The notes below the pieces were generated by a model. The model did not search any database. It was not told the origin of the DNA and was given only the letters and a program-made list of their open reading frames with translations. Both the position numbers and the translations under genes were made by a program. Below are positions 1 through 64,000 of a DNA stretch of 64,000 nt, piece by piece (within the stretch, counting starts at the first letter, position 1; every line of letters begins with the position of its first letter). Source of the stretch: Caloramator sp. E03 (GTDB taxonomy: Bacteria; Bacillota; Clostridia; Clostridiales; Caloramatoraceae); the NCBI RefSeq assembly GCF_006016075.1, contig NZ_CP040093.1, forward strand, positions 682,001 through 746,000, read 5' to 3'.

Positions 1-870
1 TCATTAGAAATTACAATTCCATTCTCTTCAAGTGGAAAAATTGCTGAAGTATATGTTTCTCCAGGAAAAACCGTAAAAAAAGGCGACATACTATTTAAAT
101 TTGATGATACATCACTTAAAAACAATATTGCTCAAAAGAAACTGGAAATACAGCAAGCAGAAAATAACCTTAAAGAAAAAGAAGCTGATCTTTCAAAAAC
201 AACTATAGTTGCTCCAGTTAGCGGAGTTGTTACAGCTCTTGAAATCAAAAATGGTGAAATTGTTGATGATAGTAAACTTATGGCAACAATTACTGACACA
301 TCAAAGATGCAGGTAACCATTCCTGTTGATGAGCTTGATATCAATAAAGTAAAAGTTGGACAGAAAGCTTCTATTAAAGTTGATGACGTCGATGGAAAAA
401 CATTTGAAGGTAAAGTTGAATCCATATCTCATAACGGAGTAACTTCTAATAACATTACCACTTATGATGTTGTAGTCTCCATTGATAATCCTGAAAATTT
501 GAAAATAGGAATGAATGCTGATGTTACTATATCAATTGAAAGCAAAGAAAATGTTCTTGCAGTACCTCAAGAAGCTATTATAGAAAAAAATGGAAAGAAA
601 TATGTAATGATTGCTAATAATGAAACTCAAAATACTGATAACAAAACTGTTTCAAGAAAGCTTGTAGAAGTACAAACAGGAATAAAAACAACATCAATGA
701 TAGAGATAACAAGTGGGCTTTCTGAAGGTCAGATTGTATTAGTTCAACTAAATACAAATTCAAATTCAAATAACAACAGAATGCAAGGATTCCCAGGCGA
801 TATGGGTATGGGTGGTATGCCCGGTGGTGGTATGCCAAGTGGAGGTATGTCAAATAGAAGTAAAAATTAA
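1..870 (+). CDS. MacA/HlyD-type efflux adaptor subunit (5' end outside window)
   Basis: The reading frame is open from base 1, so the N-terminus lies outside the window. The visible part has a lipoyl-like half motif (SGKIAEVYVSPGKTVKKGD), a short coiled-coil hairpin rich in Lys/Glu/Gln, and the returning lipoyl half (APVSGVVTALEIKNGEIV), followed by beta-barrel regions and a C-terminal tail rich in Gly, Met and Pro. This is the order of membrane-fusion proteins of the MacA/YknX type. It would link the MacB-type transporter encoded directly downstream (12 nt gap, good RBS) to substrate at the cell surface. Family known; substrate not visible. The Met/Gly tail is unusual but has no assigned role. 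Confidence 0.88.
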   Translation, partial: SLEITIPFSSSGKIAEVYVSPGKTVKKGDILFKFDDTSLKNNIAQKKLEIQQAENNLKEKEADLSKTTIVAPVSGVVTALEIKNGEIVDDSKLMATITDTSKMQVTIPVDELDINKVKVGQKASIKVDDVDGKTFEGKVESISHNGVTSNNITTYDVVVSIDNPENLKIGMNADVTISIESKENVLAVPQEAIIEKNGKKYVMIANNETQNTDNKTVSRKLVEVQTGIKTTSMIEITSGLSEGQIVLVQLNTNSNSNNNRMQGFPGDMGMGGMPGGGMPSGGMSNRSKN

Positions 871-882
871 AGGAGGGCAATT

Positions 883-1584
883 ATGGATTATGTAGTTTAC
901 ATGGAAAATGTTGAAAAAATCTATAATTCAGGCTCAAACGAATACAGAGCATTATATAATATCAACTTAAAAATAAAAAAAGGTGATTTCGTATCAATAG
1001 TTGGACCCTCTGGAGCTGGAAAATCTACACTTATGAATATAATAGGTTGTCTTGATACACCAACTTCTGGAAAATACTATCTTGATGGAGAAGATACAAG
1101 TTGTAGTGATAATAAGCTATCTGATATTCGTAATAGAAAAATAGGGTTCATTTTTCAAACTTATAATCTTCTCCCAAAGCTTAATATTCTTGAAAATGTT
1201 GAACTTCCTTTAATTTATCAAGGGTTAAGTAATAAAGAGATGAGAAACAGGGCATTAAAAGCACTGGAGAAGATGGGCCTTATTACACATATAAAACATA
1301 AACCTTCACAGCTTTCTGGAGGGCAAATGCAAAGAGTAGCAATTGCAAGAGCACTTGTGACAGAACCTGAAATACTTCTTGCCGATGAGCCAACAGGAGC
1401 ACTTGATAGTAAAACTGGTAAAGAAGTTATACAAATTTTTAAAGAGCTAAATGAGGAAGGTCATACAATAATTCTTATTACCCATGATAAAGATATTGCA
1501 TCTCAAGCCAAGAGAATAATAACAATAAAAGATGGTACTATTATATCTGATGAACTAAATTATTGTTTAAGTAAGGTGATATAA
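883..1584 (+). CDS. MacB-type ABC transporter ATPase
   Basis: A 233-residue ABC ATPase of the LolD/MacB class. Walker A is GPSGAGKS at residues 41-48, the signature is [15 protein letters not shown] near 146, and Walker B is [11 protein letters not shown] near 165, followed by the switch His in ILITHD. Length and motifs are normal for YknY/MacB-N. The start ATG has the RBS AAAGGAGGG. It ends directly against the TTG start of the permease, so the adaptor, ATPase and permease form one operon. Such systems export peptides, lipids or macrolides, or give resistance to peptide toxins. The substrate cannot be read from the sequence. Confidence 0.93.
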
Positions 1585-2763
1585 TTGAAGTTTAGTAAAT
1601 TAATTAAAATGTCCTTTAAATCTGTTCTTTCAAATAAAATAAGATCCTTTTTAACAATGCTTGGTATAATAATAGGCATTAGCTCTGTTATAGTTTTAGT
1701 TGGAATGGGTGAAGGTACAACACAGCAAGTAACTTCTCAAATTGAAAGTTTAGGAACTAATCTTTTAACTGTAAATATTTTCACGGGGCGAACTGGAGGT
1801 ATAACAACAAATGATCTTGAACAGCTAAAAACAAAACCCGGCATTAAAGATATTGCACCATCAGTTTCCCAAGGAAATGTCACTGTAAAATCTGATTCAA
1901 GTTCAAGTAGTACTACAACTACTATTGAGGGTTGTGTTCCTAATTCAGCAACTATAAGAAAATTAAGCGTTAGCCAAGGTCGATTTATAACTCAGGATGA
2001 TGTTGATAATAGAAACAGAGTTGCAATAATTGGTACCGATGTTGCTGATGAAATATTTAAGAGTACAGATGTTGTAGGTCAGAAGATAAGTATAAACGGG
2101 AATACATTTACAATAGTAGGTGTTTTAAAAAGCAAAGGTGGAAGCGGCTCAAACTCAGAAGATGATAAAATAATAATCCCCTTAAGCACTGCCCAAAGAT
2201 TATTTAAAATTTCAAAAGTAAAAACTTTCTATGTAGCAGCTACAGATAAAGATTCTGTTAATATTGCAAAGGGTTACTTACAGCTATTTCTAAACAGCAG
2301 GTTTAAAAATCAAACTAATGCTTTCAGGATAATGGACCAAACAAGTCTTCTTGAAACTGTTAATGAAACTAATAAAAGTATGACTGCAATGCTTGCAGGA
2401 ATAGCATCAATATCACTTATAGTCGGTGGTATAGGAATAATGAATATAATGCTTGTTTCTGTAATTGAAAGGACAAGAGAAATAGGTATTAGAAAAGCAA
2501 TAGGTGCAAGGAGAAATACAATATTACTTCAATTTTTGATTGAATCCGCCATTATAAGTGGCTTTGGAGGTATTTTAGGAGTACTTGGAGGGTACGGGGC
2601 TGAAAAATTTGCAAAAAGTTTCTTTAATACTTCTATCATAATATCTACTAAAGTGGTTTTAATAGCCTTTGGCTTTTCTGTATTAGTTGGTATAGTATTT
2701 GGGGTTTATCCTGCATTAAAAGCTTCAAAACTTAATCCTATTGATGCTTTAAGATATGAATAA
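1585..2763 (+). CDS. MacB-type ABC transporter permease (FtsX domain)
   Basis: A 392-residue permease with one N-terminal transmembrane helix (about 20-40), a long extracytoplasmic MacB_PCD domain (about 45-265) and three C-terminal helices forming the FtsX domain. The motif VIERTREIGIRKAIGARR between TM2 and TM3 is the classic FtsX/MacB coupling segment. It starts at TTG immediately after the ATPase stop, with AAGGTGAT as RBS. The ATPase and permease are separate polypeptides, as in Gram-positive YknYZ, unlike the fused MacB of proteobacteria. A terminator hairpin closes the operon. Confidence 0.92.
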   Translation: MKFSKLIKMSFKSVLSNKIRSFLTMLGIIIGISSVIVLVGMGEGTTQQVTSQIESLGTNLLTVNIFTGRTGGITTNDLEQLKTKPGIKDIAPSVSQGNVTVKSDSSSSSTTTTIEGCVPNSATIRKLSVSQGRFITQDDVDNRNRVAIIGTDVADEIFKSTDVVGQKISINGNTFTIVGVLKSKGGSGSNSEDDKIIIPLSTAQRLFKISKVKTFYVAATDKDSVNIAKGYLQLFLNSRFKNQTNAFRIMDQTSLLETVNETNKSMTAMLAGIASISLIVGGIGIMNIMLVSVIERTREIGIRKAIGARRNTILLQFLIESAIISGFGGILGVLGGYGAEKFAKSFFNTSIIISTKVVLIAFGFSVLVGIVFGVYPALKASKLNPIDALRYE

Positions 2764-2773
2764 AACTTTTATA

Positions 2774-2798
2774 TTGAGGCGTTTAAGCCTCTTTTTTA
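2774..2798 (+). terminator. Rho-independent terminator of the MacAB-type operon
   Basis: The stem GAGGC / GCCTC (2776-2780 and 2787-2791) around a 6-nt loop is followed by a run of T. It lies 12 nt after the permease stop. Confidence 0.8.
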
Positions 2799-2861
2799 TT
2801 TAGTTAAGGATCTGAATATTTTCTATAGTTTTAACAAATATTAAAAAAGGAGGTGGAAATA

Positions 2862-3320
2862 ATGATTAATCTAACACAAAAAGAAAGAATGTTACTGCAA
2901 GATCAAAAATCCCATGAAGAATTATGCATTAAAAAGTACAACAATTATGCAAATCAGGCTCATGATCCCCAGCTTAAACAACTTTTTACTCAGCATGCCC
3001 AGCAAGAGCAACAGCACCTTAACACACTTAACCAAATTCTAAATGGTCAGGTTCCAAACTTAAATCAACAAGGTCAGCAGAATCAAGCTCTTCAAATGCC
3101 TGCAATGCAAACAGGTATGTCTAATCAAGCTGATGCAGATCTATGCCAAGATATGCTTGGTACAGAAAAATACGTTTCAAGCTCTTATAATACTTCAATT
3201 TTTGAATTTAGGGATCATAATATAAGGCAGATACTAAACCATATACAAAAGGAAGAACAAGAACACGGAGAGAGCATATTTAAGTACATGGAAAGCAAAG
3301 GAATGTACCAACCACAATAA
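2862..3320 (+). CDS. Spore coat protein, CotF-like (ferritin-like fold)
   Basis: A 152-residue protein with two all-alpha halves joined by a Gln/Asn/Met-rich linker (about residues 70-95). The motifs HEELCIKKYNNYA, FTQHAQQEQQHL and IQKEEQEHGESIF resemble the Coat_F family, whose members sit in the endospore coat of bacilli and clostridia. I chose the ATG at 2862 because AAAGGAGGTGG lies 6-8 nt upstream; a GTG at 2853 is inside that RBS and is unlikely. It is monocistronic, with its own terminator. The Glu/His pattern resembles a ferritin-like bundle, but metal binding is not proven. Confidence 0.85.
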   Translation: MINLTQKERMLLQDQKSHEELCIKKYNNYANQAHDPQLKQLFTQHAQQEQQHLNTLNQILNGQVPNLNQQGQQNQALQMPAMQTGMSNQADADLCQDMLGTEKYVSSSYNTSIFEFRDHNIRQILNHIQKEEQEHGESIFKYMESKGMYQPQ

Positions 3321-3350
3321 AAAGAGGCGGCATATTGTCCGCCTTTTTTA
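3321..3350 (+). terminator. Terminator after the coat protein gene
   Basis: The stem AGGCGG / CCGCCT (3325-3330 and 3339-3344) is followed by TTTTTT. It may also limit read-through from the converging yjbQ gene. Confidence 0.85.
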
Positions 3351-3358
3351 TATAACTT

Positions 3359-3751
3359 TCACCCTTCAATAATCTTAACAAATACCTTTCTATTTCTTGG
3401 TCCATCAAATTCGCAAAAGTATATTCCCTGCCATGTACCAAGTTTTAAATTTCCATTTTCAATAATAATACTGCATGATGATCCCATAAGGGACGCTTTA
3501 ATATGGGCATGAGAATTACCTTCAACATGTAGGTATCCATTTTCAACCGGGAACACTTTATCAAGTCCATACAGAATGTCCCTTACAACATCCTTATCAC
3601 AATTTTCATTTATAGTCACACCAGCAGTAGTATGGGGTACAAAAATATATACTATTCCATTTTTTACATTAGATTTTTGTACTGCATCCTTTACAATATG
3701 AGTTATGTCAATTAATTGCTGATGTTTTGTTGTTTTTACTTCGTATTCCAT
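3359..3751 (-). CDS. YjbQ family protein (UPF0047)
   Basis: A 130-residue protein of the YjbQ/UPF0047 family. Visible family motifs are VPHTTAGVTINENCD (residues about 40-54), HAHIKASLMG (about 81-90) and the C-terminal LGTWQGIYFCEFDGPRNRK. Some members show weak thiamine phosphate synthase activity, but the physiological role is unsettled. It stands alone between two terminators. A second, diverged member lies at the end of the folate operon at 32.7-33.1 kb. Those motifs carry the conserved His and Asp residues of the family. Confidence 0.9.
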   Translation of the reverse strand: MEYEVKTTKHQQLIDITHIVKDAVQKSNVKNGIVYIFVPHTTAGVTINENCDKDVVRDILYGLDKVFPVENGYLHVEGNSHAHIKASLMGSSCSIIIENGNLKLGTWQGIYFCEFDGPRNRKVFVKIIEG

Positions 3752-3792
3752 AAGATCACCTTCGAAACATCTATTTTAACATAATTCATAAT

Positions 3793-3824
3793 TAAAATAA
3801 TCTCGGGCAAAGCCCGAGATTATT
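3793..3824 (-). terminator. Terminator of the por operon
   Basis: A perfect 13-bp stem (3796-3808 paired with 3812-3824, GC core TCGGGC/GCCCGA) with an AAA loop sits right at the stop codon of porB. On the minus strand it is followed by TTTTAAT. Confidence 0.85.
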
Positions 3825-4768
3825 TATTTTACATTTGCAAGGTGAAGAAGTCTTTCCCATCTTCTGTCAACTTCTTCTTGTATCATCTTTATAATATGTT
3901 CATTTTCTGGCTTAAATAAGTGTCTGAATCTTCCCTGCGGTTTTAACCATTCAGTAATTGGCTTCTTTTCCTTTGGAATGTAGTTTATCTTGTAAACTCC
4001 ATTTTCAACTTCATAAAGTGGCCAGAAGCAAGTATCAACAGCAGCTTTTATAACTTCAAGCTCAGTTGCTGTGTCACATCTCCAACCTCTTGGACATGGA
4101 GTTAATACATTCATAAACTTTGGACCTTCAATGCTAAATGCCTTTTCTGCTTTGTTATAAAGATCAAACATATACTGAGTTCCTGGAATTGCTGGTACAG
4201 TTTGAGCAACATAAGGAATATGATGTGAAACCATAACTTCAGTTAAATCTTTTCTGTACTGCTGTTTACCTGGTTTTACCTTACCTGCAGGTGAAGTTGT
4301 AGTATCTGCACCCATTGGAGTTGCTGATGATCTTTGAATACCAGTGTTCATATATGCTCCATTATCATAGCATACATATAAAAGATCATGTCCTCTTTCC
4401 ATAGCACCAGAAAGAGATTGAATACCTATATCGTAAGTTCCACCATCTCCACCAAAAGCTATAAATTTATACTTTCCGTCAATTACTCCTTTTCTCTTTA
4501 AAGCCCTGTATGCAGCTTCTGCTCCACTACCTGTTGCAGCAGCATTTTCAAAAGCTGTATGTATCCATGAATCCTTCCAAGCTGTATATGGATATAGACA
4601 TGTTGAAACTTCAAGACAACCTGTTGCATTTGCAATAACTGCTCTTTCATCATCCTTTAAAGCTTTTAAAACCCAGTTAACAACCATTGGTGCACCACAA
4701 CCGGCACACATTCTATGTCCACCTGTAAGTCTTACTTTCTTAGCTGAAAGTTCCTTCAAATTTGGCAT
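3824..4768 (-). CDS. porB: 2-oxoacid (pyruvate):ferredoxin oxidoreductase, beta subunit
   Basis: The 314-residue TPP-binding subunit. CAGCGAP near residue 21 contributes cluster-ligand cysteines, and GGDGGTYDIGIQSLSGA (about 120-136) is the TPP/Mg2+ motif, followed by the NTGIQRSSATP segment. It completes a four-subunit enzyme with the three genes upstream and converts pyruvate plus CoA to acetyl-CoA, CO2 and reduced ferredoxin. The start ATG has GGAGGTGTAGTT upstream, and there are 11 nt between it and porA. Pyruvate is the most likely substrate; 2-oxoisovalerate cannot be excluded from sequence alone. Confidence 0.93.
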   Translation of the reverse strand: MPNLKELSAKKVRLTGGHRMCAGCGAPMVVNWVLKALKDDERAVIANATGCLEVSTCLYPYTAWKDSWIHTAFENAAATGSGAEAAYRALKRKGVIDGKYKFIAFGGDGGTYDIGIQSLSGAMERGHDLLYVCYDNGAYMNTGIQRSSATPMGADTTTSPAGKVKPGKQQYRKDLTEVMVSHHIPYVAQTVPAIPGTQYMFDLYNKAEKAFSIEGPKFMNVLTPCPRGWRCDTATELEVIKAAVDTCFWPLYEVENGVYKINYIPKEKKPITEWLKPQGRFRHLFKPENEHIIKMIQEEVDRRWERLLHLANVK

Positions 4769-4779
4769 AACTACACCTC

Positions 4780-5958
4780 CTATTCTCTTACGCCTAAGTA
4801 GTTGTAAACTTCGTATTTACCTGTTTCAATTGCGCTAAATAAATCTGAGTAAACCTTTTCTATATTAACACTTGTAACGTCTCTTCCACCAAGACCATAA
4901 ATATAATTTGTAACTATCTTTCCATCTGCTATTCCATACATAGCACTTCTTACCTCATTGAATAATGGACCTCCGGCTGCTGAGAAGCTATCAGCCTTGT
5001 CCATTATAGCAACAGCCTTAACGTTCTTTAAAGCCTTTGCTATTTCTTCTGCTGGGAAAGGTCTAAATACTCTTATTTTAATCAATCCAACCTTCTTGCC
5101 CTGTGCTCTTAAATTATCTATAACATATTTTGCAGTACCTGCTGTTGAGTTTATTACAACTATAGCAGCTTCTGCATCTTCCATCTTATATTCTTCAAAG
5201 AAGCTGTATTTTCTTCCAGTTAACTTTTCATATTCTGCAGCTACTTCAAGAATAACATTTTTAGCATTTTTCATAGCTTCTGCTTGAAGTCTTTTATGTT
5301 CAAAGTAATGGTTTGGAAGATCGAGTGGTCCCATTGATATTGGATCTCCTCCAAGTAATGCAAAAGGAGCAACTCTCTTTTCTCCAACAAATTTCTTAAC
5401 ATCTGCATCATCAAGCATTTCAAGGTTTTCTACTGCATGGCTTGTTATAAATCCATCATAGCAAACCATAACTGGAAGCTGAACATCTTTATGTTCTCCA
5501 ATTCTTACAGCCTGAATTAAGTTATCATAAGCTTCCTGTGCTGATTCGCTATAAAGCTGTATCCAGCCTGAATCTCTTGCACCCATTGTATCCGAATGAT
5601 CGTTATGTATGTTTATTGGTCCTGATAATGCTCTGTTAGTAACAGCAAGCACCATTGGAGTTCTCATTGAAGCACCAACATAAAGCATTTCCCACATAAG
5701 TGCAAGACCAGCTGATGCTGTTGCTGTCATAACTCTTCCACCTGCTGCTGCTGCACCTATACATGCTGACATAGCACTGTGCTCTGATTCAACAGGAACG
5801 AATTCTGTATCTACCTGACCATTAGCAACAAACTGTGAAAAGTACTGAGGTACTTCTGTTGATGGTGTTATAGGAAAAGCAGCAACAACATCTGGATTTA
5901 TTTGCTTCATACCAAATGCAACTGCTTCATTACCACTTAAAGACACTCTCTTTGCCAT
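4780..5958 (-). CDS. porA: 2-oxoacid (pyruvate):ferredoxin oxidoreductase, alpha subunit
   Basis: A 392-residue subunit beginning with GNEAVAFGMKQINPDVVAAFPITPSTE, the N-terminal pyrimidine-binding domain of POR alpha chains, with the catalytic-face Thr in PITPST. ESEHSAMSACIGAAAAGGR follows near residue 58. The C-terminal half holds the transketolase-C-like domain (KVGLIKIRVFRPFP). The length is typical of the archaeal/Thermotoga-type four-subunit enzyme, unlike the single-chain NifJ found in many clostridia. The gap to porD upstream is 18 nt, with an RBS. Confidence 0.94.
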   Translation of the reverse strand: MAKRVSLSGNEAVAFGMKQINPDVVAAFPITPSTEVPQYFSQFVANGQVDTEFVPVESEHSAMSACIGAAAAGGRVMTATASAGLALMWEMLYVGASMRTPMVLAVTNRALSGPINIHNDHSDTMGARDSGWIQLYSESAQEAYDNLIQAVRIGEHKDVQLPVMVCYDGFITSHAVENLEMLDDADVKKFVGEKRVAPFALLGGDPISMGPLDLPNHYFEHKRLQAEAMKNAKNVILEVAAEYEKLTGRKYSFFEEYKMEDAEAAIVVINSTAGTAKYVIDNLRAQGKKVGLIKIRVFRPFPAEEIAKALKNVKAVAIMDKADSFSAAGGPLFNEVRSAMYGIADGKIVTNYIYGLGGRDVTSVNIEKVYSDLFSAIETGKYEVYNYLGVRE

Positions 5959-5976
5959 TTTCTAATCCTCCCCTCA

Positions 5977-6279
5977 TTATTCTTCTGGAACAAAATCAAG
6001 TGCACCAAATTTACATTGTTTTGTGCAAACTCCGCAACCTTTGCAGTGATCATAATCAAATCCAGTAAGCTTTCCATTTTCAACCTTAATAGAGTTGTCA
6101 GGACATACAACCCAGCAAAGTAAGCAATGCTTACATTTATCTTCATGCCATACTGGTTTCATTGATCTCCAGTCACCTGTCTTAAAATCTTCAGCATTAC
6201 CTGCATCAAGTATAACTCCACCTGGTGTAGTTTCTTTCCAAGTAGTATCTGGTGTTATATTAACCTTTCTATTACTCAT
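5977..6279 (-). CDS. porD: 2-oxoacid:ferredoxin oxidoreductase, delta (2x[4Fe-4S]) subunit
   Basis: A 100-residue ferredoxin-like subunit. It has two cluster motifs, CKHCLLCWVVCP (about 51-62) and CKGCGVCTKQC (about 80-90), each with three closely spaced cysteines plus a distal one. This is the electron outlet between the TPP site and external ferredoxin. Its start overlaps the end of porC by 8 nt, which implies translational coupling. Length is normal for the family. Confidence 0.93.
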   Translation of the reverse strand: MSNRKVNITPDTTWKETTPGGVILDAGNAEDFKTGDWRSMKPVWHEDKCKHCLLCWVVCPDNSIKVENGKLTGFDYDHCKGCGVCTKQCKFGALDFVPEE

Positions 6280-6850
6280 TTCCCTTCACCTCCTCAAGTG
6301 CTCTCTTAACTGCTTCCATATTCTTTGGAACAACCTGTGGCTTGTTAGCAAACTTGTGCTTGAAGGATGCTTCTATGTCATTTAAAAATACTTCTACTGG
6401 TATTACGCCTGTAATCTTTACGACAGCTGCAAGCATCGGAGTATTTGGGAAATATGCTCCAAGAGTTTCTTCTGAAATCTTTCTTGCATCAATAGTGTAG
6501 ACTTTTCCATTGTAATTTAATTCCTTTTTAATCTCTTCTGGAGATTTAGAAGTGTTAATAATTACTGCACCATTTTCCTTTAATCCTGCAGTAACCGGAA
6601 CTGATTTAATTAAAGTTTCATCAACAACTACTACATAATCTGGTTCATAGATATTGCTATGAATTGTAATTGGATCATCACTAATTCTGTTATATGCAGT
6701 AATTGGAGCACCCATTCTTTCTGGGCCATATTCTGGAAAACCCTGTATGTACTTTCCAGTGTTAAATGCTACTTCAGCAAGAAGCAATGAAGCTGTTTTA
6801 GCACCTTGTCCACCACGACCGTGCCAACGAATTTCAACAAGCTTACCCAT
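6272..6850 (-). CDS. porC: 2-oxoacid:ferredoxin oxidoreductase, gamma subunit
   Basis: A 192-residue subunit opening with EIRWHGRGGQGAKTASLLLAE, the nucleotide/CoA-domain signature of the gamma chain, then GFPEYGPERMGAPITAYNRI near residues 38-57. It is the first gene of the porCDAB operon, with GGGAGGAAAAAAC as its RBS and a clear sigma-A promoter about 135 nt upstream. Gene order gamma-delta-alpha-beta matches the archaeal and Thermotoga arrangement. Confidence 0.93.
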   Translation of the reverse strand: MGKLVEIRWHGRGGQGAKTASLLLAEVAFNTGKYIQGFPEYGPERMGAPITAYNRISDDPITIHSNIYEPDYVVVVDETLIKSVPVTAGLKENGAVIINTSKSPEEIKKELNYNGKVYTIDARKISEETLGAYFPNTPMLAAVVKITGVIPVEVFLNDIEASFKHKFANKPQVVPKNMEAVKRALEEVKGNE

Positions 6851-6882
6851 TGTTTTTTCCTCCCTTCAACTACTTAAAATTA

Positions 6883-6903
6883 ACTTTAGGATATGCCTAA
6901 AGT
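6883..6903. repeat. Inverted repeat in the por 5' leader
   Basis: The arms ACTTTAGG / CCTAAAGT pair perfectly around ATATG. The repeat sits between the por promoter and porC, about 35 nt upstream of the porC start. It could be an operator or a leader hairpin; no known consensus is recognised. Confidence 0.4.
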
Positions 6904-6984
6904 ATTTAGCAATTATTTATACAAAAATCTATATGGAAAATTATGTATGAAATAAATGCAAAAATATAACAGCATCTAAAATAG

Positions 6985-7013
6985 ATTGTAACAAAGTAGC
7001 AATGTTAAGTCAA
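6985..7013 (-). promoter_or_regulatory. Sigma-A promoter of the por operon
   Basis: On the minus strand TTGACT (7008-7013) and TACAAT (6985-6990) are separated by exactly 17 nt. The rest of the 331-nt gap between porC and the aldolase gene holds only AT-rich sequence, the inverted repeat at 6883 and the hairpin at 7113. Confidence 0.75.
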
Positions 7014-7112
7014 TAATTCTACATTTTTTCTTTTAAATTCAAGATTTTAAAAAAAATAAAATTGATACTGTTTTTTATTTGTTACCTTTCTATTATATTT
7101 TTTCTCAACAAT

Positions 7113-7162
7113 ATAATTCCCCTTATAGTAAATTTTTTATTACATACTAAAAGGGGAATTAT
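7113..7162 (-). repeat. Long inverted repeat downstream of the aldolase gene
   Basis: Arms of 18 nt (7113-7130 and 7145-7162, core ATTCCCCTT / AAGGGGAAT) pair with one mismatch around a 14-nt loop. It lies 20 nt beyond the aldolase stop, so it could act as a 3' hairpin. No good T-run follows on either strand, so it is not a standard terminator. Confidence 0.5.
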
Positions 7163-7181
7163 GAAAGGTTGGGCAAAAGTA

Positions 7182-7817
7182 TTATTTATTTTTTCTTATA
7201 CTTAATATTATTTCTCTTATTTTTTTAGCATTTTCAGCAATTTCTTCTTTTGTTCCTTTTGTCAAAAGTCCTCCAAAACCCACCACATCAACCCCATTTT
7301 TAAGCCATTCCTCTAAATTATCAAGATTAACTCCTCCAGAGGCAAGTATTGGCATATTAGGAATTGGTGTTTTTATAATTGATACTAAGGAAGGACCATA
7401 AAAATTTGAAATAGGGAATGCCTTAATAAAAGAAGCTCCAACCTCTAACGCCTCAATCATCTCAGTAATGGTAGTACATCCAGGAGCATAAGGAATGAGG
7501 TAACGATTGCATACTTTTGCAACATCTTTACTAAAGTTTGGAGCAATAATAAATTTTGCACCTGATAAAATTGCAAGTCTTGCTGTTTCTGAATCTAAAA
7601 CCGTTCCAGCTCCTACTAATAACTTATCTCCAAATTTATCACTAAGAGCTTTAATCACATCTCCTGCATTAGGTAAAGTATAACTTATTTCAAGTACATC
7701 TATTCCTCCAGCCAAACACCCTTCTGCTATTTCTATTCCTCTTTCTATTGTTTCTGTCCTCACAATTGCCATAGCACCTGTTGATTCAATTCTGTTAATT
7801 ATATCAGCTTTAAACAT
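7182..7817 (-). CDS. KDPG/KHG family aldolase (Eda-like)
   Basis: A 211-residue TIM-barrel aldolase. The catalytic Schiff-base Lys is in FIKAFPISN (about 130), the general Glu in DVLEISYTLP (about 43), and the phosphate-binding segment in LASGGVNLDNL. The family cleaves 2-keto-3-deoxy-6-phosphogluconate to pyruvate and glyceraldehyde 3-phosphate, or 4-hydroxy-2-oxoglutarate to pyruvate and glyoxylate. It sits 38 nt downstream of a broken PRD/PTS regulator, so it may once have belonged to a PTS operon. It could also supply the last step for the uronate genes at 37-45 kb, which lack a local KDPG aldolase. The active-site wording differs slightly from E. coli Eda, so the exact substrate is uncertain. 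Confidence 0.82.
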   Translation of the reverse strand: MFKADIINRIESTGAMAIVRTETIERGIEIAEGCLAGGIDVLEISYTLPNAGDVIKALSDKFGDKLLVGAGTVLDSETARLAILSGAKFIIAPNFSKDVAKVCNRYLIPYAPGCTTITEMIEALEVGASFIKAFPISNFYGPSLVSIIKTPIPNMPILASGGVNLDNLEEWLKNGVDVVGFGGLLTKGTKEEIAENAKKIREIILSIRKNK

Positions 7818-7855
7818 CTATAAATTCCTCCTGTTTATTAATGAACTAATATTGA

Positions 7856-9939
7856 TTATCTATTGTTCATATTCTTGATATAATCCATAACTTCTTCAGG
7901 AGTTTTTGAATTATCTAAAACGTTATAAAAATTTTCATCCTCTAAAAGTACTGCTAATTCTGACATAGCTTCAAGATGTGTTTTTTGATCTTTAGCACTA
8001 AGGCAAAATATATATTTAACTGGATCATTATCTTTATTTCCAAATTCAATTGGATTTTCCAATGTTGCAATACCGATAGCAATCTCTTTTGCGCCAGCTT
8101 CAGGCCTTGCATGTGGAAGGGCAACATGCTTTGTTATTACAATATATGGGCCTGATTCCTTAGCTGTATTTATCATTTCATCAATATAATTTGCAGTTAT
8201 TTTATCATTTTCAAGCAACGCTGAAGCTGATTTTCTTATAGCTTCCTCCCAATTTTTAGCTGATACCTTTAAGCGAATTAGATTTTCATTTATTAAATCA
8301 CTTAACAAAATATCTCCATCGCTATTGACTGTATAATTCTCCATTTGTGAAAAATAAGACTGCAATTCATTTCTAAGCATTTTTTCAGAAGTTACAATTG
8401 AATATTTTTTTATAATTTCCATAACTTCTTCTATCTTAGGTAATTTAAAAAAGGTATTCCCAAGCTGCATATAAACTTCCCTTTTTACTTGGGCTTTCTC
8501 TTTTAAAGTCATAACAGGACTAACTTTTATAAGAGGTTGTTCTATTTCCATAAGTTCAGCACTATAATTTGAAGTAAACACAATATCAACCGGCTCACTA
8601 ATGTTTTTAATCTAGATAATTCAATAGGATATAAAAAATTTAATTCTGGAAATAAATTTTTTAACTCAGTATACAAAATTGCAGAACTTCCAATACCTCC
8701 TGAGCAAACAATTAGTGCTGTCTTTTTAGGTGGAATTATGGATTCCTTCCCGTTAAACAAAATAGCCCCAAAATGTACTGTCAAATATGCAAGTTCATCC
8801 TCTGGTATATCCTGATCAAACAATTCACTAAATGGCTTCATTGTTTCACTAACTAATTTATATAATTCTTTGTATTCTTCTTTGACTTTCTCACATAGAG
8901 GATTATAAATTGGTAGTTTAAAAAGAAGTCTATAATAGGCAGGTCTAAAATGTGAATATAACTATTCAAATATAGCCTCTCTATTGATATAATGAAATCC
9001 ACTTAAGGATTCAAATCTTGTCATTATTCTTGTTACTATTTTAGAAATAATAGACGAATCCTCTGTCTTATCTTTAATATTTCCTACTGATATGCCTATA
9101 ATCCAAGCACTTATATAATCAACATCAAAGGTTTTTATATTTCTGCAGTTATCGAAGCTATATAATAAATCCTCGGTAAACTCATATTCTTTCAAAAGCT
9201 TTATTACAGAAATATTTGGTATATGAGCCATTTCAGATTCATTCTTCTTTTTTGAAATCATTCTCGCCTTTAAAAAAATAAAAATATATATAAATTCAAC
9301 TAATCTATCTTCTACAAATTTAATATTATGCTTATTCGCAAGATTTAAGATTATTTCCTTTGTTTTTTCAAAGTTGTCCAATTTATATTCATTAATTAAC
9401 AAATTAAAAATCTTACAATCATGGCTTATAGATAAAGTATTAATAACCATTTTTATCATCAGCCTTCTTATTTCCATTTCAGAACCAGTTAAGTAATATC
9501 CATAAGTACGATTATATTCTATACTAATATCAAATTTTGATAATAACTGGGTTAAATCCTTTAAATCCATCAGTACACATGATTTGCTAACCTTCATCGA
9601 ATCAATAAAATGGTTAAGTGCTAAATAATCTAAATTAATAAATAAATTTAAATACATAAATATAAGTCTTTCATCTTTACTTAGGTAATAATTGTTTTCA
9701 GAATTATATAGATGGATTATCTCACGTATTGCATCCCTTGTTTCTGATTGGATAATAATATTCTTATTATATCCTATTGAAATAAGTGCTATATTTTTTG
9801 ATTTTAATAAATCATTAATCTTATTAATTCTATATGTGATTTGCCTTATCGATAAACCTGTTATGTCCTTTAATTCTTTTGTTGTTATTAGGGTTCTTTC
9901 TAATAACAGCTGTAAAATCAAGGCAAGTTCCTTATCCAT
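7856..9939 (-). pseudogene. PRD-type PTS regulator (MtlR/BglG-like), inactivated twice
   Basis: Joined, the fragments give a normal regulator of about 695 residues: N-terminal HTH (ITGLSIRQITYRINKIN), PRD1, PRD2 with LYSHFRPAYYRLLFKL, an EIIB-like domain (LIVCSGGIGSSA) and a C-terminal EIIA domain with the phospho-His in HVALPHARPEAG. Two lesions break it. A TAG at 8962-8964 lies inside PRD2 (before LYSHFRP) with the frame open on both sides; CAG to TAG would explain it. A one-base deletion in a T5 run at 8604-8608 (A-run on the coding strand) shifts the frame inside the EIIB-like domain. The expected target, a PTS operon, is absent next to it; only the aldolase remains downstream. Sequencing error could explain the indel, less easily the stop. 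Confidence 0.85.
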
Positions 9940-9997
9940 AATAATGAACCTCCATTTTTATTTAAAAAAAGTTAAACATTAATTGTACATTAAATTA

Positions 9998-10026
9998 ATT
10001 CTAATTAATTGTCTTTTCATTTTCAA
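9998..10026 (-). promoter_or_regulatory. Sigma-A promoter of the broken PRD regulator
   Basis: On the minus strand TTGAAA (10021-10026), a 17-nt spacer and TAGAAT (9998-10003). It lies about 60 nt upstream of the regulator start. Confidence 0.6.
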
Positions 10027-10090
10027 TTAAAATTCAGTGCAAAGTTTGTAATATGGAATACAAATTATGAACTTAAAATTAAAACAAAAT

Positions 10091-10130
10091 AAAAATTGCC
10101 TATAACTAATTTAATATATAGGCAATTTTT
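10091..10130 (-). terminator. Terminator of the TPR gene, bidirectional in form
   Basis: A 14-bp stem (10091-10104 with 10117-10130, GCCTATA/TATAGGC at its core) is flanked by T-rich sequence in both directions. It follows the TPR gene stop by 18 nt. Confidence 0.82.
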
Positions 10131-10148
10131 ATTTTGGCTATATTCATA

Positions 10149-11207
10149 TTAATTACACTTTTCAATCCAAAGTTTTGCTATACCATCATTAGGATTTAAA
10201 CGTAAACAAAGCTCAAAAGCCTTTTTGGCTTCCTCTAAATTATCAAGATAGTAATAACAAACACCTATATTACATATTATATCAGGATTATCAGGTTTTA
10301 TTTTTAAAGAGTTTTTAAAGAATTCAATAGCTTTGTCAAATCTATTTATACATGCATAATTCAAACCAATTTCGTTATATATCTCCGGCAACTCGCCATT
10401 CTTTAAAAGTTCAAATAATATTGAAAGAGCACTATCATAATCCCCAGACTGTCTTAGAGCCATAGCAAAGTAATATTTACAATTTAAATTTTGAGGAAAT
10501 AGTTGTAAATATCTTTCTAAAATACTTATTACTTCACTACCTTCACCTTTTTTAATTTTGTCTACTGCTTTATCATATTCTTCTGTTAAATCTATCTTCT
10601 CTAAATAGTCTAATGCCTTTAACTTATACTTATCATCATTTAAAGCCTTTGAAAAATACATTTTAGACATTGTCATATCCTTGTCAAGATAATATTCTCC
10701 TAATAAAAAAAACGGTGGGGAATAATCAGGGTAATTTTTTGCTAACTCTTTTAACTCATATACTATCTCATCTTCTAAAAACTTATAACCTGTTTTATCA
10801 TGCATACTCATCATAATATAAATCATATTCATAATATACTCTTTTTTAGGATAAATTTCACAAAGGGCTTTTGTAAGAATTAATGATTCTTTTGTATTAT
10901 TAATCTTTTTATTTTCTATTTCCATTATTAAATAACTTTTTGCTTGAGGGACATTTCTCATACAGTTAATATAGTCATTGTTATATTTAAAAGCTGGATC
11001 ACAAGCAATTACATAAGCCATTCCTTTAATAAAATAACTAATAGGTATGTTTTCTTTCCCTTTACTTGCAAATGATATCATATCTTTAGATATTATAGGA
11101 TATACACCTTTTTTTAGAATAGCTTTATCTTTAACCTTTATATCCTTATCAATCTCTAAAAACAAAATATTATCTAGTTCCTTCTTTAAATAACTTAGAA
11201 AATCCAT
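10149..11207 (-). CDS. Tetratricopeptide repeat protein
   Basis: A 352-residue soluble protein without a signal peptide. The C-terminal third has clear TPR units, for example YFAMALRQSGDYDSALSIL, EIGLNYACINRFDKAIEFFK and NIGVCYYYLDNLEEAKKAFE, followed by a degenerate cap. The first 200 residues are helical and not recognised. I chose the ATG at 11207, which has GGAGGTGAAACTA just upstream; the GTG at 11216 lies within that RBS. It follows the dynamin-like GTPase gene in the same direction, after a terminator, so it may be co-expressed by read-through and act as a partner protein. No catalytic motif is visible. Confidence 0.82.
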   Translation of the reverse strand: MDFLSYLKKELDNILFLEIDKDIKVKDKAILKKGVYPIISKDMISFASKGKENIPISYFIKGMAYVIACDPAFKYNNDYINCMRNVPQAKSYLIMEIENKKINNTKESLILTKALCEIYPKKEYIMNMIYIMMSMHDKTGYKFLEDEIVYELKELAKNYPDYSPPFFLLGEYYLDKDMTMSKMYFSKALNDDKYKLKALDYLEKIDLTEEYDKAVDKIKKGEGSEVISILERYLQLFPQNLNCKYYFAMALRQSGDYDSALSILFELLKNGELPEIYNEIGLNYACINRFDKAIEFFKNSLKIKPDNPDIICNIGVCYYYLDNLEEAKKAFELCLRLNPNDGIAKLWIEKCN

Positions 11208-11215
11208 TAGTTTCA

Positions 11216-11249
11216 CCTCCTAAACATTATAACATTTTACACTAGGAGG
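11216..11249 (-). promoter_or_regulatory. Inverted repeat that could mask the TPR gene RBS
   Basis: On the minus strand CCTCCTA (11243-11249) can pair with TAGGAGG (11216-11222), which is the Shine-Dalgarno sequence of the TPR gene. The loop is 20 nt. The loop also contains TGTTATAAT, which would put a transcription start inside the RBS if used, so I favour an RNA hairpin. Confidence 0.4.
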
Positions 11250-11258
11250 CGCCACATT

Positions 11259-11289
11259 AAAAAATCCCAAGCATTAAACTTAGCTTGGG
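11259..11289 (-). terminator. Terminator overlapping the end of the GTPase gene
   Basis: The stem CCCAAGC / GCTTGGG (11283-11289 and 11266-11272) has the stop codon in its loop and is followed by ATTTTTT on the minus strand. It partly separates the GTPase from the TPR gene. Confidence 0.82.
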
Positions 11290-12968
11290 TAACAGTTTTT
11301 AACAATATCCTCTATATTTTCACACAAACTATTTAATTTTTTTATTTTGTTCTCAACCTCCATATTCTTATCCTCTCTATTTAATATAACTTTATTTAAA
11401 GTGTTTTGAATATCCCTTTGCAGATTAGATGAGTCCTCTGTAAATGTTAACTTAAAGGAACGAAGACTTTCTTGAATTTTATATCTATAATTGTATAGCA
11501 TATTGTTTTTATTTCGCTCAATAGCTCTTTTCATATTATCTAGTAACTTTTGATATATAATCCTATTTGAATACGATTTTGGCATAATATAAACAAAATC
11601 ATTAATATTTATAAAAAATGAACCTGAAAAGCTATCAACTTCAACATAAAAATCCTCTTTATTAGAGAGAATATAATCATTTTTTTCATAGCTGTACTCT
11701 ACATTGAAAATATCATATACTGTTTTTGATATATAAGATTTTATATCATTGATGTCATTATTAAGCATTTCTATTATATTCTCATACCCAATTTTTAATT
11801 TCTCTAATCCTTCTTCATTCATACTCTCAAGCTTTTCAACCAAGCTACTATCAATAATGTACTTCAACTTTTCTTCTAATTTTCTTGGTCTTAAAAAGTT
11901 ATTCTTTTCATACTCATCTTTTAATATTTTTTCCATATCACTTACCATATTATCTACCTTTATCTTAAAGTATTCCTCAATATTTTGAATAAGGTTGTCT
12001 GTATTTTTTTCAGCATGATAAAAAATATCTTCAGTTATCCTATCTAATTCTTTTAGCTTATCATATAGCTCTTTTATTTTTTCCTCTAAACTATCAATAG
12101 GCATTTTTAATGCACTGATATAAAGCTGTATCTTTGATAAAACAGTTTTTAATATATCAGTTGTTTTTATCTTTATTGAATTTACAATAATTTCATCTTT
12201 AGAATGATTTACATCTCTTTTAATAATTGATATTAATTTTTCAACCCCTATTAACTTCTGAGCACTAATAGGGAAAAAATCAATATAATTAATGTTCATT
12301 ATTTCACAAATAACATTTTCACAATATTTTAAATATGTTTCAAGTTCACTGCTATTTATTACATCTATCTTATTAATTACAAAATAAAACTTTGATGCAT
12401 ACTTTTTTGCCGCACTCAAAAATTCTCTTTCTATTTCATTTATTGGACTATCAACAGAGAGCATAAAAATTATGGCATCGCTGTTTTTTATAAAAGAATA
12501 AGCAGCATCAGTATTATGTTTATGAATCGATCCAACCCCAGGAGTATCTACAAGTATTATTCCTTCCTTTAATATACTGCTTGGATAGAATATTTTAACA
12601 TATTCCACCTCTTTTTGATTGTTAGGATTTTCCTGTTCACTAATATAAATAGAAAGATTATCTAAAGGAACCTCTTTTTCTTCTCCATTTTTAAAAATAA
12701 CTTTTGCACAAGAAGTAGGGCTATACTGAAGTCTTGTAACAACAGATGTTATAGGAATAATTGCAACAGGTAGTATATCATCTCCTAAAACCTTATTTAT
12801 AAAGGTTGTCTTGCCACGTTTAAACTGACCCACAACAGATATTATAATCTCTTTATTCTTTAACTTTTCCCTTAACTTTAAAAGCTTTTCAAGTTGATCT
12901 TTACAAACATCAGATTCTTCTAATAATTTAATAGAATCATCTAATATATCATATATTGAAATACCCAC
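11280..12968 (-). CDS. Dynamin-like large GTPase
   Basis: A 562-residue protein with an N-terminal GTPase domain: G1 GQFKRGKTT at residues 47-55, G2 Thr in PITSVVTRL, G3 DTPGVGS near 140 and G4 NKID near 196. Long helical, coiled-coil-rich stretches follow (about 290-420 and 500-560), as in bacterial dynamin-like proteins that bind and remodel membranes. No transmembrane helix is obvious. It starts at GTG with AAGGAAGG upstream. Its leader carries a fluoride riboswitch and a sigma-A promoter, and only 47 nt separate the riboswitch terminator from the start, so it is the direct target of that switch. A TPR protein follows. A fluoride link for this family is not something I know to be established. 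Confidence 0.88.
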   Translation of the reverse strand: MGISIYDILDDSIKLLEESDVCKDQLEKLLKLREKLKNKEIIISVVGQFKRGKTTFINKVLGDDILPVAIIPITSVVTRLQYSPTSCAKVIFKNGEEKEVPLDNLSIYISEQENPNNQKEVEYVKIFYPSSILKEGIILVDTPGVGSIHKHNTDAAYSFIKNSDAIIFMLSVDSPINEIEREFLSAAKKYASKFYFVINKIDVINSSELETYLKYCENVICEIMNINYIDFFPISAQKLIGVEKLISIIKRDVNHSKDEIIVNSIKIKTTDILKTVLSKIQLYISALKMPIDSLEEKIKELYDKLKELDRITEDIFYHAEKNTDNLIQNIEEYFKIKVDNMVSDMEKILKDEYEKNNFLRPRKLEEKLKYIIDSSLVEKLESMNEEGLEKLKIGYENIIEMLNNDINDIKSYISKTVYDIFNVEYSYEKNDYILSNKEDFYVEVDSFSGSFFININDFVYIMPKSYSNRIIYQKLLDNMKRAIERNKNNMLYNYRYKIQESLRSFKLTFTEDSSNLQRDIQNTLNKVILNREDKNMEVENKIKKLNSLCENIEDIVKNCYPS

Positions 12969-13015
12969 AACAACCTTCCTTTCTATATATTAGTGAAAAT
13001 ATAATCCTTTTATAA

Positions 13016-13103
13016 ATAAAAAAAGCTAATGAATTCTACTAAAGTAGAAGTCATCAGCTATAAAGCATTTAGGAATATTCTCCAAGGAGGAACTTCATCT
13101 CCC
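13016..13103 (-). promoter_or_regulatory. Fluoride (crcB-type) riboswitch with terminator
   Basis: The minus-strand RNA starts GGGAGAUGAAGUUCCUCC (13103-13086), matching the first half of the fluoride aptamer. After a small extra hairpin come UAAAUGCU, a UUAU loop and AGCUGAUGACUUCUAC (13059-13044). The pseudoknot pairs GAAG with CUUC; this covaries with the GGAG/CUCC and GAGG/CCUC pairs that I recall from Bacillus cereus and Thermotoga petrophila. The same 3' segment is the left arm of a 16-bp terminator stem (right arm 13039-13024) ending in T7, so fluoride binding should prevent termination. A sigma-A promoter lies just upstream. The U after UAAA, where a C is more usual, and the extra hairpin are deviations. 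Confidence 0.82.
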
Positions 13104-13110
13104 ATGTAAA

Positions 13111-13139
13111 ATTATAACAAAAATATTATAAAATATCAA
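13111..13139 (-). promoter_or_regulatory. Sigma-A promoter of the riboswitch-GTPase transcript
   Basis: On the minus strand TTGATA (13134-13139), a 17-nt spacer and TATAAT (13111-13116). The predicted start at about 13104 coincides with the first base of the fluoride aptamer. Confidence 0.8.
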
Positions 13140-13149
13140 CAATCTAGTT

Positions 13150-13200
13150 ATTCCCCTACTACCTTTTCAATAACCTTAATAACACCACTACTGTTATTGT
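13150..13200 (-). pseudogene. 51-bp copy of the 3' end of the Cof-type phosphatase gene
   Basis: This stretch is identical to 27671-27721, the last codons of the HAD phosphatase gene (VIKVIEKVVGE-stop). The similarity stops abruptly at both ends. It is a displaced gene fragment just upstream of the riboswitch promoter and shows that this junction was created by rearrangement. Confidence 0.75.
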
Positions 13201-13420
13201 AATGTATTGATTTTTCTCCAGTATATTACATCTTATAGAATTATATGAGTATCTTTTTTTTTAATAACTTTTGTTCATTGAAACAGAAGTTTTACACCTA
13301 TTTCTTCATATTCCTCCTTATGGCAAATGCACTTGTTATAAGCTATTAATCCTTTCTACCAAGCCCATAAGGGACTTTCATAGCCAAGGTATCGCCTATA
13401 ATGGCGGCATAATAATTAAA
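13201..13420. other. Gene-free stretch between patB and the displaced phosphatase fragment
   Basis: I recognise no gene here. A plus-strand frame from 13271 runs into the antisense of patB and has no RBS. The minus strand has GGAGGAATATG followed at once by a stop. It may be remnant DNA from the rearrangement that placed the phosphatase fragment here. Confidence 0.4.
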
Positions 13421-13441
13421 GACCGGAATCATCGGCCATCA
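13421..13441 (-). terminator. Terminator of the pepV-PTS-pepP-patB operon
   Basis: The minus strand reads GGCCG, ATGATTC loop, CGGTC (one G-U pair), then T-rich sequence. The same hairpin follows the second patB copy at 48623. Confidence 0.6.
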
Positions 13442-13449
13442 AAATTAAC

Positions 13450-14646
13450 TTATGAAAAAATCTTATCTAAATTTTGAACACATTTTTCTATCCTTTCCAT
13501 AGCCTTTTTAATATTTTCTCTTTGGGTCCCAAGGTTTATTCTTATCCATCCTTCACCATCACAAACAAAATTATTTCCATCCTCAACTAAAACACCATAT
13601 TCTGATGATAATAGTTTAGTAAATTCAGTGGATGTAATTCCAGTTTTACTAATATTTATCCATAAAAGATATGAAGACTCCATTTTCATATAGGAGAGTT
13701 TAGGAATTTTATTATCTATAAAATCTACAGTATATAAATAATTATCATAAATATATTTTGTAACTTCCTTAAGATAGTCTTTGCAATCATTATAGGCTGA
13801 TATTATTCCTATTATTCCAAATACGTTTGGTGAAGTTATCGAATTTTTAAAAAGTCTTTCTCTGAACCTTTCTCTTATATTTTTATTTGGAATAATAGAA
13901 TATGAAGTTTTAAGCCCTCCCAAATTAAAAGCCTTATTTGGGGAAGAAAGCAATATTATATTATCCATTAATTCCTCCTCCAAGGAAAGAATAGAATAAA
14001 ATCTTCCAAAATGTATCTGCTCTCCATGTACTTCATCAACAACAAGAATAGTTTTATATTTTTTGCAAAGCATTGCAATTTTTCTTAATTCATCGATGCT
14101 CCATATCCTCCCTGAAGGATTGTGAGGTGAGCAAAGCAAATATAGCTTTGGTTTAAATTCTCTAAGCTGAGATTCTATTTCTTCAAAATCTATGTAATAT
14201 CTGTTTTCAATAATATTTAATTTATTATAGATGCATCTTACTCCCTGTTTTACTACTGCACCATTAAAGGGTTCATATACTGGAGTATTAATTATTACAA
14301 AATCATTTTCATTGCAAAATGCCTGAACAATATAATGCAGAGTAGATACCGTTCCATAACTTAAAGTTATCCATTCTTTATAAATCTCAACTCCATGCAT
14401 ATCCTTCTTCCAGTTTATTACTGCATCATAAAATTCATCATAAACATAAGTATATCCAAATACTCCTCTGTCGATTGCTTTTTTAAAAGAATTCAGTATA
14501 TTATCAGGGGCTTTAAAATCCATATCCGCAATCCATAATGGAATAAAGTCATCTGATACATATTTAAAATGTTCCTTGATTATTTTTTTGTCCCATTTTC
14601 TACATCTTTCATTTATTCTATCTGTTTTTATATCAAAATTGTACAT
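13450..14646 (-). CDS. patB: PatB/MalY-type PLP-dependent C-S lyase / aminotransferase (copy 1)
   Basis: A 398-residue fold-type I PLP enzyme of the MalY/PatB subgroup. PLP-site features are WIADMDFKAP near the N-terminus, LSYGTVSTLHYI, LCSPHNPSGRIW (about 172-183), VVDEVHGE and the lysine in SSPNKAFNLGGLKTSY. The subgroup mostly catalyses beta-elimination of cystathionine or cysteine S-conjugates to pyruvate, ammonia and a thiol. It is the last gene of an operon with two peptidases and a complete PTS, 4 nt after pepP, which suggests it acts on the amino acid released from an imported conjugate. A nearly identical copy is at 48.7 kb. Confidence 0.88.
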   Translation of the reverse strand: MYNFDIKTDRINERCRKWDKKIIKEHFKYVSDDFIPLWIADMDFKAPDNILNSFKKAIDRGVFGYTYVYDEFYDAVINWKKDMHGVEIYKEWITLSYGTVSTLHYIVQAFCNENDFVIINTPVYEPFNGAVVKQGVRCIYNKLNIIENRYYIDFEEIESQLREFKPKLYLLCSPHNPSGRIWSIDELRKIAMLCKKYKTILVVDEVHGEQIHFGRFYSILSLEEELMDNIILLSSPNKAFNLGGLKTSYSIIPNKNIRERFRERLFKNSITSPNVFGIIGIISAYNDCKDYLKEVTKYIYDNYLYTVDFIDNKIPKLSYMKMESSYLLWINISKTGITSTEFTKLLSSEYGVLVEDGNNFVCDGEGWIRINLGTQRENIKKAMERIEKCVQNLDKIFS

Positions 14647-14650
14647 AACA

Positions 14651-15721
14651 TCACCCCTTTACAGAAATAAGTTCTCTATCGCTATTAGTTAAAACTTCAA
14701 AACCTTCCTCAGTTACAAGTATATCATCTTCTATTCTAACTCCTCCAAGCCCCTCTATGTAAATTCCAGGTTCAATGGTAATAATCATTCCTGCCTCCAA
14801 AAATATGTCATTCCCTTTTCCAATTACAGGATATTCATGAACCAAAATGCCTACTCCATGGCCAAGATTATGGCCAAAATTCTTTCCGTATCCTTCTTTT
14901 TCGATAATATTCCTTGCTATACCGTCAAGATACGAGGCAGTTATCCCTGCTTTAACGCTCTTTACAGCTTTCCACTGAGCTTTTTTTACAATCTCATAAA
15001 TTTTTATCATTTCTTTATTATAAGCTTCTCCAAGCAAAAAGGTTCGAGTCATATCTGAACAATAGTTATTATAATTTACGCCAAAATCAATAGTTATAAA
15101 TTCTCCTCTTTTTATAACTTTATCCGATGCTTTCCCATGGGGAAGAGCACCCCTTTCTCCTGAAGCTACAATTATATCAAAAGATTCTTTATCTCCGTTA
15201 CATTCTTTAATATATCTTACAAGTTCTCTTTCAACCTGCTTTTCAGTCATTCCTTCTTTTACAAAAGACAGTATGTGTTTATACGCTTTATCGGCTATTT
15301 GAGCAGCTGTTCTTATTTTTTCAATTTCTTCCGAAGTTTTTATCACTCTTAGGCTATCTAAAGAAATGCTTAAAAATACTACTTTAACATGCTCAGCCAA
15401 CTTCATATAATTATCATAAGTAAGATTATCTCCTTCAAATCCTATTATTTTTATACTTTCTTTTTTAGCAATCTCATTTAAGAGGTTAAAAATAGTTCTT
15501 TCCTTTGAAATTTCAATAACGCTAAACTCCTTTGCATTTTCTTTTACCTGAACATAATATCGTGAATCCACAAGAGCATATTGATTGTTTCTTGTTATAA
15601 GAAGATATCCTGAGTTGCTATATAGATTTGCCAAATAGAATTTATTATAGGGAGAATTTATTAAAAACGCATCTAAAAAATTTTCTTTCATTATTTCCCT
15701 TATTTTATTTAATCTTTCCAT
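14651..15721 (-). CDS. pepP: Xaa-Pro aminopeptidase family (M24B) (copy 1)
   Basis: A 356-residue cytoplasmic metallopeptidase: N-terminal creatinase-like domain (about 1-125), then the pita-bread domain. The metal ligands are visible in ITIDFGVNYNNYCSDMTRTF (two Asp), GHGVGILVHE (His), ITIEPGIYI (Glu) and VRIEDD (Glu). It removes N-terminal residues preceding proline, or acts on a related dipeptide. It lies after the EIIC gene and a strong intercistronic hairpin and almost touches patB. Length is normal and the start has GGAAGGTAAT upstream. A second copy at 49.9 kb is cut by an insertion sequence. Confidence 0.9.
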   Translation of the reverse strand: MERLNKIREIMKENFLDAFLINSPYNKFYLANLYSNSGYLLITRNNQYALVDSRYYVQVKENAKEFSVIEISKERTIFNLLNEIAKKESIKIIGFEGDNLTYDNYMKLAEHVKVVFLSISLDSLRVIKTSEEIEKIRTAAQIADKAYKHILSFVKEGMTEKQVERELVRYIKECNGDKESFDIIVASGERGALPHGKASDKVIKRGEFITIDFGVNYNNYCSDMTRTFLLGEAYNKEMIKIYEIVKKAQWKAVKSVKAGITASYLDGIARNIIEKEGYGKNFGHNLGHGVGILVHEYPVIGKGNDIFLEAGMIITIEPGIYIEGLGGVRIEDDILVTEEGFEVLTNSDRELISVKG

Positions 15722-15742
15722 AATATTACCTTCCTTATTAAT

Positions 15743-15777
15743 GTTAATGCAGGATTGATATTCAATCCTGCATTAAC
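15743..15777 (-). repeat. Perfect intercistronic hairpin between EIIC and pepP
   Basis: Arms of 16 nt (15743-15758 and 15762-15777, core GCAGGATTGA / TCAATCCTGC) flank TAT. No T-run follows on the minus strand, so it looks like an RNA-processing or stability hairpin that uncouples PTS and peptidase expression. In the second locus only its pepP-side half survives (about 52635-52657), which marks a deletion junction. Confidence 0.75.
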
Positions 15778-15783
15778 ACTATA

Positions 15784-16968
15784 TTATTCATCTCCATCAA
15801 CAACAAGTTTTCCTTCATTTATAAGTTTATTTCTGTATAATACGTTTATAACTGCAATAAATACAGCACCTACTATTAAACCTAGTATATATATTCCAAG
15901 TTTAGATACCAATGGCCAAGCCCATATTGCAGATTCTGGGAACCACTGAACTGCTCCAAGAACAACAGCTACGAGGGCACCAAATACTGAACCTACTACA
16001 TATAAAGGAATTACAAAGGCTGGTCTTTCAAGGGCAAAAGGTATAGAACCTTCAGAAATACCCATGAATGCAAGGAATATTGCTGTTTTTCCTGCTTCAT
16101 AAAATTGTTTATCATAAACTCTTCTTCTTACAAGCTTTCTGTCTATTAAAGTTGATAAACCAAGTCCAAAGGATGGAGTAACTATCGCAATACATCTTGC
16201 TGTTATTGGAAGAATCTTTTCTGTAGTAAATCCAAGGGCCACAAATCCAGCTGCTTTATTAACTGGGCCTCCAAGGTCAAAAGCTGTTGCTGCTGCAAGA
16301 ACTATTGAATAAACTATTTGTCCAGCCTTACCCGCAGCCTGAAGTCCTGATTTTATTAATGTATTTACCCATCCTCCAAATGGAGTTACAACAAACACCA
16401 TTGCTACCATTGTAAATAATGCTGCAAGAAGAGGAATTAAAAATGTTGCTTTAAATGCAAGCCAGTTGTGTGGAAGCTGTATCTTTTTATTCAGCCACTT
16501 TACAAAATAACCAACCATAAAAGCTATAATTATTGCTCCAAGGAATCCTGATGCAACCGGAGCCTTTGGAGCCCACTTCCCTTCATTTAGTGTGAGAAGA
16601 GCTATTGGCTTATTAGCAACATAACCTCCTATAAATCCTGCCGCAAGTGCAGTTTTTCCTCCAATAGAATTTGCTGTAAAAGCTGCAAACATAGGTATAG
16701 CAAAACTAAATAATGTAAATCCAAAACTTTCCATTATATGTGAAAGCTTTAAGAAGGCAAGGCTTGCACCTGAAAAATTCCCTGAATTAACCGCATCTAC
16801 AATAGAAGTAGATGGATCAATCTTTAAAAATACATAAGGTATCATCTGTGAAAATGCCCCTATAAGTCCTCCCATGATAAGTACTGGAATCATATATGAA
16901 ATGCCTGTCATTACATGCTTATTAAATTCTTTCCAAGCCTTTGAACCTTTTGATGTCTGCTTCTCCAT
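15784..16968 (-). CDS. PTS fructose-type EIIC permease
   Basis: A 394-residue membrane protein with about nine to ten hydrophobic segments. Family features are GISYMIPVLIMGGLIGAFSQ near the N-terminus, the conserved substrate loop GGKTALAAGFIGGYVANKP and MGISEGSIPFALERP, the FruA/EIIC-Fru signature (GISEGAIPF in relatives). It imports and positions a sugar or sugar conjugate for phosphorylation by the separate EIIB downstream-encoded partner. EIIA, EIIB and EIIC are separate polypeptides here. The cognate substrate is unknown; the peptidase neighbours argue against plain fructose. Confidence 0.92.
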   Translation of the reverse strand: MEKQTSKGSKAWKEFNKHVMTGISYMIPVLIMGGLIGAFSQMIPYVFLKIDPSTSIVDAVNSGNFSGASLAFLKLSHIMESFGFTLFSFAIPMFAAFTANSIGGKTALAAGFIGGYVANKPIALLTLNEGKWAPKAPVASGFLGAIIIAFMVGYFVKWLNKKIQLPHNWLAFKATFLIPLLAALFTMVAMVFVVTPFGGWVNTLIKSGLQAAGKAGQIVYSIVLAAATAFDLGGPVNKAAGFVALGFTTEKILPITARCIAIVTPSFGLGLSTLIDRKLVRRRVYDKQFYEAGKTAIFLAFMGISEGSIPFALERPAFVIPLYVVGSVFGALVAVVLGAVQWFPESAIWAWPLVSKLGIYILGLIVGAVFIAVINVLYRNKLINEGKLVVDGDE

Positions 16969-17046
16969 ATAATTTCCCCCTTTTTTATTTAAATATTGTT
17001 AATTATTTAAAAATAAGTTATTATACTTTATGTGGTTATTTATTTT

Positions 17047-17079
17047 AGTACCTTCCAATAATTTTTTGTGGAGGGTACT
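17047..17079. repeat. Hairpin between EIIB and EIIC genes
   Basis: The arms AGTACCTTCC (17047-17056) and GGAGGGTACT (17070-17079) pair over 10 bp with one G-T pair. A T-run follows only on the plus strand, where no gene precedes, so on the operon strand it is probably an RNA-stability or attenuation hairpin in the 114-nt EIIB-EIIC gap. Confidence 0.5.
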
Positions 17080-17082
17080 TTT

Positions 17083-17397
17083 TTATTTCATGCTCTCTTC
17101 TATTTCCTGAATTATGCTCTTTGCATTTTTAATTGCCTGCTGAAGTGTAATTTCATGAACGTCACACCCTTCAAATCTGTCGGGATCAAGGGGAGTTACA
17201 GCTACTGCATGGATAATAATATCTGCCTCCTTTATGTCCTTTAAAGTCAATTCGTTTTGGATTCCATCTGCCCCTTGAGTTTCAATTTTAACTTCATAGC
17301 CAAGCTCCTTTGCTGCCTTTTCTAATGATTGTGCAGCCATGAAAGTATGAGCTAACCCCATAGGGCATGCACACAATGCTACTAATTTTTTACCCAT
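17083..17397 (-). CDS. PTS fructose-type EIIB
   Basis: A 104-residue phosphotransfer domain. The phosphorylated Cys is in LCACPMGLAHTFMAAQSLE (residues about 7-25); most relatives have CPTGIAHT, so the Met is a small deviation. AVTPLDPDRFEGCDVHEI follows in the C-terminal half. It receives phosphate from EIIA encoded 18 nt upstream and passes it to the substrate bound by EIIC. Length is normal for a free-standing EIIB-Fru. Confidence 0.92.
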   Translation of the reverse strand: MGKKLVALCACPMGLAHTFMAAQSLEKAAKELGYEVKIETQGADGIQNELTLKDIKEADIIIHAVAVTPLDPDRFEGCDVHEITLQQAIKNAKSIIQEIEESMK

Positions 17398-17415
17398 CTT
17401 AACACCTCCAATTTA

Positions 17416-17889
17416 TTAATTATTAAAAGCTGTTAAAGCTTCTTTAACCAAATTAAATATTTCCTCTTTTTTATCTGTTTCTATTATCTTTTTCTTAAAG
17501 CTCTCATCAATTAGACTTCTTGAAAGGCTGGCAAGAAGTTTAAGATGAACATTACCACTGTTATCATAAGGAGTTAATAGTGCTATTATTATTGAAACTG
17601 GTTGTCCATCTAATGCATTCCATTCTATAGGAATCTTTGGTTTAATTATTATTACTCCTGCTTCCTTTATACTTTTCCATTTAGTGTGGGGTATTGCTAT
17701 ACTATCCCCAAGTCCTGTAGAAAATTCGTTTTCTCTTTGTAATAGTCCTTTTAAGGTTTCCTCTTCATCATCAGTAAGCTGAGCCTCTTTTGCAACTTTT
17801 GAAACATACTTTAGAGCTTCAAGCTTATCTTTTATATCAGCATCCAATCTTATATTATCGATTTTGAATATTAAATCAGAATTTATCAT
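17416..17889 (-). CDS. PTS fructose/mannitol-type EIIA
   Basis: A 157-residue EIIA of the PTS_EIIA_2 fold. The phospho-His is in GLGDSIAIPHTKWKSI (about residues 58-73). It takes phosphate from HPr and donates it to the EIIB next door. Its start overlaps the stop of the PRD regulator by 4 nt, so the regulator and the transporter are translationally coupled. This fits the usual control in which the PTS components phosphorylate the regulator's PRDs. Confidence 0.92.
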   Translation of the reverse strand: MINSDLIFKIDNIRLDADIKDKLEALKYVSKVAKEAQLTDDEEETLKGLLQRENEFSTGLGDSIAIPHTKWKSIKEAGVIIIKPKIPIEWNALDGQPVSIIIALLTPYDNSGNVHLKLLASLSRSLIDESFKKKIIETDKKEEIFNLVKEALTAFNN

Positions 17890-19880
17890 AACTCTCTCCC
17901 TTCACTTAAAAGCTGAATGAATTCATCAAAATCCTTTGATTTAATCATGGATTTAACAAAGTCAACATTATCTATTAAACTGTATATATTTTTAAATATG
18001 TGAAGGTTCTTCCTATCTGCAAGATTAAAGCATATCATAAAAATTATTTGAACCTCATCCACATCCCATAGAATTGGTTTATCAAGAATTGCAACTCCAA
18101 TTACCGATTTGTGAACCCCGTTTATTGCAGTATGCGGAATAGCAACTAAATTGCCAATATCAGTCGATGACATCTTTTCCCTCTCTAATATTGATTCAAC
18201 CACATTAGAATCAATTAAACCTTCCTGCTTCATCATACTTCCCATAAAATTTATAACTTCTTCTTTGGATGTAGCTTTTAATCTATAAAAGGCTTTCCTG
18301 TTAAACATTTCAAACAAAAGTTTCTTTTTACTAATATCCAAAGTTATAATGTCTCCAATTTTTTTAATAGAAGAATCTGATAGAACATTATCAACGCTGA
18401 TAATAGGTATGTTTGATTTGTAATCTTCAATCTCAACTGTTGAAACTATATAATCTACGTTTTGTTTTAATGCAACATCTAAATATCTTGCTGGATACAC
18501 GCCTATAACTTCTACATATTTAATTTGGTTTTTTATTTTTTCAGATAGAAGCTGCGCAGTACCGATTCCATATTGACATACTATACATATCTTTTTTGTC
18601 ATGTTTGTTTTAATTCTTTCCTGAGCAGCTCCGAAATGCATCGCTATAAATCCTATTTCATCTTCATCAAGCTCTATGCCATAATAATCGTATATCTTCT
18701 TTGCAGCAAACATTGCAAAGTTCATTTCGACTGGATAATTAGATTTTATCTGCTGAAGCAGAGGATTTTTAACCTGAACTCCTGCCCTTGCTCTGTTAAT
18801 TGCTATTTTAATATGTATTGTCATCGCTTTTATAAGTTTTGTATCCTGGTCAAATTCATTGCCAGTTATTATTTTTATCTCCTCAAGGATTGCTTTTACA
18901 AAGTTGAATATTTCTTCATCTTGCAAGTCAGTATCCTGAAGATTTCTCATGCTATAATTATATATCATAAAACCTGAATAAAAAGAAACATAATAATATT
19001 CATTTTCACTAAACACAACATCCAAAGCCTTTTCAACTTGACTCATAATACTGTGAATGGCTGAGTAATTGTGATGCCTGTAATTATTAATAAGTGATAA
19101 GTTTTCAACAGTTTTATTTTTTCTTATCCTCGATAAAGATACAATAATCCTCGACAACAAATTATTAAAGTCTTTATCAGCAACAACTATATTGTTTTCC
19201 TTAAGATAAATGGATATTATTTTTTCTATAGTTTGAATGTCTTCTTTAGTTACATTAGAGAGATAAACCTTAAGATTATTATTATTGTCTGCTTTTATAC
19301 AATAATCGAGTATAAGAGCTCTAATATTCAACTCCTCTCCATCAATATAAGTTCCATAATGAGGCTTTGAGGTAATTGTCAGATTATATTTTTTTATACA
19401 CTCTTTTATTTTTGAAGTCATTTTATTAAAACTTGAAGTACTTAAATTAAGTTTTTCTGCCATCTCATCAACACTTAAAGTATCATTATTAATTAAAAGG
19501 TTTATTGCATTTTCTACTCTGCCTTCAATCGAATCATCGATATCAAATCCATCAATTACTCTTAATGCTTCTTTTAAAACGCCCTGTAAAACTTTAGGTG
19601 CACCGGTCAGCTTATAACCTATACCCTTTAAGGCTATAATTTCAACCCCCATTTTTTTAAGTTCATAGTTAATATCATTTATATATCTTTTTACTGTTCT
19701 TGTCGACATTCCTATCTTTTGTGCCATCTCTGCCGAAGTTAGACAGGCATCCTTATTGCTGAGGTATTTTATTATTAAATAATGCTTTTTTGTTAACACC
19801 TCACTCACCATCCTATTATATAGTATAATATTTATTTTCTGAAAATTGATTATAAACAATGTCATACTAAGTGACATCAT
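17886..19880 (-). CDS. PRD-containing transcriptional regulator (MtlR/LicR type)
   Basis: An intact regulator of up to 664 residues: HTH (AEMAQKIGMSTRTVKRYIND), second HTH-like Mga segment, PRD1 and PRD2 with conserved His (INNYRHHNYSAIHSIM and FIAMHFGAAQERI), an EIIB-like domain with Cys in CIVCQYGIGTAQLLSEKI, and an EIIA domain with phospho-His in LVAIPHTAINGV. The first 23 residues look unlike the family and no RBS precedes the start at 19880; an ATG at 19811 (MVSEVLTKKHYLI) fits the family better but also lacks a good RBS. It lies inside the operon between pepV and EIIA and probably activates it when its substrate is present. Confidence 0.9.
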   Translation of the reverse strand: MMSLSMTLFIINFQKINIILYNRMVSEVLTKKHYLIIKYLSNKDACLTSAEMAQKIGMSTRTVKRYINDINYELKKMGVEIIALKGIGYKLTGAPKVLQGVLKEALRVIDGFDIDDSIEGRVENAINLLINNDTLSVDEMAEKLNLSTSSFNKMTSKIKECIKKYNLTITSKPHYGTYIDGEELNIRALILDYCIKADNNNNLKVYLSNVTKEDIQTIEKIISIYLKENNIVVADKDFNNLLSRIIVSLSRIRKNKTVENLSLINNYRHHNYSAIHSIMSQVEKALDVVFSENEYYYVSFYSGFMIYNYSMRNLQDTDLQDEEIFNFVKAILEEIKIITGNEFDQDTKLIKAMTIHIKIAINRARAGVQVKNPLLQQIKSNYPVEMNFAMFAAKKIYDYYGIELDEDEIGFIAMHFGAAQERIKTNMTKKICIVCQYGIGTAQLLSEKIKNQIKYVEVIGVYPARYLDVALKQNVDYIVSTVEIEDYKSNIPIISVDNVLSDSSIKKIGDIITLDISKKKLLFEMFNRKAFYRLKATSKEEVINFMGSMMKQEGLIDSNVVESILEREKMSSTDIGNLVAIPHTAINGVHKSVIGVAILDKPILWDVDEVQIIFMICFNLADRKNLHIFKNIYSLIDNVDFVKSMIKSKDFDEFIQLLSEGREL

Positions 19881-21260
19881 CTACATATTGGCCATTTCAT
19901 AAAGTGCATGTGCATAAATTGCAGCAGACTGAAAAAGTCTTTTAACTTCCATATATTCATTAGCAGAATGCACATTTCCCGAGCTATCATCTCCAAATTC
20001 TGCACCAAAGGCTACAGAGTTTTTCATTTCACTTGCATAAGTGCCTGCGCTTGTTACCCTTATCTTACTTTTTGAATCTTTAGTATGGTTTATATATATT
20101 TCATGAAGTTTATTAACTAATATAAAATCTGGCTCAATATAAAATGGATTTTTTATATTTTTTAGTTTAATCTGATATTCTCCCTTTAAATTTTTACAAA
20201 TATATTTAGTAATTTTATTTTTAATAGAATTCAAATCAGCATTTTCTGGATATCTTATGCTAAATATCAAATTCATCTTGTCCGTATTTATATTAAACAT
20301 AGTTGGAACAATAGTGAGTTCTCCACATTTACCTGAAGTATAAATACCAAATCCCACCCCTTTGTAATCATTATCAAATAAAATATTGCCTAAATCTAAA
20401 AACAATGGAGTATTGATATTTGTACTTAGAAATCTCACAAGTTTTGTTATTGGGTTAACAGTTTTTTCAGGCTTTGATGAGTGTCCTCCTACTCCTTGAA
20501 CCTTTATTGAAGTATAATCATTATTTATATAAAAATCTCCATTTAAATTATTTTCATATAAATAACTAATAAATTTCTCTTTTAGATAAGAATAATTTGT
20601 ATTAAGTTTAATTTCTATCGTTGAGGGTATTATATTATTAGCTGTTCCTGATTTTATTTCTATTCTCTCTTTAATAATTCCGCTAACTTCTAAAATCGCT
20701 GCTCCCTTCTCTCCATGAATAACAGGAAACTTAGCATCAGGAGTAAATCCAAATTTAGGCTGAGGTTCTTTAGAAAAGTAATGTCTAATACATCTAAATC
20801 CGTTTTCTTCATTTCCTCCAACAATAATCCTAATAGAATTTTTTACAGGAAGATTCAATTCTTTTATTATTTTAAGCCCCATATAGCATCCAAGTATCGG
20901 CCCTTTATCATCGACCACTCCTCTGCCATAAGCTTTCCCATCGATAACAGTAAGTTGAAAAGGATTTGTCCTCCAGTTATCATCTACTGGAACTACATCG
21001 GCATGTCCAAATGCACACACGTAATTATTGCCCTGTCCATATTCTGCATGAACAGCATAACCATAATCATTTTTAACTCTAAATCCATCCTTTAAAGCCA
21101 AGTTTTCAAACCATTTTAAACTTCTACAGATTTCTTTGCCAAAGGGCATATCTTTATTTATTGTGTCTTCATCATAAATAGAGGGAATCTCTATCCATTC
21201 ACCAAGCAATTTAATATATTCATCCCCTCTTTTTAATACTTCTTCATAAAAATCAATCAT
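19881..21260 (-). CDS. PepV-like M20 dipeptidase (copy 1)
   Basis: A 459-residue M20A metallopeptidase. The zinc ligands and catalytic residues are in VCAFGHADVVP (His, Asp), GRGVVDDKGPILG (Asp), VGGNEENGFRC (Glu-Glu) and, late, the HSANEYM His. The lid domain contains GVGGHSSKPEKTVNP. PepV enzymes cleave dipeptides with an unblocked N-terminus. I start at the ATG at 21260, which has GGAGATTAAAT upstream and matches the paralog's N-terminus. It is the first gene of the operon with a PTS, a Pro-peptidase and PatB. A promoter and a terminator-like hairpin precede it. Confidence 0.9.
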   Translation of the reverse strand: MIDFYEEVLKRGDEYIKLLGEWIEIPSIYDEDTINKDMPFGKEICRSLKWFENLALKDGFRVKNDYGYAVHAEYGQGNNYVCAFGHADVVPVDDNWRTNPFQLTVIDGKAYGRGVVDDKGPILGCYMGLKIIKELNLPVKNSIRIIVGGNEENGFRCIRHYFSKEPQPKFGFTPDAKFPVIHGEKGAAILEVSGIIKERIEIKSGTANNIIPSTIEIKLNTNYSYLKEKFISYLYENNLNGDFYINNDYTSIKVQGVGGHSSKPEKTVNPITKLVRFLSTNINTPLFLDLGNILFDNDYKGVGFGIYTSGKCGELTIVPTMFNINTDKMNLIFSIRYPENADLNSIKNKITKYICKNLKGEYQIKLKNIKNPFYIEPDFILVNKLHEIYINHTKDSKSKIRVTSAGTYASEMKNSVAFGAEFGDDSSGNVHSANEYMEVKRLFQSAAIYAHALYEMANM

Positions 21261-21280
21261 ATTTAATCTCCTTCCATATT

Positions 21281-21362
21281 TAAAAATAAAAAAGCATAAG
21301 ATGACCAATATGATAGATTATCAATAGAACATAAAAAATCATATTGGGGGTCATTCTTATGC
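21281..21362 (-). terminator. Terminator hairpin in the pepV leader (attenuator candidate)
   Basis: The arms 21294-21313 and 21339-21362 (core GCATAAGA, TGACC, AATATGA) form a stem of about 20 bp with small bulges. On the minus strand it is followed by TTTTTTATTTTT. It lies between the pepV promoter and the pepV RBS with no gene before it, so it would stop transcription unless bypassed. The paralogous locus has a different hairpin at the same place (53752-53802). Confidence 0.65.
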
Positions 21363-21370
21363 CTGAGTTA

Positions 21371-21399
21371 ATAATATAGCAATATTTGAGAATAGTCAA
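21371..21399 (-). promoter_or_regulatory. Sigma-A promoter of the pepV-PTS-pepP-patB operon
   Basis: On the minus strand TTGACT (21394-21399), a 17-nt spacer and TATTAT (21371-21376). Transcription would begin at the leader hairpin. Confidence 0.7.
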
Positions 21400-21421
21400 A
21401 TGTAAGAATAAATTTAAGCGA

Positions 21422-21450
21422 TTGGAATTTTTTATTAATAAGTATATACT
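21422..21450 (+). promoter_or_regulatory. Sigma-A promoter of the divergent PRD regulator
   Basis: TTGGAA (21422-21427), a 17-nt spacer and TATACT (21445-21450), about 40 nt upstream of the regulator start. It is divergent from the pepV promoter. Confidence 0.6.
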
Positions 21451-21487
21451 TTAAATTAGATTTATTAACAAATTGGAGGGAGGAAAT

Positions 21488-23448
21488 ATGTATAACAATT
21501 TTCTACATCCTCGTCAAAAAAAATAATTGAATATTTATTAAATAAAAAAACATGGGTTAAAGGACGTGAAATCGCTTTTGAATTAGGCGTAACTGATAGA
21601 ACAATAAGAAAGGATATAATGTATATAAATTCTTTAGACAAAAGTAATGGAGATATTATTATTTCACATAATAAAAACGGATATATGATAAACAATTGCA
21701 AAAATATTAATAATCTAATAATGCAAGATGATGTTAATATACCAGATGTTCCTGATGAAAGATTAAAATATATTTTAAAAAAGCTTTTATTTTGTAAAAA
21801 TAACATAGACATTTTTGATTTAGCAGATGAAATAAATGTTAGTGAATCTACTATTGAAAACGATATAAAAAAAATAAGAGAGATGATAAAAAAATATGGA
21901 AGTAACATTAAAGTTATTAAAAATTCATCTTATATTTATCTTCAAGGCTTAGAAAAAGATAAAAGAAAACTATTGAGCGATATTTTATTTAATGAAACTA
22001 ATGGTGATTTTTTAAATATTGAAAAATACAAAAGATATTTTAAGGATATAGATTTGAATATTATAAAGTCTCATTTAAATAAATTATTAAAAAAATATGA
22101 GTACACTATTAATGAAATGACAATTATAAATCTAATAGTACATATTGCTATAACAGTTGATAGAATAAAAAAACATAATATTCTAGATATGTATTATACT
22201 TCAAATGATATACTTAATACTATAGAATATAAAATAGCTTGCGATTTATGTGATAAATTGGAAGAAAATTTTTTTATCGAAATTCCTCCTAGAGAAAAAT
22301 TATATATTTCACATCTTATTTTTAGTAAAAAAATATTTAAAAACATTTACTCTAATAAATATGAGTTAGAAAAAAATATTGAACCTTATTTTATTATAAT
22401 AACTGAATATTTAATAGATTCCTTATGTAGAGAATTTAGTATTGAGTTGCAAAATGATCATCTTCTTTTTTCAGGATTATGTTTTCATATTAAAGCTATG
22501 TATCAAAGAATAAAACATGATTCAACTTTGAAAAATCCAATATTAAATGATTTAAAAAGAAAATATCCATATATTTTTGATATTACAGTTTTTTTAGCTA
22601 ATGAATTTTATAAATTGACTGACTTAAAAATGGATGAGAATGAAATGGGATACTTTGCTCTGCATATAGGAGCAGCCTTAGAAAGAATTAAAGAAAAACA
22701 AAATAAGAAAAGAAAGGTTGCTTTAGTATGTTCATCAGGGCATATAACATCAAATGTACTATATTCTAAAATTAAATCCATATATAGCAACCGAGTAGAA
22801 ATAGAGGGACTGTTTTCTTTCTTAGAAATAGATTTAATAAAGGGAAAAAAGCCAGATTTAATATTATCAACTGTACCATTCGAACATAATTTGCAAATTG
22901 ATACGATAGTAATATCTCCATTTTTAAATGATATGGATATAAAAAAGATTAATTCTATTCTTGATAAGGAAATAAATAATAAAAAAAATCTTTTTCAAGA
23001 TGTTGCACAATTTTTTAAGGAAGATATATTTTTCAAAGATATTAGATTTAAAAATGAATTTGAAGCTATATATTTTATGGCAAATAAACTTTTTGAAAAA
23101 GGATATGTACCAAAAAGTTATATTAATAATGTAATTGAAAGAGAAAAATTGTCGTCAACTTCATTAGGCAATCTTACTGCAATACCACATCCAATTTTAA
23201 TGGATGCTTTTGAAACAGTAATCTCAACAGCAATTCTAAACAAACCATTAGAATGGGGATGTCATAAGGTACAATTGATTTTAATGTTTGCAATTAAATC
23301 TGGAGATAGAACTAAACTTAATGATTTATTCGAGCATCTATTATATATAATAGATAATGTCGAAGGTGTCAATTATTTATTAGAATCAAAAAATTTTAAT
23401 GATTTTAAATTAAGGCTCTTAAATTATGAATCAAATTATATGAAATAG
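21488..23448 (+). CDS. PRD-containing regulator of the glycosylasparaginase PTS cluster, with frameshift near the start
   Basis: The ATG at 21488 has an excellent RBS (TTGGAGGGAGGAAAT) but its frame ends after 12 codons (MYNNFLHPRQKK). One extra A in the A8 run at 21516-21523 joins it to the HTH (KGREIAFELGVTDRTIRKD) and to a full regulator of about 654 residues: second HTH (LADEINVSESTIENDI), PRD1, PRD2 (MGYFALHIGAALERI), EIIB-like domain with Cys in ALVCSSGHITSNV and EIIA domain with His in TAIPHPIL. The downstream ATG at 21619 would lose the first HTH and has no RBS. Either polymerase slippage on the A-run, a phase-variable state or a sequencing error explains this. It precedes and probably controls the cluster to 27.5 kb. 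Confidence 0.85.
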
Positions 23449-23481
23449 AGTTCCTAATACTTAGGAACTTTATTTTTTTCC
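23449..23481 (+). terminator. Terminator after the PRD regulator
   Basis: The stem GTTCCTAA / TTAGGAAC (23450-23457 and 23461-23468) with a TAC loop is followed by TTTATTTTTTT. It separates the regulator transcript from the PTS operon, which must have its own promoter in the following 90 nt. Confidence 0.8.
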
Positions 23482-23574
23482 TAACTTTAAGGAAAATATT
23501 TGTTTGAATATTCTTTATTTAAAATTTTATTATAAAGGTAGATACTTAACATTGCAATTAGGAAGGTGACAATT

Positions 23575-23889
23575 ATGGAGTCAATTGAAAAAGCAGCATT
23601 TCAAATTATTTCTTCAGCAGGAGATGCCCTATCAATGATGTTTGAAGCATTAAAATTATCAAGAAATGGAAATTTTGATGATGCAGAAGAATTAATAAAA
23701 AAATCGGATTCATTACTATTAGAAGCCCATAAAGCACAAACTACTCTAATCATTGAAGAGTCTCAAGGAAATAAATCTGAATATTCTATTCTTATGGTAC
23801 ATGCTCAAGATCATATTATGAATGCAATGCTGGCAAAACCACTAATTTCAGAATTGATTAATCTTTATAGAATGATATATCAAAAATAA
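23575..23889 (+). CDS. PTS lactose/cellobiose-type EIIA
   Basis: A 104-residue all-helical EIIA of the LacF/CelC family. The phospho-His is in LVHAQDHIMNAM-like sequence (MVHAQDHIMNAMLAKPL, about residues 76-92), with the upstream conserved EAHKAQTTLI. I start at the ATG at 23575, with GGAAGGTGAC upstream; a GTG at 23566 lies in the RBS. It is the first gene of an operon that contains a matching EIIC and EIIB, although these are separated by enzyme genes. Confidence 0.92.
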   Translation: MESIEKAAFQIISSAGDALSMMFEALKLSRNGNFDDAEELIKKSDSLLLEAHKAQTTLIIEESQGNKSEYSILMVHAQDHIMNAMLAKPLISELINLYRMIYQK

Positions 23890-23910
23890 TTAAGAAAGGA
23901 GAAAAAGATA

Positions 23911-24861
23911 ATGAATTGGGCAATTATTGCTACATGGCGTATGGCTTTGGAAGGTGTTTCTGCTGCTTCTGAGCTCCTTAAAAGTGGGGGTAGTGCTTCT
24001 GATGCTGTAGAAACTGCCGTTAAAATGGTGGAAGATTATCCTTTATATAAGTCTGTAGGATACGGTGGACTCCCTAACGAAAATTGTGAAGTAGAACTGG
24101 ATGCAGCATTTATGGATGGAGATACATTTTCAATAGGTGCTGTTGGAGGAATTAAGGATTTTAAAAATCCTGTTTCTATTGCAAGAAAATTGAGTTTAGA
24201 AAGATTCAATATTTTTCTTGTTGGAAATGGTGCAGAAGAATATGCTCATAAAAATGGATTTGAACGAAAAAATATGCTTACAGATAGAGCAAAGCGAATT
24301 TATGAAAAGCGAATAGAAGAAATAAAAAATAAAAATTTAAGCCCTTATGATGGACATGATACTGTTGGAATTGTATGTTTAGACATAAATAAACACATGG
24401 CAGTAGCAACTTCTACAAGTGGTTTATTTATGAAAAAAAGGGGGAGAGTTGGAGATTCACCTATACCCGGCTCTGGATTTTATGTAGACAGTTTAATTGG
24501 AGGTGCTGCTGCAACTGGCTTAGGAGAAGATATTATGAAAGGTTGTTTATCATATGAAGCTGTTAGGTTAATGGAAAATGATATACATCCCCAGGATGTT
24601 GCTGAAAAAGTAATATATGAATTTAGTTCAAAACTTATAAAAAAGAGAGGAAAAGCTGGGGCAATGTCTATTGTTTGCTTAAATAATAAAGGTGAATGGG
24701 GGGTTGGTACAAATGTAGAGTTTTCATTTATCTTTGCAAATGAAAAAATTGAGCCCAAGGTATATTTAGCTTATCCTAAAGGTAGTTCTACAATTTACAC
24801 CGAAGCTACAAAGGAATGGCTCGATAGTTATTTAAAAAGAATATCAGCACCATTAGATTAG
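23911..24861 (+). CDS. Glycosylasparaginase / isoaspartyl peptidase family Ntn-hydrolase
   Basis: A 316-residue Ntn-hydrolase. The autoproteolysis and nucleophile site is GHDTVGIVCLD (Thr at about residue 152), preceded by a typical alpha chain (NWAIIATWRMALEGVSAASELLKSGGSASDAVE; split here, residues 2-34) and followed by SGLFMKKRGRVGDSPIPGSGFY and GAAATGLGEDIMKG, which line the active site. The HDTVG form resembles glycosylasparaginases, which split GlcNAc-Asn into aspartate and an amino sugar, more than plant-type isoaspartyl peptidases. No signal peptide, so it acts inside the cell. Its place between EIIA and EIIC suggests it hydrolyses the imported PTS substrate. Confidence 0.85.
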   Translation: MNWAIIATWRMALEGVSAASELLKSGGSASDAVETAVKMVEDYPLYKSVGYGGLPNENCEVELDAAFMDGDTFSIGAVGGIKDFKNPVSIARKLSLERFNIFLVGNGAEEYAHKNGFERKNMLTDRAKRIYEKRIEEIKNKNLSPYDGHDTVGIVCLDINKHMAVATSTSGLFMKKRGRVGDSPIPGSGFYVDSLIGGAAATGLGEDIMKGCLSYEAVRLMENDIHPQDVAEKVIYEFSSKLIKKRGKAGAMSIVCLNNKGEWGVGTNVEFSFIFANEKIEPKVYLAYPKGSSTIYTEATKEWLDSYLKRISAPLD

Positions 24862-24897
24862 TTTAATTTATCACTAAAAAATGAGAGGAGTGTTAAA

Positions 24898-26235
24898 ATG
24901 AAAAAATTACAAGAATTTTTAGAGATTCGCTTTGCTCCTTTTGCTACTAAATTAGCAGGTGAAAGACATTTAGCTGCAATTAGAGATGGTTTTATTTCAT
25001 TTATGCCATTTTTAATTATAGGTTCACTTTTTATAATTATACAAGATTTTCCTGCACCTGGATGGCAAGAATTACAAACAAAATTATTCGGACCTGAATT
25101 TAATCAATTCATAATTCTTCCAAAAAGAGTTACTTATGATATTATGTCTATTTATATAGTCGCATCTATATCATATAAGCTTGCACAATCATATAGAATA
25201 GATGCGTTTTCATCTGCAATGCTAAGTATTGGTTCATTTATTCTATTAACTCCTATTACAACAACAATAACAATTGAAAAAGTAGATTACGTAGTACCTA
25301 AAGTTATAACTGTCGGAGGTTGGTATGGTACAAACGGTATATTAGTTGCAATTATAACAGCATTAGTAGTAACTGAACTTTTCAATTATTTTATTAAAAA
25401 GGGGATAATTATTAAAATGCCAGAAGGAGTACCTCCTGCTGTATCAAGAGCATTTTCAGCTTTAGTTCCAGGATTTATAATTATTGTAATGATGCTTCTT
25501 GTAAGATTATTGTTCTTACAAACGCCTTATAAATTTATTCATGAATTCATTTATAAAATAGTATCAGTTCCTATGCAGGCATTTGTAGCAAATAATATTT
25601 TTGGTGCAATAGGAACAGTATTTGCAATAAGCCTTTTATGGTCAATAGGGTTAAACGGCGGCACAATTGTTAATGGTATAATGCGACCATTTTGGGTTCC
25701 ACTTCAAGATGCGAATCTTGCAGCTATTGAAGCAGGCAAGTCAATCCCAAATATTATTACAGAACAGTTTTTTGATATGGTGTGGATAGGAGGAGCTGGA
25801 GCAACTTTAGCTGTTGTAATTCTATTAATGTTTAGAGCAAAATCAAAGCAATACAAAGAACTTGGCAAAATGTCTTTAGCACCTGGTTTGTTTAACATAA
25901 ATGAGCCTATTATGTTTGGTCTTCCAGTTGTTTTAAACCCGATAGGTATTATACCTCTCATTTTAGGTCCTGTAGCTATAACAATAATAAATTATATCGC
26001 TATGGCATTAAATATTGTAGCTCGACCAACAGGTGTTATAATTCCATGGACAACTCCACCTATACTTCAAGGTTTTCTTATTACAAGTAGTATTTCAGGA
26101 GCAATTTTGCAGGTTGTTGATATGATTATTGTTGGATTGATTTGGTGGCCATTTATAGCAATAATGGACAAAAAAAGAGTAGAAGAAGAAAATATGATAG
26201 AGCATAAAAATAATAATAAAAGCTTAAAAATATAA
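24898..26235 (+). CDS. PTS lactose/cellobiose-type EIIC permease
   Basis: A 445-residue membrane protein with about ten hydrophobic segments. Typical EIIC-Cel/Lac features are ERHLAAIRDGFISFMPFLIIGSLF split across residues 22-45, the conserved PEGVPPAVSRAFSALVPG (about 178-195), and FNINEPIMFGLPVVLNP, which carries the substrate-site Glu. The C-terminal tail is charged and Asn/Lys-rich. It imports a beta-glycoside-like compound; the neighbouring glycosylasparaginase suggests an N-glycosyl amino acid. Confidence 0.92.
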   Translation: MKKLQEFLEIRFAPFATKLAGERHLAAIRDGFISFMPFLIIGSLFIIIQDFPAPGWQELQTKLFGPEFNQFIILPKRVTYDIMSIYIVASISYKLAQSYRIDAFSSAMLSIGSFILLTPITTTITIEKVDYVVPKVITVGGWYGTNGILVAIITALVVTELFNYFIKKGIIIKMPEGVPPAVSRAFSALVPGFIIIVMMLLVRLLFLQTPYKFIHEFIYKIVSVPMQAFVANNIFGAIGTVFAISLLWSIGLNGGTIVNGIMRPFWVPLQDANLAAIEAGKSIPNIITEQFFDMVWIGGAGATLAVVILLMFRAKSKQYKELGKMSLAPGLFNINEPIMFGLPVVLNPIGIIPLILGPVAITIINYIAMALNIVARPTGVIIPWTTPPILQGFLITSSISGAILQVVDMIIVGLIWWPFIAIMDKKRVEEENMIEHKNNNKSLKI

Positions 26236-26253
26236 ATTGAAAGGAAAACATAA

Positions 26254-26937
26254 ATGATTGAAGTAATAGCAATGACAATTGAAGATGCAAAAAAAATTGA
26301 AGCTTGTGGTGCAGATAGGATAGAATTGGTAAGTTCACTTTCAGAGGGAGGATTAACTCCAAGTTGGGCTTTGATTAGAAATATAATAAAAGCGATAAAA
26401 ATTCCAGTAAACATTATGATAAGACCTCATTCAAAATCTTTTATATATACTGACGAAGAAATCGCTATTATGAAAGAAGATATTATTATTGCAAAAGAAT
26501 TAGGAGCAAATGGGGTTGTATTTGGAACAATAGATGAAAATGGCTCAATATGCATTAAATCATTAGAAAATCTATTAAAAGTATGTGCTGGTATTGATAT
26601 AACTTTTCATAGAGCTATAGATGAACTTAAAAATCCTATTGAAGGAATAAAAATACTTTCTAATTATCCACAAATAACTAACGTATTAACATCTGGAGGA
26701 AAAGGTAATATATTAGATAATATTTCTACAATAAATGAGATGATTAGATACAGAAAGCATATAAATATTATGATTGGTGGAGGTTTGAAATTTAGTAATA
26801 TAAAACAGATAATGAAAAATACATCCGCTAATCAATACCATTTTGGAACTGCTATTCGCTATAATGGGACATGTTGGGGCGAAATTGATGATAAATCGCT
26901 TAAAATGCTAGTAAACATTATTAAAGAAAGGAGTTGA
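26254..26937 (+). CDS. cutC: CutC family TIM-barrel protein
   Basis: A 227-residue CutC-family protein. Motifs are EACGADRIELVSSLSEGGLTP (residues about 14-34 in two halves), NIMIRPHSKSFIYTDEE, GANGVVFGTID, ITFHRAIDE and TSGGKGN. CutC was named for copper tolerance in E. coli, but that role is disputed and the protein is a TIM barrel with a possible ligand pocket. Here it lies between EIIC and EIIB of a PTS, which fits a catabolic role for the imported compound better than copper handling. There are 18 nt to EIIC and 4 nt to EIIB. Some relatives are longer at the C-terminus; this one is of normal bacterial size. Confidence 0.9.
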   Translation: MIEVIAMTIEDAKKIEACGADRIELVSSLSEGGLTPSWALIRNIIKAIKIPVNIMIRPHSKSFIYTDEEIAIMKEDIIIAKELGANGVVFGTIDENGSICIKSLENLLKVCAGIDITFHRAIDELKNPIEGIKILSNYPQITNVLTSGGKGNILDNISTINEMIRYRKHINIMIGGGLKFSNIKQIMKNTSANQYHFGTAIRYNGTCWGEIDDKSLKMLVNIIKERS

Positions 26938-26941
26938 ACTT

Positions 26942-27247
26942 ATGAAAATAGTTTTAGTATGTTTTGCAGGAATGTCAACAAGCATGCTGGTTAATAGGAT
27001 GAATAAAGCAGCTTTAGAAAAAAATATAAAAGCTGAAATAATTGCTGTACCTGCATGCGATATTTACAATAATATAGATGATGCAGATGTAATATTGCTA
27101 GGCCCCCAAGCACGTTATCTTTTAACTGAAATAAAAAATAACGTATCAGATAAAAATACTCCCATAGATATAATTGATCAACAAACCTATGGTATGATGA
27201 ATGGAGAAGCAGTACTTGAAATAGCTCTTAAACTTCTTAATAAGTAA
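26942..27247 (+). CDS. PTS lactose/cellobiose-type EIIB
   Basis: A 101-residue EIIB. The phospho-Cys is in IVLVCFAGMSTSMLVNRM (about Cys 7), followed by DVILLGPQARYLLTEI, both diagnostic of the LacE-B/CelA family. It relays phosphate from the EIIA at 23.6 kb to the substrate in the EIIC. The start has AAAGGAGTTGAACTT upstream and is translationally close to cutC. Confidence 0.93.
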   Translation: MKIVLVCFAGMSTSMLVNRMNKAALEKNIKAEIIAVPACDIYNNIDDADVILLGPQARYLLTEIKNNVSDKNTPIDIIDQQTYGMMNGEAVLEIALKLLNK

Positions 27248-27268
27248 ATTTTGAAAGAAGGTATATCT

Positions 27269-27523
27269 ATGGAAACAAAAAATATAATAATATGTTCTTC
27301 AATGAATAACAAAATAAAAGAATTTTTAGAAAGCTATTCAGAGGAAAATTTAAAGTTTACATTTTTAAAGATAATTGATCCTTTAAAAATTGCTTTTAAA
27401 GTATATACAGATGAAAATGACAATGAAAAATTAGTTAGAAAGATAAAGGATTTAATAAAATCTACAACTTTTGGAAGTATATTATATTTTTCTGTCATAG
27501 TTGATGACACTGTAAATAATTAA
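27269..27523 (+). CDS. Small protein of unknown function at the end of the PTS operon
   Basis: An 84-residue protein (METKNIIICSSMNNKIKEFL...) that I do not recognise. It is acidic-basic mixed, has one N-terminal Cys (IIICSS), predicted beta-alpha-beta character and no transmembrane helix. The ATG at 27269 has GAAAGAAGG about 8 nt upstream; the TTG at 27251 is the less likely start. It follows EIIB by 21 nt and ends before the operon terminator, so it is very likely co-transcribed. The opening resembles an EIIB-like or small regulatory fold only loosely. Confidence 0.65.
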   Translation: METKNIIICSSMNNKIKEFLESYSEENLKFTFLKIIDPLKIAFKVYTDENDNEKLVRKIKDLIKSTTFGSILYFSVIVDDTVNN

Positions 27524-27542
27524 ATTATATGTAAATTGAACT

Positions 27543-27592
27543 AAAAACCTCCTTCTCATTAATTAATAATAAATGGTGAAGGAGGTTTTTTA
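27543..27592 (+). terminator. Terminator of the glycosylasparaginase PTS operon
   Basis: The stem AACCTCCTTC / GAAGGAGGTT (about 27546-27555 and 27578-27587) is followed by TTTT and flanked by A-rich sequence. Confidence 0.85.
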
Positions 27593-27669
27593 GCTAAATT
27601 AATTTCGTAAAAGCAAATGATTTATCATAATTTTTTGTTCATAAGCAAATTGTAAAAATATTTCTTTTA

Positions 27670-28467
27670 CTATTCCCCTACTACCTTTTCAATAACCTTA
27701 ATAACACCACTACTGTTATTGTCAAGTGCTACAAATCTTGCCTTCGCCTTAACATCATGGGGGGCATTAGCCATAGCGTAGCTGTAATAAGCCCTTTTAA
27801 ACATTGAAATGTCGTTATAATAATCTCCAAAAACTAATGTTTCTTCTTTTTTAATATCGAAAATGTTTTGAAGAATTTTTATTGCATTTCCTTTGTTAAC
27901 CTCTTTGTTTGTAATATCAAGCCATACATTGCCTGATACTGCATATTCAAACCTATTATCTGTTGCAATTTTAATTTTATCAATTTCTTCTTTTGTAAAA
28001 CCTGAAGTTTTAAATATTCCAATTTTAAATATATCCTCATTAATATCATAATAGTTTTCTATAAAAGCCATATCCGCATCCGAAATTGCAAATTTTTCAA
28101 TAAGCTCTTTATTCTGTCTTAAAAGATAGTTACTATTCTTACAAGTTATATATATTTCAATATCCATATTTAAATCTATTAAAGCTTTTACACTTTCAAA
28201 GCATATTTCTCTATCAATTGAATTTTCATAAATAACTTTCCCGTTATTATTGTATTGAATTATAGCTCCATTAATTGCAACAATTATTAAATCAGAACCA
28301 TAATCTTTAAAATTTCTGCAAAGAGTGCTGTAGAGCCTGCCACTGGTTGGAACGAATTTAATATCCTTTGATTTTAATACTTTTAATATATTTATAAGTT
28401 TTTTGTCTATTTCTCCTTTATCATTCAAAAGAGTCCCATCAAGGTCTGTTGCTATTAATTTAATCAT
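27670..28467 (-). CDS. Cof-type HAD-superfamily phosphatase
   Basis: A 265-residue HAD phosphatase of subfamily IIB. Motif I is DLDGTLLNDKG (residues 8-18, both catalytic Asp), motif II the Thr/Ser in FVPTSGR, and motifs III and IV include NKGNAIKIL and VFGDYYNDISMF. These enzymes remove phosphate from sugar phosphates or cofactors. It is a single gene with its own promoter (TTGCAT, 17 nt, TAGTAT near 28.6 kb) next to the PTS operon, where a sugar-phosphate substrate would make sense. Its last 51 bp also occur at 13150-13200. Confidence 0.88.
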   Translation of the reverse strand: MIKLIATDLDGTLLNDKGEIDKKLINILKVLKSKDIKFVPTSGRLYSTLCRNFKDYGSDLIIVAINGAIIQYNNNGKVIYENSIDREICFESVKALIDLNMDIEIYITCKNSNYLLRQNKELIEKFAISDADMAFIENYYDINEDIFKIGIFKTSGFTKEEIDKIKIATDNRFEYAVSGNVWLDITNKEVNKGNAIKILQNIFDIKKEETLVFGDYYNDISMFKRAYYSYAMANAPHDVKAKARFVALDNNSSGVIKVIEKVVGE

Positions 28468-28651
28468 TGTATCACTCCTTATGAATAATTACCACATCAA
28501 AAAGCAAATAATTATTATTCACTTTATTCTTATAGCAACCCAAAATCTCAACTCTTAGCAATTATTATATTCTAACTGTTCTTTATACTATCATATATAT
28601 AAATAAAATGCAAAAAATAATTAACCGTCCCTCTAAAAAAGCATATTTAAA

Positions 28652-29233
28652 TTATTTTACATCTATTATCTTATGAAGCTGAAGCCCTACTCTTAAAGCG
28701 TTGTCATTCATAGAAAAGTCAAAAGCTTCCTTTGCTCTTAAAATTAAATTGCTGCTTTCTGGTTGAAGCCATATCCTGTCTTTATACTTTTCTTTGATTG
28801 CCTTTGGAATGTGTTTATCAGGGTTAAACTGTCCATCAACCACATATTTTAATTCGTCAAAAATGCATCTTTCATTTATTGTCCAATTTTTTTCTGGTTT
28901 TGGCGAACATACTATCCAATCCAAAAGATGCCTTATATCATCTGTGGGGTTTGTCCCATTAGTTTCAAGCATCGTAACTTTGCTTCTTTTTTTAAGCTCT
29001 AAAAGAAGAGGCTTTAAATCATAAATAGTAGGCTCTCCTCCTGTAATTATAACTTTTTCATATTTTATCTTATCTATAATTTCCTCAGCTGTCATGATAT
29101 ATTTTAGTGAAAAATCAGTATCGCACCAGCTGCAGTGCAGATTGCATCCCGAAAGCCTTATAAATGATGCTGGGCACCCTAAGTATGAGCCTTCTCCTTG
29201 AACTGAATTGAATATCTCTGCAATCTTATACAT
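28652..29233 (-). CDS. queE: 7-carboxy-7-deazaguanine synthase
   Basis: A 193-residue radical-SAM enzyme of the short Gram-positive type. The cluster and SAM signature is LSGCNLHCSWCDTDFS (Cys at about residues 30, 34, 37), with FNSVQGEGSYLGCPASFIRL before it and VIITGGEPTIY after. It converts 6-carboxytetrahydropterin to 7-carboxy-7-deazaguanine for queuosine. It overlaps the queD stop by 8 nt and is the last gene of the hgdB-like/activase/queCDE operon. Confidence 0.95.
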   Translation of the reverse strand: MYKIAEIFNSVQGEGSYLGCPASFIRLSGCNLHCSWCDTDFSLKYIMTAEEIIDKIKYEKVIITGGEPTIYDLKPLLLELKKRSKVTMLETNGTNPTDDIRHLLDWIVCSPKPEKNWTINERCIFDELKYVVDGQFNPDKHIPKAIKEKYKDRIWLQPESSNLILRAKEAFDFSMNDNALRVGLQLHKIIDVK

Positions 29234-29675
29234 AATTTTTCACCTCTGCATAGGATGTTGGAGTCTCATAAAGCCTTACCTTTACTATATTAATAGGGCT
29301 GTCCTTTAAATGCTCGTTTAACGTATTAATAATAAAAACAGCAATATTCTCTGCTGTCGGTCTATCTTTTAACTTTACAATCCTCATTCCATATTTTTCT
29401 ATAATATCGGCAATTTCCCTTTCAGCATCGCAGCCACTTTCCCAGAATAAAAATGAATGGTCAAATATATCTATTATTAAATCCTTTACAATTCTTTTTA
29501 AATCACCAAAATCTAAAATCATTCCTTCAGAGCTTCCTTCATTTATAAGCTCATTTTTTGATGCTGTAACCTCTAATCTATAAGTATGTCCATGAAGATT
29601 AGAGCAAAGCCCCTCATGGTATGAAAGTATATGCGCACAGTCAAAGGTAAACTCCTTCGTAACAGTTAACTTCAA
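29226..29675 (-). CDS. queD: 6-carboxy-5,6,7,8-tetrahydropterin synthase (QueD type)
   Basis: A 149-residue COG0720 protein. Zinc ligands are His in FTFDCAHIL and HGH in CSNLHGHTYRLEV, and the catalytic Cys is in the pure QueD motif CxxxHGH (CSNLHGH). The DHSFLFWESG segment carries the second catalytic His. It forms 6-carboxytetrahydropterin from dihydroneopterin triphosphate. It sits between queC and queE, 5 nt from queC. A second COG0720 protein in the folate operon has a different motif (CEKLHGH). Confidence 0.93.
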   Translation of the reverse strand: MKLTVTKEFTFDCAHILSYHEGLCSNLHGHTYRLEVTASKNELINEGSSEGMILDFGDLKRIVKDLIIDIFDHSFLFWESGCDAEREIADIIEKYGMRIVKLKDRPTAENIAVFIINTLNEHLKDSPINIVKVRLYETPTSYAEVKNYV

Positions 29676-29680
29676 ATCTA

Positions 29681-30373
29681 TTACCTCCTTAGAAGCGGAT
29701 CTATTGTATCATTTAACTCAAAGGCCTTTTCCCTGTCAATACAGGTTGCACAGCTTCTGCAGGGCTCATCCTGTCCTTTATAGCAGCTCCATGTATGGGA
29801 AAAATCAACTCCCAAATCTAATCCTTCCCTTACAATATCCTTCTTTGTAAAACTCCAAAAGGGAGCTTCTAATTTAATTTTTCCTCCAGTTCCCTCATAT
29901 ATAGCTGATGCCATACTCTGTATAAAATTATAGGAACAATCAGGATAAGCATTCCCAGCTGCATCATCTGAATGTGCCCCATAGTATATTCTCGATGCCC
30001 CAAGTTGAATCCCAACAGCTGCAGCATAGGATAAAAAAAGCCCATTTCTAAAGGGCACATAAGTTGATACAGTGCCATATCCTCCCATATCCTTTAGCTG
30101 TTCAGCGTAGGACTTTTCTGGTATTTCATTTTTACTTCCCTCTAAAAGAGGGCAGTCCTTTGAAAACTTAAAAACGCTTGAAAGATCAGCAGTAATATAG
30201 TTAACATTATATTTTTCAGCTTGAAGCTTTGCAAATTTAGCTTCCTTTGCATGTTTTTGACCATAGAAAATATTTAGTGCAGTTACGTTTTCTCCTTTTA
30301 ACTCCTTAACAACCTTTGCAAGAAGTACCGTACTGTCAAGTCCTCCACTTACTAAAACCAATGCTTTATCCAT
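29681..30373 (-). CDS. queC: 7-cyano-7-deazaguanine synthase
   Basis: A 230-residue ATP-pyrophosphatase-fold enzyme. The P-loop-like motif is LVLVSGGLDSTVLLAK (residues 5-20), and the C-terminal zinc site is CYKGQDEPCRSCATC (about 197-211). It turns 7-carboxy-7-deazaguanine into preQ0 with ammonia and ATP. It lies 10 nt after the activase gene in the same operon. Length and motifs are standard. QueF, QueA and Tgt are not in this window. Confidence 0.95.
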   Translation of the reverse strand: MDKALVLVSGGLDSTVLLAKVVKELKGENVTALNIFYGQKHAKEAKFAKLQAEKYNVNYITADLSSVFKFSKDCPLLEGSKNEIPEKSYAEQLKDMGGYGTVSTYVPFRNGLFLSYAAAVGIQLGASRIYYGAHSDDAAGNAYPDCSYNFIQSMASAIYEGTGGKIKLEAPFWSFTKKDIVREGLDLGVDFSHTWSCYKGQDEPCRSCATCIDREKAFELNDTIDPLLRR

Positions 30374-30383
30374 GTTATCCCTC

Positions 30384-31148
30384 CTATTTTTTATACTTTA
30401 AAATTCCAAAGTAGCAGCACCCAATTGCACCATTAAACTTTGAATCATTAAGCACATTTATCTCATCATAATCGCTTTTAAGATATTCCAAAAGAGCCTT
30501 ATTTTCAGCAACTCCTCCAGAAATCAGAAGGCTTTTTCCTTTAAACCTTGTTAAAAGAGGCTTTAACCTTTTATAAAGGGAATAGTTAACCCCTGCACAA
30601 AGGTTTTCAAAGGGAACACCCTCTGCAATTTTACCTATAAGTTCAGATTCAGAAAAAACTGCACAGGTTGAATTAAGCTCTACTGGGTTTTTATAATAAG
30701 AAAATATTTCATCTATTGAAGTTTCAAGTATCTTAGCCATATTTTCAATATACCTGCCACAGGAAGCTGCACATTTATCATTAAGCTCAATGTCAGTTAA
30801 GACACCTTTTTCAACCTTTATAATTTTAACATCCTGTCCACCAACGTCTAAAAGAATAAAATCCTTTAAACCTGTCTGATACATAGCTCCATAGGCATGG
30901 GCCTTAAGCTCATTTATTATGTTAAAATTTTCTATATCGACGTTATTCCTTCCATAACCTGTTGAAACCCCAAAATCAAAACTATCAATACCAAGCTTTT
31001 TAAAATCTACCTTAAGCCTTCCATTAAAACTGCAGTATTCCTTATAAAAGCTAACTGTGCTTATACAAATCCTTTCAACTATTTTATAATCCTCCATTAC
31101 TAAAGTCTTTACAAATCTTGAGCCTAAATCAATACCAACAATCCTCAA
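30384..31148 (-). CDS. 2-hydroxyacyl-CoA dehydratase-type activase (BcrAD/BadFG ATPase)
   Basis: A 254-residue ASKHA-fold ATPase. ATP-binding motifs are VGIDLGSRFVKTLV (3-16) and LLDVGGQDVKIIKVEKG (about 97-113). The cysteines for the inter-subunit [4Fe-4S] cluster are in CAASCGRYIENMAK (about 127-140) and the helix-cluster-helix hinge. CAVFSESELIG follows. Such proteins inject electrons into a partner iron-sulfur protein at the cost of ATP. The partner is encoded immediately upstream (1-nt gap). Its unusual setting is an operon with queC, queD and queE. Confidence 0.9.
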   Translation of the reverse strand: MRIVGIDLGSRFVKTLVMEDYKIVERICISTVSFYKEYCSFNGRLKVDFKKLGIDSFDFGVSTGYGRNNVDIENFNIINELKAHAYGAMYQTGLKDFILLDVGGQDVKIIKVEKGVLTDIELNDKCAASCGRYIENMAKILETSIDEIFSYYKNPVELNSTCAVFSESELIGKIAEGVPFENLCAGVNYSLYKRLKPLLTRFKGKSLLISGGVAENKALLEYLKSDYDEINVLNDSKFNGAIGCCYFGILKYKK

Positions 31149-31149
31149 A

Positions 31150-32163
31150 TTAATCCCCCTTTAAATCCATAAGCATATCCAAAAATGCTTCTATCCTTAT
31201 TTTTGTCCTCCCATCGAGGCAGTTTAATTTATCGCCCTCAATATTAAGAACAGGGATATTTAGCTTCCTTTTAATAACAATATCGTCTATTGCCCTGTAG
31301 CAGAAGGCCTGTGTATAATGTATTACTCCATCGATATTCCTTTCCTTTATAATCTTTTCAATTTCCTTAAGCCTGAATTCAAGGCTGTATGGATAGGTAT
31401 AATCATAATACTGCTCATATATATCCTTTGCCCTGTCAAACCTTGGGAAAGCAAATTCCCTTTGCACTTCATTGTAAACTATCTGTGCATCATATTTTTC
31501 AATAAAGTCATATATATCAGGAGTCATAGGCGGAACTCCTATATAGGCAAGTTTTATTTTTTTTGTCTTTGGTTTTCTTAATTCTATTTCTTTAACCTTT
31601 TCCTTCAATATCTCTGTATAGCCTTCAATGTCGCCGTTAAAATCACTAAGAGATATCTGATAAATATGGTTTTCCAATCCCGTTGCCTTAAAATCGCAAG
31701 TCAATTCATCTATTCTCCTTGCAAGAACCCTTCCTTTGCTTAGAGTCTGCCTTGTATCTTCAATTTTTTCTTTTATATTAGAATCTACAAGCTCATCTTT
31801 AAAAAACAATTTTATAAAATCATCTATTGATTTTTTAACTTCTTCTATTGTATGCTTTGCGGGATAAGAAAAAGGATATATTTTAACCCCCTTTGATTTT
31901 AAAACCTCAATAAGAGATTTTGTATTAGAGCAATCCCCTTCTATAACTCCAACAACTTCATCTATTCCATTTTCAATACACGCACCATATATGCCCTTTA
32001 TCCATGCACAAAGACTCTTTGGAAATCCATCCCTTTCTGCAATTTCAATATATCTTAAATAGTCCTTTGATGTTATAAAAATATTGTTTAAATCTACAAC
32101 GCTGTATCCTGCTGCATATAAGACCTCAACTGGAACAGTTGTTGTTATCCCTATTTTTTTCAT
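31150..32163 (-). CDS. 2-hydroxyacyl-CoA dehydratase D-component-like iron-sulfur protein
   Basis: A 337-residue protein of the HgdB/FldC/double-cubane family. Candidate cluster cysteines are in KSLCAWIKG (about 52), GDCSNTKS (about 82) and YTQAFCYR (about 293). Opening IGITTTVPVEVLYAAGY is typical. There is only one such subunit, as in double-cubane-cluster proteins that form homodimers, whereas true hydroxyacyl-CoA dehydratases need two different subunits. The start at 32163 has TTGGAGGTTAAA upstream; a longer open frame upstream is really the riboswitch terminator region. It is the first gene of the operon with the activase and queCDE, so a reductive step linked to queuosine is a reasonable inference. 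Confidence 0.85.
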   Translation of the reverse strand: MKKIGITTTVPVEVLYAAGYSVVDLNNIFITSKDYLRYIEIAERDGFPKSLCAWIKGIYGACIENGIDEVVGVIEGDCSNTKSLIEVLKSKGVKIYPFSYPAKHTIEEVKKSIDDFIKLFFKDELVDSNIKEKIEDTRQTLSKGRVLARRIDELTCDFKATGLENHIYQISLSDFNGDIEGYTEILKEKVKEIELRKPKTKKIKLAYIGVPPMTPDIYDFIEKYDAQIVYNEVQREFAFPRFDRAKDIYEQYYDYTYPYSLEFRLKEIEKIIKERNIDGVIHYTQAFCYRAIDDIVIKRKLNIPVLNIEGDKLNCLDGRTKIRIEAFLDMLMDLKGD

Positions 32164-32180
32164 TTTAACCTCCAAAAAAT

Positions 32181-32227
32181 AAAAAAGGGCATACCTGCCC
32201 CATAAATAAAAAAGGGCATAATACGCC
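32181..32227 (-). terminator. Two tandem terminators in the hgdB-like/que leader
   Basis: On the minus strand GGGC-GTATTAT-GCCC (32227-32214) is followed by TTTTTTATTT, and GGGC-AGGTAT-GCCC (32200-32187) is followed by TTTTTTATTTTTT. Both lie between the preQ1-like aptamer and the start codon and are the likely expression platform. Confidence 0.75.
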
Positions 32228-32252
32228 CTGTGCTGAAATGCCCAGCACTGGC

Positions 32253-32291
32253 CCATAGTTTTATTTAAAGACAGGATGGTTTCGAACTGTC
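32253..32291 (-). promoter_or_regulatory. preQ1-I-like riboswitch aptamer
   Basis: The minus-strand RNA has P1 GACAG (32291-32287) / CUGUC (32274-32270), a 12-nt loop UUCGAAACCAUC, then an A-rich tail UUUAAAUAAAACU and AUGG (32256-32253), which can pair with CCAU in the loop. This H-type pseudoknot with an A-rich third loop is the preQ1-I architecture. The loop and tail closely resemble the Thermoanaerobacter tengcongensis aptamer as I remember it (UCGCAGUAACC ... UUAACAAAACAAGG). Terminators follow, and the operon contains queC, queD and queE. Not all consensus loop bases match. Confidence 0.68.
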
Positions 32292-32306
32292 TTATTAAGT
32301 TTTTTA

Positions 32307-32525
32307 GTAAACTATTCCCACTTTACAAAGTGGTATCTTCGTGGTCAAGTTAACTCTTGTTACCAGATTATCTACGCTCAAAGGGCTGACCAATCTCTGT
32401 AAATCACTTGCATAGCTAATATTGGCTTGGTTTCCCTATATAGCTATTTTATATTTTATGTTTTTATCAGTCAAGCAGCAATCATCACCCACTTCGGTAA
32501 GTGAATGATAATTATCGCTTATTAG
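32307..32525 (-). mobile_element. Miniature IS605-type element (non-autonomous, minus orientation)
   Basis: Both ends match the complete IS605-type element at 50.9-52.6 kb. The right end here (minus strand) keeps CAGCCCTTTGAGCGT, TTGACCACGAAG and the subterminal hairpin CCACTTTACAAAGTGG (32333-32318), then GTTTAC at the tip. The left end (32525-32472) matches the left-end hairpin with TAAGTG and GGGTGATGATTGCTGCTTGA. Traces of the tnpB 3' end (ATGCAAG...) remain inside. No transposase frame is left. The flank before the left tip is CTAAC, like TTAAC at the complete copy. It lies directly upstream of the preQ1-like riboswitch. Confidence 0.78.
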
Positions 32526-32529
32526 GTTA

Positions 32530-32622
32530 GTGTGAAAAAGTTTTCTCAATCTCCGGTGCCTGGCACCGGAGAAAGTAGGTAAAAAATACCATCAAATTAA
32601 CAAGAGACAAACTTTTTCATGC
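32530..32622. repeat. Short inverted-repeat element with a CCGG hairpin
   Basis: Outer arms at 32530-32547 and 32604-32622 (core GAAAAAGTTT) pair over about 16 of 19 positions. Inside is a perfect palindrome CTCCGGTGCC-T-GGCACCGGAG (32551-32571). A related CAGGCACCGGAG sequence occurs at 38245-38256. It resembles a miniature or REP-like element inserted between the que promoter and the leader. Confidence 0.55.
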
Positions 32623-32669
32623 CGTCGTTGTAGCTATTTATTAGTCATGACCTATTAGGCATAATTTAT

Positions 32670-32698
32670 TATATATTATTTTTATATTAAAAAATCAA
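32670..32698 (-). promoter_or_regulatory. Candidate promoter of the que operon
   Basis: On the minus strand TTGATT (32693-32698), 17 nt, TATATA (32670-32675), overlapping TATAAT two bases further. If this is the original promoter, the hairpin element and the miniature IS now lengthen the leader by more than 300 nt. A weaker TTGACC-17-TAAAGT inside the miniature element could replace it. Confidence 0.4.
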
Positions 32699-32725
32699 CA
32701 GGTATATTTTTCTTTAAATTATAAT

Positions 32726-33142
32726 CTATTCACCTATAATCTTTAAAAGCACCCTTTTATTTCTCATACCATCGAATTCCCCGTAAAAAATCTGCTCCCA
32801 TGGACCAAGGTCGAGTTTTCCATCGGTAACAGCAACGACAACTTCTCTTCCCATAATAGTCCTTTTAAGGTGTGCATCTGCATTATCTTCAAACCCGTTA
32901 TGCATATATTGGCTGTAGGGCTTTTCAGGGGCAAGCTTTTCAAGCCATTTCTCAAAATCCTTATGAAGCCCTGCCTCATCGTCGTTGATAAATACGCTCG
33001 CTGTTATATGCATAGCATTGCAAAGAAGCAATCCTTCTTTTATGCCGCTTTCTTTTAAACATTTTTCAATATCGCCTGTGATATTTACAAATCCTCTTCT
33101 TGATGGAATATTAAACCAAAGTTCTTTTCTGTAGCTCTTCAA
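32726..33142 (-). CDS. YjbQ family protein (second paralog)
   Basis: A 138-residue YjbQ/UPF0047 protein with [15 protein letters not shown] (about 43-57), [15 protein letters not shown] (about 94-108) and [14 protein letters not shown] at the C-terminus. It differs clearly from the copy at 3.4 kb and belongs to the longer subgroup. It is the last gene of the pterin/folate operon, 12 nt after folK, which hints at a link to pterin or nucleotide-derived cofactors, though the family's role is unsettled. Confidence 0.9.
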
Positions 33143-33154
33143 TTTTACCCCTCC

Positions 33155-33622
33155 CTATTTATTTTTTAATTCAAGCTCTAAAAGCATATCCTTAACGCTC
33201 TTTTTTAAAACAGGATGCATAAAATTCGGAGCAATTTCACATAAAGGCTTTAGAACAAACTCCCTGTTTTGCATATCCGGATGGGGAACCTTTAAATCTT
33301 TTTCATCAATAACATCATCATTGAAAAATAAAATATCTAAATCTATAATCCTTGGTCCCCACTTAAATTCCCTAACCCTTCCTAAATCCTTTTCTATATT
33401 TAAAAGAGTATATAAAACATCCATAGCATCTAAATCAGTTAAAGCTTCTAAAACCCCGTTTAAAAATTCAGGCTGATTTGTATATCCATAGGGCTCTGTT
33501 TTATAAATCTGAGATATTTTTATTACATTAAGCCCTCTAGCATTCATCATTTCAATAGCTTTTTTAATATTTTTATTCTTATCACCAATATTACTTCCAA
33601 AGGCAACATAAACCCTATTCAT
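33155..33622 (-). CDS. folK: 6-hydroxymethyl-7,8-dihydropterin pyrophosphokinase
   Basis: A 155-residue HPPK. Motifs are YVAFGSNIGDKNKNI (4-18), YKTEPYGYTNQPEFLNGV (about 43-60), GRVREFKWGPRIIDLDILFFND (split here; 92-113) and VPHPDMQNREFVLKPL. The two Mg2+-binding Asp are in DLDIL. It pyrophosphorylates 6-hydroxymethyl-dihydropterin for folate. It overlaps folP by 4 nt. No folB lies beside it, although folB is usually next to folK. Confidence 0.96.
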   Translation of the reverse strand: MNRVYVAFGSNIGDKNKNIKKAIEMMNARGLNVIKISQIYKTEPYGYTNQPEFLNGVLEALTDLDAMDVLYTLLNIEKDLGRVREFKWGPRIIDLDILFFNDDVIDEKDLKVPHPDMQNREFVLKPLCEIAPNFMHPVLKKSVKDMLLELELKNK

Positions 33623-34455
33623 CTTAACACCTCAATCATTTTTAAAGCCCTTTTATTTTCTTTAACATCATGAACTCTTATCATATCTACCCCTTTTAAA
33701 GCTGCAAAACAGGAAACAGCAATAGTCCCTTCAAGCCTATCCTTTGGGGGAAGATTCCCAAGGACAGCACCTATACTCGATTTTCTTGAGTGTGCAAGAA
33801 GAATTGGACAGCCCAATTCATCAAAATAATCTATATTTTTAATAAGTTCAATGTTATGCTCTAACAGTTTCCCAAATCCAATTCCTGGATCTATGATTAT
33901 TTTATCTTTTTCAATTCCAAAGCTTTTTGCATATTCTATTCTCTCTTTTAAAAAATCATATACTTCTTTTAATACATCATCATAGTAAGGATTATTTTGC
34001 ATATTTTTAGGAGTCCCTTTAATATGCATCAAAATAACAGGAACATCATATTTTTTAACAACATTAACCATATCATCATCAAAGGTCATAGCACTTATAT
34101 CGTTTATTATATCTGCTCCTGCTTTAATTGAATATTCAGCAGTTTTGGCTCTGTATGTATCGACTGATATTAAAATTTCTTTATTAACCTTTCTTATTGC
34201 CTCAATAATTGGAATAACCCTTTCTATTTCTTCATCTTCAGTTATAGGCTCAGAGCCAGGCCTTGTTGACTCTCCTCCTATATCAAGAACATCAGCTCCC
34301 TCTTCAATCATCTCAAGGGCTCTTTGTAATGCCAAATCTACCGAAGCTACCCTTGAGCCTTCATAAAATGAATCAGGAGTAATATTTAATATTCCCATAA
34401 TCTTAGTACTATCAAATACATACTTTTCCCCATTCTTTAAAGTCATATAATTCAT
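33619..34455 (-). CDS. folP: Dihydropteroate synthase
   Basis: A 278-residue TIM-barrel DHPS. Motifs are IMGILNITPDSFYEGS (pterin and phosphate loop), DIGGESTRPGSEPI (loop 2) and the C-terminal IRVHDVKEN. IIDPGIGFGK is the central pterin-site segment. I use the ATG at 34455, with GGGGTGATATT upstream, which overlaps the folE2 stop; the longer frame from 34479 starts inside folE2. It joins HMDP-pyrophosphate with p-aminobenzoate. Confidence 0.95.
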   Translation of the reverse strand: MNYMTLKNGEKYVFDSTKIMGILNITPDSFYEGSRVASVDLALQRALEMIEEGADVLDIGGESTRPGSEPITEDEEIERVIPIIEAIRKVNKEILISVDTYRAKTAEYSIKAGADIINDISAMTFDDDMVNVVKKYDVPVILMHIKGTPKNMQNNPYYDDVLKEVYDFLKERIEYAKSFGIEKDKIIIDPGIGFGKLLEHNIELIKNIDYFDELGCPILLAHSRKSSIGAVLGNLPPKDRLEGTIAVSCFAALKGVDMIRVHDVKENKRALKMIEVLR

Positions 34456-35222
34456 AATATCACCCCTTTTTCCGTACATGCAAAAGCATTATGATTATGA
34501 ATACTTTCCATGCTTTCAACATAAACCCTGTACCATAAAATTTCTTTCATATCATCAAGCCTTATTGCAGCCTCTCTAACCACGTCCTCAACAAACCTTG
34601 GGTTTAAATATGCTCTTTCTGTTACAAATTTTTCATCCTTTCTCTTTAACAGTGAAAAGACTGGAGAGCTTGCGCTGTCCTCAGCAACTTTAACCAAATC
34701 TTCTATCCATATAAGCTTTTTTGAATATATGCTTATATTAACAGTAGCTCTTTGATTGTGTGCCCCAAACTCGCTTATTTCCTTTGAGCAGGGGCAAAGC
34801 GTTGAAACTGGAACTATAACCTCCATTATAAATCTAAAATCTTCTCCCTTTTCAGCATCAAAGGAGCATTTAACATCGTAGGGAGATACAATTCCCGTAA
34901 CTGGAGATGGCTTTTTAATAAAATAATCAAAATCGATTTTAAGGTGGGCTGTCTTTGCACCAAGTTTTTCCTTTAATTTATCTAATGCCTTTTCTATCTC
35001 CTTTGGTGTAATTTCCTTCAAATCGTTTACAAGTTCAACAAACCTGCTCATATGGGTTCCCCTTATATCAGCAGGTAAATCAACTGACAGTGCCATCTGT
35101 GAAATAGTATTTTGAACTCCTCCGCTCTTTTCCTTAACAACGATGGGCCATTTTAAACCGTTTATTCCTACTTTTTTTAATGAAACATTTCTAAAATCCT
35201 TTTCGCTTTGTACGTCCTTCAT
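34452..35222 (-). CDS. folE2: GTP cyclohydrolase IB
   Basis: A 256-residue FolE2/MptA-type enzyme of the T-fold family. Diagnostic segments are DLPADIRGTHMSRFVE (about 49-64), VPVSTLCPCSKEISEFGAHNQR in the middle (metal-ligand Cys and His; split here) and HNHNAF-like EHNHNAFAC near the end (SIHNHNAFAC). It opens GTP to dihydroneopterin triphosphate, the shared precursor of folate and queuosine, and can use metals other than zinc. It sits between the COG0720 paralog and folP. Confidence 0.95.
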   Translation of the reverse strand: MKDVQSEKDFRNVSLKKVGINGLKWPIVVKEKSGGVQNTISQMALSVDLPADIRGTHMSRFVELVNDLKEITPKEIEKALDKLKEKLGAKTAHLKIDFDYFIKKPSPVTGIVSPYDVKCSFDAEKGEDFRFIMEVIVPVSTLCPCSKEISEFGAHNQRATVNISIYSKKLIWIEDLVKVAEDSASSPVFSLLKRKDEKFVTERAYLNPRFVEDVVREAAIRLDDMKEILWYRVYVESMESIHNHNAFACTEKGVIL

Positions 35223-35225
35223 AGT

Positions 35226-35579
35226 CTACCCCCTATAAGCTACACCACTATTTTTAGTTTCCCAAACTTCAACTTCAAACAATCTGCAGTTATCCCTTTT
35301 TAAAACATCTTTTAGCTCATTAAAGACATATACAGCTATGTTTTCTGCTGTTGGTTGTTTTATTATTTCATTTATATAAGAATGGTCAAATTTATCTATA
35401 ACTTTTTCCTTTACTATTTTTTTGAGTTCAACAAAATCAAAAACCATACCCTCCTCATCTACTGTTCCTTCAAGTTTCACTACAAGTTTATATGTATGTC
35501 CATGAAGTTTTTCACATTTTCCATGATAATTAACAAGATTATGGGCTGCATCAAATTCAAATTCCTTAATCAAAATCAT
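35226..35579 (-). CDS. COG0720 pterin synthase paralog (PTPS-I/III-like)
   Basis: A 117-residue 6-pyruvoyl-tetrahydropterin synthase homolog. Zinc ligands are in FDAAHNL and KCEKLHGHTYKLVV, and the catalytic His in DHSYINE. The active-site motif is C-E-x-x-H-G-H. From the literature on this family as I recall it, QueD has CxxxHGH while proteins with Glu next to the Cys can also cleave the dihydroneopterin side chain and replace FolB. It is the first gene of the folate operon, which has no folB, so a folate role is the better reading. It is 32 residues shorter than the QueD at 29.2 kb. Confidence 0.85.
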   Translation of the reverse strand: MILIKEFEFDAAHNLVNYHGKCEKLHGHTYKLVVKLEGTVDEEGMVFDFVELKKIVKEKVIDKFDHSYINEIIKQPTAENIAVYVFNELKDVLKRDNCRLFEVEVWETKNSGVAYRG

Positions 35580-35632
35580 AATATCACTCCATTCGATAAT
35601 ACATTTTAATCTTACTATATAAAACTTTTATT

Positions 35633-35662
35633 ATTTTACCAAATACAAAGGATTTTTTTCAA
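35633..35662 (-). promoter_or_regulatory. Sigma-A promoter of the pterin/folate operon
   Basis: On the minus strand TTGAAA (35657-35662), an 18-nt spacer ending TGG, and TAAAAT (35633-35638). The leader is about 50 nt; I see no riboswitch in it. Confidence 0.65.
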
Positions 35663-35808
35663 TTTTTATTATATAATCTTTATATTTAATTGTCCAAATA
35701 GATAAATATACAAAATTAAATTAATAACAACTGTCCTCTGCATATTTTAAAGTTTTGGATTATATGATATAATAAAAAACAATAGAAAATTCTGGGAGGA
35801 TATTCATC

Positions 35809-36483
35809 ATGGAAGAAATTACAATCAACAAAAAAACATCTCTAAGCGATAAAGCAAAATATTTTTTTAAAAAACCTTCTATATTATTTGAACAATTTGT
35901 TGAGGATCCAAAATATGGTTTAAACCTTTTAATTTTTATAATTGCTACAGCTATCTACTCAGTATCTTATGCAATAGGCTGTAAAGACTATATTATTAGT
36001 ATGATTGAAAAACAAGTGCAAGAAATATCTCAACCACAGGCATTAGAAATTGCAAAATCTGTAGCAACAAATCCTATTATACTTTCGGTTTCTGCAATAG
36101 TTACTACAATTATTTCTGTTTATCTTTTTTCATTATTATATTTTTTAATTGCTAAATTTACTGATAGAAAAATATCATTTAAGCGCATTGTTTCCATATA
36201 CTGCCTATCATCAATAGCAATTGCAATTGGTCTTATTATAAAATCCATACTTATGCTTATAATACACAAGCCTATTTTGGATAATTCATCAAATCCAACA
36301 TTGATAGGTACCTTATTAAATTACATTGATCCTTTTAATATATGGCAATATGTATTACTTATAATAGGTATTTCTACTGTAGGAAAAACTTCAAAAAAGG
36401 AAAGTTCATTTATTGTAATCATTGGTATAATAATATCAATCTCTATTTCACTTCTCATGTTTGCTTTAAAATTAAAAAAGTAA
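35809..36483 (+). CDS. Yip1-domain integral membrane protein
   Basis: A 224-residue protein with a cytoplasmic N-terminus and five hydrophobic segments (about 44-62, 92-118, 130-155, 172-190, 200-220). The PSILFEQFVEDPKYGLNLLIF opening (split across residues 24-44) and spacing match the YIP1 family of small bacterial membrane proteins with no settled role. It has a good RBS (GGGAGGATATTC) and is monocistronic. No zinc ribbon, often seen at the N-terminus of relatives, is present. Confidence 0.75.
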   Translation: MEEITINKKTSLSDKAKYFFKKPSILFEQFVEDPKYGLNLLIFIIATAIYSVSYAIGCKDYIISMIEKQVQEISQPQALEIAKSVATNPIILSVSAIVTTIISVYLFSLLYFLIAKFTDRKISFKRIVSIYCLSSIAIAIGLIIKSILMLIIHKPILDNSSNPTLIGTLLNYIDPFNIWQYVLLIIGISTVGKTSKKESSFIVIIGIIISISISLLMFALKLKK

Positions 36484-36635
36484 TTTAATATTTTATAACC
36501 TTGGGACGGTTACTTATTTTATCTAATATGAATACAAAAAACACCTATATTTTTTATATTACTTTAGTTGTATTATACAAAAATAAATTAAATCTCTATT
36601 ATAAATACTATATATAACCCATGGTATTCATAATA

Positions 36636-36670
36636 CAAAAAAGGACAGATATTTTATTAAATATCCGTCC
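36636..36670 (-). terminator. Terminator after the RCK_C protein gene
   Basis: The stem GGAC-GATATTT / AAATATC-GTCC (one internal mismatch) is followed on the minus strand by TTTTTTGTATT. Confidence 0.75.
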
Positions 36671-36705
36671 AAAAAAATTTACAAAACCCTTATAAAATAA
36701 GCTTT

Positions 36706-37014
36706 TTAATCCACCCCATTTTCCCCATATATAAAATTACATACTCTTTCATATACATCACTGCTCCCAATAACAACTATAATATCTCCTGCTTTAAATC
36801 TATAATCAGGACCAGGAGACACAACTATTTTTTCTCCTTCCCTATAGGCAATTATTGTTGCTCCAGTATTTTTCCAAAATTTAACTTCATCAAGATTCTT
36901 TCCTATAACCCAGCTTGGTTCTTTAATACTTATCTCAATTAATGTAAAAGGAGATATGTTTTTAAATCTCTCAATATAATCAATGAGTTTTTCCAAATTA
37001 TTTTGAAGAATCAA
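36706..37014 (-). CDS. Free-standing RCK_C (TrkA-C) domain protein
   Basis: A 102-residue protein. Residues about 25-95 form a TrkA-C domain: EISIKEPSWVIGKNLDEVKF, GATIIAYREGEKIVVSPGPDYRF and GDIIVVIGSSDVYERV (each under 25 residues in the family pattern). Such domains bind small ligands such as nucleotides or c-di-AMP in transport regulators. Here it is alone with a TTG start at 37014 (RBS AAGGAATTAG), without an N-terminal NAD domain or a transporter nearby. It may be a c-di-AMP or ligand sensor acting in trans, or a remnant. Confidence 0.75.
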   Translation of the reverse strand: MILQNNLEKLIDYIERFKNISPFTLIEISIKEPSWVIGKNLDEVKFWKNTGATIIAYREGEKIVVSPGPDYRFKAGDIIVVIGSSDVYERVCNFIYGENGVD

Positions 37015-37117
37015 ATCTAATTCCTTTTTTTCTTAACTATATCAAGTATATTTTCTTTTATGGTTCATTATACAATTAAATGCAACAAGTAAAAAATATT
37101 TAAACCATAGATTAAAA

Positions 37118-38062
37118 TTATCTATCAATAAGGCTGCATTTCATAAATTCATCAAGCTGTCTTAGCGTTGGAAAACCCTCCATATCCCCCTTTACAGCAA
37201 TTGCCATAGCACCAACAGCATTTGCTATTCTTCCGCACTCGCTTAGTAAAAGGTTATTCAAATATCCATGCAAAAATCCAGCTGCAAATCCATCTCCTGC
37301 ACCTACGGTATCCTCTATCCTGTCAATCCTAAATCCCTCTACATAGCTCTCTTCATACCTGCTCTTTATGTAGCATCCCTTTTCTCCTAATTTAACTGCA
37401 GCAACTTTAGCTCCTAAGTTTAAAATTTCTTCTGCAATATCTCTTTCATTATCTTTTTTAAAGATAATCTTTCCTTCATCAATACCTGGAAAAACTATAT
37501 CACAAAGAGTTAGAGCCTCCTTAATTACTGGTACTGCCTCTTCCTTTTTACATAGTTTTAACCTTATATTAGGATCAAAAGAAACTAAAACTCCATTCTC
37601 CTTTGCAATCCTCATCGCCTTAAAAGCAGCTTCTCTTGCTGATTTTGAAATATCGAGGGTTATTCCCGTTATGTGTAAAATTCTTGCCTCTTTTATATAA
37701 TTCTCATCAATATCATTTTCAGATAAAAAACTCGCAGCAGAATTTGATCTATAATAATAAACATTGGGATTGCTTTTCAAAAATCTTTCTTTAAATAATA
37801 TTCCAGTTGGGTTGGTTCCATCCACTACAACCCTTGAAACATCTATGCCTTCTCCTCTTATGGTATTAATGATAAACCGTCCAAATTCATCATCTCCAAT
37901 TCTCGAAAACCATCCAACGCTTCTTCCAAGTCTTGAAAGAGCAATTGCAACATTTGATTCTGCTCCTGCTAATCCTTTAGTAAATGTGTCTACAAACCTA
38001 AGCGGGCCATTGCATGTAGGACTAAAAAGAACCATCGATTCTCCAAAAGTAATTACATCCAT
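37118..38062 (-). CDS. kdgK: 2-keto-3-deoxygluconate kinase (PfkB family)
   Basis: A 314-residue PfkB-family sugar kinase. Family signatures are GGAESNVA-like GLAGAESNVAIALSRLGR (about 30-47), the substrate segment YYRSNSAAS near 103, and DTVGAGDGFAAGFLHG (about 251-266), with the catalytic Asp in GAGDGF. It phosphorylates 2-keto-3-deoxygluconate formed by UxaA to KDPG. It is the last gene of the uronate block, separated from the uxaC-like gene by 215 nt that hold a repeat element and a palindrome TACTGTTACAGTA at 38202-38214. Confidence 0.9.
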   Translation of the reverse strand: MDVITFGESMVLFSPTCNGPLRFVDTFTKGLAGAESNVAIALSRLGRSVGWFSRIGDDEFGRFIINTIRGEGIDVSRVVVDGTNPTGILFKERFLKSNPNVYYYRSNSAASFLSENDIDENYIKEARILHITGITLDISKSAREAAFKAMRIAKENGVLVSFDPNIRLKLCKKEEAVPVIKEALTLCDIVFPGIDEGKIIFKKDNERDIAEEILNLGAKVAAVKLGEKGCYIKSRYEESYVEGFRIDRIEDTVGAGDGFAAGFLHGYLNNLLLSECGRIANAVGAMAIAVKGDMEGFPTLRQLDEFMKCSLIDR

Positions 38063-38135
38063 TTATACTGCGCCCCCTGCTTTTTCTATCTTTAAAGCAC
38101 ATTTTATATCCAATTTTTTTCAGAGCCTATGAGCC

Positions 38136-38262
38136 CTCCGAAAAAATAAAGCTTCATTCAAAAAAACACAATATATATTAAATACCAATTTGCATTACTA
38201 TATACTGTTACAGTAAATTTTGGTGCTATTTTTCGGAGCCTTCCCAGGCACCGGAGAAAAGA
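38136..38262. repeat. Inverted-repeat element between uxaC-like and kdgK
   Basis: The arms CTCCGAAAAAATA (38136-38148) and TATTTTTCGGAG (38227-38238) face each other across about 80 nt. The sequence then runs into CAGGCACCGGAGAAAA, shared with the hairpin element at 32551-32575. It is probably a small repetitive element within the operon. A palindrome TACTGTTACAGTA (38202-38214) lies inside and could be an operator for kdgK. Confidence 0.5.
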
Positions 38263-38277
38263 TCAGAGAACTTATAT

Positions 38278-39519
38278 TTAAGCATTTAAAAATTTATAGA
38301 AATTATTTCCAAATAAATTTTCAACGTCCCTTCTAACATCCTCCTCTGATATTGCAAAACCTGTATCGAATATATCTGAATACTTATCATATAGGACCTT
38401 TGAAATGATTTGTCTTGAATGCTCCCATTTATAAATTAGCTGATCTAACACTCTCGCATCAGAATGCTGTGGCATAAACGAAAGCCCTAAAAGTTCAAAT
38501 CTCATTCTCGTCATCTCTTCTATTAAAACTGGATTGTTGAGGAACCACCAGCAGCCAAATACAAATAAGTTTTTAAACTTTCTTGCAGTAACTAAGACTT
38601 CATGCTGATTTTCCCTTGAAAGATATGTAATCATAAACTTATTTTCAGGATAATTTCTACAAAGATATTCTAATGCGCTGTTGTTTGCTCTGCCTACAGA
38701 ATCTCCTGCAAGCCCAAGTTCATAATTTACATTCTTATTCACACCAATCATCAAAGCAAAGGGCATATTTCTTTCTCTGCATACTTGAAGTATGCATCTG
38801 TCAAGTATCGTCCATCTTGCTGAATCCTCTGGAACATTAAATGAAGGAGGCAATGATGCAGCCATATAAAGAGCTCCCATTCTTTCTGCCCAATCATTTA
38901 AAAATCTTTTAATTTCACAGATTGTTTTTTCATTCAAATTTAGAGAAACATCATAACCCATATTTATCATTTTTTCCATAGCCTTTGGATAATTCATCAA
39001 AAGTGCATCTATTCTAAGAGCTGCTTTAAATCTTTCGTCCTTGTTTCCGCCTTTTTCCCAAATAGGTCTTTCATAATCATCAAAGGGATCATTCGTCATA
39101 ACAACGCACTTAACATTTGATACTTCAAATACTTTGTCTATATACTCTTCTAAAGGAATATTTTTAAAATAGTTTCTGTAATATTCCAAGTCTTTGTTTG
39201 CTGTATCAAGCCCAAGCTTATTTAATATAGTTAAAACTCCTCTTTGTGCCTCACTTATAGGAGTATTCTCAATAAATAAAGTGTTCCAGACAAGCTCTGC
39301 CTGTTCCTTCTTCGACATTTTAAAAAACTTATCATAATCCATATTAGAATATCTAAAAAATTCAGCTATAAGATAGTGGTAAGTTAAAAGCTCATCAATT
39401 CCCCACAATAAAAGCTCATTAAAATCTTTTGAATAAATATGTGTATGTATATCTGTTATCTTAACGTTATTGACTTCCCTCTCAACAACTTTTTTTAACT
39501 CTTCATGATTTCTAATCAT
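38278..39519 (-). CDS. Uronate isomerase (UxaC-like, short divergent type)
   Basis: A 413-residue amidohydrolase-superfamily protein. The metal-binding motif is TDIHTHIYSKDFNELL (residues about 22-37), and FMPQHSDARVLDQLIYKWEHSR near the end (split here, 351-372) carries the conserved Asp of uronate isomerases. It is shorter than E. coli UxaC (about 470) and resembles the divergent Bacillus halodurans type. It would isomerise galacturonate to tagaturonate or glucuronate to fructuronate. It lies 12 nt after uxaA in the same operon. Confidence 0.82.
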   Translation of the reverse strand: MIRNHEELKKVVEREVNNVKITDIHTHIYSKDFNELLLWGIDELLTYHYLIAEFFRYSNMDYDKFFKMSKKEQAELVWNTLFIENTPISEAQRGVLTILNKLGLDTANKDLEYYRNYFKNIPLEEYIDKVFEVSNVKCVVMTNDPFDDYERPIWEKGGNKDERFKAALRIDALLMNYPKAMEKMINMGYDVSLNLNEKTICEIKRFLNDWAERMGALYMAASLPPSFNVPEDSARWTILDRCILQVCRERNMPFALMIGVNKNVNYELGLAGDSVGRANNSALEYLCRNYPENKFMITYLSRENQHEVLVTARKFKNLFVFGCWWFLNNPVLIEEMTRMRFELLGLSFMPQHSDARVLDQLIYKWEHSRQIISKVLYDKYSDIFDTGFAISEEDVRRDVENLFGNNFYKFLNA

Positions 39520-39531
39520 ATTAACAACCTC

Positions 39532-41013
39532 CTATAAAGTTACTCCATTTTTAAATATTGCAATTTCACTGAATCCATTCTTTTCGTTATTAGTCTTTTT
39601 ACCATTTGCAACATCAAAAATAAAATCTATAAGCTCTTTAGTTTTATCCTCCAAGGTTTTACCTTCAAGCAAGTCTCCTGCGTTAAAGTCTATCCAATTG
39701 CTTTTTTTATTAAAAAGTTCGCTATTTGTTGAAATCTTTACTGTAGGAACCAAAGTTCCATAAGGGGTTCCTCGTCCTGTAGTAAAAAGAACAATCTGAC
39801 ACCCAGCTGCTGCAAGAGCAGTTGAAGACACTAAGTCATTTCCCGGTGCAAATAAAAGATTCAATCCGCTTTCAACTGCACGTTCTCCATATCTTAGTAC
39901 ATCAACAACCTCGCTGTTTCCTCCCTTTTGAACATTCCCAAGGGACTTTTCCTCAAGGGTTGTAATTCCACCTTCCTTATTTCCAGGCGAAGGATTTTCA
40001 TATACTGGCTGGTTGTATGAAATAAAATACTCTTTAAACCCATTAATCATTTCAACTATCTTATTAAACACTTTTTCATCCTTTGCTCTTTGCATGAGTA
40101 TATTTTCCGCTCCGAACATCTCAGGAACTTCGCTTAAAATACTTGTCCCTCCCTGAGCCACAATGAAATCGCTTATCCTTCCAACAAGAGGGTTTGCAGT
40201 TATTCCAGAAAAGGCATCAGAACCTCCACATTTCATTCCAATCTTAAGTTTTTCAGCCGGAACTTCAACCCTTTCATCCTTTAAGGCTTTTTCATAGAGT
40301 TGTTCTAATATCTTTGCCCCTTCATCAACTTCATTTAAAACATCCTGACATACTAAAAACTTGACTCTTTCATCATCAAATTCTCCTAAAACCTTTTTAA
40401 AAGAATCCATGGTATTGTTTTCACATCCAAGACCTAGTACTAATACTCCTGCTGCATTAGGATGTTTAACTATACTCGATAGTATTTTTTGTGTATACAT
40501 TAAGTCATCTCCAAGCTGAGAGCATCCATAGGGATGTTTTAAAACTTTTATGTCATCAAGTTTAAAATCTGACATTGTTAAAAATTTTTCTTTTATTTTA
40601 TCCGCAACACCGTTTACACATCCAACCAGAGGAACAATAAATAAATCCTGCCTTATACCTGCGTTTCCATCTTTTCTAATATAACCTTTAAATTTTAAAT
40701 CCCTAAATTCATATATGTTTCCGCAGCTTTTCTTTTTAAACTCATATTCTAAAGTACCGCAAAGCTTAGTTTTTAAGTTGTGGCTGTGAATATGACATCC
40801 TTTTTTTATGTCTTCTTTTAAGATTCCAATTGGATATCCATACTTAATTACATCCTCACCTTTTTTAATTTCGCATAATGCTATTTTATGACCCTTTTTA
40901 ACGGGTTCCTTAATTTCAATTTTTTCTCCTAAAAAATCCACTATATCTCCCTCATTCAAATCACAAAGGGCTATTGCAACATTATCCTTATCGTTTATTC
41001 TAAAAATATTCAT
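39532..41013 (-). CDS. uxaA: Altronate dehydratase
   Basis: A 493-residue enzyme of the UxaA/GarD family. It has an N-terminal SAF-like domain (FRINDKDNVAIALCDL to about 90, with HIHSHN at about 75) and the main domain with GCVNGVADKIK, KHPYGCSQLGDD, VLGLGCENN and GGSDAFSGITANPLVG. These carry the iron-ligand cysteines and catalytic residues. It dehydrates altronate to 2-keto-3-deoxygluconate. It starts 4 nt after the uxaB stop and has normal length. Confidence 0.94.
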   Translation of the reverse strand: MNIFRINDKDNVAIALCDLNEGDIVDFLGEKIEIKEPVKKGHKIALCEIKKGEDVIKYGYPIGILKEDIKKGCHIHSHNLKTKLCGTLEYEFKKKSCGNIYEFRDLKFKGYIRKDGNAGIRQDLFIVPLVGCVNGVADKIKEKFLTMSDFKLDDIKVLKHPYGCSQLGDDLMYTQKILSSIVKHPNAAGVLVLGLGCENNTMDSFKKVLGEFDDERVKFLVCQDVLNEVDEGAKILEQLYEKALKDERVEVPAEKLKIGMKCGGSDAFSGITANPLVGRISDFIVAQGGTSILSEVPEMFGAENILMQRAKDEKVFNKIVEMINGFKEYFISYNQPVYENPSPGNKEGGITTLEEKSLGNVQKGGNSEVVDVLRYGERAVESGLNLLFAPGNDLVSSTALAAAGCQIVLFTTGRGTPYGTLVPTVKISTNSELFNKKSNWIDFNAGDLLEGKTLEDKTKELIDFIFDVANGKKTNNEKNGFSEIAIFKNGVTL

Positions 41014-41017
41014 TAAA

Positions 41018-42463
41018 TCACCTCAAATTTGAAAGTGCTTCTCTAATTCCAAGCTTTAAAATGTTTTTCATATTTTCAGCAACGGATTTAGTTAATCCTT
41101 CTATTTTAGTCAAATCCATTTTCCAAAAATCTTTATTCATAAGAACCTTTTTAGCAATATCTTCTAAAGATTTTTCATCTTCGTTGTAATCTTTCCATAC
41201 ATCATTAAAAAAGTCCAAAACAAACTCAGAATCATTAAGCTTAATTTCACTTCCATCAAGCCCTTTGCCTTTATAGAATAAAATTAAAGAAGCTAGTGAA
41301 AAAACTATATTTTTAGGAAGACATCCTTTATTATTCCTGTATTCTATTAAAGTCGGTAAAACTCTTGTTTCAAACTTTGATATACTGTTTAAAGCAATAC
41401 TTAATAGATAATGCTTGATAAATGGATTTTTAAATCTTTCTAAAACCGCATAGGAAAATTCCTTTAGCTCATTTTCCGGCAAGTCTATAACAGGAACTAT
41501 CTCATTAAAAATTGTTTCCTTTACATATCTTCCTATAAGCTCATCTTCAACTGATTCTCTAACAGTCTCAAGCTTCGAAAGCATTGCAACAGGAACCATT
41601 AAAGTATGGGCTCCATTTAAAATTCTTACTTTTCTTGTTCTATATGGTGTTAAATCATCAACCACCAATACATTTAAATTGGATTTTTCAAATGGAAGAA
41701 CTTCCTTAATCTTCTTTGGTCCTTCAATAACCCAAAGATGGAAAGGTTCACATTCAACTATTAAGTTATCCTCGTATCCTAAATACTCGCATACTTCCTT
41801 ATAGTTATCCTTTGGAAAGCCTGGAACTATCCTATCAACAAGGCTGTTATAAAATATGTTTGCCTTTAAAAGCCAATTAATAAAATCATCTCCAAGATTC
41901 CAGTGATATGCATATTTTAAAATTGTTTCTCTTAATTTTTCTCCATTTTTTTCTATAAGCTCACAGGGGATAATATAAAATCCTCTTTCTAAATCTCCGT
42001 TAAAATGCTTAAATCTCTTATATAAAAGTGCAGTTAATTTTCCAACATAGCTTTTTTGAGGTTTATCCTCTAATTTTTCAGTTTCATCAAAATAAATTCC
42101 AGCTTCAGTAGTATTTGAGATGATTATTTTTAAGCTTTCACTAAAACTCAATTTTTCATATTCATCAAAGTTTTTATATGGATTTATCCCCCTTGAAATG
42201 CTTTTAACAACCTCGCTGTTATAAACTTCATTCTCATTTTCAATTCCCTTTAAAATAACTGTATAAAGCCCGTTTTGCTCATTTAACTTTTCAACCATTC
42301 CGTTTTCAAGGGGCTGGACTACAACAACAGAACCTTCAAAGTTGCCTGTCTCATTTAACCTGTTTATCATCCAATCCACAAAGGCTCTTAAAAAATTTCC
42401 CTCTCCAAATTGTAGTATTTTTTCAACGTTGTTGTTTTTGGTTTTAATATTGCTTATATTCAC
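41018..42463 (-). CDS. uxaB: Tagaturonate reductase (altronate oxidoreductase)
   Basis: A 481-residue long-chain mannitol dehydrogenase-type enzyme. The nucleotide-binding start is LQFGEGNFLRAFVDWMI (about 17-33). The catalytic region includes NTTEAGI, IPCELIEKNGE and VRILNGAHTLMVP, where Asn and His of NGAH are catalytic. UxaB rather than mannonate UxuB fits because altronate dehydratase follows. It reduces tagaturonate with NADH. Confidence 0.92.
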   Translation of the reverse strand: MNISNIKTKNNNVEKILQFGEGNFLRAFVDWMINRLNETGNFEGSVVVVQPLENGMVEKLNEQNGLYTVILKGIENENEVYNSEVVKSISRGINPYKNFDEYEKLSFSESLKIIISNTTEAGIYFDETEKLEDKPQKSYVGKLTALLYKRFKHFNGDLERGFYIIPCELIEKNGEKLRETILKYAYHWNLGDDFINWLLKANIFYNSLVDRIVPGFPKDNYKEVCEYLGYEDNLIVECEPFHLWVIEGPKKIKEVLPFEKSNLNVLVVDDLTPYRTRKVRILNGAHTLMVPVAMLSKLETVRESVEDELIGRYVKETIFNEIVPVIDLPENELKEFSYAVLERFKNPFIKHYLLSIALNSISKFETRVLPTLIEYRNNKGCLPKNIVFSLASLILFYKGKGLDGSEIKLNDSEFVLDFFNDVWKDYNEDEKSLEDIAKKVLMNKDFWKMDLTKIEGLTKSVAENMKNILKLGIREALSNLR

Positions 42464-42535
42464 CTTTATCCCACCTTATTTTTTTTTGCTAAAGTTTAGA
42501 GTGCACCGTTTATTAAGTGCACTCTATGTTTAATA

Positions 42536-43828
42536 TCATTTCCCTAACAATCTTGGTAAAAATAGTGTTACTTGAGGTACATAGGTCAGAATCATTAACA
42601 CAATAAACATCATTGCATAGAAAGGCATCAATGATTTTGCTATCTTCTCCATTGGTATTTTAGCTATCGAACATCCAACAAAAAGTGTTGAACCTACTGG
42701 AGGAGTCAAAAGCCCAATTCCTAAGTTGAGCATAAGCACTATTCCAAATTGAATAGGATCCATTCCAACCTTTGTAACAACCGGAAGTAAAATAGGCGTA
42801 CATATTAAAATTAACGGAGCCATATCCATTATCATACCTAAGATAAGGAGTACAATATTTACTATTAGCAGAATTACATATTTGTTATTTGAAATTGAAA
42901 TTAATGCGTTTGTTACTAAAAAGGGAATTTTTAAATAAGCCATCATCCATGCAAAAGCACTCGAAGTTGCAATAAGCGCAAGAACCATTGACAATGTTCT
43001 TAATGAATTCTTTAATATAGGTATCATTCTTGAAATTTTTATATCTTTATATACAAAGAATGTAATTATGAAGGCATAAACTGTTGCAATTGCTGCTGAT
43101 TCAGTTGCTGTAAAGACTCCTGTACTAACTCCAACTATTATAATTACTGCAGTAAATAATCCTAATATACCATCCTTTATTATTTTTACTGCTTCCTTAA
43201 ATGGAACTTTTTCACCACGAGGATAATTTCTTTTAACTGCAATAATATAGCTTAAAACCATCAGCATAACCCCAAGTAAAATACCAGGAATTACACCTCC
43301 TAAAAACAGGTTTCCAACTGATATCCCGCCAGCAGCAAGGGAGTATATAATCATATTATGGCTTGGAGGAATCAATATCCCTTGCGTAGAACCTGTAATT
43401 GTTACGTCAACAGCATAATCCTTATCATAACCCTGCTTTTCCATCATTGGAATCATTATAGAACCTATTGAAGATGTATCAGCAACTGAAGAACCTGATA
43501 TACCTCCAAAGAACATGCTCGCCAATACATTTACCATTGCAAGGCCTCCACGCATTCTTCCAACCAATACATTGGAAAAATCTATCAGCCTTTTAGATAT
43601 TCCTCCTTCTCCCATTATTTCTCCTGCAACAATAAAAAACGGTATAGCAACTAAAGAGAAGGAATTTATACCTTTTACCATCTGCTGCACAACTACCATA
43701 GAAGGTATTTTTAAGTAAATCGCTGTAACAAATGTTGATATTGCAAGGGAAAAAGATATTGGAACTCTAATTATTAATAATCCAAAAAACACTATAAGTA
43801 AAAGACATATCGCAGTTGTATTAACCAT
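42536..43828 (-). CDS. dctM: TRAP transporter large permease (DctM)
   Basis: A 430-residue protein with about 12 hydrophobic segments. Typical TRAP-L features are VVQQMVKGINSFSLVAIPFF, FFGGISGSSVADTSSIGSIMIP and STQGILIPPSHNMIIYS, which form the Na+ and scoop regions. It works with DctQ and the DctP binding protein to import uronates with a sodium gradient. It is 4 nt downstream of dctQ and 72 nt before uxaB. Confidence 0.94.
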   Translation of the reverse strand: MVNTTAICLLLIVFFGLLIIRVPISFSLAISTFVTAIYLKIPSMVVVQQMVKGINSFSLVAIPFFIVAGEIMGEGGISKRLIDFSNVLVGRMRGGLAMVNVLASMFFGGISGSSVADTSSIGSIMIPMMEKQGYDKDYAVDVTITGSTQGILIPPSHNMIIYSLAAGGISVGNLFLGGVIPGILLGVMLMVLSYIIAVKRNYPRGEKVPFKEAVKIIKDGILGLFTAVIIIVGVSTGVFTATESAAIATVYAFIITFFVYKDIKISRMIPILKNSLRTLSMVLALIATSSAFAWMMAYLKIPFLVTNALISISNNKYVILLIVNIVLLILGMIMDMAPLILICTPILLPVVTKVGMDPIQFGIVLMLNLGIGLLTPPVGSTLFVGCSIAKIPMEKIAKSLMPFYAMMFIVLMILTYVPQVTLFLPRLLGK

Positions 43829-43832
43829 ATTT

Positions 43833-44321
43833 TCACCTCTGATTTTCCTGATTAACTGCCCTAAATCCTGCTAATTTATTAATTGAGAATAGTACTATAA
43901 GCACACCTGACAATGGAACCATTAAATAAAGCATTGATGAAGGCCATTGAGTTGCGGGCAAAGTTGACCCCTTTGCCTCTACAACCAATCTATAGCCATA
44001 AAACGCTGTGAATATTCCAAATATCAAAGTGATAAGCTCATCCACCTTATAAATTATCTTTTTTGTGTTGTTAGAAAATAAATTTACAATGGCTTCAATT
44101 GAAAGATGAATATCCTTTTTAACTCCGAGGGCGATCCCTATAAACCCGAACCACACCATAAGGAGCATTGTAATTTCTTCAGACCATCTTAAAGTAAAAC
44201 TAAAGAAGAATCTGGTAAAAACCTGAAAACTAACAATCATAATCATCAATCCTAAAAATATAGATGCTAAGTATTCGAAAAAAGAACTAATTTTATTAAG
44301 TAAATTTGAAAAACTCTTCAA
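43833..44321 (-). CDS. dctQ: TRAP transporter small permease (DctQ)
   Basis: A 162-residue protein with four transmembrane helices (about 15-35, 50-68, 85-108, 125-148). The motif FTLRWSEEITMLLMVWFGFIG is the DctQ signature, with the Trp-Ser-Glu-Glu turn (residues about 38-43). It forms a complex with DctM. It lies between dctP and dctM. Confidence 0.92.
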   Translation of the reverse strand: MKSFSNLLNKISSFFEYLASIFLGLMIMIVSFQVFTRFFFSFTLRWSEEITMLLMVWFGFIGIALGVKKDIHLSIEAIVNLFSNNTKKIIYKVDELITLIFGIFTAFYGYRLVVEAKGSTLPATQWPSSMLYLMVPLSGVLIVLFSINKLAGFRAVNQENQR

Positions 44322-44351
44322 TATATAACCTCCTCCTTTAGAAAAGGCTTA

Positions 44352-45371
44352 TTATTTTGTATTAATAATTTCATTAATTAAATCCTTATATTCCTTACCG
44401 TATTCATCGTATAATACTTTTACCTTATCTTGGAATTCAGAATTACTTTCAAGAGTTGTAATTTTTACACCCTTATCTTTTAATTGATTTTTAGCTGCTT
44501 CTTCATCCTTTTGCCATTCCTGTCTTTGATATAATCCAGCCTTTACAGCAGCATCCTTTATTATCTTCTGATCATCTGCAGAAAGCTTGTCCCAAGTAAT
44601 CTTACTCATAATTATTACTTCTGGAACTCTTGTGTGTTCATCAGTTGTTATATATTTTGCAACTTCAAAGTGATTTGAAGAAAGATAACTTGCCCAGTTG
44701 TTTTCAGCTCCATCTATTACTCCTGTTTGAAGAGCACTATATACTTCGCTGTATGCCATAGGTGTTGGTGAAGCTCCTAAAGCTTTAACAAGATCCATCA
44801 TCATCTTGTTCTCTTGAACCCTAATCTTTAATCCTTTTAAATCATCTGGTTTCTTAACTTCTTTCTTAGTGTTGTAGAAGTTTCTTGATCCTGCATCAAA
44901 CCAGCATAATCCTTCAAATTTATAATTTTCAAGGTTTTTAAATATCTTTTCTCCTACAGGACCATCGAGTACTTTAAACATATGCTCAGTGTCCCTGTAA
45001 AGGTATGGAAGCATCAAGGCGCTTAATTCTTTATCAAATTCTGCCAAAGGTGAAATACTTGTTCTTACTAAATCGATAGCTCCAAATTGAACCTGCTCAA
45101 TTACGCTCTTTTCGTCTCCAAGCTGTCCTCCAGGATAAACTTCAACTTTTATTCTACCCTTTGAATTTTCTTCAACGAGTCTTGCGAATTCCTTATCAGC
45201 TCTTACAGTTACAAACCCATCTGGGTGAGTATCAGAAAGTCTTAAAACGATTTGTTTTTGTTCTTGATTTGAGTTACTTGTAGAATTGTTTGTTGATTTG
45301 CTTGAGCATCCTAAAAATGAACTTATTAATGCTAAAGACATAGTAATTGTTAGTAGTTTTTTAAGTTTCAT
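44352..45371 (-). CDS. dctP: TRAP transporter substrate-binding lipoprotein (DctP)
   Basis: A 339-residue extracellular binding protein. The signal peptide ends in a lipobox (ISSFLGC, Cys about residue 22), followed by a Ser/Asn linker. Family motifs are VRADKEFARLVEENSKGRI, QFGAIDLVRTSISPLAEF and GLKIRVQENKMMMDLVKALGASP (residues about 147-169; Arg in RVQ binds the carboxylate). Carboxylate binding fits a uronate ligand. First gene of the operon, with GGGGGATTAAT as RBS. Confidence 0.94.
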   Translation of the reverse strand: MKLKKLLTITMSLALISSFLGCSSKSTNNSTSNSNQEQKQIVLRLSDTHPDGFVTVRADKEFARLVEENSKGRIKVEVYPGGQLGDEKSVIEQVQFGAIDLVRTSISPLAEFDKELSALMLPYLYRDTEHMFKVLDGPVGEKIFKNLENYKFEGLCWFDAGSRNFYNTKKEVKKPDDLKGLKIRVQENKMMMDLVKALGASPTPMAYSEVYSALQTGVIDGAENNWASYLSSNHFEVAKYITTDEHTRVPEVIIMSKITWDKLSADDQKIIKDAAVKAGLYQRQEWQKDEEAAKNQLKDKGVKITTLESNSEFQDKVKVLYDEYGKEYKDLINEIINTK

Positions 45372-45396
45372 ATTAATCCCCCTTTGATTTTTTCTA

Positions 45397-45424
45397 TCTT
45401 AATTTTAAGATAAATCTTAATTTT
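45397..45424. promoter_or_regulatory. Direct repeat / palindromes in the dctP leader
   Basis: ATCTTAATTTT occurs twice with a 17-bp period (45397-45407 and 45414-45424), overlapping the palindromes ATCTTAATTTTAAGAT and TTAAGATAAATCTTAA. The site is 26-53 nt upstream of dctP. Direct repeats are a common binding-site form for AraC-type regulators such as the YesN-like protein encoded next door, but the position so close to the start is odd. Confidence 0.4.
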
Positions 45425-45484
45425 TTTATATGTTTATTATTGTTGTATTTCTTTCTTTTTTTGCTAATTTTCAAAAATTAACAA

Positions 45485-45509
45485 AAATTTAAAAGGCTCA
45501 AAAGCCTTT
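45485..45509 (-). terminator. Terminator after the YesN-like response regulator
   Basis: The stem AAAGGCT / AGCCTTT (45503-45509 and 45492-45498) with a TTTG loop abuts the stop codon and is followed by TAAATTTTTG on the minus strand. Confidence 0.65.
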
Positions 45510-47029
45510 CAATTTATTATCTTCTTAAAATATTCTGTTGGAGCAGAATTTGTATACTTTTTAAATGCCTTGCTAAAATAATTTTGATCTGGATACCCAA
45601 CCTCCTGTGCTATTTCTTTTATGCTTTTATTTCCTTTTAAAAGCATATTTATTGCCTTTTCCATTCTAATCTTTATCAAATAATCCTTAAAGTTTATTCC
45701 TTCAGCTTCATAAAAAATCCTGCTAAAATGGGAGCTGCTCATTGAAACATAATTTGCTACTCTCTCAAGGGTAATATCTTTCATATAATTTTCCTCAATA
45801 TAGTTTTTAGCTTTTTCAATTACACCAAAATTATCACTTTCTTTAATACGTTTAAATAAAATTATTAGATTTTTTATCTTTTCTTTAAGTAAAAGCGTAA
45901 CATCTTCAATTTTATTCATTTTATTTATTTCTTCATTAAAAATTAAAATTTCGTCTTTATTGAGATTCTTTTTAAAATAATTTGGTATATTAGTTATCAG
46001 ATATTCATAAATTTCTGAAATAAAAATTTTATATTGATTTATTTCATAGCAATCATTGGAATTAAATCTCAAAAGAATCAATTCCTCAAATACTATATTA
46101 AATCGATTAATATCATTATCAATAATGCTTCTTAATAGCTTATTATACACATGATTATTTTTTTGAAAGGTATCTTCTTTTTCTTCATTTAAAGCTTCAT
46201 TTTCACATAAATCTCTTTTTGCCTTTTTATATGATAAATAAAAATTTTTCAAATCATCTTCAATCATCCCAATTGCAAAGGATAAAAATATATCTTTTTT
46301 ATCAAATATTTTTTTAAAAATCTCTTTATTAAGCTTTTTATCTATATTATCATCAAATATTAAAAAAACTGCTTCGTTTTTATTTACTCCACCAATCACT
46401 TCATTAAAAAAACACTTTAATTCATCTTTTATAATTTCAACGCTTTCATCCTTTAAATCATCCTTTAGTAAGCATATAAGACAGCAATATCTATTATTGG
46501 TTATATTTAATATTTTTTTATACTCTTCAATCTGCACTTCCTCTGGCTTATGAGAATATATTAAATTTAAAATTATTTCCTTTTCCGCAAGGGATAATAA
46601 TTCAGCGTATTTCTTTTCAATCTGCTCATTTTTATTTTTAAGAAGTTTTTTAATATAGAATTTGTTAAGCAAAGAATCTATGATATCGGTAAATTCTTCA
46701 TTAGAATATGGCTTTAATAGATAATCTGCAACTCCAATTTTTATAGATTCCTTTGCATATTCAAAATAATTAAAAGCAGTAAGTATTACAATCTCTGTTT
46801 CAGACAATTCACTTTTTATTATCTTCCCTGCTTCAAGTCCATCAAGCATAGGCATTTTAATGTCCATCAAAATTATATCCGGCTTTAAATTAATTGCAAA
46901 ATCAACAGCTTCCCTTCCATTTGAAGCTTCTGCCACAATTTCAAGATTGTTTTTATAGTATTTTTCTAATAAATATCTTAATGCTTTTCTTTCAAGACTC
47001 TCATCTTCAGCTATCATAATTTTCAGCAA
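45509..47029 (-). CDS. YesN-type response regulator with AraC DNA-binding domain
   Basis: A response regulator of about 506 residues. The REC domain has IMIAEDES at the start, the phospho-Asp in DIILMDIKMPMLDGLEAG (about 56) and the Lys in DYLLKPYSNEE (about 104). A variable middle region (about 130-390) follows, then two HTH_18 motifs, ITLERVANYVSMSSSHFSRIF and SIKEIAQEVGYPDQNYFSKAFKKY. I prefer the TTG start at 47029 because AGGTGATTATT lies just upstream; it overlaps the kinase gene by 23 nt. It is likely to control the adjacent TRAP/uxa operon on uronate sensing. Confidence 0.9.
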   Translation of the reverse strand: MLKIMIAEDESLERKALRYLLEKYYKNNLEIVAEASNGREAVDFAINLKPDIILMDIKMPMLDGLEAGKIIKSELSETEIVILTAFNYFEYAKESIKIGVADYLLKPYSNEEFTDIIDSLLNKFYIKKLLKNKNEQIEKKYAELLSLAEKEIILNLIYSHKPEEVQIEEYKKILNITNNRYCCLICLLKDDLKDESVEIIKDELKCFFNEVIGGVNKNEAVFLIFDDNIDKKLNKEIFKKIFDKKDIFLSFAIGMIEDDLKNFYLSYKKAKRDLCENEALNEEKEDTFQKNNHVYNKLLRSIIDNDINRFNIVFEELILLRFNSNDCYEINQYKIFISEIYEYLITNIPNYFKKNLNKDEILIFNEEINKMNKIEDVTLLLKEKIKNLIILFKRIKESDNFGVIEKAKNYIEENYMKDITLERVANYVSMSSSHFSRIFYEAEGINFKDYLIKIRMEKAINMLLKGNKSIKEIAQEVGYPDQNYFSKAFKKYTNSAPTEYFKKIIN

Positions 47030-48512
47030 AATAATCACCTCGAACAATAGGTAGGATTATTGATATTTTTGTACCTTTATTTAGCTTAGATTCTATGTTA
47101 AAAGAAAATCTATCTTTATAATACAACTCTAAGCGCTCTAAAATATTGGATATTCCTAATCCTGAAGATTTTTTTGAAATACCCTTAAACTGTTTTTTTA
47201 GTATTTTTTGTATAGTGTCTTCATTCATTCCCATTCCATTATCAGATATTGTTATTTTTATACATTCATTATCTTTTTGGGCATATACAAAAATATCCCC
47301 TCCATCTTCTTTTTCATCAATGCCATGGGAAATAGCGTTTTCTACTAAAGGCTGTAAAATCATTCTTGGTATTCTTATATTTTCAGCATCCTTTTCAATT
47401 TCAAAGTTAAAACTCATTCTGTCTTTAAATCTCGTTTCCTGAATTAGTGCATATGCTTTTAAAATATTTATCTCTTCCTTTAATTCAACAAAATCATCAA
47501 TACTGTTTAGGTTATATCTTAATATCTTTGATATAGCTTCAATTAGTTTAACAGTATTTTCTCTTGGTTCAAAGAGGGCAGATCTTGATACTGTATTTAA
47601 TGCATTAAAAAGGAAATGAGGATTAATCTGCGTTTTTAATGCTCTTAATTGAGTCTCTCTTAAAATTTTATCTTTCTCAATGTTTTTAATTTTTTCTTGG
47701 TTGTACTTGTTTTCAAGTTCAGCTTTCTCATTTATTTCATTTATATAGTTTTTTATGCTATGCTTCATTTTGTTAAAGGCCTCTGCTAATATATTTAATT
47801 CTTCATACTTTTGCCCCTTCATGTCCTCAATATCCCAATCTGCATTTGAAAGCCTCTCAATGTTTTTTAGTATTTGCCACATAGTGTTCTTAATATTTAA
47901 GCTGACTGCAATAACTATCATTATAGAAATGATTATAATTATAAAAACAATCCTTTGTATTTCCCGCTCTACTTTTTTGTTATTTATAAGTATTTCGTTA
48001 TATGTATTGTTGCTGTAAAGCAAAAATGAAACTGCTGTTTTTTGAAGATGGCTGTTAATATGAATGTACATGCTCTTAACTTCCATTATTTTATTATAGT
48101 CAGATTGTTCAAGTATATCTTTTTTAGTCAGCATTTTTATTTGCTCATCATACCATTCAAGCATATTTTTTATGTTTCTAATATAAATTCCGCACTCAGT
48201 ATTTATATTATGATTAGTTTCTATTGAATTTACATTATTCTTAACCTTTTCAATTGAAATATAGTATTTATTAAGATAATCTTTATCCCTTGTTTTGATA
48301 TATTTATCAAAATAGTTAAAGCTGTTATTAAGTTCTAATGAGGAGCTCCCTATGGTTATATTTATCCTCATAAGATTATCATAACGTTCTTTTGCCTTTT
48401 CTTTTAAATTTCCTAAAAGTATATATCCACTGCTCATTATTATAATTACAAGTAAAAGAGTAAATATTATTGTTGAAACGATTGTCCTTTTGAAAACTTT
48501 AGTTTTTCCCAT
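47007..48512 (-). CDS. YesM-type sensor histidine kinase
   Basis: A 501-residue membrane kinase: TM1 at about 10-32, extracellular helical sensor (about 33-180), TM2 (about 184-204), a HAMP-like stretch and coiled coil (about 205-290), then the His_kinase domain with phospho-His in QINPHFLFNALNTVSRSA and the ATPase domain with N-box VENAISHGIDEK and G-boxes DNGMGMNED and GLGISNILERL. The start ATG at 48512 has AAGGGGGAGATT upstream. It pairs with the response regulator whose gene overlaps its end. Neighbours suggest it senses uronates or their oligomers. Confidence 0.9.
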   Translation of the reverse strand: MGKTKVFKRTIVSTIIFTLLLVIIIMSSGYILLGNLKEKAKERYDNLMRINITIGSSSLELNNSFNYFDKYIKTRDKDYLNKYYISIEKVKNNVNSIETNHNINTECGIYIRNIKNMLEWYDEQIKMLTKKDILEQSDYNKIMEVKSMYIHINSHLQKTAVSFLLYSNNTYNEILINNKKVEREIQRIVFIIIIISIMIVIAVSLNIKNTMWQILKNIERLSNADWDIEDMKGQKYEELNILAEAFNKMKHSIKNYINEINEKAELENKYNQEKIKNIEKDKILRETQLRALKTQINPHFLFNALNTVSRSALFEPRENTVKLIEAISKILRYNLNSIDDFVELKEEINILKAYALIQETRFKDRMSFNFEIEKDAENIRIPRMILQPLVENAISHGIDEKEDGGDIFVYAQKDNECIKITISDNGMGMNEDTIQKILKKQFKGISKKSSGLGISNILERLELYYKDRFSFNIESKLNKGTKISIILPIVRGDYFAENYDS

Positions 48513-48622
48513 AATCTCCCCCTTAAATAATTTCATAGTCTTATTCACAGATTTATTATAAATACTAATCAGTTGATAAGCAAATATGAATTATAAGTTG
48601 TAATATTTTCCCATGCAAAAAA

Positions 48623-48643
48623 GACCGGAATCATCGGCCATCA
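48623..48643 (-). terminator. Terminator after the second patB copy
   Basis: Identical to the hairpin at 13421-13441 (GGCCG / CGGTC, with one G-U pair) and here followed by TTTTTTGC on the minus strand. Confidence 0.65.
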
Positions 48644-48651
48644 AAATTAAC

Positions 48652-49848
48652 TTATGAAAAAATCTTATCTAAATTTTGAACACATTTTTCTATCCTTTCC
48701 ATAGCCTTTTTAATATTTTCTCTTTGGGTCCCAAGGTTTATTCTTATCCATCCTTCACCATCACAAACAAAATTATTTCCATCCTCAACTAAAACACCAT
48801 ATTCTGATGATAATAGTTTAGTAAATTCAGTGGATGTAATTCCAGTTTTACTAATATTTATCCATAAAAGATATGAAGACTCCATTTTCATATAGGAGAG
48901 TTTAGGAATTTTATTATCTATAAAATCTACAGTATATAAATAATTATCATAAATATATTTTGTAACTTCCTTAAGATAGTCTTTGCAATCATTATAGGCT
49001 GATATTATTCCTATTATTCCAAATACGTTTGGTGAAGTTATCGAATTTTTAAAAAGTCTTTCTCTGAACCTTTCTCTTATATTTTTATTTGGAATAATAG
49101 AATATGAAGTTTTAAGCCCTCCCAAATTAAAAGCCTTATTTGGGGAAGAAAGCAATATTATATTATCCATTAATTCCTCCTCCAAGGAAAGAATAGAATA
49201 AAATCTTCCAAAATGTATCTGCTCTCCATGTACTTCATCAACAACAAGAATAGTTTTATATTTTTTGCAAAGCATTGCAATTTTTCTTAATTCATCGATG
49301 CTCCATATCCTCCCTGAAGGATTGTGAGGTGAGCAAAGCAAATATAGCTTTGGTTTAAATTCTCTAAGCTGAGATTCTATTTCTTCAAAATCTATGTAAT
49401 ATCTGTTTTCGATAATATTTAATTTATTATAAATACACCTTACTCCCTGTTTTATTGCTGCACTATTAAAGGGTTCATATACTGGAGTATTCATTATTAC
49501 AAAGTCATTTTCATTGCAAAATGCCTGAACAATATAATGCAGAGTAGATACCGTTCCATAACTTAAAGTTATCCATTCTTTATAAATCTCAACTCCATGC
49601 ATATCCTTCTTCCAGTTTATTACTGCATCATAAAATTCATCATAAACATAAGTATATCCAAATACTCCTCTGTCGATTGCTTTTTTAAAAGAATTCAGTA
49701 TATTATCAGGGGCTTTAAAATCCATATCCGCAATCCATAATGGAATAAAGTCATCTGATACATATTTAAAATGTTCCTTGATTATTTTTTTGTCCCATTT
49801 TCTACATCTTTCATTTATTCTATCTGTTTTTATATCAAAATTGTACAT
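48652..49848 (-). CDS. patB: PatB/MalY-type PLP-dependent C-S lyase / aminotransferase (copy 2)
   Basis: A 398-residue protein almost identical to the one at 13450-14646; the visible differences are a few residues around IMNTPVYEPFNSAAIKQG (IINTPVYEPFNGAVVKQG in copy 1). All PLP motifs are intact, so it could be active. It is separated from any PTS here; upstream are only the IS-split pepP and a broken pepV. The constant offset of 35,202 bp and lack of indels over both genes show a very recent duplication or gene conversion. Confidence 0.88.
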   Translation of the reverse strand: MYNFDIKTDRINERCRKWDKKIIKEHFKYVSDDFIPLWIADMDFKAPDNILNSFKKAIDRGVFGYTYVYDEFYDAVINWKKDMHGVEIYKEWITLSYGTVSTLHYIVQAFCNENDFVIMNTPVYEPFNSAAIKQGVRCIYNKLNIIENRYYIDFEEIESQLREFKPKLYLLCSPHNPSGRIWSIDELRKIAMLCKKYKTILVVDEVHGEQIHFGRFYSILSLEEELMDNIILLSSPNKAFNLGGLKTSYSIIPNKNIRERFRERLFKNSITSPNVFGIIGIISAYNDCKDYLKEVTKYIYDNYLYTVDFIDNKIPKLSYMKMESSYLLWINISKTGITSTEFTKLLSSEYGVLVEDGNNFVCDGEGWIRINLGTQRENIKKAMERIEKCVQNLDKIFS

Positions 49849-49852
49849 AACA

Positions 49853-50915
49853 TCACCCCTTTACAGAAATAAGTTCTCTATCGCTATTAGTTAAAACTTC
49901 AAAACCTTCCTCAGTTACAAGTACATCATCTTCTATTCTAACTCCTCCAAGCCCCTCTATGTAAATTCCAGGTTCAATGGTAATAATCATTCCTGCCTCC
50001 AAAAATATGTCATTCCCTTTTCCAATTACAGGATATTCATGAACCAAAATGCCTACTCCATGGCCAAGATTATGGCCAAAATTCTTTCCGTATCCTTCTT
50101 TTTCGATAATATTCCTTGCTATACCGTCAAGATACGAGGCAGTTATCCCTGCTTTAACGCTCTTTACAGCTTTCCACTGAGCTTTTTTTACAATCTCATA
50201 AATTTTTATCATTTCTTTATTATAAGCTTCTCCAAGCAAAAAGGTTCGAGTCATATCTGAACAATAGTTATTATAATTTACGCCAAAATCAATAGTTATA
50301 AATTCTCCTCTTTTTATAACTTTATCCGATGCTTTCCCATGGGGAAGAGCACCCCTTTCTCCTGAAGCTACAATTATATCAAAAGATTCTTTATCTCCGT
50401 TACATTCTTTAATATATCTTACAAGTTCTCTTTCAACCTGCTTTTCAGTCATTCCTTCTTTTACAAAAGACAGTATGTGTTTATACGCTTTATCGGCTAT
50501 TTGAGCAGCTGTTCTTATTTTTTCAATTTCTTCCGAAGTTTTTATCGCTCTTAGGCTATCTAAAGAAATGCTTAAAAATACTACTTTAACATGCTCAGCC
50601 AACTTCATATAATTATCATAAGTAAGATTATCTCCTTCAAATCCTATTATTTTTATACTTTCTTTTTTAGCAATCTCATTTAAGAGGTTAAAAATAGTTC
50701 TTTCCTTTGAAATTTCAATAACGCTAAACTCCTTTGCATTTTCTTTTACCTGAACATAATATCGTGAATCCACAAGAGCATATTGATTGTTTCTTGTTAT
50801 AAGAAGATATCCTGAGTTGCTATATAGATTTGCCAAATAGAATTTATTATAGGGAGAATTTATTAAAAACGCATCTAAAAAATTTTCTTTCATTATATTT
50901 CTTATTTTTTTTAAC
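49853..50915 (-). pseudogene. Xaa-Pro aminopeptidase copy 2, 5' end split off by IS605-type insertion
   Basis: Same M24B enzyme as at 14651-15721. The first three codons (ATG GAC AGA, 52603-52611) lie beyond the insertion sequence. Removing 50916-52602 restores M-D-R-V-K-K-I-R-N-I-M-K, in frame and matching M-E-R-L-N-K-I-R-E-I-M-K of copy 1. An internal ATG at 50893 could still give 346 residues with all metal ligands (lacking only about 10 residues), but no RBS or promoter is evident at this position. Confidence 0.85.
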
Positions 50916-51024
50916 TAAACAGCAACATTCATCGCCCACTTCTGTAAGTGGGCGATGAATGTTGCTTGATAAATTATTCCTTTATGATATAATCAGTATT
51001 ATAGGAAGGAGGTTATGCAATATA

Positions 51025-51426
51025 ATGGATTTAGATAATAATAATCATTCAGTATTCTTATTGTATTATCATCTTGTTTTGGTAACTAAATATAGAAGAA
51101 AAGTTATTGATGATAATATATCGAATAGACTAAAAGAAATATTTGAAAAGATACAAGATAATTATAATATCACATTACAAGAATGGAATCATGATAAAGA
51201 CCATATCCATATATTATTCAAAGCACATCCTAATACAGAGTTGTCTAAGTTTATAAATGCGTATAAAAGTGCTTCATCAAGATTGATAAAGAAAGAGTAT
51301 CCTAAAATAAAAGAGCAATTATGGAAAGAATATTTTTGGTCAAGAAGTTACTGTTTACTTACAACAGGTGGGGTGTCAATTGAAGTAATTAAAAAATATA
51401 TAGAAAAGCAAGGGAAGGAGGTGTAA
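51025..51426 (+). CDS. tnpA: IS200/IS605 Y1 transposase TnpA
   Basis: A 133-residue HUH single-strand transposase. The HUH motif is [14 protein letters not shown] (about residues 54-67) and the catalytic Tyr is in VIKKYIEKQ near the C-terminus. [14 protein letters not shown] opens the fold. I start at the ATG at 51025, which has AGGAAGGAGG 9-12 nt upstream; the longer frame from 50959 reads through the left-end hairpin. Size and motifs are those of an active enzyme. It ends 2 nt before tnpB. Confidence 0.93.
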
Positions 51427-51428
51427 CT

Positions 51429-52499
51429 TTGCTTAAGGCTTATAAATACAGAATATATCCAACAAAAGAACAAGAAGAATATTTTGCTAAGGTATTTGGT
51501 TGCGTAAGATTTATATACAACAAAATGCTACATGACAAAATAGAATACTATAAGCAAACAGGAGAAAAGTTAAACAATACACCTGCACAATATAAAAAAG
51601 AATATTCTTTTCTGAAAGAAGTAGATAGTCTTGCACTTTCCAACGCACAACTTAATTTAGAAAAAGCATATAAAAATTTTTTTAGAGATAAAAAAATAGG
51701 ATTTCCAAAGTTCAAGAAAAAGAAAGGTTACCAGTATTATACTACAAATAATCAAAATGGAACAGTAACACTTGAAGGTGGTTATCTAAAAGTTCCAAAG
51801 TTAAAGACAAAAATAAAAATAAAACAACACAGACAATTTGAAGGAAAAATCAAATCCGTAACTATATCAAAGACGCCAACAGGCAAATATTATGCTTCTA
51901 TATTTGTAGAAGAAGAAATTAAAGAATTATCTAAAACAGATAGAAAAGTAGGTATAGATTTAGGCATTAAAGAATTTGCTATTTTATCTGATGGAACAAA
52001 GGTAGAAAATCCAAAATGGTTAAGAAAAACAGAAAAAAGAATTAAAATTATACAAAAATCATTATCAAGAAAGCAGAAGCAAAGCAAAAACTATGAAAGA
52101 ACAAGACAAAAACTTGCTAAACTACATGAAAAAATATCAAATCAAAGAAAAGATTTTCTTCATAAACTATCTTCTAAAATTATACACGAAAATCAAGTGA
52201 TAGTTTTAGAAGATTTACAGGTAAAAAATATGCAACAAAATCATAAATTAGCAAAAGCAATAACAGAAGCATCATGGGCAGAATTTAGAAGGATGTTAGA
52301 ATACAAAGCAAAATGGTATGGCAGAGAAATAATAATAGCACCACAAAATTATGCATCAAGTCAAATATGCAGTGAATGTGGATATAAAAATTCTGATGTA
52401 AAGAATTTAGCATTGAGAGAATGGAAATGTCCAAAGTGTGGTACGGTTCATGATAGAGATATAAATGCAAGCAAGAATTTGCTAAAATTAGCCATGTAA
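51429..52499 (+). CDS. tnpB: TnpB RNA-guided nuclease (RuvC-like)
   Basis: A 356-residue TnpB. N-terminal helix-turn-helix ([19 protein letters not shown]), then the RuvC-like core: first Asp in [16 protein letters not shown] (about 175), Glu in [12 protein letters not shown] (about 260), and last Asp in [12 protein letters not shown] (about 343). A zinc ribbon has CSECGYKN and CPKCGT. All three catalytic acids and four cysteines are present, so the nuclease looks intact. Start TTG with GGAAGGAGGTGTAAC upstream. In this family an RNA from the right end guides cutting of the empty donor site, which helps keep the element. Confidence 0.93.
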
Positions 52500-52622
52500 T
52501 TGGTATATCTGGGGAGGGAACAGCCCTTTGAGCGTGGGATAACTTACTTCGCTGGGAGTATTGACCACGAAGCCACCACTTCTATAAGTGGGGGTAGTTC
52601 ACTCTGTCCATAATATCTCCTT
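52480..52622 (+). ncRNA. Predicted TnpB guide RNA (omega/reRNA) scaffold and guide
   Basis: In IS605 elements the guide RNA covers the tnpB 3' end and the right end, and its guide is the flank. Here the scaffold would be about 52480-52602, with CAGCCCTTTGAGCG, TTGACCACGAAG and the final hairpin, and the guide about 52603-52622 (TCTGTCCATAATATCTCC region). The first two blocks are conserved in the miniature element at 32.3 kb, which supports selection on RNA structure or on transposition signals. Exact 5' end not visible. Confidence 0.55.
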
Positions 52623-52657
52623 CCTTATTAATATTAATGCAGGATTGAATATCAATC

Positions 52658-53711
52658 CTATTTTATTTTCAATAAAATCTAAACTTACATTTTCAGGATA
52701 CCTTATACTAAATGTAGCTGATAAATTCCCATCAAAAATATTAAGAATAGTAGGAACTATTGTTATTTCTCCACATTTACCAGATACATTAAGCTCAAAG
52801 CCTATACCTTTATAGTCTCCATCAATAAAAAGCTTTCCTAAATCTAAAACCCATGTTGTTTTTATATTTTTATTTATAAAACTTATAAATTTAGTTATAG
52901 GATTTATCGTTTTTTCTGGCTTTGATGAATGCCCTCCTTTCCCAATCATTTTTAATAATACATTCCCATTATAAATATTAAAATTACCATTTAAGTTATT
53001 TTCAATTAAAAAGCTATCAAATTTATCTTTTAAAAACCAATAATCTCCAGTAAGTCTTGCCTCTATAATTGAAGGAATTATATTATAAGCTGTACCCGAC
53101 TTTATCTCTATCGCTTTTTCATTTAGTTTCCCATATAATTTTAAAATTGCCCCTCCTTTTTCACCATTAATAACGGGAAATTTTGCATCTGGAGTAGATC
53201 CAAACTTAGGCTGAGATTCTTTAGAAAAGTAGTGTCTTATACATCTAAATCCACTTTCCTCATTTCCTCCAACTATAATTCTAATTCAATTTTTAACTGG
53301 AAGATTTAAATCCTTTATAATCTTAAGACCCATATAGCATCCAAGTATTGGTCCTTTGTCATCTACTACTCCTCTCCCATAAGCCTTTCCATCAATAATA
53401 TTAAGCATAAAAGGATATGTGTTCCATCCTTCTTTAGCAGAAACGACATCTCCATGTCCAAAGGCACAAACATATTCTTCACCCACTCCATATCCAGCAA
53501 AAACAGCATAACCTTCAAGATTTTTAACATAAAATCCATCTTTTATAGATAGTTTTTCAAACCAATCTAAGCTTTTTCCCACTTCTCTTCCAAAGGGTAA
53601 ATCTTTATCAACCGTACTTTCATTATAAACTGATGGTATCTTAATCCATTCTTCAAGCAATTTAAAACATTCCTCTTTCCTTTTTAATATTTCTTCATAA
53701 AAATTAATCAT
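52658..53711 (-). pseudogene. PepV-like dipeptidase copy 2, nonsense-mutated and truncated
   Basis: Diverged paralog of the dipeptidase at 19.9-21.3 kb (starts MINFYEEILKRKEE versus MIDFYEEVLKRGDE). The start at 53711 has GAAAGGAGATAAA upstream. The N-terminal zinc motifs AFGHGDVV and GRGVVDDKGP are intact. A TGA at 53286-53288 replaces the Ser of VKNSIRI; the frame then continues with GGNEESGFRC and GKGGHSSKPEKTINP. At about 52658 the C-terminal 150 residues are missing and the sequence jumps into the pepP-side half of the intercistronic hairpin. The regulator and PTS genes of this locus are deleted. Confidence 0.88.
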
Positions 53712-53751
53712 TTTTTATCTCCTTTCAAATTTTCAAATATTATCAATACAG

Positions 53752-53802
53752 AAAAAGGGACCTACCTTTGTTAAAATAAATATTAACCCAAAGGAGTGTC
53801 CC
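53752..53802 (-). terminator. Terminator hairpin in the leader of pepV copy 2
   Basis: On the minus strand GGGAC, CCTTTG ... CAAAGG, GTCCC form a two-part stem with a symmetric 3-nt internal loop and are followed by TTTTT. It is placed between a promoter and the gene's RBS, as in the pepV copy 1 leader, although the sequences differ. Confidence 0.65.
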
Positions 53803-53818
53803 ATATATATCCATTGAT

Positions 53819-53847
53819 ATTTTAACTGATACCTATTTTAAAAGCAA
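53819..53847 (-). promoter_or_regulatory. Sigma-A promoter of pepV copy 2
   Basis: On the minus strand TTGCTT (53842-53847), a 17-nt spacer and TAAAAT (53819-53824). Transcription would start just before the leader hairpin. The rest of the gap to 54126 is AT-rich and otherwise empty apart from the plus-strand promoter at 54063. Confidence 0.55.
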
Positions 53848-54062
53848 TAAAAGATAATAACAACCTATATCCTAATTCATGATTGCTTTTATTAAACTAT
53901 TACTATATTACATTCGTATTCATAAAGATAAAAATACAAATATATTCTATTTTCTTCTATGTATATTAAAGATAAGCTAATTATAATTCATGTTTAAAAA
54001 TTGTCATAATTATATTGTATTAAATGTTTTTATTCATATTATAGTAATTAACATATAAGCAG

Positions 54063-54092
54063 TTGAAAATCAATATAATCTTCGTCTATAAT
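54063..54092 (+). promoter_or_regulatory. Sigma-A promoter of the rhomboid-like gene
   Basis: TTGAAA (54063-54068), an 18-nt spacer and TATAAT (54087-54092), 34 nt upstream of the start codon. Confidence 0.65.
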
Positions 54093-54126
54093 ATTGATGA
54101 TATATTATTTATTTGGAGGTTTATAG

Positions 54127-54921
54127 ATGAGCTGGATTGATAAGCTTGAAAGAAAGTTTAATAAATATGCAATACCTAATCTTATGTTATATATAGTTAG
54201 TATAACTGGATTTGTTTATCTTGTTTCTTACTTTTTAGACCAATCAGGTACTTTTTTAGATAAGCTTACCCTTTATCCTGATGCAATAATACGCGGAGAA
54301 GTCTGGAGACTTATAACTTATATATTTATCCCTCCAGCATCCTCGCCAATATTTATAATATTCATCCTTTATTTTTATTATATAATTGGAATTAGCCTTG
54401 AACATGAATGGGGAAGCTTTAGATTTAATTTATATTACCTTTTAGGAATGGCTGGAACAACAATCGCAGCCCTTATTACAGGCTATGCTACTTATGTATA
54501 CTTAAATCTCTCGTTATTCTTAGCATTTGCATATATATATCCAAACTTTGAAATGCTATTATTTTTTATAATACCTGTAAAAGTTAAATACCTTGCTTAT
54601 TTTGAATGGATATTTATTATAATCACCTTAGTTACTCAACCTATACCATATAAAGCTGCTGCAATTGCTTCTTTAATTAATTATTTCATATTTTTTGGTA
54701 AAGATATATTTGAAAGCTCACGAAATAAAAATATTGCTTATAATAACAAGACGAAGTTTAAATCTAAAATGGATATAAAACCTTTATCCCATAAGTGTAC
54801 AGTATGTGGAATAACTCCTGAAGATGATCCAAACATGGAATTTAGATACTGCAGTGAATGTGAAGGCCTAAAATGCTATTGCATGAACCATATCAAAAAT
54901 CATGAGCATATAAAATCATGA
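54127..54921 (+). CDS. Rhomboid-like membrane protein without protease residues, with C-terminal Cys/His-rich domain
   Basis: A 264-residue protein with about six transmembrane helices between residues 18 and 195. LYPDAIIRGEVWRLITYIFIPP matches the conserved rhomboid segment after TM1, and SLEHEWGSFRFNLYYLLGM the helix 2-3 region. The position of the catalytic GxSG reads YLNLSLFLAF and no catalytic His is evident, so it is probably an inactive rhomboid relative. Residues about 224-260 hold CTVCG, CSECEGLKCYC and HIKNHEH, a probable zinc-binding domain facing the cytoplasm. RBS is TTGGAGGTTTATAG. Function unknown; an adaptor for membrane proteins is possible. Confidence 0.75.
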   Translation: MSWIDKLERKFNKYAIPNLMLYIVSITGFVYLVSYFLDQSGTFLDKLTLYPDAIIRGEVWRLITYIFIPPASSPIFIIFILYFYYIIGISLEHEWGSFRFNLYYLLGMAGTTIAALITGYATYVYLNLSLFLAFAYIYPNFEMLLFFIIPVKVKYLAYFEWIFIIITLVTQPIPYKAAAIASLINYFIFFGKDIFESSRNKNIAYNNKTKFKSKMDIKPLSHKCTVCGITPEDDPNMEFRYCSECEGLKCYCMNHIKNHEHIKS

Positions 54922-54961
54922 AAAATAGCAGGATAAAATTTTGTCCTGCTATTTTTTATTT
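54922..54961 (+). terminator. Terminator after the rhomboid-like gene
   Basis: The stem AAATAGCAGGA / TCCTGCTATTT (54923-54933 and 54944-54954) is followed by TTTATTT. Confidence 0.88.
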
Positions 54962-55126
54962 AACAATAATTATATTTGTTTTAAGAAATACATAAGTTTT
55001 TACATGAAACTTTATATTGTTAATATTTTGATAAACTTCCATAAGAAGTACAAAAGTTAATAAACATATTAAAAAGCTTTGATTCACAACAAATTACATA
55101 TTGCTATTCATTGACAATCCTTATTA

Positions 55127-55909
55127 TTATGACTTTAAACTGTTTATTGCTATCCTAACTTCTTCTGTTGCATTAATTTGGTTTTGTGACAATTTTTCTA
55201 AACTTTCCACCTCATAATTTAGTTTTTTTATTTCTTCTGATAATTTTGTCAGTATACCATTTATATCCTTTGCATAAACTTCACTATTACTTGCAAGGTC
55301 TTGTATCTCCTTTGCTACAACTGAAAAGGTTCTTCCATGTTCTCCTGCTCTTGCAGCTTCTATTGTAGCATTTATTCCAAGTATCTTTGTTTGCATTGCT
55401 ATATTATTTACATATTCTATTATCTCATCACTTTGTTTTATATAATCATTTGAAATATTTAATAGATTTAATAACCTATCTGCAACACCATGCATTTCTT
55501 TAACAGAATTTATTATGCTTTCTATTTGTGATTGAACAATTAACGTTGCACCATTTATGTCTTTTACTTTCTTACTTAATTTTTCAAAGTTTACTGCATC
55601 ATGATTTGCTATTTCTATAATAAGTAATGCACCCTCAGCATCTATTATCTTGCATTTATTTCCATACTTATTATAAATTAATTTCGATACGTTCTCATTT
55701 CCAGTAACTTCTATAATAATATCAACAACATCAGCATCTAAATCATCAATATTTTGAGAAACTTTAATACCCATTTCCTGGGCAAGTTTTATTCCTGGAG
55801 CATCATATTTCTTATCAATTACAATTTTAATTTCAACGCTTTCAATTTGGCTTAGAAGTTTTATTATTTTACTTCCTCCTGCTCCTCCACCAATTACTGC
55901 AACATTCAT
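55127..55909 (-). CDS. Soluble chemoreceptor-like protein with N-terminal Rossmann domain
   Basis: A 260-residue cytoplasmic protein. Residues 1-110 look like an NAD(P)-binding Rossmann fold: VAVIGGGAGGSKIIKLL (GxGxxG), the acidic IKIVIDKK at the end of strand 2, and VDIIIEVTGNENVSKLI. Residues about 125-260 are a long helical hairpin whose tip is GINATIEAARAGEHGRTFSVVAKEIQDLA, the methyl-accepting signalling module. There is no transmembrane segment. It should couple a dinucleotide or metabolite signal to CheA/CheW. The start ATG has GGAGGGATTATT upstream. No che genes lie nearby. Confidence 0.8.
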   Translation of the reverse strand: MNVAVIGGGAGGSKIIKLLSQIESVEIKIVIDKKYDAPGIKLAQEMGIKVSQNIDDLDADVVDIIIEVTGNENVSKLIYNKYGNKCKIIDAEGALLIIEIANHDAVNFEKLSKKVKDINGATLIVQSQIESIINSVKEMHGVADRLLNLLNISNDYIKQSDEIIEYVNNIAMQTKILGINATIEAARAGEHGRTFSVVAKEIQDLASNSEVYAKDINGILTKLSEEIKKLNYEVESLEKLSQNQINATEEVRIAINSLKS

Positions 55910-55954
55910 AATAATCCCTCCACAACTACTTCTTTACTACACAACTTTGTACTA

Positions 55955-55983
55955 ATTCTACAAAAAAACAAATTTTCCTTCAA
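55955..55983 (-). promoter_or_regulatory. Sigma-A promoter of the Rossmann-chemoreceptor gene
   Basis: On the minus strand TTGAAG (55978-55983), a 17-nt spacer and TAGAAT (55955-55960). Confidence 0.6.
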
Positions 55984-56172
55984 TTTTTTAAAAACAGTAT
56001 TAAAAAACACTAAGATATTTTTGGGCTTAGTATGATAAATTCATGCTAAAAAGATATTTAATACATCGTAAAAGCCTTTTTTTCTCATATTGTCATTTAC
56101 AATATAAACAGGTACATAGGCTTGTTTTTCAATCATAAATTAATTAGTATTTTTATTAAAATTAGGATATAA

Positions 56173-56289
56173 TCAACAAAACTTTTTATAATAAAACAAT
56201 TGATTTTGAAAATCATAATATATTTTATCCTCATTTTTATCATCGATTAATGATACTAAACTATATCCTGGAGCTTGTAACAGAAACAT
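56173..56289 (-). CDS. Possible small protein of 38 residues
   Basis: A short frame (MFLLQAPGYSLVSLIDDKN...) in the 425-nt gap between the SpoIID-domain gene and the chemoreceptor-like gene. Its composition looks protein-like, but no RBS precedes the ATG, and it follows the terminator of the upstream gene. It could be a remnant of a longer gene. The rest of this gap holds only AT-rich sequence and the promoter at 55955. Confidence 0.25.
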   Translation of the reverse strand: MFLLQAPGYSLVSLIDDKNEDKIYYDFQNQLFYYKKFC

Positions 56290-56325
56290 TTCATTTAAAA
56301 GGCTCTATATACTTGAGAAAATTTA

Positions 56326-56348
56326 AAAGGCTGCCTATTGCAGCCTCA
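56326..56348 (-). terminator. Terminator at the end of the SpoIID-domain gene
   Basis: The stem AGGCTGC / GCAGCCT (56328-56334 and 56340-56346) spans the TAG stop and is followed on the minus strand by TTTAAATTTT. Confidence 0.7.
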
Positions 56349-58470
56349 ATCTTTCTTCTATTAATTTTATTGTTTTACTTCCAACAATTCCATCAATCAC
56401 TAATTTATTTGATTTTTGAAATGCTTTCACAGCTACCTCAGTTTTTTCATCAAAAACTCCATTAATATCAACGTTATATGATAAAAACTTTAATGCCTCT
56501 TGTAGTTTTTTTACTTGCTCACCTTTATCTCCTTTCTTTAAAACTCCTTGAAAACTAAATCTTATATTCTTAATAGAGCTTTCACCTCTTGAAACTGTAA
56601 CAGAAGATGTAGTATATTTATTCATTATCGCCTTGTTAATTGCAGCTACAGTTTTAACTCCTACTATTCCAGAAGCATTAATATTGTTCTTTTTTTGAAA
56701 ATCTACTACAGCTAAATTAGTTTTATTATCAAATACTCCGTTTTCATCCAACTGATAGCCAAGCATCTTTAAATACTTCTGCAACAAAAGTACATCATTA
56801 CCTTTACTCCCTTTTGACAATGATCTACTAATGCTTAAAGCACTTACTGTTGTAATTGAGTTTGTAGCATTATCACTTTTATTTATGTCAGAACTGTTTT
56901 GTGAATCTGTCTTTGTTTTATTATCAGAAGATGTACCTTGTGTAGAACTATTGCCTTGTTGTATGGTATCATTACCCGAATTAGAGTTTACTTCTTTAGA
57001 CGATGAATTTGATTGAGAATTATTACCTATCCCAGAATCATTTGAATCAATAACAACAAAATCCTTAATCTTTTCTTCATCGAACTCATTTTGAGAAGAA
57101 CTATATTTTATATAAAGATGAACTCTATAATTTCCAGCTTTATCAGGAACATACATTAAATTTTTATCATTAGAATAGTCTTTTACATACACAACATTTC
57201 CATCCTGTTCCAGTACATATTTATATAATGCTCCTTCTAAAATTCCATCATAAGTTATAAAAATATTATTATTAATATTTATTTTATCTTTATTAATAAT
57301 TAACTCTTTACTTGGATTTAGCATATTTAACAAATAAGTACCATCATAATAAAAATTCAAAATAGAATCATAAGTTTGTCCAGCTATTGCTCTGTTTTTA
57401 GCCCCTATTTGGCTCATACCAACTCCATGTCCATTACCTTTTCCTTTAAAAGTATATGTATCTGTGTTTATATCATAAGTAACATCATATAAAGAGCTTG
57501 GAAGTGACAAGAAAGTCCTTGCCTTCTCCTTTGTAAAAGCCAATTTCTGTTCTACTCCATTAATATCTTTATAAACAACTTCAATTGATGATATTCTTCC
57601 GCTATCGTATTTTTTTATACTATCTAAATCAATCCTTACAAAATTATACTCTTGCTTTAAATACCCTTTGCTTTTTAGTTTTAAATCTATATCACTTGAT
57701 TTTAAGTTTACGTCTCCATAGGGCCATAATTCATTATCAAATTCATCTAATTTAGTTTTTAAATAATCTTTATTTGCACTCCATATATTAATTGAAGCTT
57801 CTGTGTATCCTCCATCACTTGCACTGTAATACCCTTCTACAAATTCATCATTATATAAAAGAATCATCCCTTTTGTATCCTCAACAGCTTTAATAACATT
57901 ACTATAGCTTGGATTATACCCTCTATATACCTGGCAATCTGTAGTATCACATAAATCATAGCCTTTATCAGAATGTTTTCCCTTATTTGAAAGTGCATAG
58001 TTTCTCGCTGCTACTGACTGTGCTTTTAAAGCCTCAATTGGGAATGAGTTTGACATTTCATAAGGAACAACTCCCTTTAAGTAATCTTCAACGTTTATAA
58101 TATTTATAGGCAAAATACTCCCAGATCTAACTATAAACTCAAAAGCTCCAAGATAATTATATACTTTCATTCCAACCTTCAACGTCAAAGTATTAGTATT
58201 ATTTTGAGGGGTAATTAAAATACTGTCATAATCCACCCCATCCATATTTATTTTATTATTATTAATATTCAAAAAATGGCTTGTACCAGATTGGATTATA
58301 TTATCTCCAACTTTATAATCACCATTTAAAATAATCTCAATAGAATTTGAAACCATATTTTCAAGACCTATTCTTAAATTTTCAAAATATGAGTTTCTTT
58401 GAAATGCAAAAGAAATGCTTGAAAAAAGAAATGAAAAGACAACAGCAAATACTAATATTCGTCTTTTCAT
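56335..58470 (-). CDS. Secreted SpoIID/LytB-domain protein with two peptidoglycan-binding domains
   Basis: A 711-residue exported protein. Signal peptide at 1-22 (RRILVFAVVFSFLFSSISFAF). The SpoIID domain spans about 100-370: VPYEMSNSFPIEALKAQSVA (Glu of EALKAQ is catalytic in SpoIID), GYNPSYSNVIKAV, SASDGGYTEAS and GHGVGMSQIGA. A Ser/Asn/Thr-rich linker (about 480-545) leads to two PG_binding_1 domains with LQKYLKMLGYQLDENGVFD and LQEALKFLSYNVDINGVFDE. SpoIID enzymes cleave stem-free glycan strands. The architecture suggests a vegetative wall hydrolase or modifier, not the engulfment SpoIID itself. Start at 58470 has GGAGGTGATAGG upstream. Confidence 0.9.
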   Translation of the reverse strand: MKRRILVFAVVFSFLFSSISFAFQRNSYFENLRIGLENMVSNSIEIILNGDYKVGDNIIQSGTSHFLNINNNKINMDGVDYDSILITPQNNTNTLTLKVGMKVYNYLGAFEFIVRSGSILPINIINVEDYLKGVVPYEMSNSFPIEALKAQSVAARNYALSNKGKHSDKGYDLCDTTDCQVYRGYNPSYSNVIKAVEDTKGMILLYNDEFVEGYYSASDGGYTEASINIWSANKDYLKTKLDEFDNELWPYGDVNLKSSDIDLKLKSKGYLKQEYNFVRIDLDSIKKYDSGRISSIEVVYKDINGVEQKLAFTKEKARTFLSLPSSLYDVTYDINTDTYTFKGKGNGHGVGMSQIGAKNRAIAGQTYDSILNFYYDGTYLLNMLNPSKELIINKDKININNNIFITYDGILEGALYKYVLEQDGNVVYVKDYSNDKNLMYVPDKAGNYRVHLYIKYSSSQNEFDEEKIKDFVVIDSNDSGIGNNSQSNSSSKEVNSNSGNDTIQQGNSSTQGTSSDNKTKTDSQNSSDINKSDNATNSITTVSALSISRSLSKGSKGNDVLLLQKYLKMLGYQLDENGVFDNKTNLAVVDFQKKNNINASGIVGVKTVAAINKAIMNKYTTSSVTVSRGESSIKNIRFSFQGVLKKGDKGEQVKKLQEALKFLSYNVDINGVFDEKTEVAVKAFQKSNKLVIDGIVGSKTIKLIEERLRLQ

Positions 58471-58510
58471 CCTATCACCTCCAAAAATAATTCCACTTAA
58501 TAGCATTATA

Positions 58511-58545
58511 TAACAAAAACCTCCGTATTACAATCATACGGAGGT
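58511..58545 (-). terminator. Terminator of the phosphoglucomutase gene
   Basis: The stem ACCTCCGTAT / ATACGGAGGT (58519-58528 and 58536-58545) is followed on the minus strand by TTTTTGTT. Confidence 0.88.
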
Positions 58546-58555
58546 AATGCTATAT

Positions 58556-60259
58556 TTAGATATTGCAAAAACTTAGTACATCTTCTTGCATTTTTTCTAT
58601 CTTTCTATTGGCTTCATCAATATCTTTGGCAACAGCAGCAAAATAAAATTTTATTTTAGGCTCTGTTCCAGAAGGCCTTGCAGTTATAACACTTTTATCC
58701 TTTAATACTAACTGAATAACATTTGATTCTGGAAGATCAATTACTTCTTCATCACCATTTAATACATTCTTCTCAATTTTCTTTAAATAATCTTTAACAG
58801 TTATAACTTCCTGTTGAGCAATCTTTAAAGGTGTTTCATTCCTTAATTTTTCCATTATATTTTTTATTCTCTCACTTCCTTCAATACCTTTTAGTGTAAC
58901 TGATTTAAGGTCTTCCTTATAATAGCCATATTTTTTATATATCTCTTTAATTCCATCATACAACGACATACCTCTTGATTTATACCAAGCAGCCATTTCA
59001 CATATTAGAGCACAAGCAATTACTCCATCCTTATCCCTTACAAATGTCCCTGAAAGATAGCCATAGCTCTCTTCAAAGCCTATTATAAAATTCTTTTTCC
59101 CTTCATATTCTTTTATTTTTTCACCAATATATTTAAAACCTGTTAATACATCTATAATCTCAACACCATAATTCCTGCAAATTTCCTTTGCAAGTTCTGT
59201 TGTAACTATAGTTTTAATAACCATAGGATTGTCAGGCATTTTATTATTACATTTAAGCTGAGATAGCATATATTCTGTAAGAAGCACACCAGTTTGATTT
59301 CCAGTTAATACAATATATTCCCCATAATCGTTTTTAACAACAACCCCTACTCTATCACAATCTGGATCAGTTCCAAGAATTAAATCTGCTCCATCATTTT
59401 TTGCCATTTCAATAGCTATTTCAAAAACATCATGTTCCTCAGGATTGGGGTATTTTACAGTGCTAAAATTAAAATCTGGCATTTCCTGCTCTAAAACTAT
59501 TTTTACATTCGTAAATCCCAATTCTGATAATACTCGTCTAACAGGCTTATTCCCCGTTCCATGAAGAGGAGTATAAATAATTTTTATTTTTTCCCCTTCA
59601 CTTTTTACAAGATCCTTATTTATTACAAGTTCTTTAACAAGCTCAATATACTTATCTTCAACAGATTTATCTACATAATTAAAAAGTCCAATTTCTTTTG
59701 CTTTATTTAATTCTATTGTTTTAATATCATCATAATCAACTCTTTCAATTTCCTCCAGTATACCCTTTGCATGCTCTTCAGTTATTTGTCCTCCATCGCT
59801 CCAATAAACCTTATAGCCATTATATTCCTTGGGGTTATGGCTTGCAGTTATTACTATTCCTGCTGTTGTCTTAAGTTCTCTTACGGCAAAAGAAAGCATT
59901 GGCGTTGGTTTCAATTCATTAAATATATAAGTCTTAATTCCATTAGCATTAAGTACCAAAGCCGCTTCCATTGCAAAAACATCTGAATAAAGTCTTGAAT
60001 CATAAGCTATAGCAACAGAAGGGTTGTTAATTCCTTTATGTAATATGTAATTTGCTAACCCCTGAGTTGCACGTCTTATAGTATATACATTCATTCTGTT
60101 AGTACCAGCACCTATAACCCCTCTTAAGCCACCAGTACCAAATTCAAGATTTTTATAAAACCTATCCATTATCTCTTTTTCATCCTTTATAGTTAATAGC
60201 TCATTCCTTGTTTTTTCATCAAAATCAAGCCATTTATAATACATTTGTTTATAATCCAT
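58556..60259 (-). CDS. Phosphoglucomutase / phosphomannomutase (alpha-D-phosphohexomutase)
   Basis: A 567-residue mutase of the PgcA type. The phosphoserine loop is GIVITASHNPKEYNGYK (Ser about 143), the metal loop is GTDPDCDRVG (about 295), the sugar loop is GFEESYGYLSG (about 393) and the phosphate-binding loop RPSGTEPKIKFY near the C-terminus. I start at the ATG at 60259, 7 nt after AAAGGGGTG; a GTG at 60268 lies in that RBS. It interconverts glucose 6- and 1-phosphate, feeding the GalU encoded 1.2 kb away for UDP-glucose and wall or exopolysaccharide synthesis. Confidence 0.92.
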   Translation of the reverse strand: MDYKQMYYKWLDFDEKTRNELLTIKDEKEIMDRFYKNLEFGTGGLRGVIGAGTNRMNVYTIRRATQGLANYILHKGINNPSVAIAYDSRLYSDVFAMEAALVLNANGIKTYIFNELKPTPMLSFAVRELKTTAGIVITASHNPKEYNGYKVYWSDGGQITEEHAKGILEEIERVDYDDIKTIELNKAKEIGLFNYVDKSVEDKYIELVKELVINKDLVKSEGEKIKIIYTPLHGTGNKPVRRVLSELGFTNVKIVLEQEMPDFNFSTVKYPNPEEHDVFEIAIEMAKNDGADLILGTDPDCDRVGVVVKNDYGEYIVLTGNQTGVLLTEYMLSQLKCNNKMPDNPMVIKTIVTTELAKEICRNYGVEIIDVLTGFKYIGEKIKEYEGKKNFIIGFEESYGYLSGTFVRDKDGVIACALICEMAAWYKSRGMSLYDGIKEIYKKYGYYKEDLKSVTLKGIEGSERIKNIMEKLRNETPLKIAQQEVITVKDYLKKIEKNVLNGDEEVIDLPESNVIQLVLKDKSVITARPSGTEPKIKFYFAAVAKDIDEANRKIEKMQEDVLSFCNI

Positions 60260-60530
60260 ATAAAACACCCCTTTACCATTTTCCTATTATTATAAACCAA
60301 AATATACCATTATCAAAGTTTCTTATCCCAAACTTATCCTTATATTAATTTTAAATTCTTCTATTTTATTTAATTTATTAGAAATTATGAACTTTTTAAA
60401 TAAAGTTAAAATAGATTTATCTTTATCTTAGTTTTTAAAATTAATTGAAATTTTTATTATTAATATTTTATAATAATACAATAAGGAAAAATCATAACAT
60501 TTTTAAATAAAAATCTTTTGGGGTGGTGTT

Positions 60531-61229
60531 ATGGGTTGTTTGTTATCTGTAGATTGGGATTATTTTATATGTTGTAAAGACTTAAAGCTTAATTCTTCCC
60601 TGGAAAACAAAAAAAATGTTATTGATTTATGGTATAAGAAATATTTATATTTTCAAGAAAAAGGAATTAATATAAATAAATATTATGATTTATCTATGGA
60701 AATAAAAACTTTTTGGCAAAAAATAAAAAGCAAATTTAACATTTCAAATGATACAAAGGTTTTTGTTTCTGATTCCCATAAACTATCTTATGATATTGCA
60801 AAGAACTTTAAATGTGATATAGTTTATCTATTTGATTCACATAGTGATTTAGGATATGGTGGTATAGATTCTTTAGATTTTGAAGTGAATTGTGCAAACT
60901 GGCTTGGTAAACTTTTTAAAGATAACTATATTAAAAAAGCATATATAGTTTATAGTAAGTATACATTAGAAAAACCTATCTTTTTTGAAAGCATAAACAA
61001 AATTTACAACATTAAATACATATCATTTAAAAATATAAGCACCAGTATTCCTATAACAACCATTCATATATGCAGATCAGGTGCATGGACTCCTCCATGG
61101 TATGATAATAAATTCTTTGAATTTATAAATCAACTGAAAATACCTTTCAAATTAATAGATTGTCCCAAAAGAAAATGGGATCCTCAAAACATTAGCTTAT
61201 CCGATAAGATTTTTTTTATGATATCATAA
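60531..61229 (+). CDS. Uncharacterised protein, possibly of the UPF0489/arginase-like fold
   Basis: A 232-residue soluble protein. SVDWDYFICCKD opens it, YLFDSHSDLGYGG lies near residue 100, and HICRSGAWTPPWYDNKF near 178. The DxHxD-like pattern (DSHSD) and the conserved DWDYF recall the UPF0489 proteins related to arginases and deacetylases, but I cannot confirm this. It has a good RBS (TTGGGGTGGTGTT) and a promoter (TTGAAA, 18 nt, TATAAT, about 60445-60475). It stands alone between the mutase and galU. Confidence 0.5.
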   Translation: MGCLLSVDWDYFICCKDLKLNSSLENKKNVIDLWYKKYLYFQEKGININKYYDLSMEIKTFWQKIKSKFNISNDTKVFVSDSHKLSYDIAKNFKCDIVYLFDSHSDLGYGGIDSLDFEVNCANWLGKLFKDNYIKKAYIVYSKYTLEKPIFFESINKIYNIKYISFKNISTSIPITTIHICRSGAWTPPWYDNKFFEFINQLKIPFKLIDCPKRKWDPQNISLSDKIFFMIS

Positions 61230-61407
61230 AGCTTTTTAACTCAAATAAACATTTTTAAAAACATTAATAATCGTTAAAATTTAAGGAAAAAAGTTCAATA
61301 ATAATTATTTAGTTTTTGTAAAAGCTATGATAAATTATAAATAAGGAAATTTTTCTAATTATAGAAATGATATAACCAACTTCAAGATTTAAGAAAGGAG
61401 AAGGAAT

Positions 61408-62301
61408 ATGAAAGTTAGGAAAGCTATAATTCCTGCTGCAGGGCTTGGAACACGTTTTTTACCTGCAACTAAAGCTCAACCAAAAGAAATGCTCCCAATT
61501 GTAGACAAGCCAACTATTCAATATATAATTGAAGAAGCTGTTGAGTCAGGAATCGAAGAAATTTTAATAATTACTGGAAGAAATAAAAGAGCAATTGAAG
61601 ATCATTTTGATAAATCTGTTGAACTAGAGATGGAACTAAAATCAAAACATAAAGATGAACTATTAAAGGAAGTTGATTATATTTCAAATCTTGCTCAAAT
61701 ATATTACATAAGACAAAAAGAACCAAAAGGTCTTGGACATGCTATATATTGTGCTAAAACATTTGTTGGAAATGAGCCTTTTGCTGTAATGCTTGGAGAT
61801 GATGTTGTAGATAATAAAGAACCTTGCTTAAAGCAGCTTATTGATGTTTATAATGAATATAAAACTACAATACTTGGAGTTCAAGAAGTACCTATAGAAG
61901 ACGTTAATAAATATGGAATAGTAAAAGGAATGCATATAGAAGACGGTGTATTTAAAGTTAAAGATTTAATTGAAAAACCTGACATAGAAAAAGCACCATC
62001 TAATATTGCAATACTTGGAAGATATATTATAACTCCAAGTATTTTTGAAATATTAGAGCATACAAAACCCGGGAAAGGTGGAGAAATACAACTTACCGAT
62101 GCCCTAAAAGAACTTCTAAATAAGGAAGCAATGTATGCTTATGTTTTTAAAGGCAGAAGATACGATGTTGGAGATAAACTTGGCTTTTTGCAAGCAACTG
62201 TAGAATTCGCACTGAAAAGAGATGACCTGAAAAATGATTTTTTAGCATACCTCTCTAAAATAATTAATAAACAACCAAATAACGATTTAGCATCAAATTA
62301 A
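61408..62301 (+). CDS. galU: UTP-glucose-1-phosphate uridylyltransferase
   Basis: A 297-residue nucleotidyltransferase. KAIIPAAGLGTRFLPATKAQ (residues 5-24) is the nucleotide-binding loop, PKEMLPIVDKPTIQY follows, and EPKGLGHAIYCAK, GDDVVD and LIEKP complete the active site. It makes UDP-glucose from the glucose 1-phosphate supplied by the mutase. RBS is AAAGGAGAAGGAAT. Length is typical and it is monocistronic. Confidence 0.96.
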   Translation: MKVRKAIIPAAGLGTRFLPATKAQPKEMLPIVDKPTIQYIIEEAVESGIEEILIITGRNKRAIEDHFDKSVELEMELKSKHKDELLKEVDYISNLAQIYYIRQKEPKGLGHAIYCAKTFVGNEPFAVMLGDDVVDNKEPCLKQLIDVYNEYKTTILGVQEVPIEDVNKYGIVKGMHIEDGVFKVKDLIEKPDIEKAPSNIAILGRYIITPSIFEILEHTKPGKGGEIQLTDALKELLNKEAMYAYVFKGRRYDVGDKLGFLQATVEFALKRDDLKNDFLAYLSKIINKQPNNDLASN

Positions 62302-62341
62302 CAAAATCTTTAACATAAAAATTATATTCCATACTGATGAT

Positions 62342-62368
62342 AAAACTCATCATTGTTTGATGAGTTTT
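62342..62368. terminator. Bidirectional terminator between galU and sortase
   Basis: The stem AAAACTCATCA / TGATGAGTTTT (62342-62352 and 62358-62368) works in either direction and overlaps the sortase stop codon. Confidence 0.7.
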
Positions 62369-63108
62369 GCATGAACCACTGTTCTTGCATCATTAAATTC
62401 ATAGCTGCAAGTAGACAAGGTAATTATTTTATCATCAGAAGTAATTTCTAAATTATTTTTGAAAAGAGATTTACTTTTAGCTTTACTAATATATTCCATA
62501 AAATCCTTTGGAGAGCTAAAGGCTGTTATTAAATAATTATCAGAAGAACTTGTTACATAAACAGAAAATATTTCATATATATATTTTTTATTATTTATTG
62601 TTATTTCTATGGTTTTATTGTTTTCAAAAAAATTCTTATCTTTAAATTTTATTAAGTCATGAAACATGCTCCCATCATGCATATTATGGCCATAAATAAT
62701 TATATTTTTATCTTTTTGCATATCATTCCTGCAATCAATAAATATTGATGCAGCTTTTCTTTTTTTGCGTTCAAAATCATAAATGGTATAATAATCATTA
62801 TCTTTTCCTTGAACTACTGGATAGTTGATCTTTGTGTTTTCTATCCTTATCCAAAATTTATAATCACTATTAATTGATTTTAATTTGTCTTCATTTATAT
62901 TTATTTTTTCTAAACTGTTGGATACTTTTAAGCTATTGTCAAATTCAATTTTTTTATCCGATTCGTTATAAACAGCACTTTTTACTAATTCACTATACAT
63001 ATCTCTATCTTTTTTGTATTCATAAAATATATAAATCAAATCAATCATTGATATAATAGCAATCAATAAAAAAATAAAACCAAAAGATTTTTTTATATTT
63101 ATTTTCAT
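62350..63108 (-). CDS. srtB: Class B sortase
   Basis: A 252-residue membrane-anchored transpeptidase: N-terminal helix (about 8-30), then the sortase barrel with FWIRIENTKINYPVVQG, the catalytic His in IIYGHNMHDGSMFHDL (about 140) and the catalytic Cys plus Arg in LSTCSYEFNDARTVVHAKL (Cys about 233, Arg about 241). It anchors proteins with a sorting motif to the wall. A secreted protein starts 319 nt away in the divergent direction and may be a substrate, but its C-terminus is outside the window. Confidence 0.93.
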   Translation of the reverse strand: MKINIKKSFGFIFLLIAIISMIDLIYIFYEYKKDRDMYSELVKSAVYNESDKKIEFDNSLKVSNSLEKININEDKLKSINSDYKFWIRIENTKINYPVVQGKDNDYYTIYDFERKKRKAASIFIDCRNDMQKDKNIIIYGHNMHDGSMFHDLIKFKDKNFFENNKTIEITINNKKYIYEIFSVYVTSSSDNYLITAFSSPKDFMEYISKAKSKSLFKNNLEITSDDKIITLSTCSYEFNDARTVVHAKLIKQ

Positions 63109-63334
63109 TGTTTCACCTCTTATTAAATAAGTTTTTCTATATAGTTTACATTGTTGTTAATAAAATTGTACATTAACAAGTCAATATTCTCCATACGTTA
63201 TATATAGTTTTTATACAAAATATGTTTTTAACTAAACATGGAATTTAAAACACATAATTAAACACTAAATAATATCTAATAAAACACTTTCCTTATCAAC
63301 TTTAAAAAGCTATGATATTTCTCAACATCACTGT

Positions 63335-63353
63335 TTTGGCATATATATTGCTA
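63335..63353 (+). promoter_or_regulatory. Possible sigma-54 (-24/-12) promoter
   Basis: TTTGGCAT-N5-ATTGCT: the GG (63338-63339) and GC (63350-63351) are exactly 12 bp apart as in sigma-54 promoters. It lies about 75 nt upstream of the secreted protein. A weak sigma-A promoter could be read from the same bases. The remaining 318-nt gap back to the sortase gene is AT-rich with no gene. Confidence 0.4.
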
Positions 63354-63426
63354 TATGTAATTTTTGGTATTGATGTATAAATTTTATATTAATATATTTT
63401 AATTTAAAAATAAAGGAGGTTAAAAA

Positions 63427-64000
63427 ATGAAGGGAAAAATTCTAAAGAGGACAAGAGCATTAATTGCATTTTTCTTAACATTTACAATGATATTTTCTTC
63501 TAACATTAGTGTTCTTGCTGAAACATCAACTTCACAGGAACCATCATACCGTTCTGTTATTGAAATATTTGATTGGGGAGCTGCTATTACAAAAGTAATA
63601 ATTGATATTGGACAAACAATAACTAAAGATTCAGTAACAACTGACACTTTTAAGGTACATGTTGTAAGAAAAAACACAGATTCAGCAAAAACAATATTAA
63701 ATGAAGGAGATCGTAAAATTACAAAGGCTTATGTTTCAGACAAAGATGGTAACGCTGTAGACAGTGGAAATTTTGTAGTACTTGAAATGGAAGTTGGACC
63801 AGAGCTTACTTTAGGTTCACCACTAAACTTCGACATGAAAACATTTTTGAATTCATGGATTAACAGCGAATATACAATTACACAGCAAAAAGATATAACT
63901 ACTAATTCTAAAACAGTTTCAGGGCTTGTTATTACTAATTGTAAAGGTGAAATAAGAAAGATAGTTGATGATTTCACAACAGGAAGTTTTACTAACAGTG
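63427..64000 (+). CDS. Secreted protein with N-terminal Ig-like domain, 3' end outside window
   Basis: The frame opens at the ATG at 63427, with AAAGGAGGTTAAAAA upstream, and runs off the window after 191 codons. Signal peptide at about 1-34 (LIAFFLTFTMIFSSNISVLA). The sequence EIFDWGAAITKVIIDIGQ and DTFKVHVVRKN then YVSDKDGN resembles the Ig-like N-terminal domain of secreted EstA/PHB-depolymerase-type esterases. That assignment is from pattern memory and the catalytic part is not visible. The divergent sortase could anchor it. Confidence 0.7.
   Translation, partial: MKGKILKRTRALIAFFLTFTMIFSSNISVLAETSTSQEPSYRSVIEIFDWGAAITKVIIDIGQTITKDSVTTDTFKVHVVRKNTDSAKTILNEGDRKITKAYVSDKDGNAVDSGNFVVLEMEVGPELTLGSPLNFDMKTFLNSWINSEYTITQQKDITTNSKTVSGLVITNCKGEIRKIVDDFTTGSFTNS

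Follow-up and report, generated by a model that had tools for sequence, protein, structure and literature searches.

The RNA element described here belongs to a known class, the fluoride riboswitches (crcB RNA motif), which carry an A40/U48 linchpin (PMC8752731) and in which the terminator overlaps the 3' end of the aptamer (PMC2864571, PMC8752731). The published lists consulted here of genes under these riboswitches name crcB, CLC, mutS, formate hydrogen lyase, Na+/H+ antiporters, pyrophosphatase and enolase, and include no dynamin (PMC2864571, PMC8752731). Genes under fluoride riboswitches that have no part in transport hint at the true targets of fluoride damage. Among bacterial dynamins, DynA performs membrane surveillance under stress, and IniA moves to membrane lesions (PMC8844932). 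Here, we analyzed a window (the whole stretch of 64,000 nucleotides from Caloramator sp. E03) in which a fluoride riboswitch stands directly before the gene for a dynamin-like GTPase. In the literature on fluoride riboswitches or crcB together with dynamin or GTPase, we met no description of a fluoride riboswitch that controls a dynamin; the gene tables of the 2012 discovery paper lay outside the scope of this search, and an unnoticed line in a supplement is possible. The word dynamin is also absent from a 2024 review of fluoride resistance. The riboswitch itself is well established as a class; what would be a novel variation is a whole clade of dynamins devoted to fluoride.

The aptamer lies at 13038..13111 on the minus strand, where cmscan matched the complete Rfam model RF01734 (positions 1-64) with a score of 47.7 bits (E=3.9e-10), above the gathering threshold of 34 bits. 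This match is the sole Rfam RNA recovered by the covariance-model scan of the 64-kb window. A sequence-only reading of the locus had proposed a fluoride aptamer with a covarying pseudoknot and had suggested checking it with Rfam and Infernal, and both features hold: the fluoride-site letters are unaltered in the cmscan alignment (GAUG, and UGAUGACUUCUAC with the A40/U48 linchpin), and the riboswitches of the organism's own genome show covariation at two pseudoknot pairs, 9-46 and 12-43, with A-U in the window aptamer and G-C in others, and U-A in the window aptamer and C-G in L076. A consensus scan located a sigma-70 type promoter, TTGATA-17-TATAAT with an extended TG and 11/12 matches, at 13111..13139 on the same strand; this putative promoter is a sequence match only. 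The promoter that had been placed at the first base of the aptamer is present, and its -10 box shares one base with the Rfam model, the last of the box and the first of the model; the transcript itself therefore probably starts ~7 nt inside the model, at the GGGAGAUG of the P1 stem.

The expression platform is an intrinsic terminator at 13018..13058 on the minus strand, the 5' arm of which is the conserved 3' segment of the aptamer. Its hairpin (GCTGATGACTTCTAC-TTTA-GTAGAATTCATTAGC, 13058-13025) is followed by T7 and folds at -15.8 kcal/mol, compared with a mean of -3.2 for shuffled sequences (1/1000 shuffles equally low), as expected from the earlier suggestion of a terminator sharing the aptamer's 3' arm. 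RNA folding was used to find it; a simple terminator scan was negative at the riboswitch because of its strict pairing rules. The 3' part of the aptamer, GCUGAUGACUUCUAC, can pair alternatively with GUAGAAUUCAUUAGC to give the terminator hairpin, which takes up 13058-13044 of the aptamer and makes the two structures mutually exclusive; an ON switch is thus predicted from the anatomy of the leader and the known riboswitch class. Without fluoride, the 3' segment of the aptamer would be drawn into the terminator hairpin, ending transcription short of the GTPase gene; Mg2+-fluoride would lock the pseudoknot, blocking the hairpin and allowing the GTPase to be made. With its full-length aptamer, its pseudoknot and linchpin letters, and a terminator overlapping the aptamer's 3' end, the leader resembles transcriptional ON switches for fluoride such as that of Bacillus cereus. 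It differs from them in the gene that it controls, since dynamin is missing from the published gene lists consulted.

Downstream, a ribosome-binding site read from the sequence (AGGAAGG, 12974..12980, minus strand) precedes a GTG start that lies 69 nt past the aptamer model and 49 nt past the T-run. The gene (11280..12968, minus strand) encodes a protein of 562 aa with G1 (GQFKRGKT), G3 (DTPG), and G4 (NKID) motifs and a Pfam Dynamin_N match of 108 bits (cut-off 27; E=5.8e-31), which agrees with the earlier identification of the first gene after the switch as a dynamin-like GTPase. The three motifs are kept across 51 clade members, and the clade protein should therefore be an active GTPase. 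A second terminator (CCCAAGC-N10-GCTTGGG plus a T-run, 11259..11289, minus strand; fold -11.8 kcal/mol) overlaps the GTPase stop codon and closes the unit, which consequently comprises one gene. The TPR gene at 10149-11216 was considered as part of the unit and rejected, because the terminator at the GTPase stop precedes it.

Two concordant AlphaFold2 runs (13 and 51 sequences, pLDDT 84) modeled a GTPase head, long helices (242-287, 291-356, and 361-421), a small tip (422-463), and long returning helices (464-533 and 535-559), so that a long helical trunk, helices 242-533, follows the GTPase domain. The best solved structures identified by Foldseek were IniA (7.6e-20) and BDLP of Nostoc punctiforme (2j69; 1.1e-18), followed by bacterial dynamin pairs and mitofusins. 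IniA, the isoniazid-inducible dynamin-like protein of mycobacteria, is likewise a stress-linked, single-chain GTPase with a helical trunk, but identity is only 14-15%, and IniA is linked to cell-envelope drugs and is without a known fluoride riboswitch. BDLP is also related by phmmer over the GTPase domain (3.8e-20); it differs in its length of 695 aa, in the absence of a known fluoride link, and in its tip, which is shorter in the window protein. TM-scores to both structures are only ~0.4, which means an architecture in common and a conformation that is not the same. BDLP has a clear paddle, and no strong transmembrane paddle was seen in the AlphaFold2 model of the window protein. When 15-mers of the C-terminal half are ranked by hydrophobicity, the top one falls in many members at the tip, modeled at low confidence (loop 435-455), as expected if the tip were a membrane-touching paddle. 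DynA of Bacillus subtilis, a membrane-stress dynamin, is a third relative, and its NCBIfam model was matched by all 51 members scanned. DynA is long and two-headed, however (a 1187-position model), whereas the window protein has a single head and scores 70.5 bits against the DynA equivalog NF052648, far below the 1600-bit cut-off, and so is not a DynA equivalog. The window protein reached the cut-off of no NCBIfam family other than the general small-GTPase domain model, and its family therefore appears unnamed.

Fluoride control of this gene could in principle be particular to one organism, as in the sequence-only reading, which placed the GTPase in the fluoride response of this organism. With protein similarity as the sole criterion, we searched the order, class, and phylum for relatives of the GTPase, which gave 61 clade members across Bacillota, and located RF01734 in the same genomes independently of GTPase position. 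A riboswitch on the same strand with the GTPase no more than 6 kb downstream was found for 49/61 members (chance expectation 0.14), and one directly upstream (<=300 nt) for 29/61 (chance expectation 0.007); these chance figures are simple uniform-placement estimates that ignore the kinship of genomes. The count includes some aptamers that fall short of the Rfam gathering threshold (for example, G247, 26.8; G744, 30.7; and G688, 31.8 bits), and these three leaders also carry a terminator. As a control, 18 remote dynamin-family proteins from the same order had no fluoride aptamer in their flanks (~1.5 kb a side), and in a tree made by a quick method, with some long branches, they fall apart from the 61-row clade with 99% support, the riboswitch label being strongly clustered. 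The proposed survey of genomes for riboswitches upstream of dynamin genes thus shows a recurring pairing. The suggested role in the fluoride response is strongly supported, and the scope first given to it was too narrow: judged from sequence, fluoride control of the GTPase is a trait of the whole clade, spread over many Bacillota families, and not a single-organism oddity. We regard it as nearly certain that the clade is under fluoride control, and have equally little doubt that the window GTPase would be regulated by fluoride.

The remaining 12/61 members have no same-strand upstream RF01734 match within 6 kb. Contig ends cut off two of them; the genomes of G483 and of four shorter proteins yielded no RF01734 match; and five are exceptions in genomes with RF01734. 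Shorter relatives of 420-447 aa (L108, L109, L110, and L111), whose genomes gave no fluoride riboswitch match, are missing part of the trunk and the tip. Two linked copies are broken, both in fragmented assemblies (G002, frameshifted; G589, joined to another gene). Single-protein scans detected no relative of the GTPase in viral contigs and, in genome contigs, one 35% relative without a riboswitch, both scans being too narrow; plasmid tblastn returned remote dynamins only.

Association across genomes might also arise as a by-product of mobile fluoride-resistance islands in which the GTPase is a hitch-hiker with another job, such as phage defense of the LeoA/LeoBC (Eleos) kind. Gene order is highly variable, as such islands would have it, and PADLOC gave weak matches to LeoA (5e-13) and LeoBC. 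These matches cover mainly the GTPase domain in the window protein, however, and the window locus has no Leo partner; moreover, 29 direct placements behind a dedicated riboswitch, mostly with a proper terminator, need selection for fluoride control of the GTPase itself, and we consider hitch-hiking highly improbable. The Eleos identity was rejected (partial LeoA match of 46.9 bits, not full-length, no partners at the window locus), and the PADLOC defense assignment was dropped as too weak. Among the direct GTPase leaders, 26/29 contain the aptamer-sharing terminator, so that ON control of the GTPase gene is the rule. Three related direct leaders (L168, L170, and L174) have no simple aptamer-sharing terminator; instead they show repeated CTCCTACC/GGTAGGAG blocks and two hairpins and possibly use a different expression platform.

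The dedicated fluoride control of the GTPase can be placed in the context of its own genome, a single contig of 2.98 Mb with five fluoride riboswitches, the GTPase leader included. Reading downstream of each riboswitch, with Pfam searches of those genes or their relatives, gave five units: two CrcB proteins with DUF190; two MutS-like ATPases (domain V, plus weak domain III in one); MoxR-DUF58 and a third gene; an MFS transporter; and the dynamin-like GTPase. The GTPase is, then, one member of a predicted multi-unit fluoride regulon. Both mutS and enolase are known neighbors of the fluoride riboswitch motif (PMC2864571, PMC8752731). The MoxR AAA ATPase-DUF58-third gene operon directly follows a fluoride riboswitch in 3/3 genomes of the genus (L077:2012-5440, plus strand, own genome from 611011; also L079 and L081), and in L146 the MoxR-DUF58 pair follows the GTPase. 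The riboswitch upstream of the MFS transporter is at L073:6271-6334 (minus strand) in the own genome, and MFS genes adjoin the GTPase in G002, G939, G647, G891, G886, G790, and G814.

What the GTPase does under fluoride is less constrained than its regulation. The clade occurs repeatedly in what would be fluoride regulons, either as a single gene or sharing an operon with CrcB, MutS-like ATPases, enolase, Na+/H+ exchanger, Usp, and MFS genes, and it looks like a dedicated part of bacterial fluoride defense. On the likeliest reading, the protein is a cytoplasmic dynamin whose helical trunk carries a hydrophobic tip for binding the membrane from the inside; it would oligomerize with GTP and stabilize or repair membrane hurt by incoming HF, acidification, and a lost proton-motive force. 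Given the structural models and the analogy to known dynamins, we hold membrane protection to be an even bet, and somewhat favor the explanation as a whole, that is, a fluoride ON-riboswitch, a single-gene dynamin unit, and membrane protection. A dynamin-like clade tied to one ion would point to the membrane, or to something else on which dynamins act, as a place where fluoride does major harm. Fluoride would, in addition, be a simple and specific inducer for bacterial dynamins, the functions of which are mostly unclear, and would render function testable.

The sequence-only reading offered membrane remodeling or repair and, alongside it, replacement of a GTPase function that metal-fluoride mimics of phosphate would have poisoned. 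Over-produced enolase or pyrophosphatase is thought to offset fluoride poisoning, and enolase, a fluoride-sensitive enzyme, adjoins the GTPase in G306, G589, G764, and G877, where target over-production may occur. Against extending this to the GTPase, as a protein that replaces or out-titrates a poisoned counterpart, the window protein is the only true dynamin in its genome (other weak Dynamin_N matches are P-loop fragments of smaller proteins), and replacement of a poisoned dynamin is consequently unlikely. Further, a close homolog is missing from a 97%-complete congener, and no housekeeping family is matched at cut-off, the clade not being a duplicate of a housekeeping GTPase, which leaves no evident candidate for replacement. 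Replacement is thus improbable as stated, and membrane remodeling or repair is the better supported of the two roles, by the trunk, the hydrophobic tip, and the IniA and BDLP folds, from which we infer it. A further possibility concerns fluoride itself: in mitofusin 1, GDP-AlF4- or BeF3- dimerizes GTPase heads in the transition state in vitro (PMC7407159). By analogy, fluoride might act twice, turning the gene on through the riboswitch and locking the GTPase heads in a dimeric transition state as a metal-fluoride complex (GDP-AlF4-, BeF3-, or MgF3-), which would make the dynamin a fluoride-activated membrane coat; this we regard as a long shot.

The link between riboswitch and GTPase is kept while gene order varies (ARRANGEMENTS). 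With RS denoting the riboswitch, arrangements include RS-GTPase alone, RS-MutS-MutS-GTPase (G011 and G593), RS-CrcB-CrcB-DUF190-GTPase (G355), RS-GTPase-enolase (G306), RS-enolase-GTPase (G589), RS-Na+/H+ exchanger-Usp-GTPase (G764), RS-DUF6062-GTPase, and back-to-back riboswitches, one leading into CrcB and the other into the GTPase. Where the operon also holds MutS-like ATPases or enolase, the GTPase may act elsewhere than on the membrane. It could, for instance, regulate or help to assemble the MutS-like pair or the DUF6062 protein of shared operons, a reading suggested by the two RS-MutS-MutS-GTPase operons, by adjacent MutS pairs at several other loci, and by DUF6062 genes adjoining the GTPase in G979, G845, G795, and G790. 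Yet the GTPase is alone, or without MutS or DUF6062, at many loci, and in the own genome MutS and the GTPase each have their own riboswitch, at loci far from one another, and we consider such partners doubtful as its main business and continue to prefer a membrane role.

The DUF6062 gene lies between riboswitch and GTPase at L147:5054-5806, L151:4988-5638, L149:6467-7102, L175:8599-9459, and L178:3984-4718, confirmed by Pfam for the first four and by sequence resemblance only for L178; its product is a candidate second unstudied member of the fluoride regulon. In L105, back-to-back fluoride riboswitches (7564-7634, minus strand, and 7776-7835, plus strand) stand ~140 nt apart, one serving the GTPase and the other a CrcB pair; the same layout occurs in G622, G623, G624, and G612, and with a MutS pair in G610. 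Finally, G790 (L175 and L176) has ten RF01734 matches and two GTPase copies, each near a MutS-like pair.
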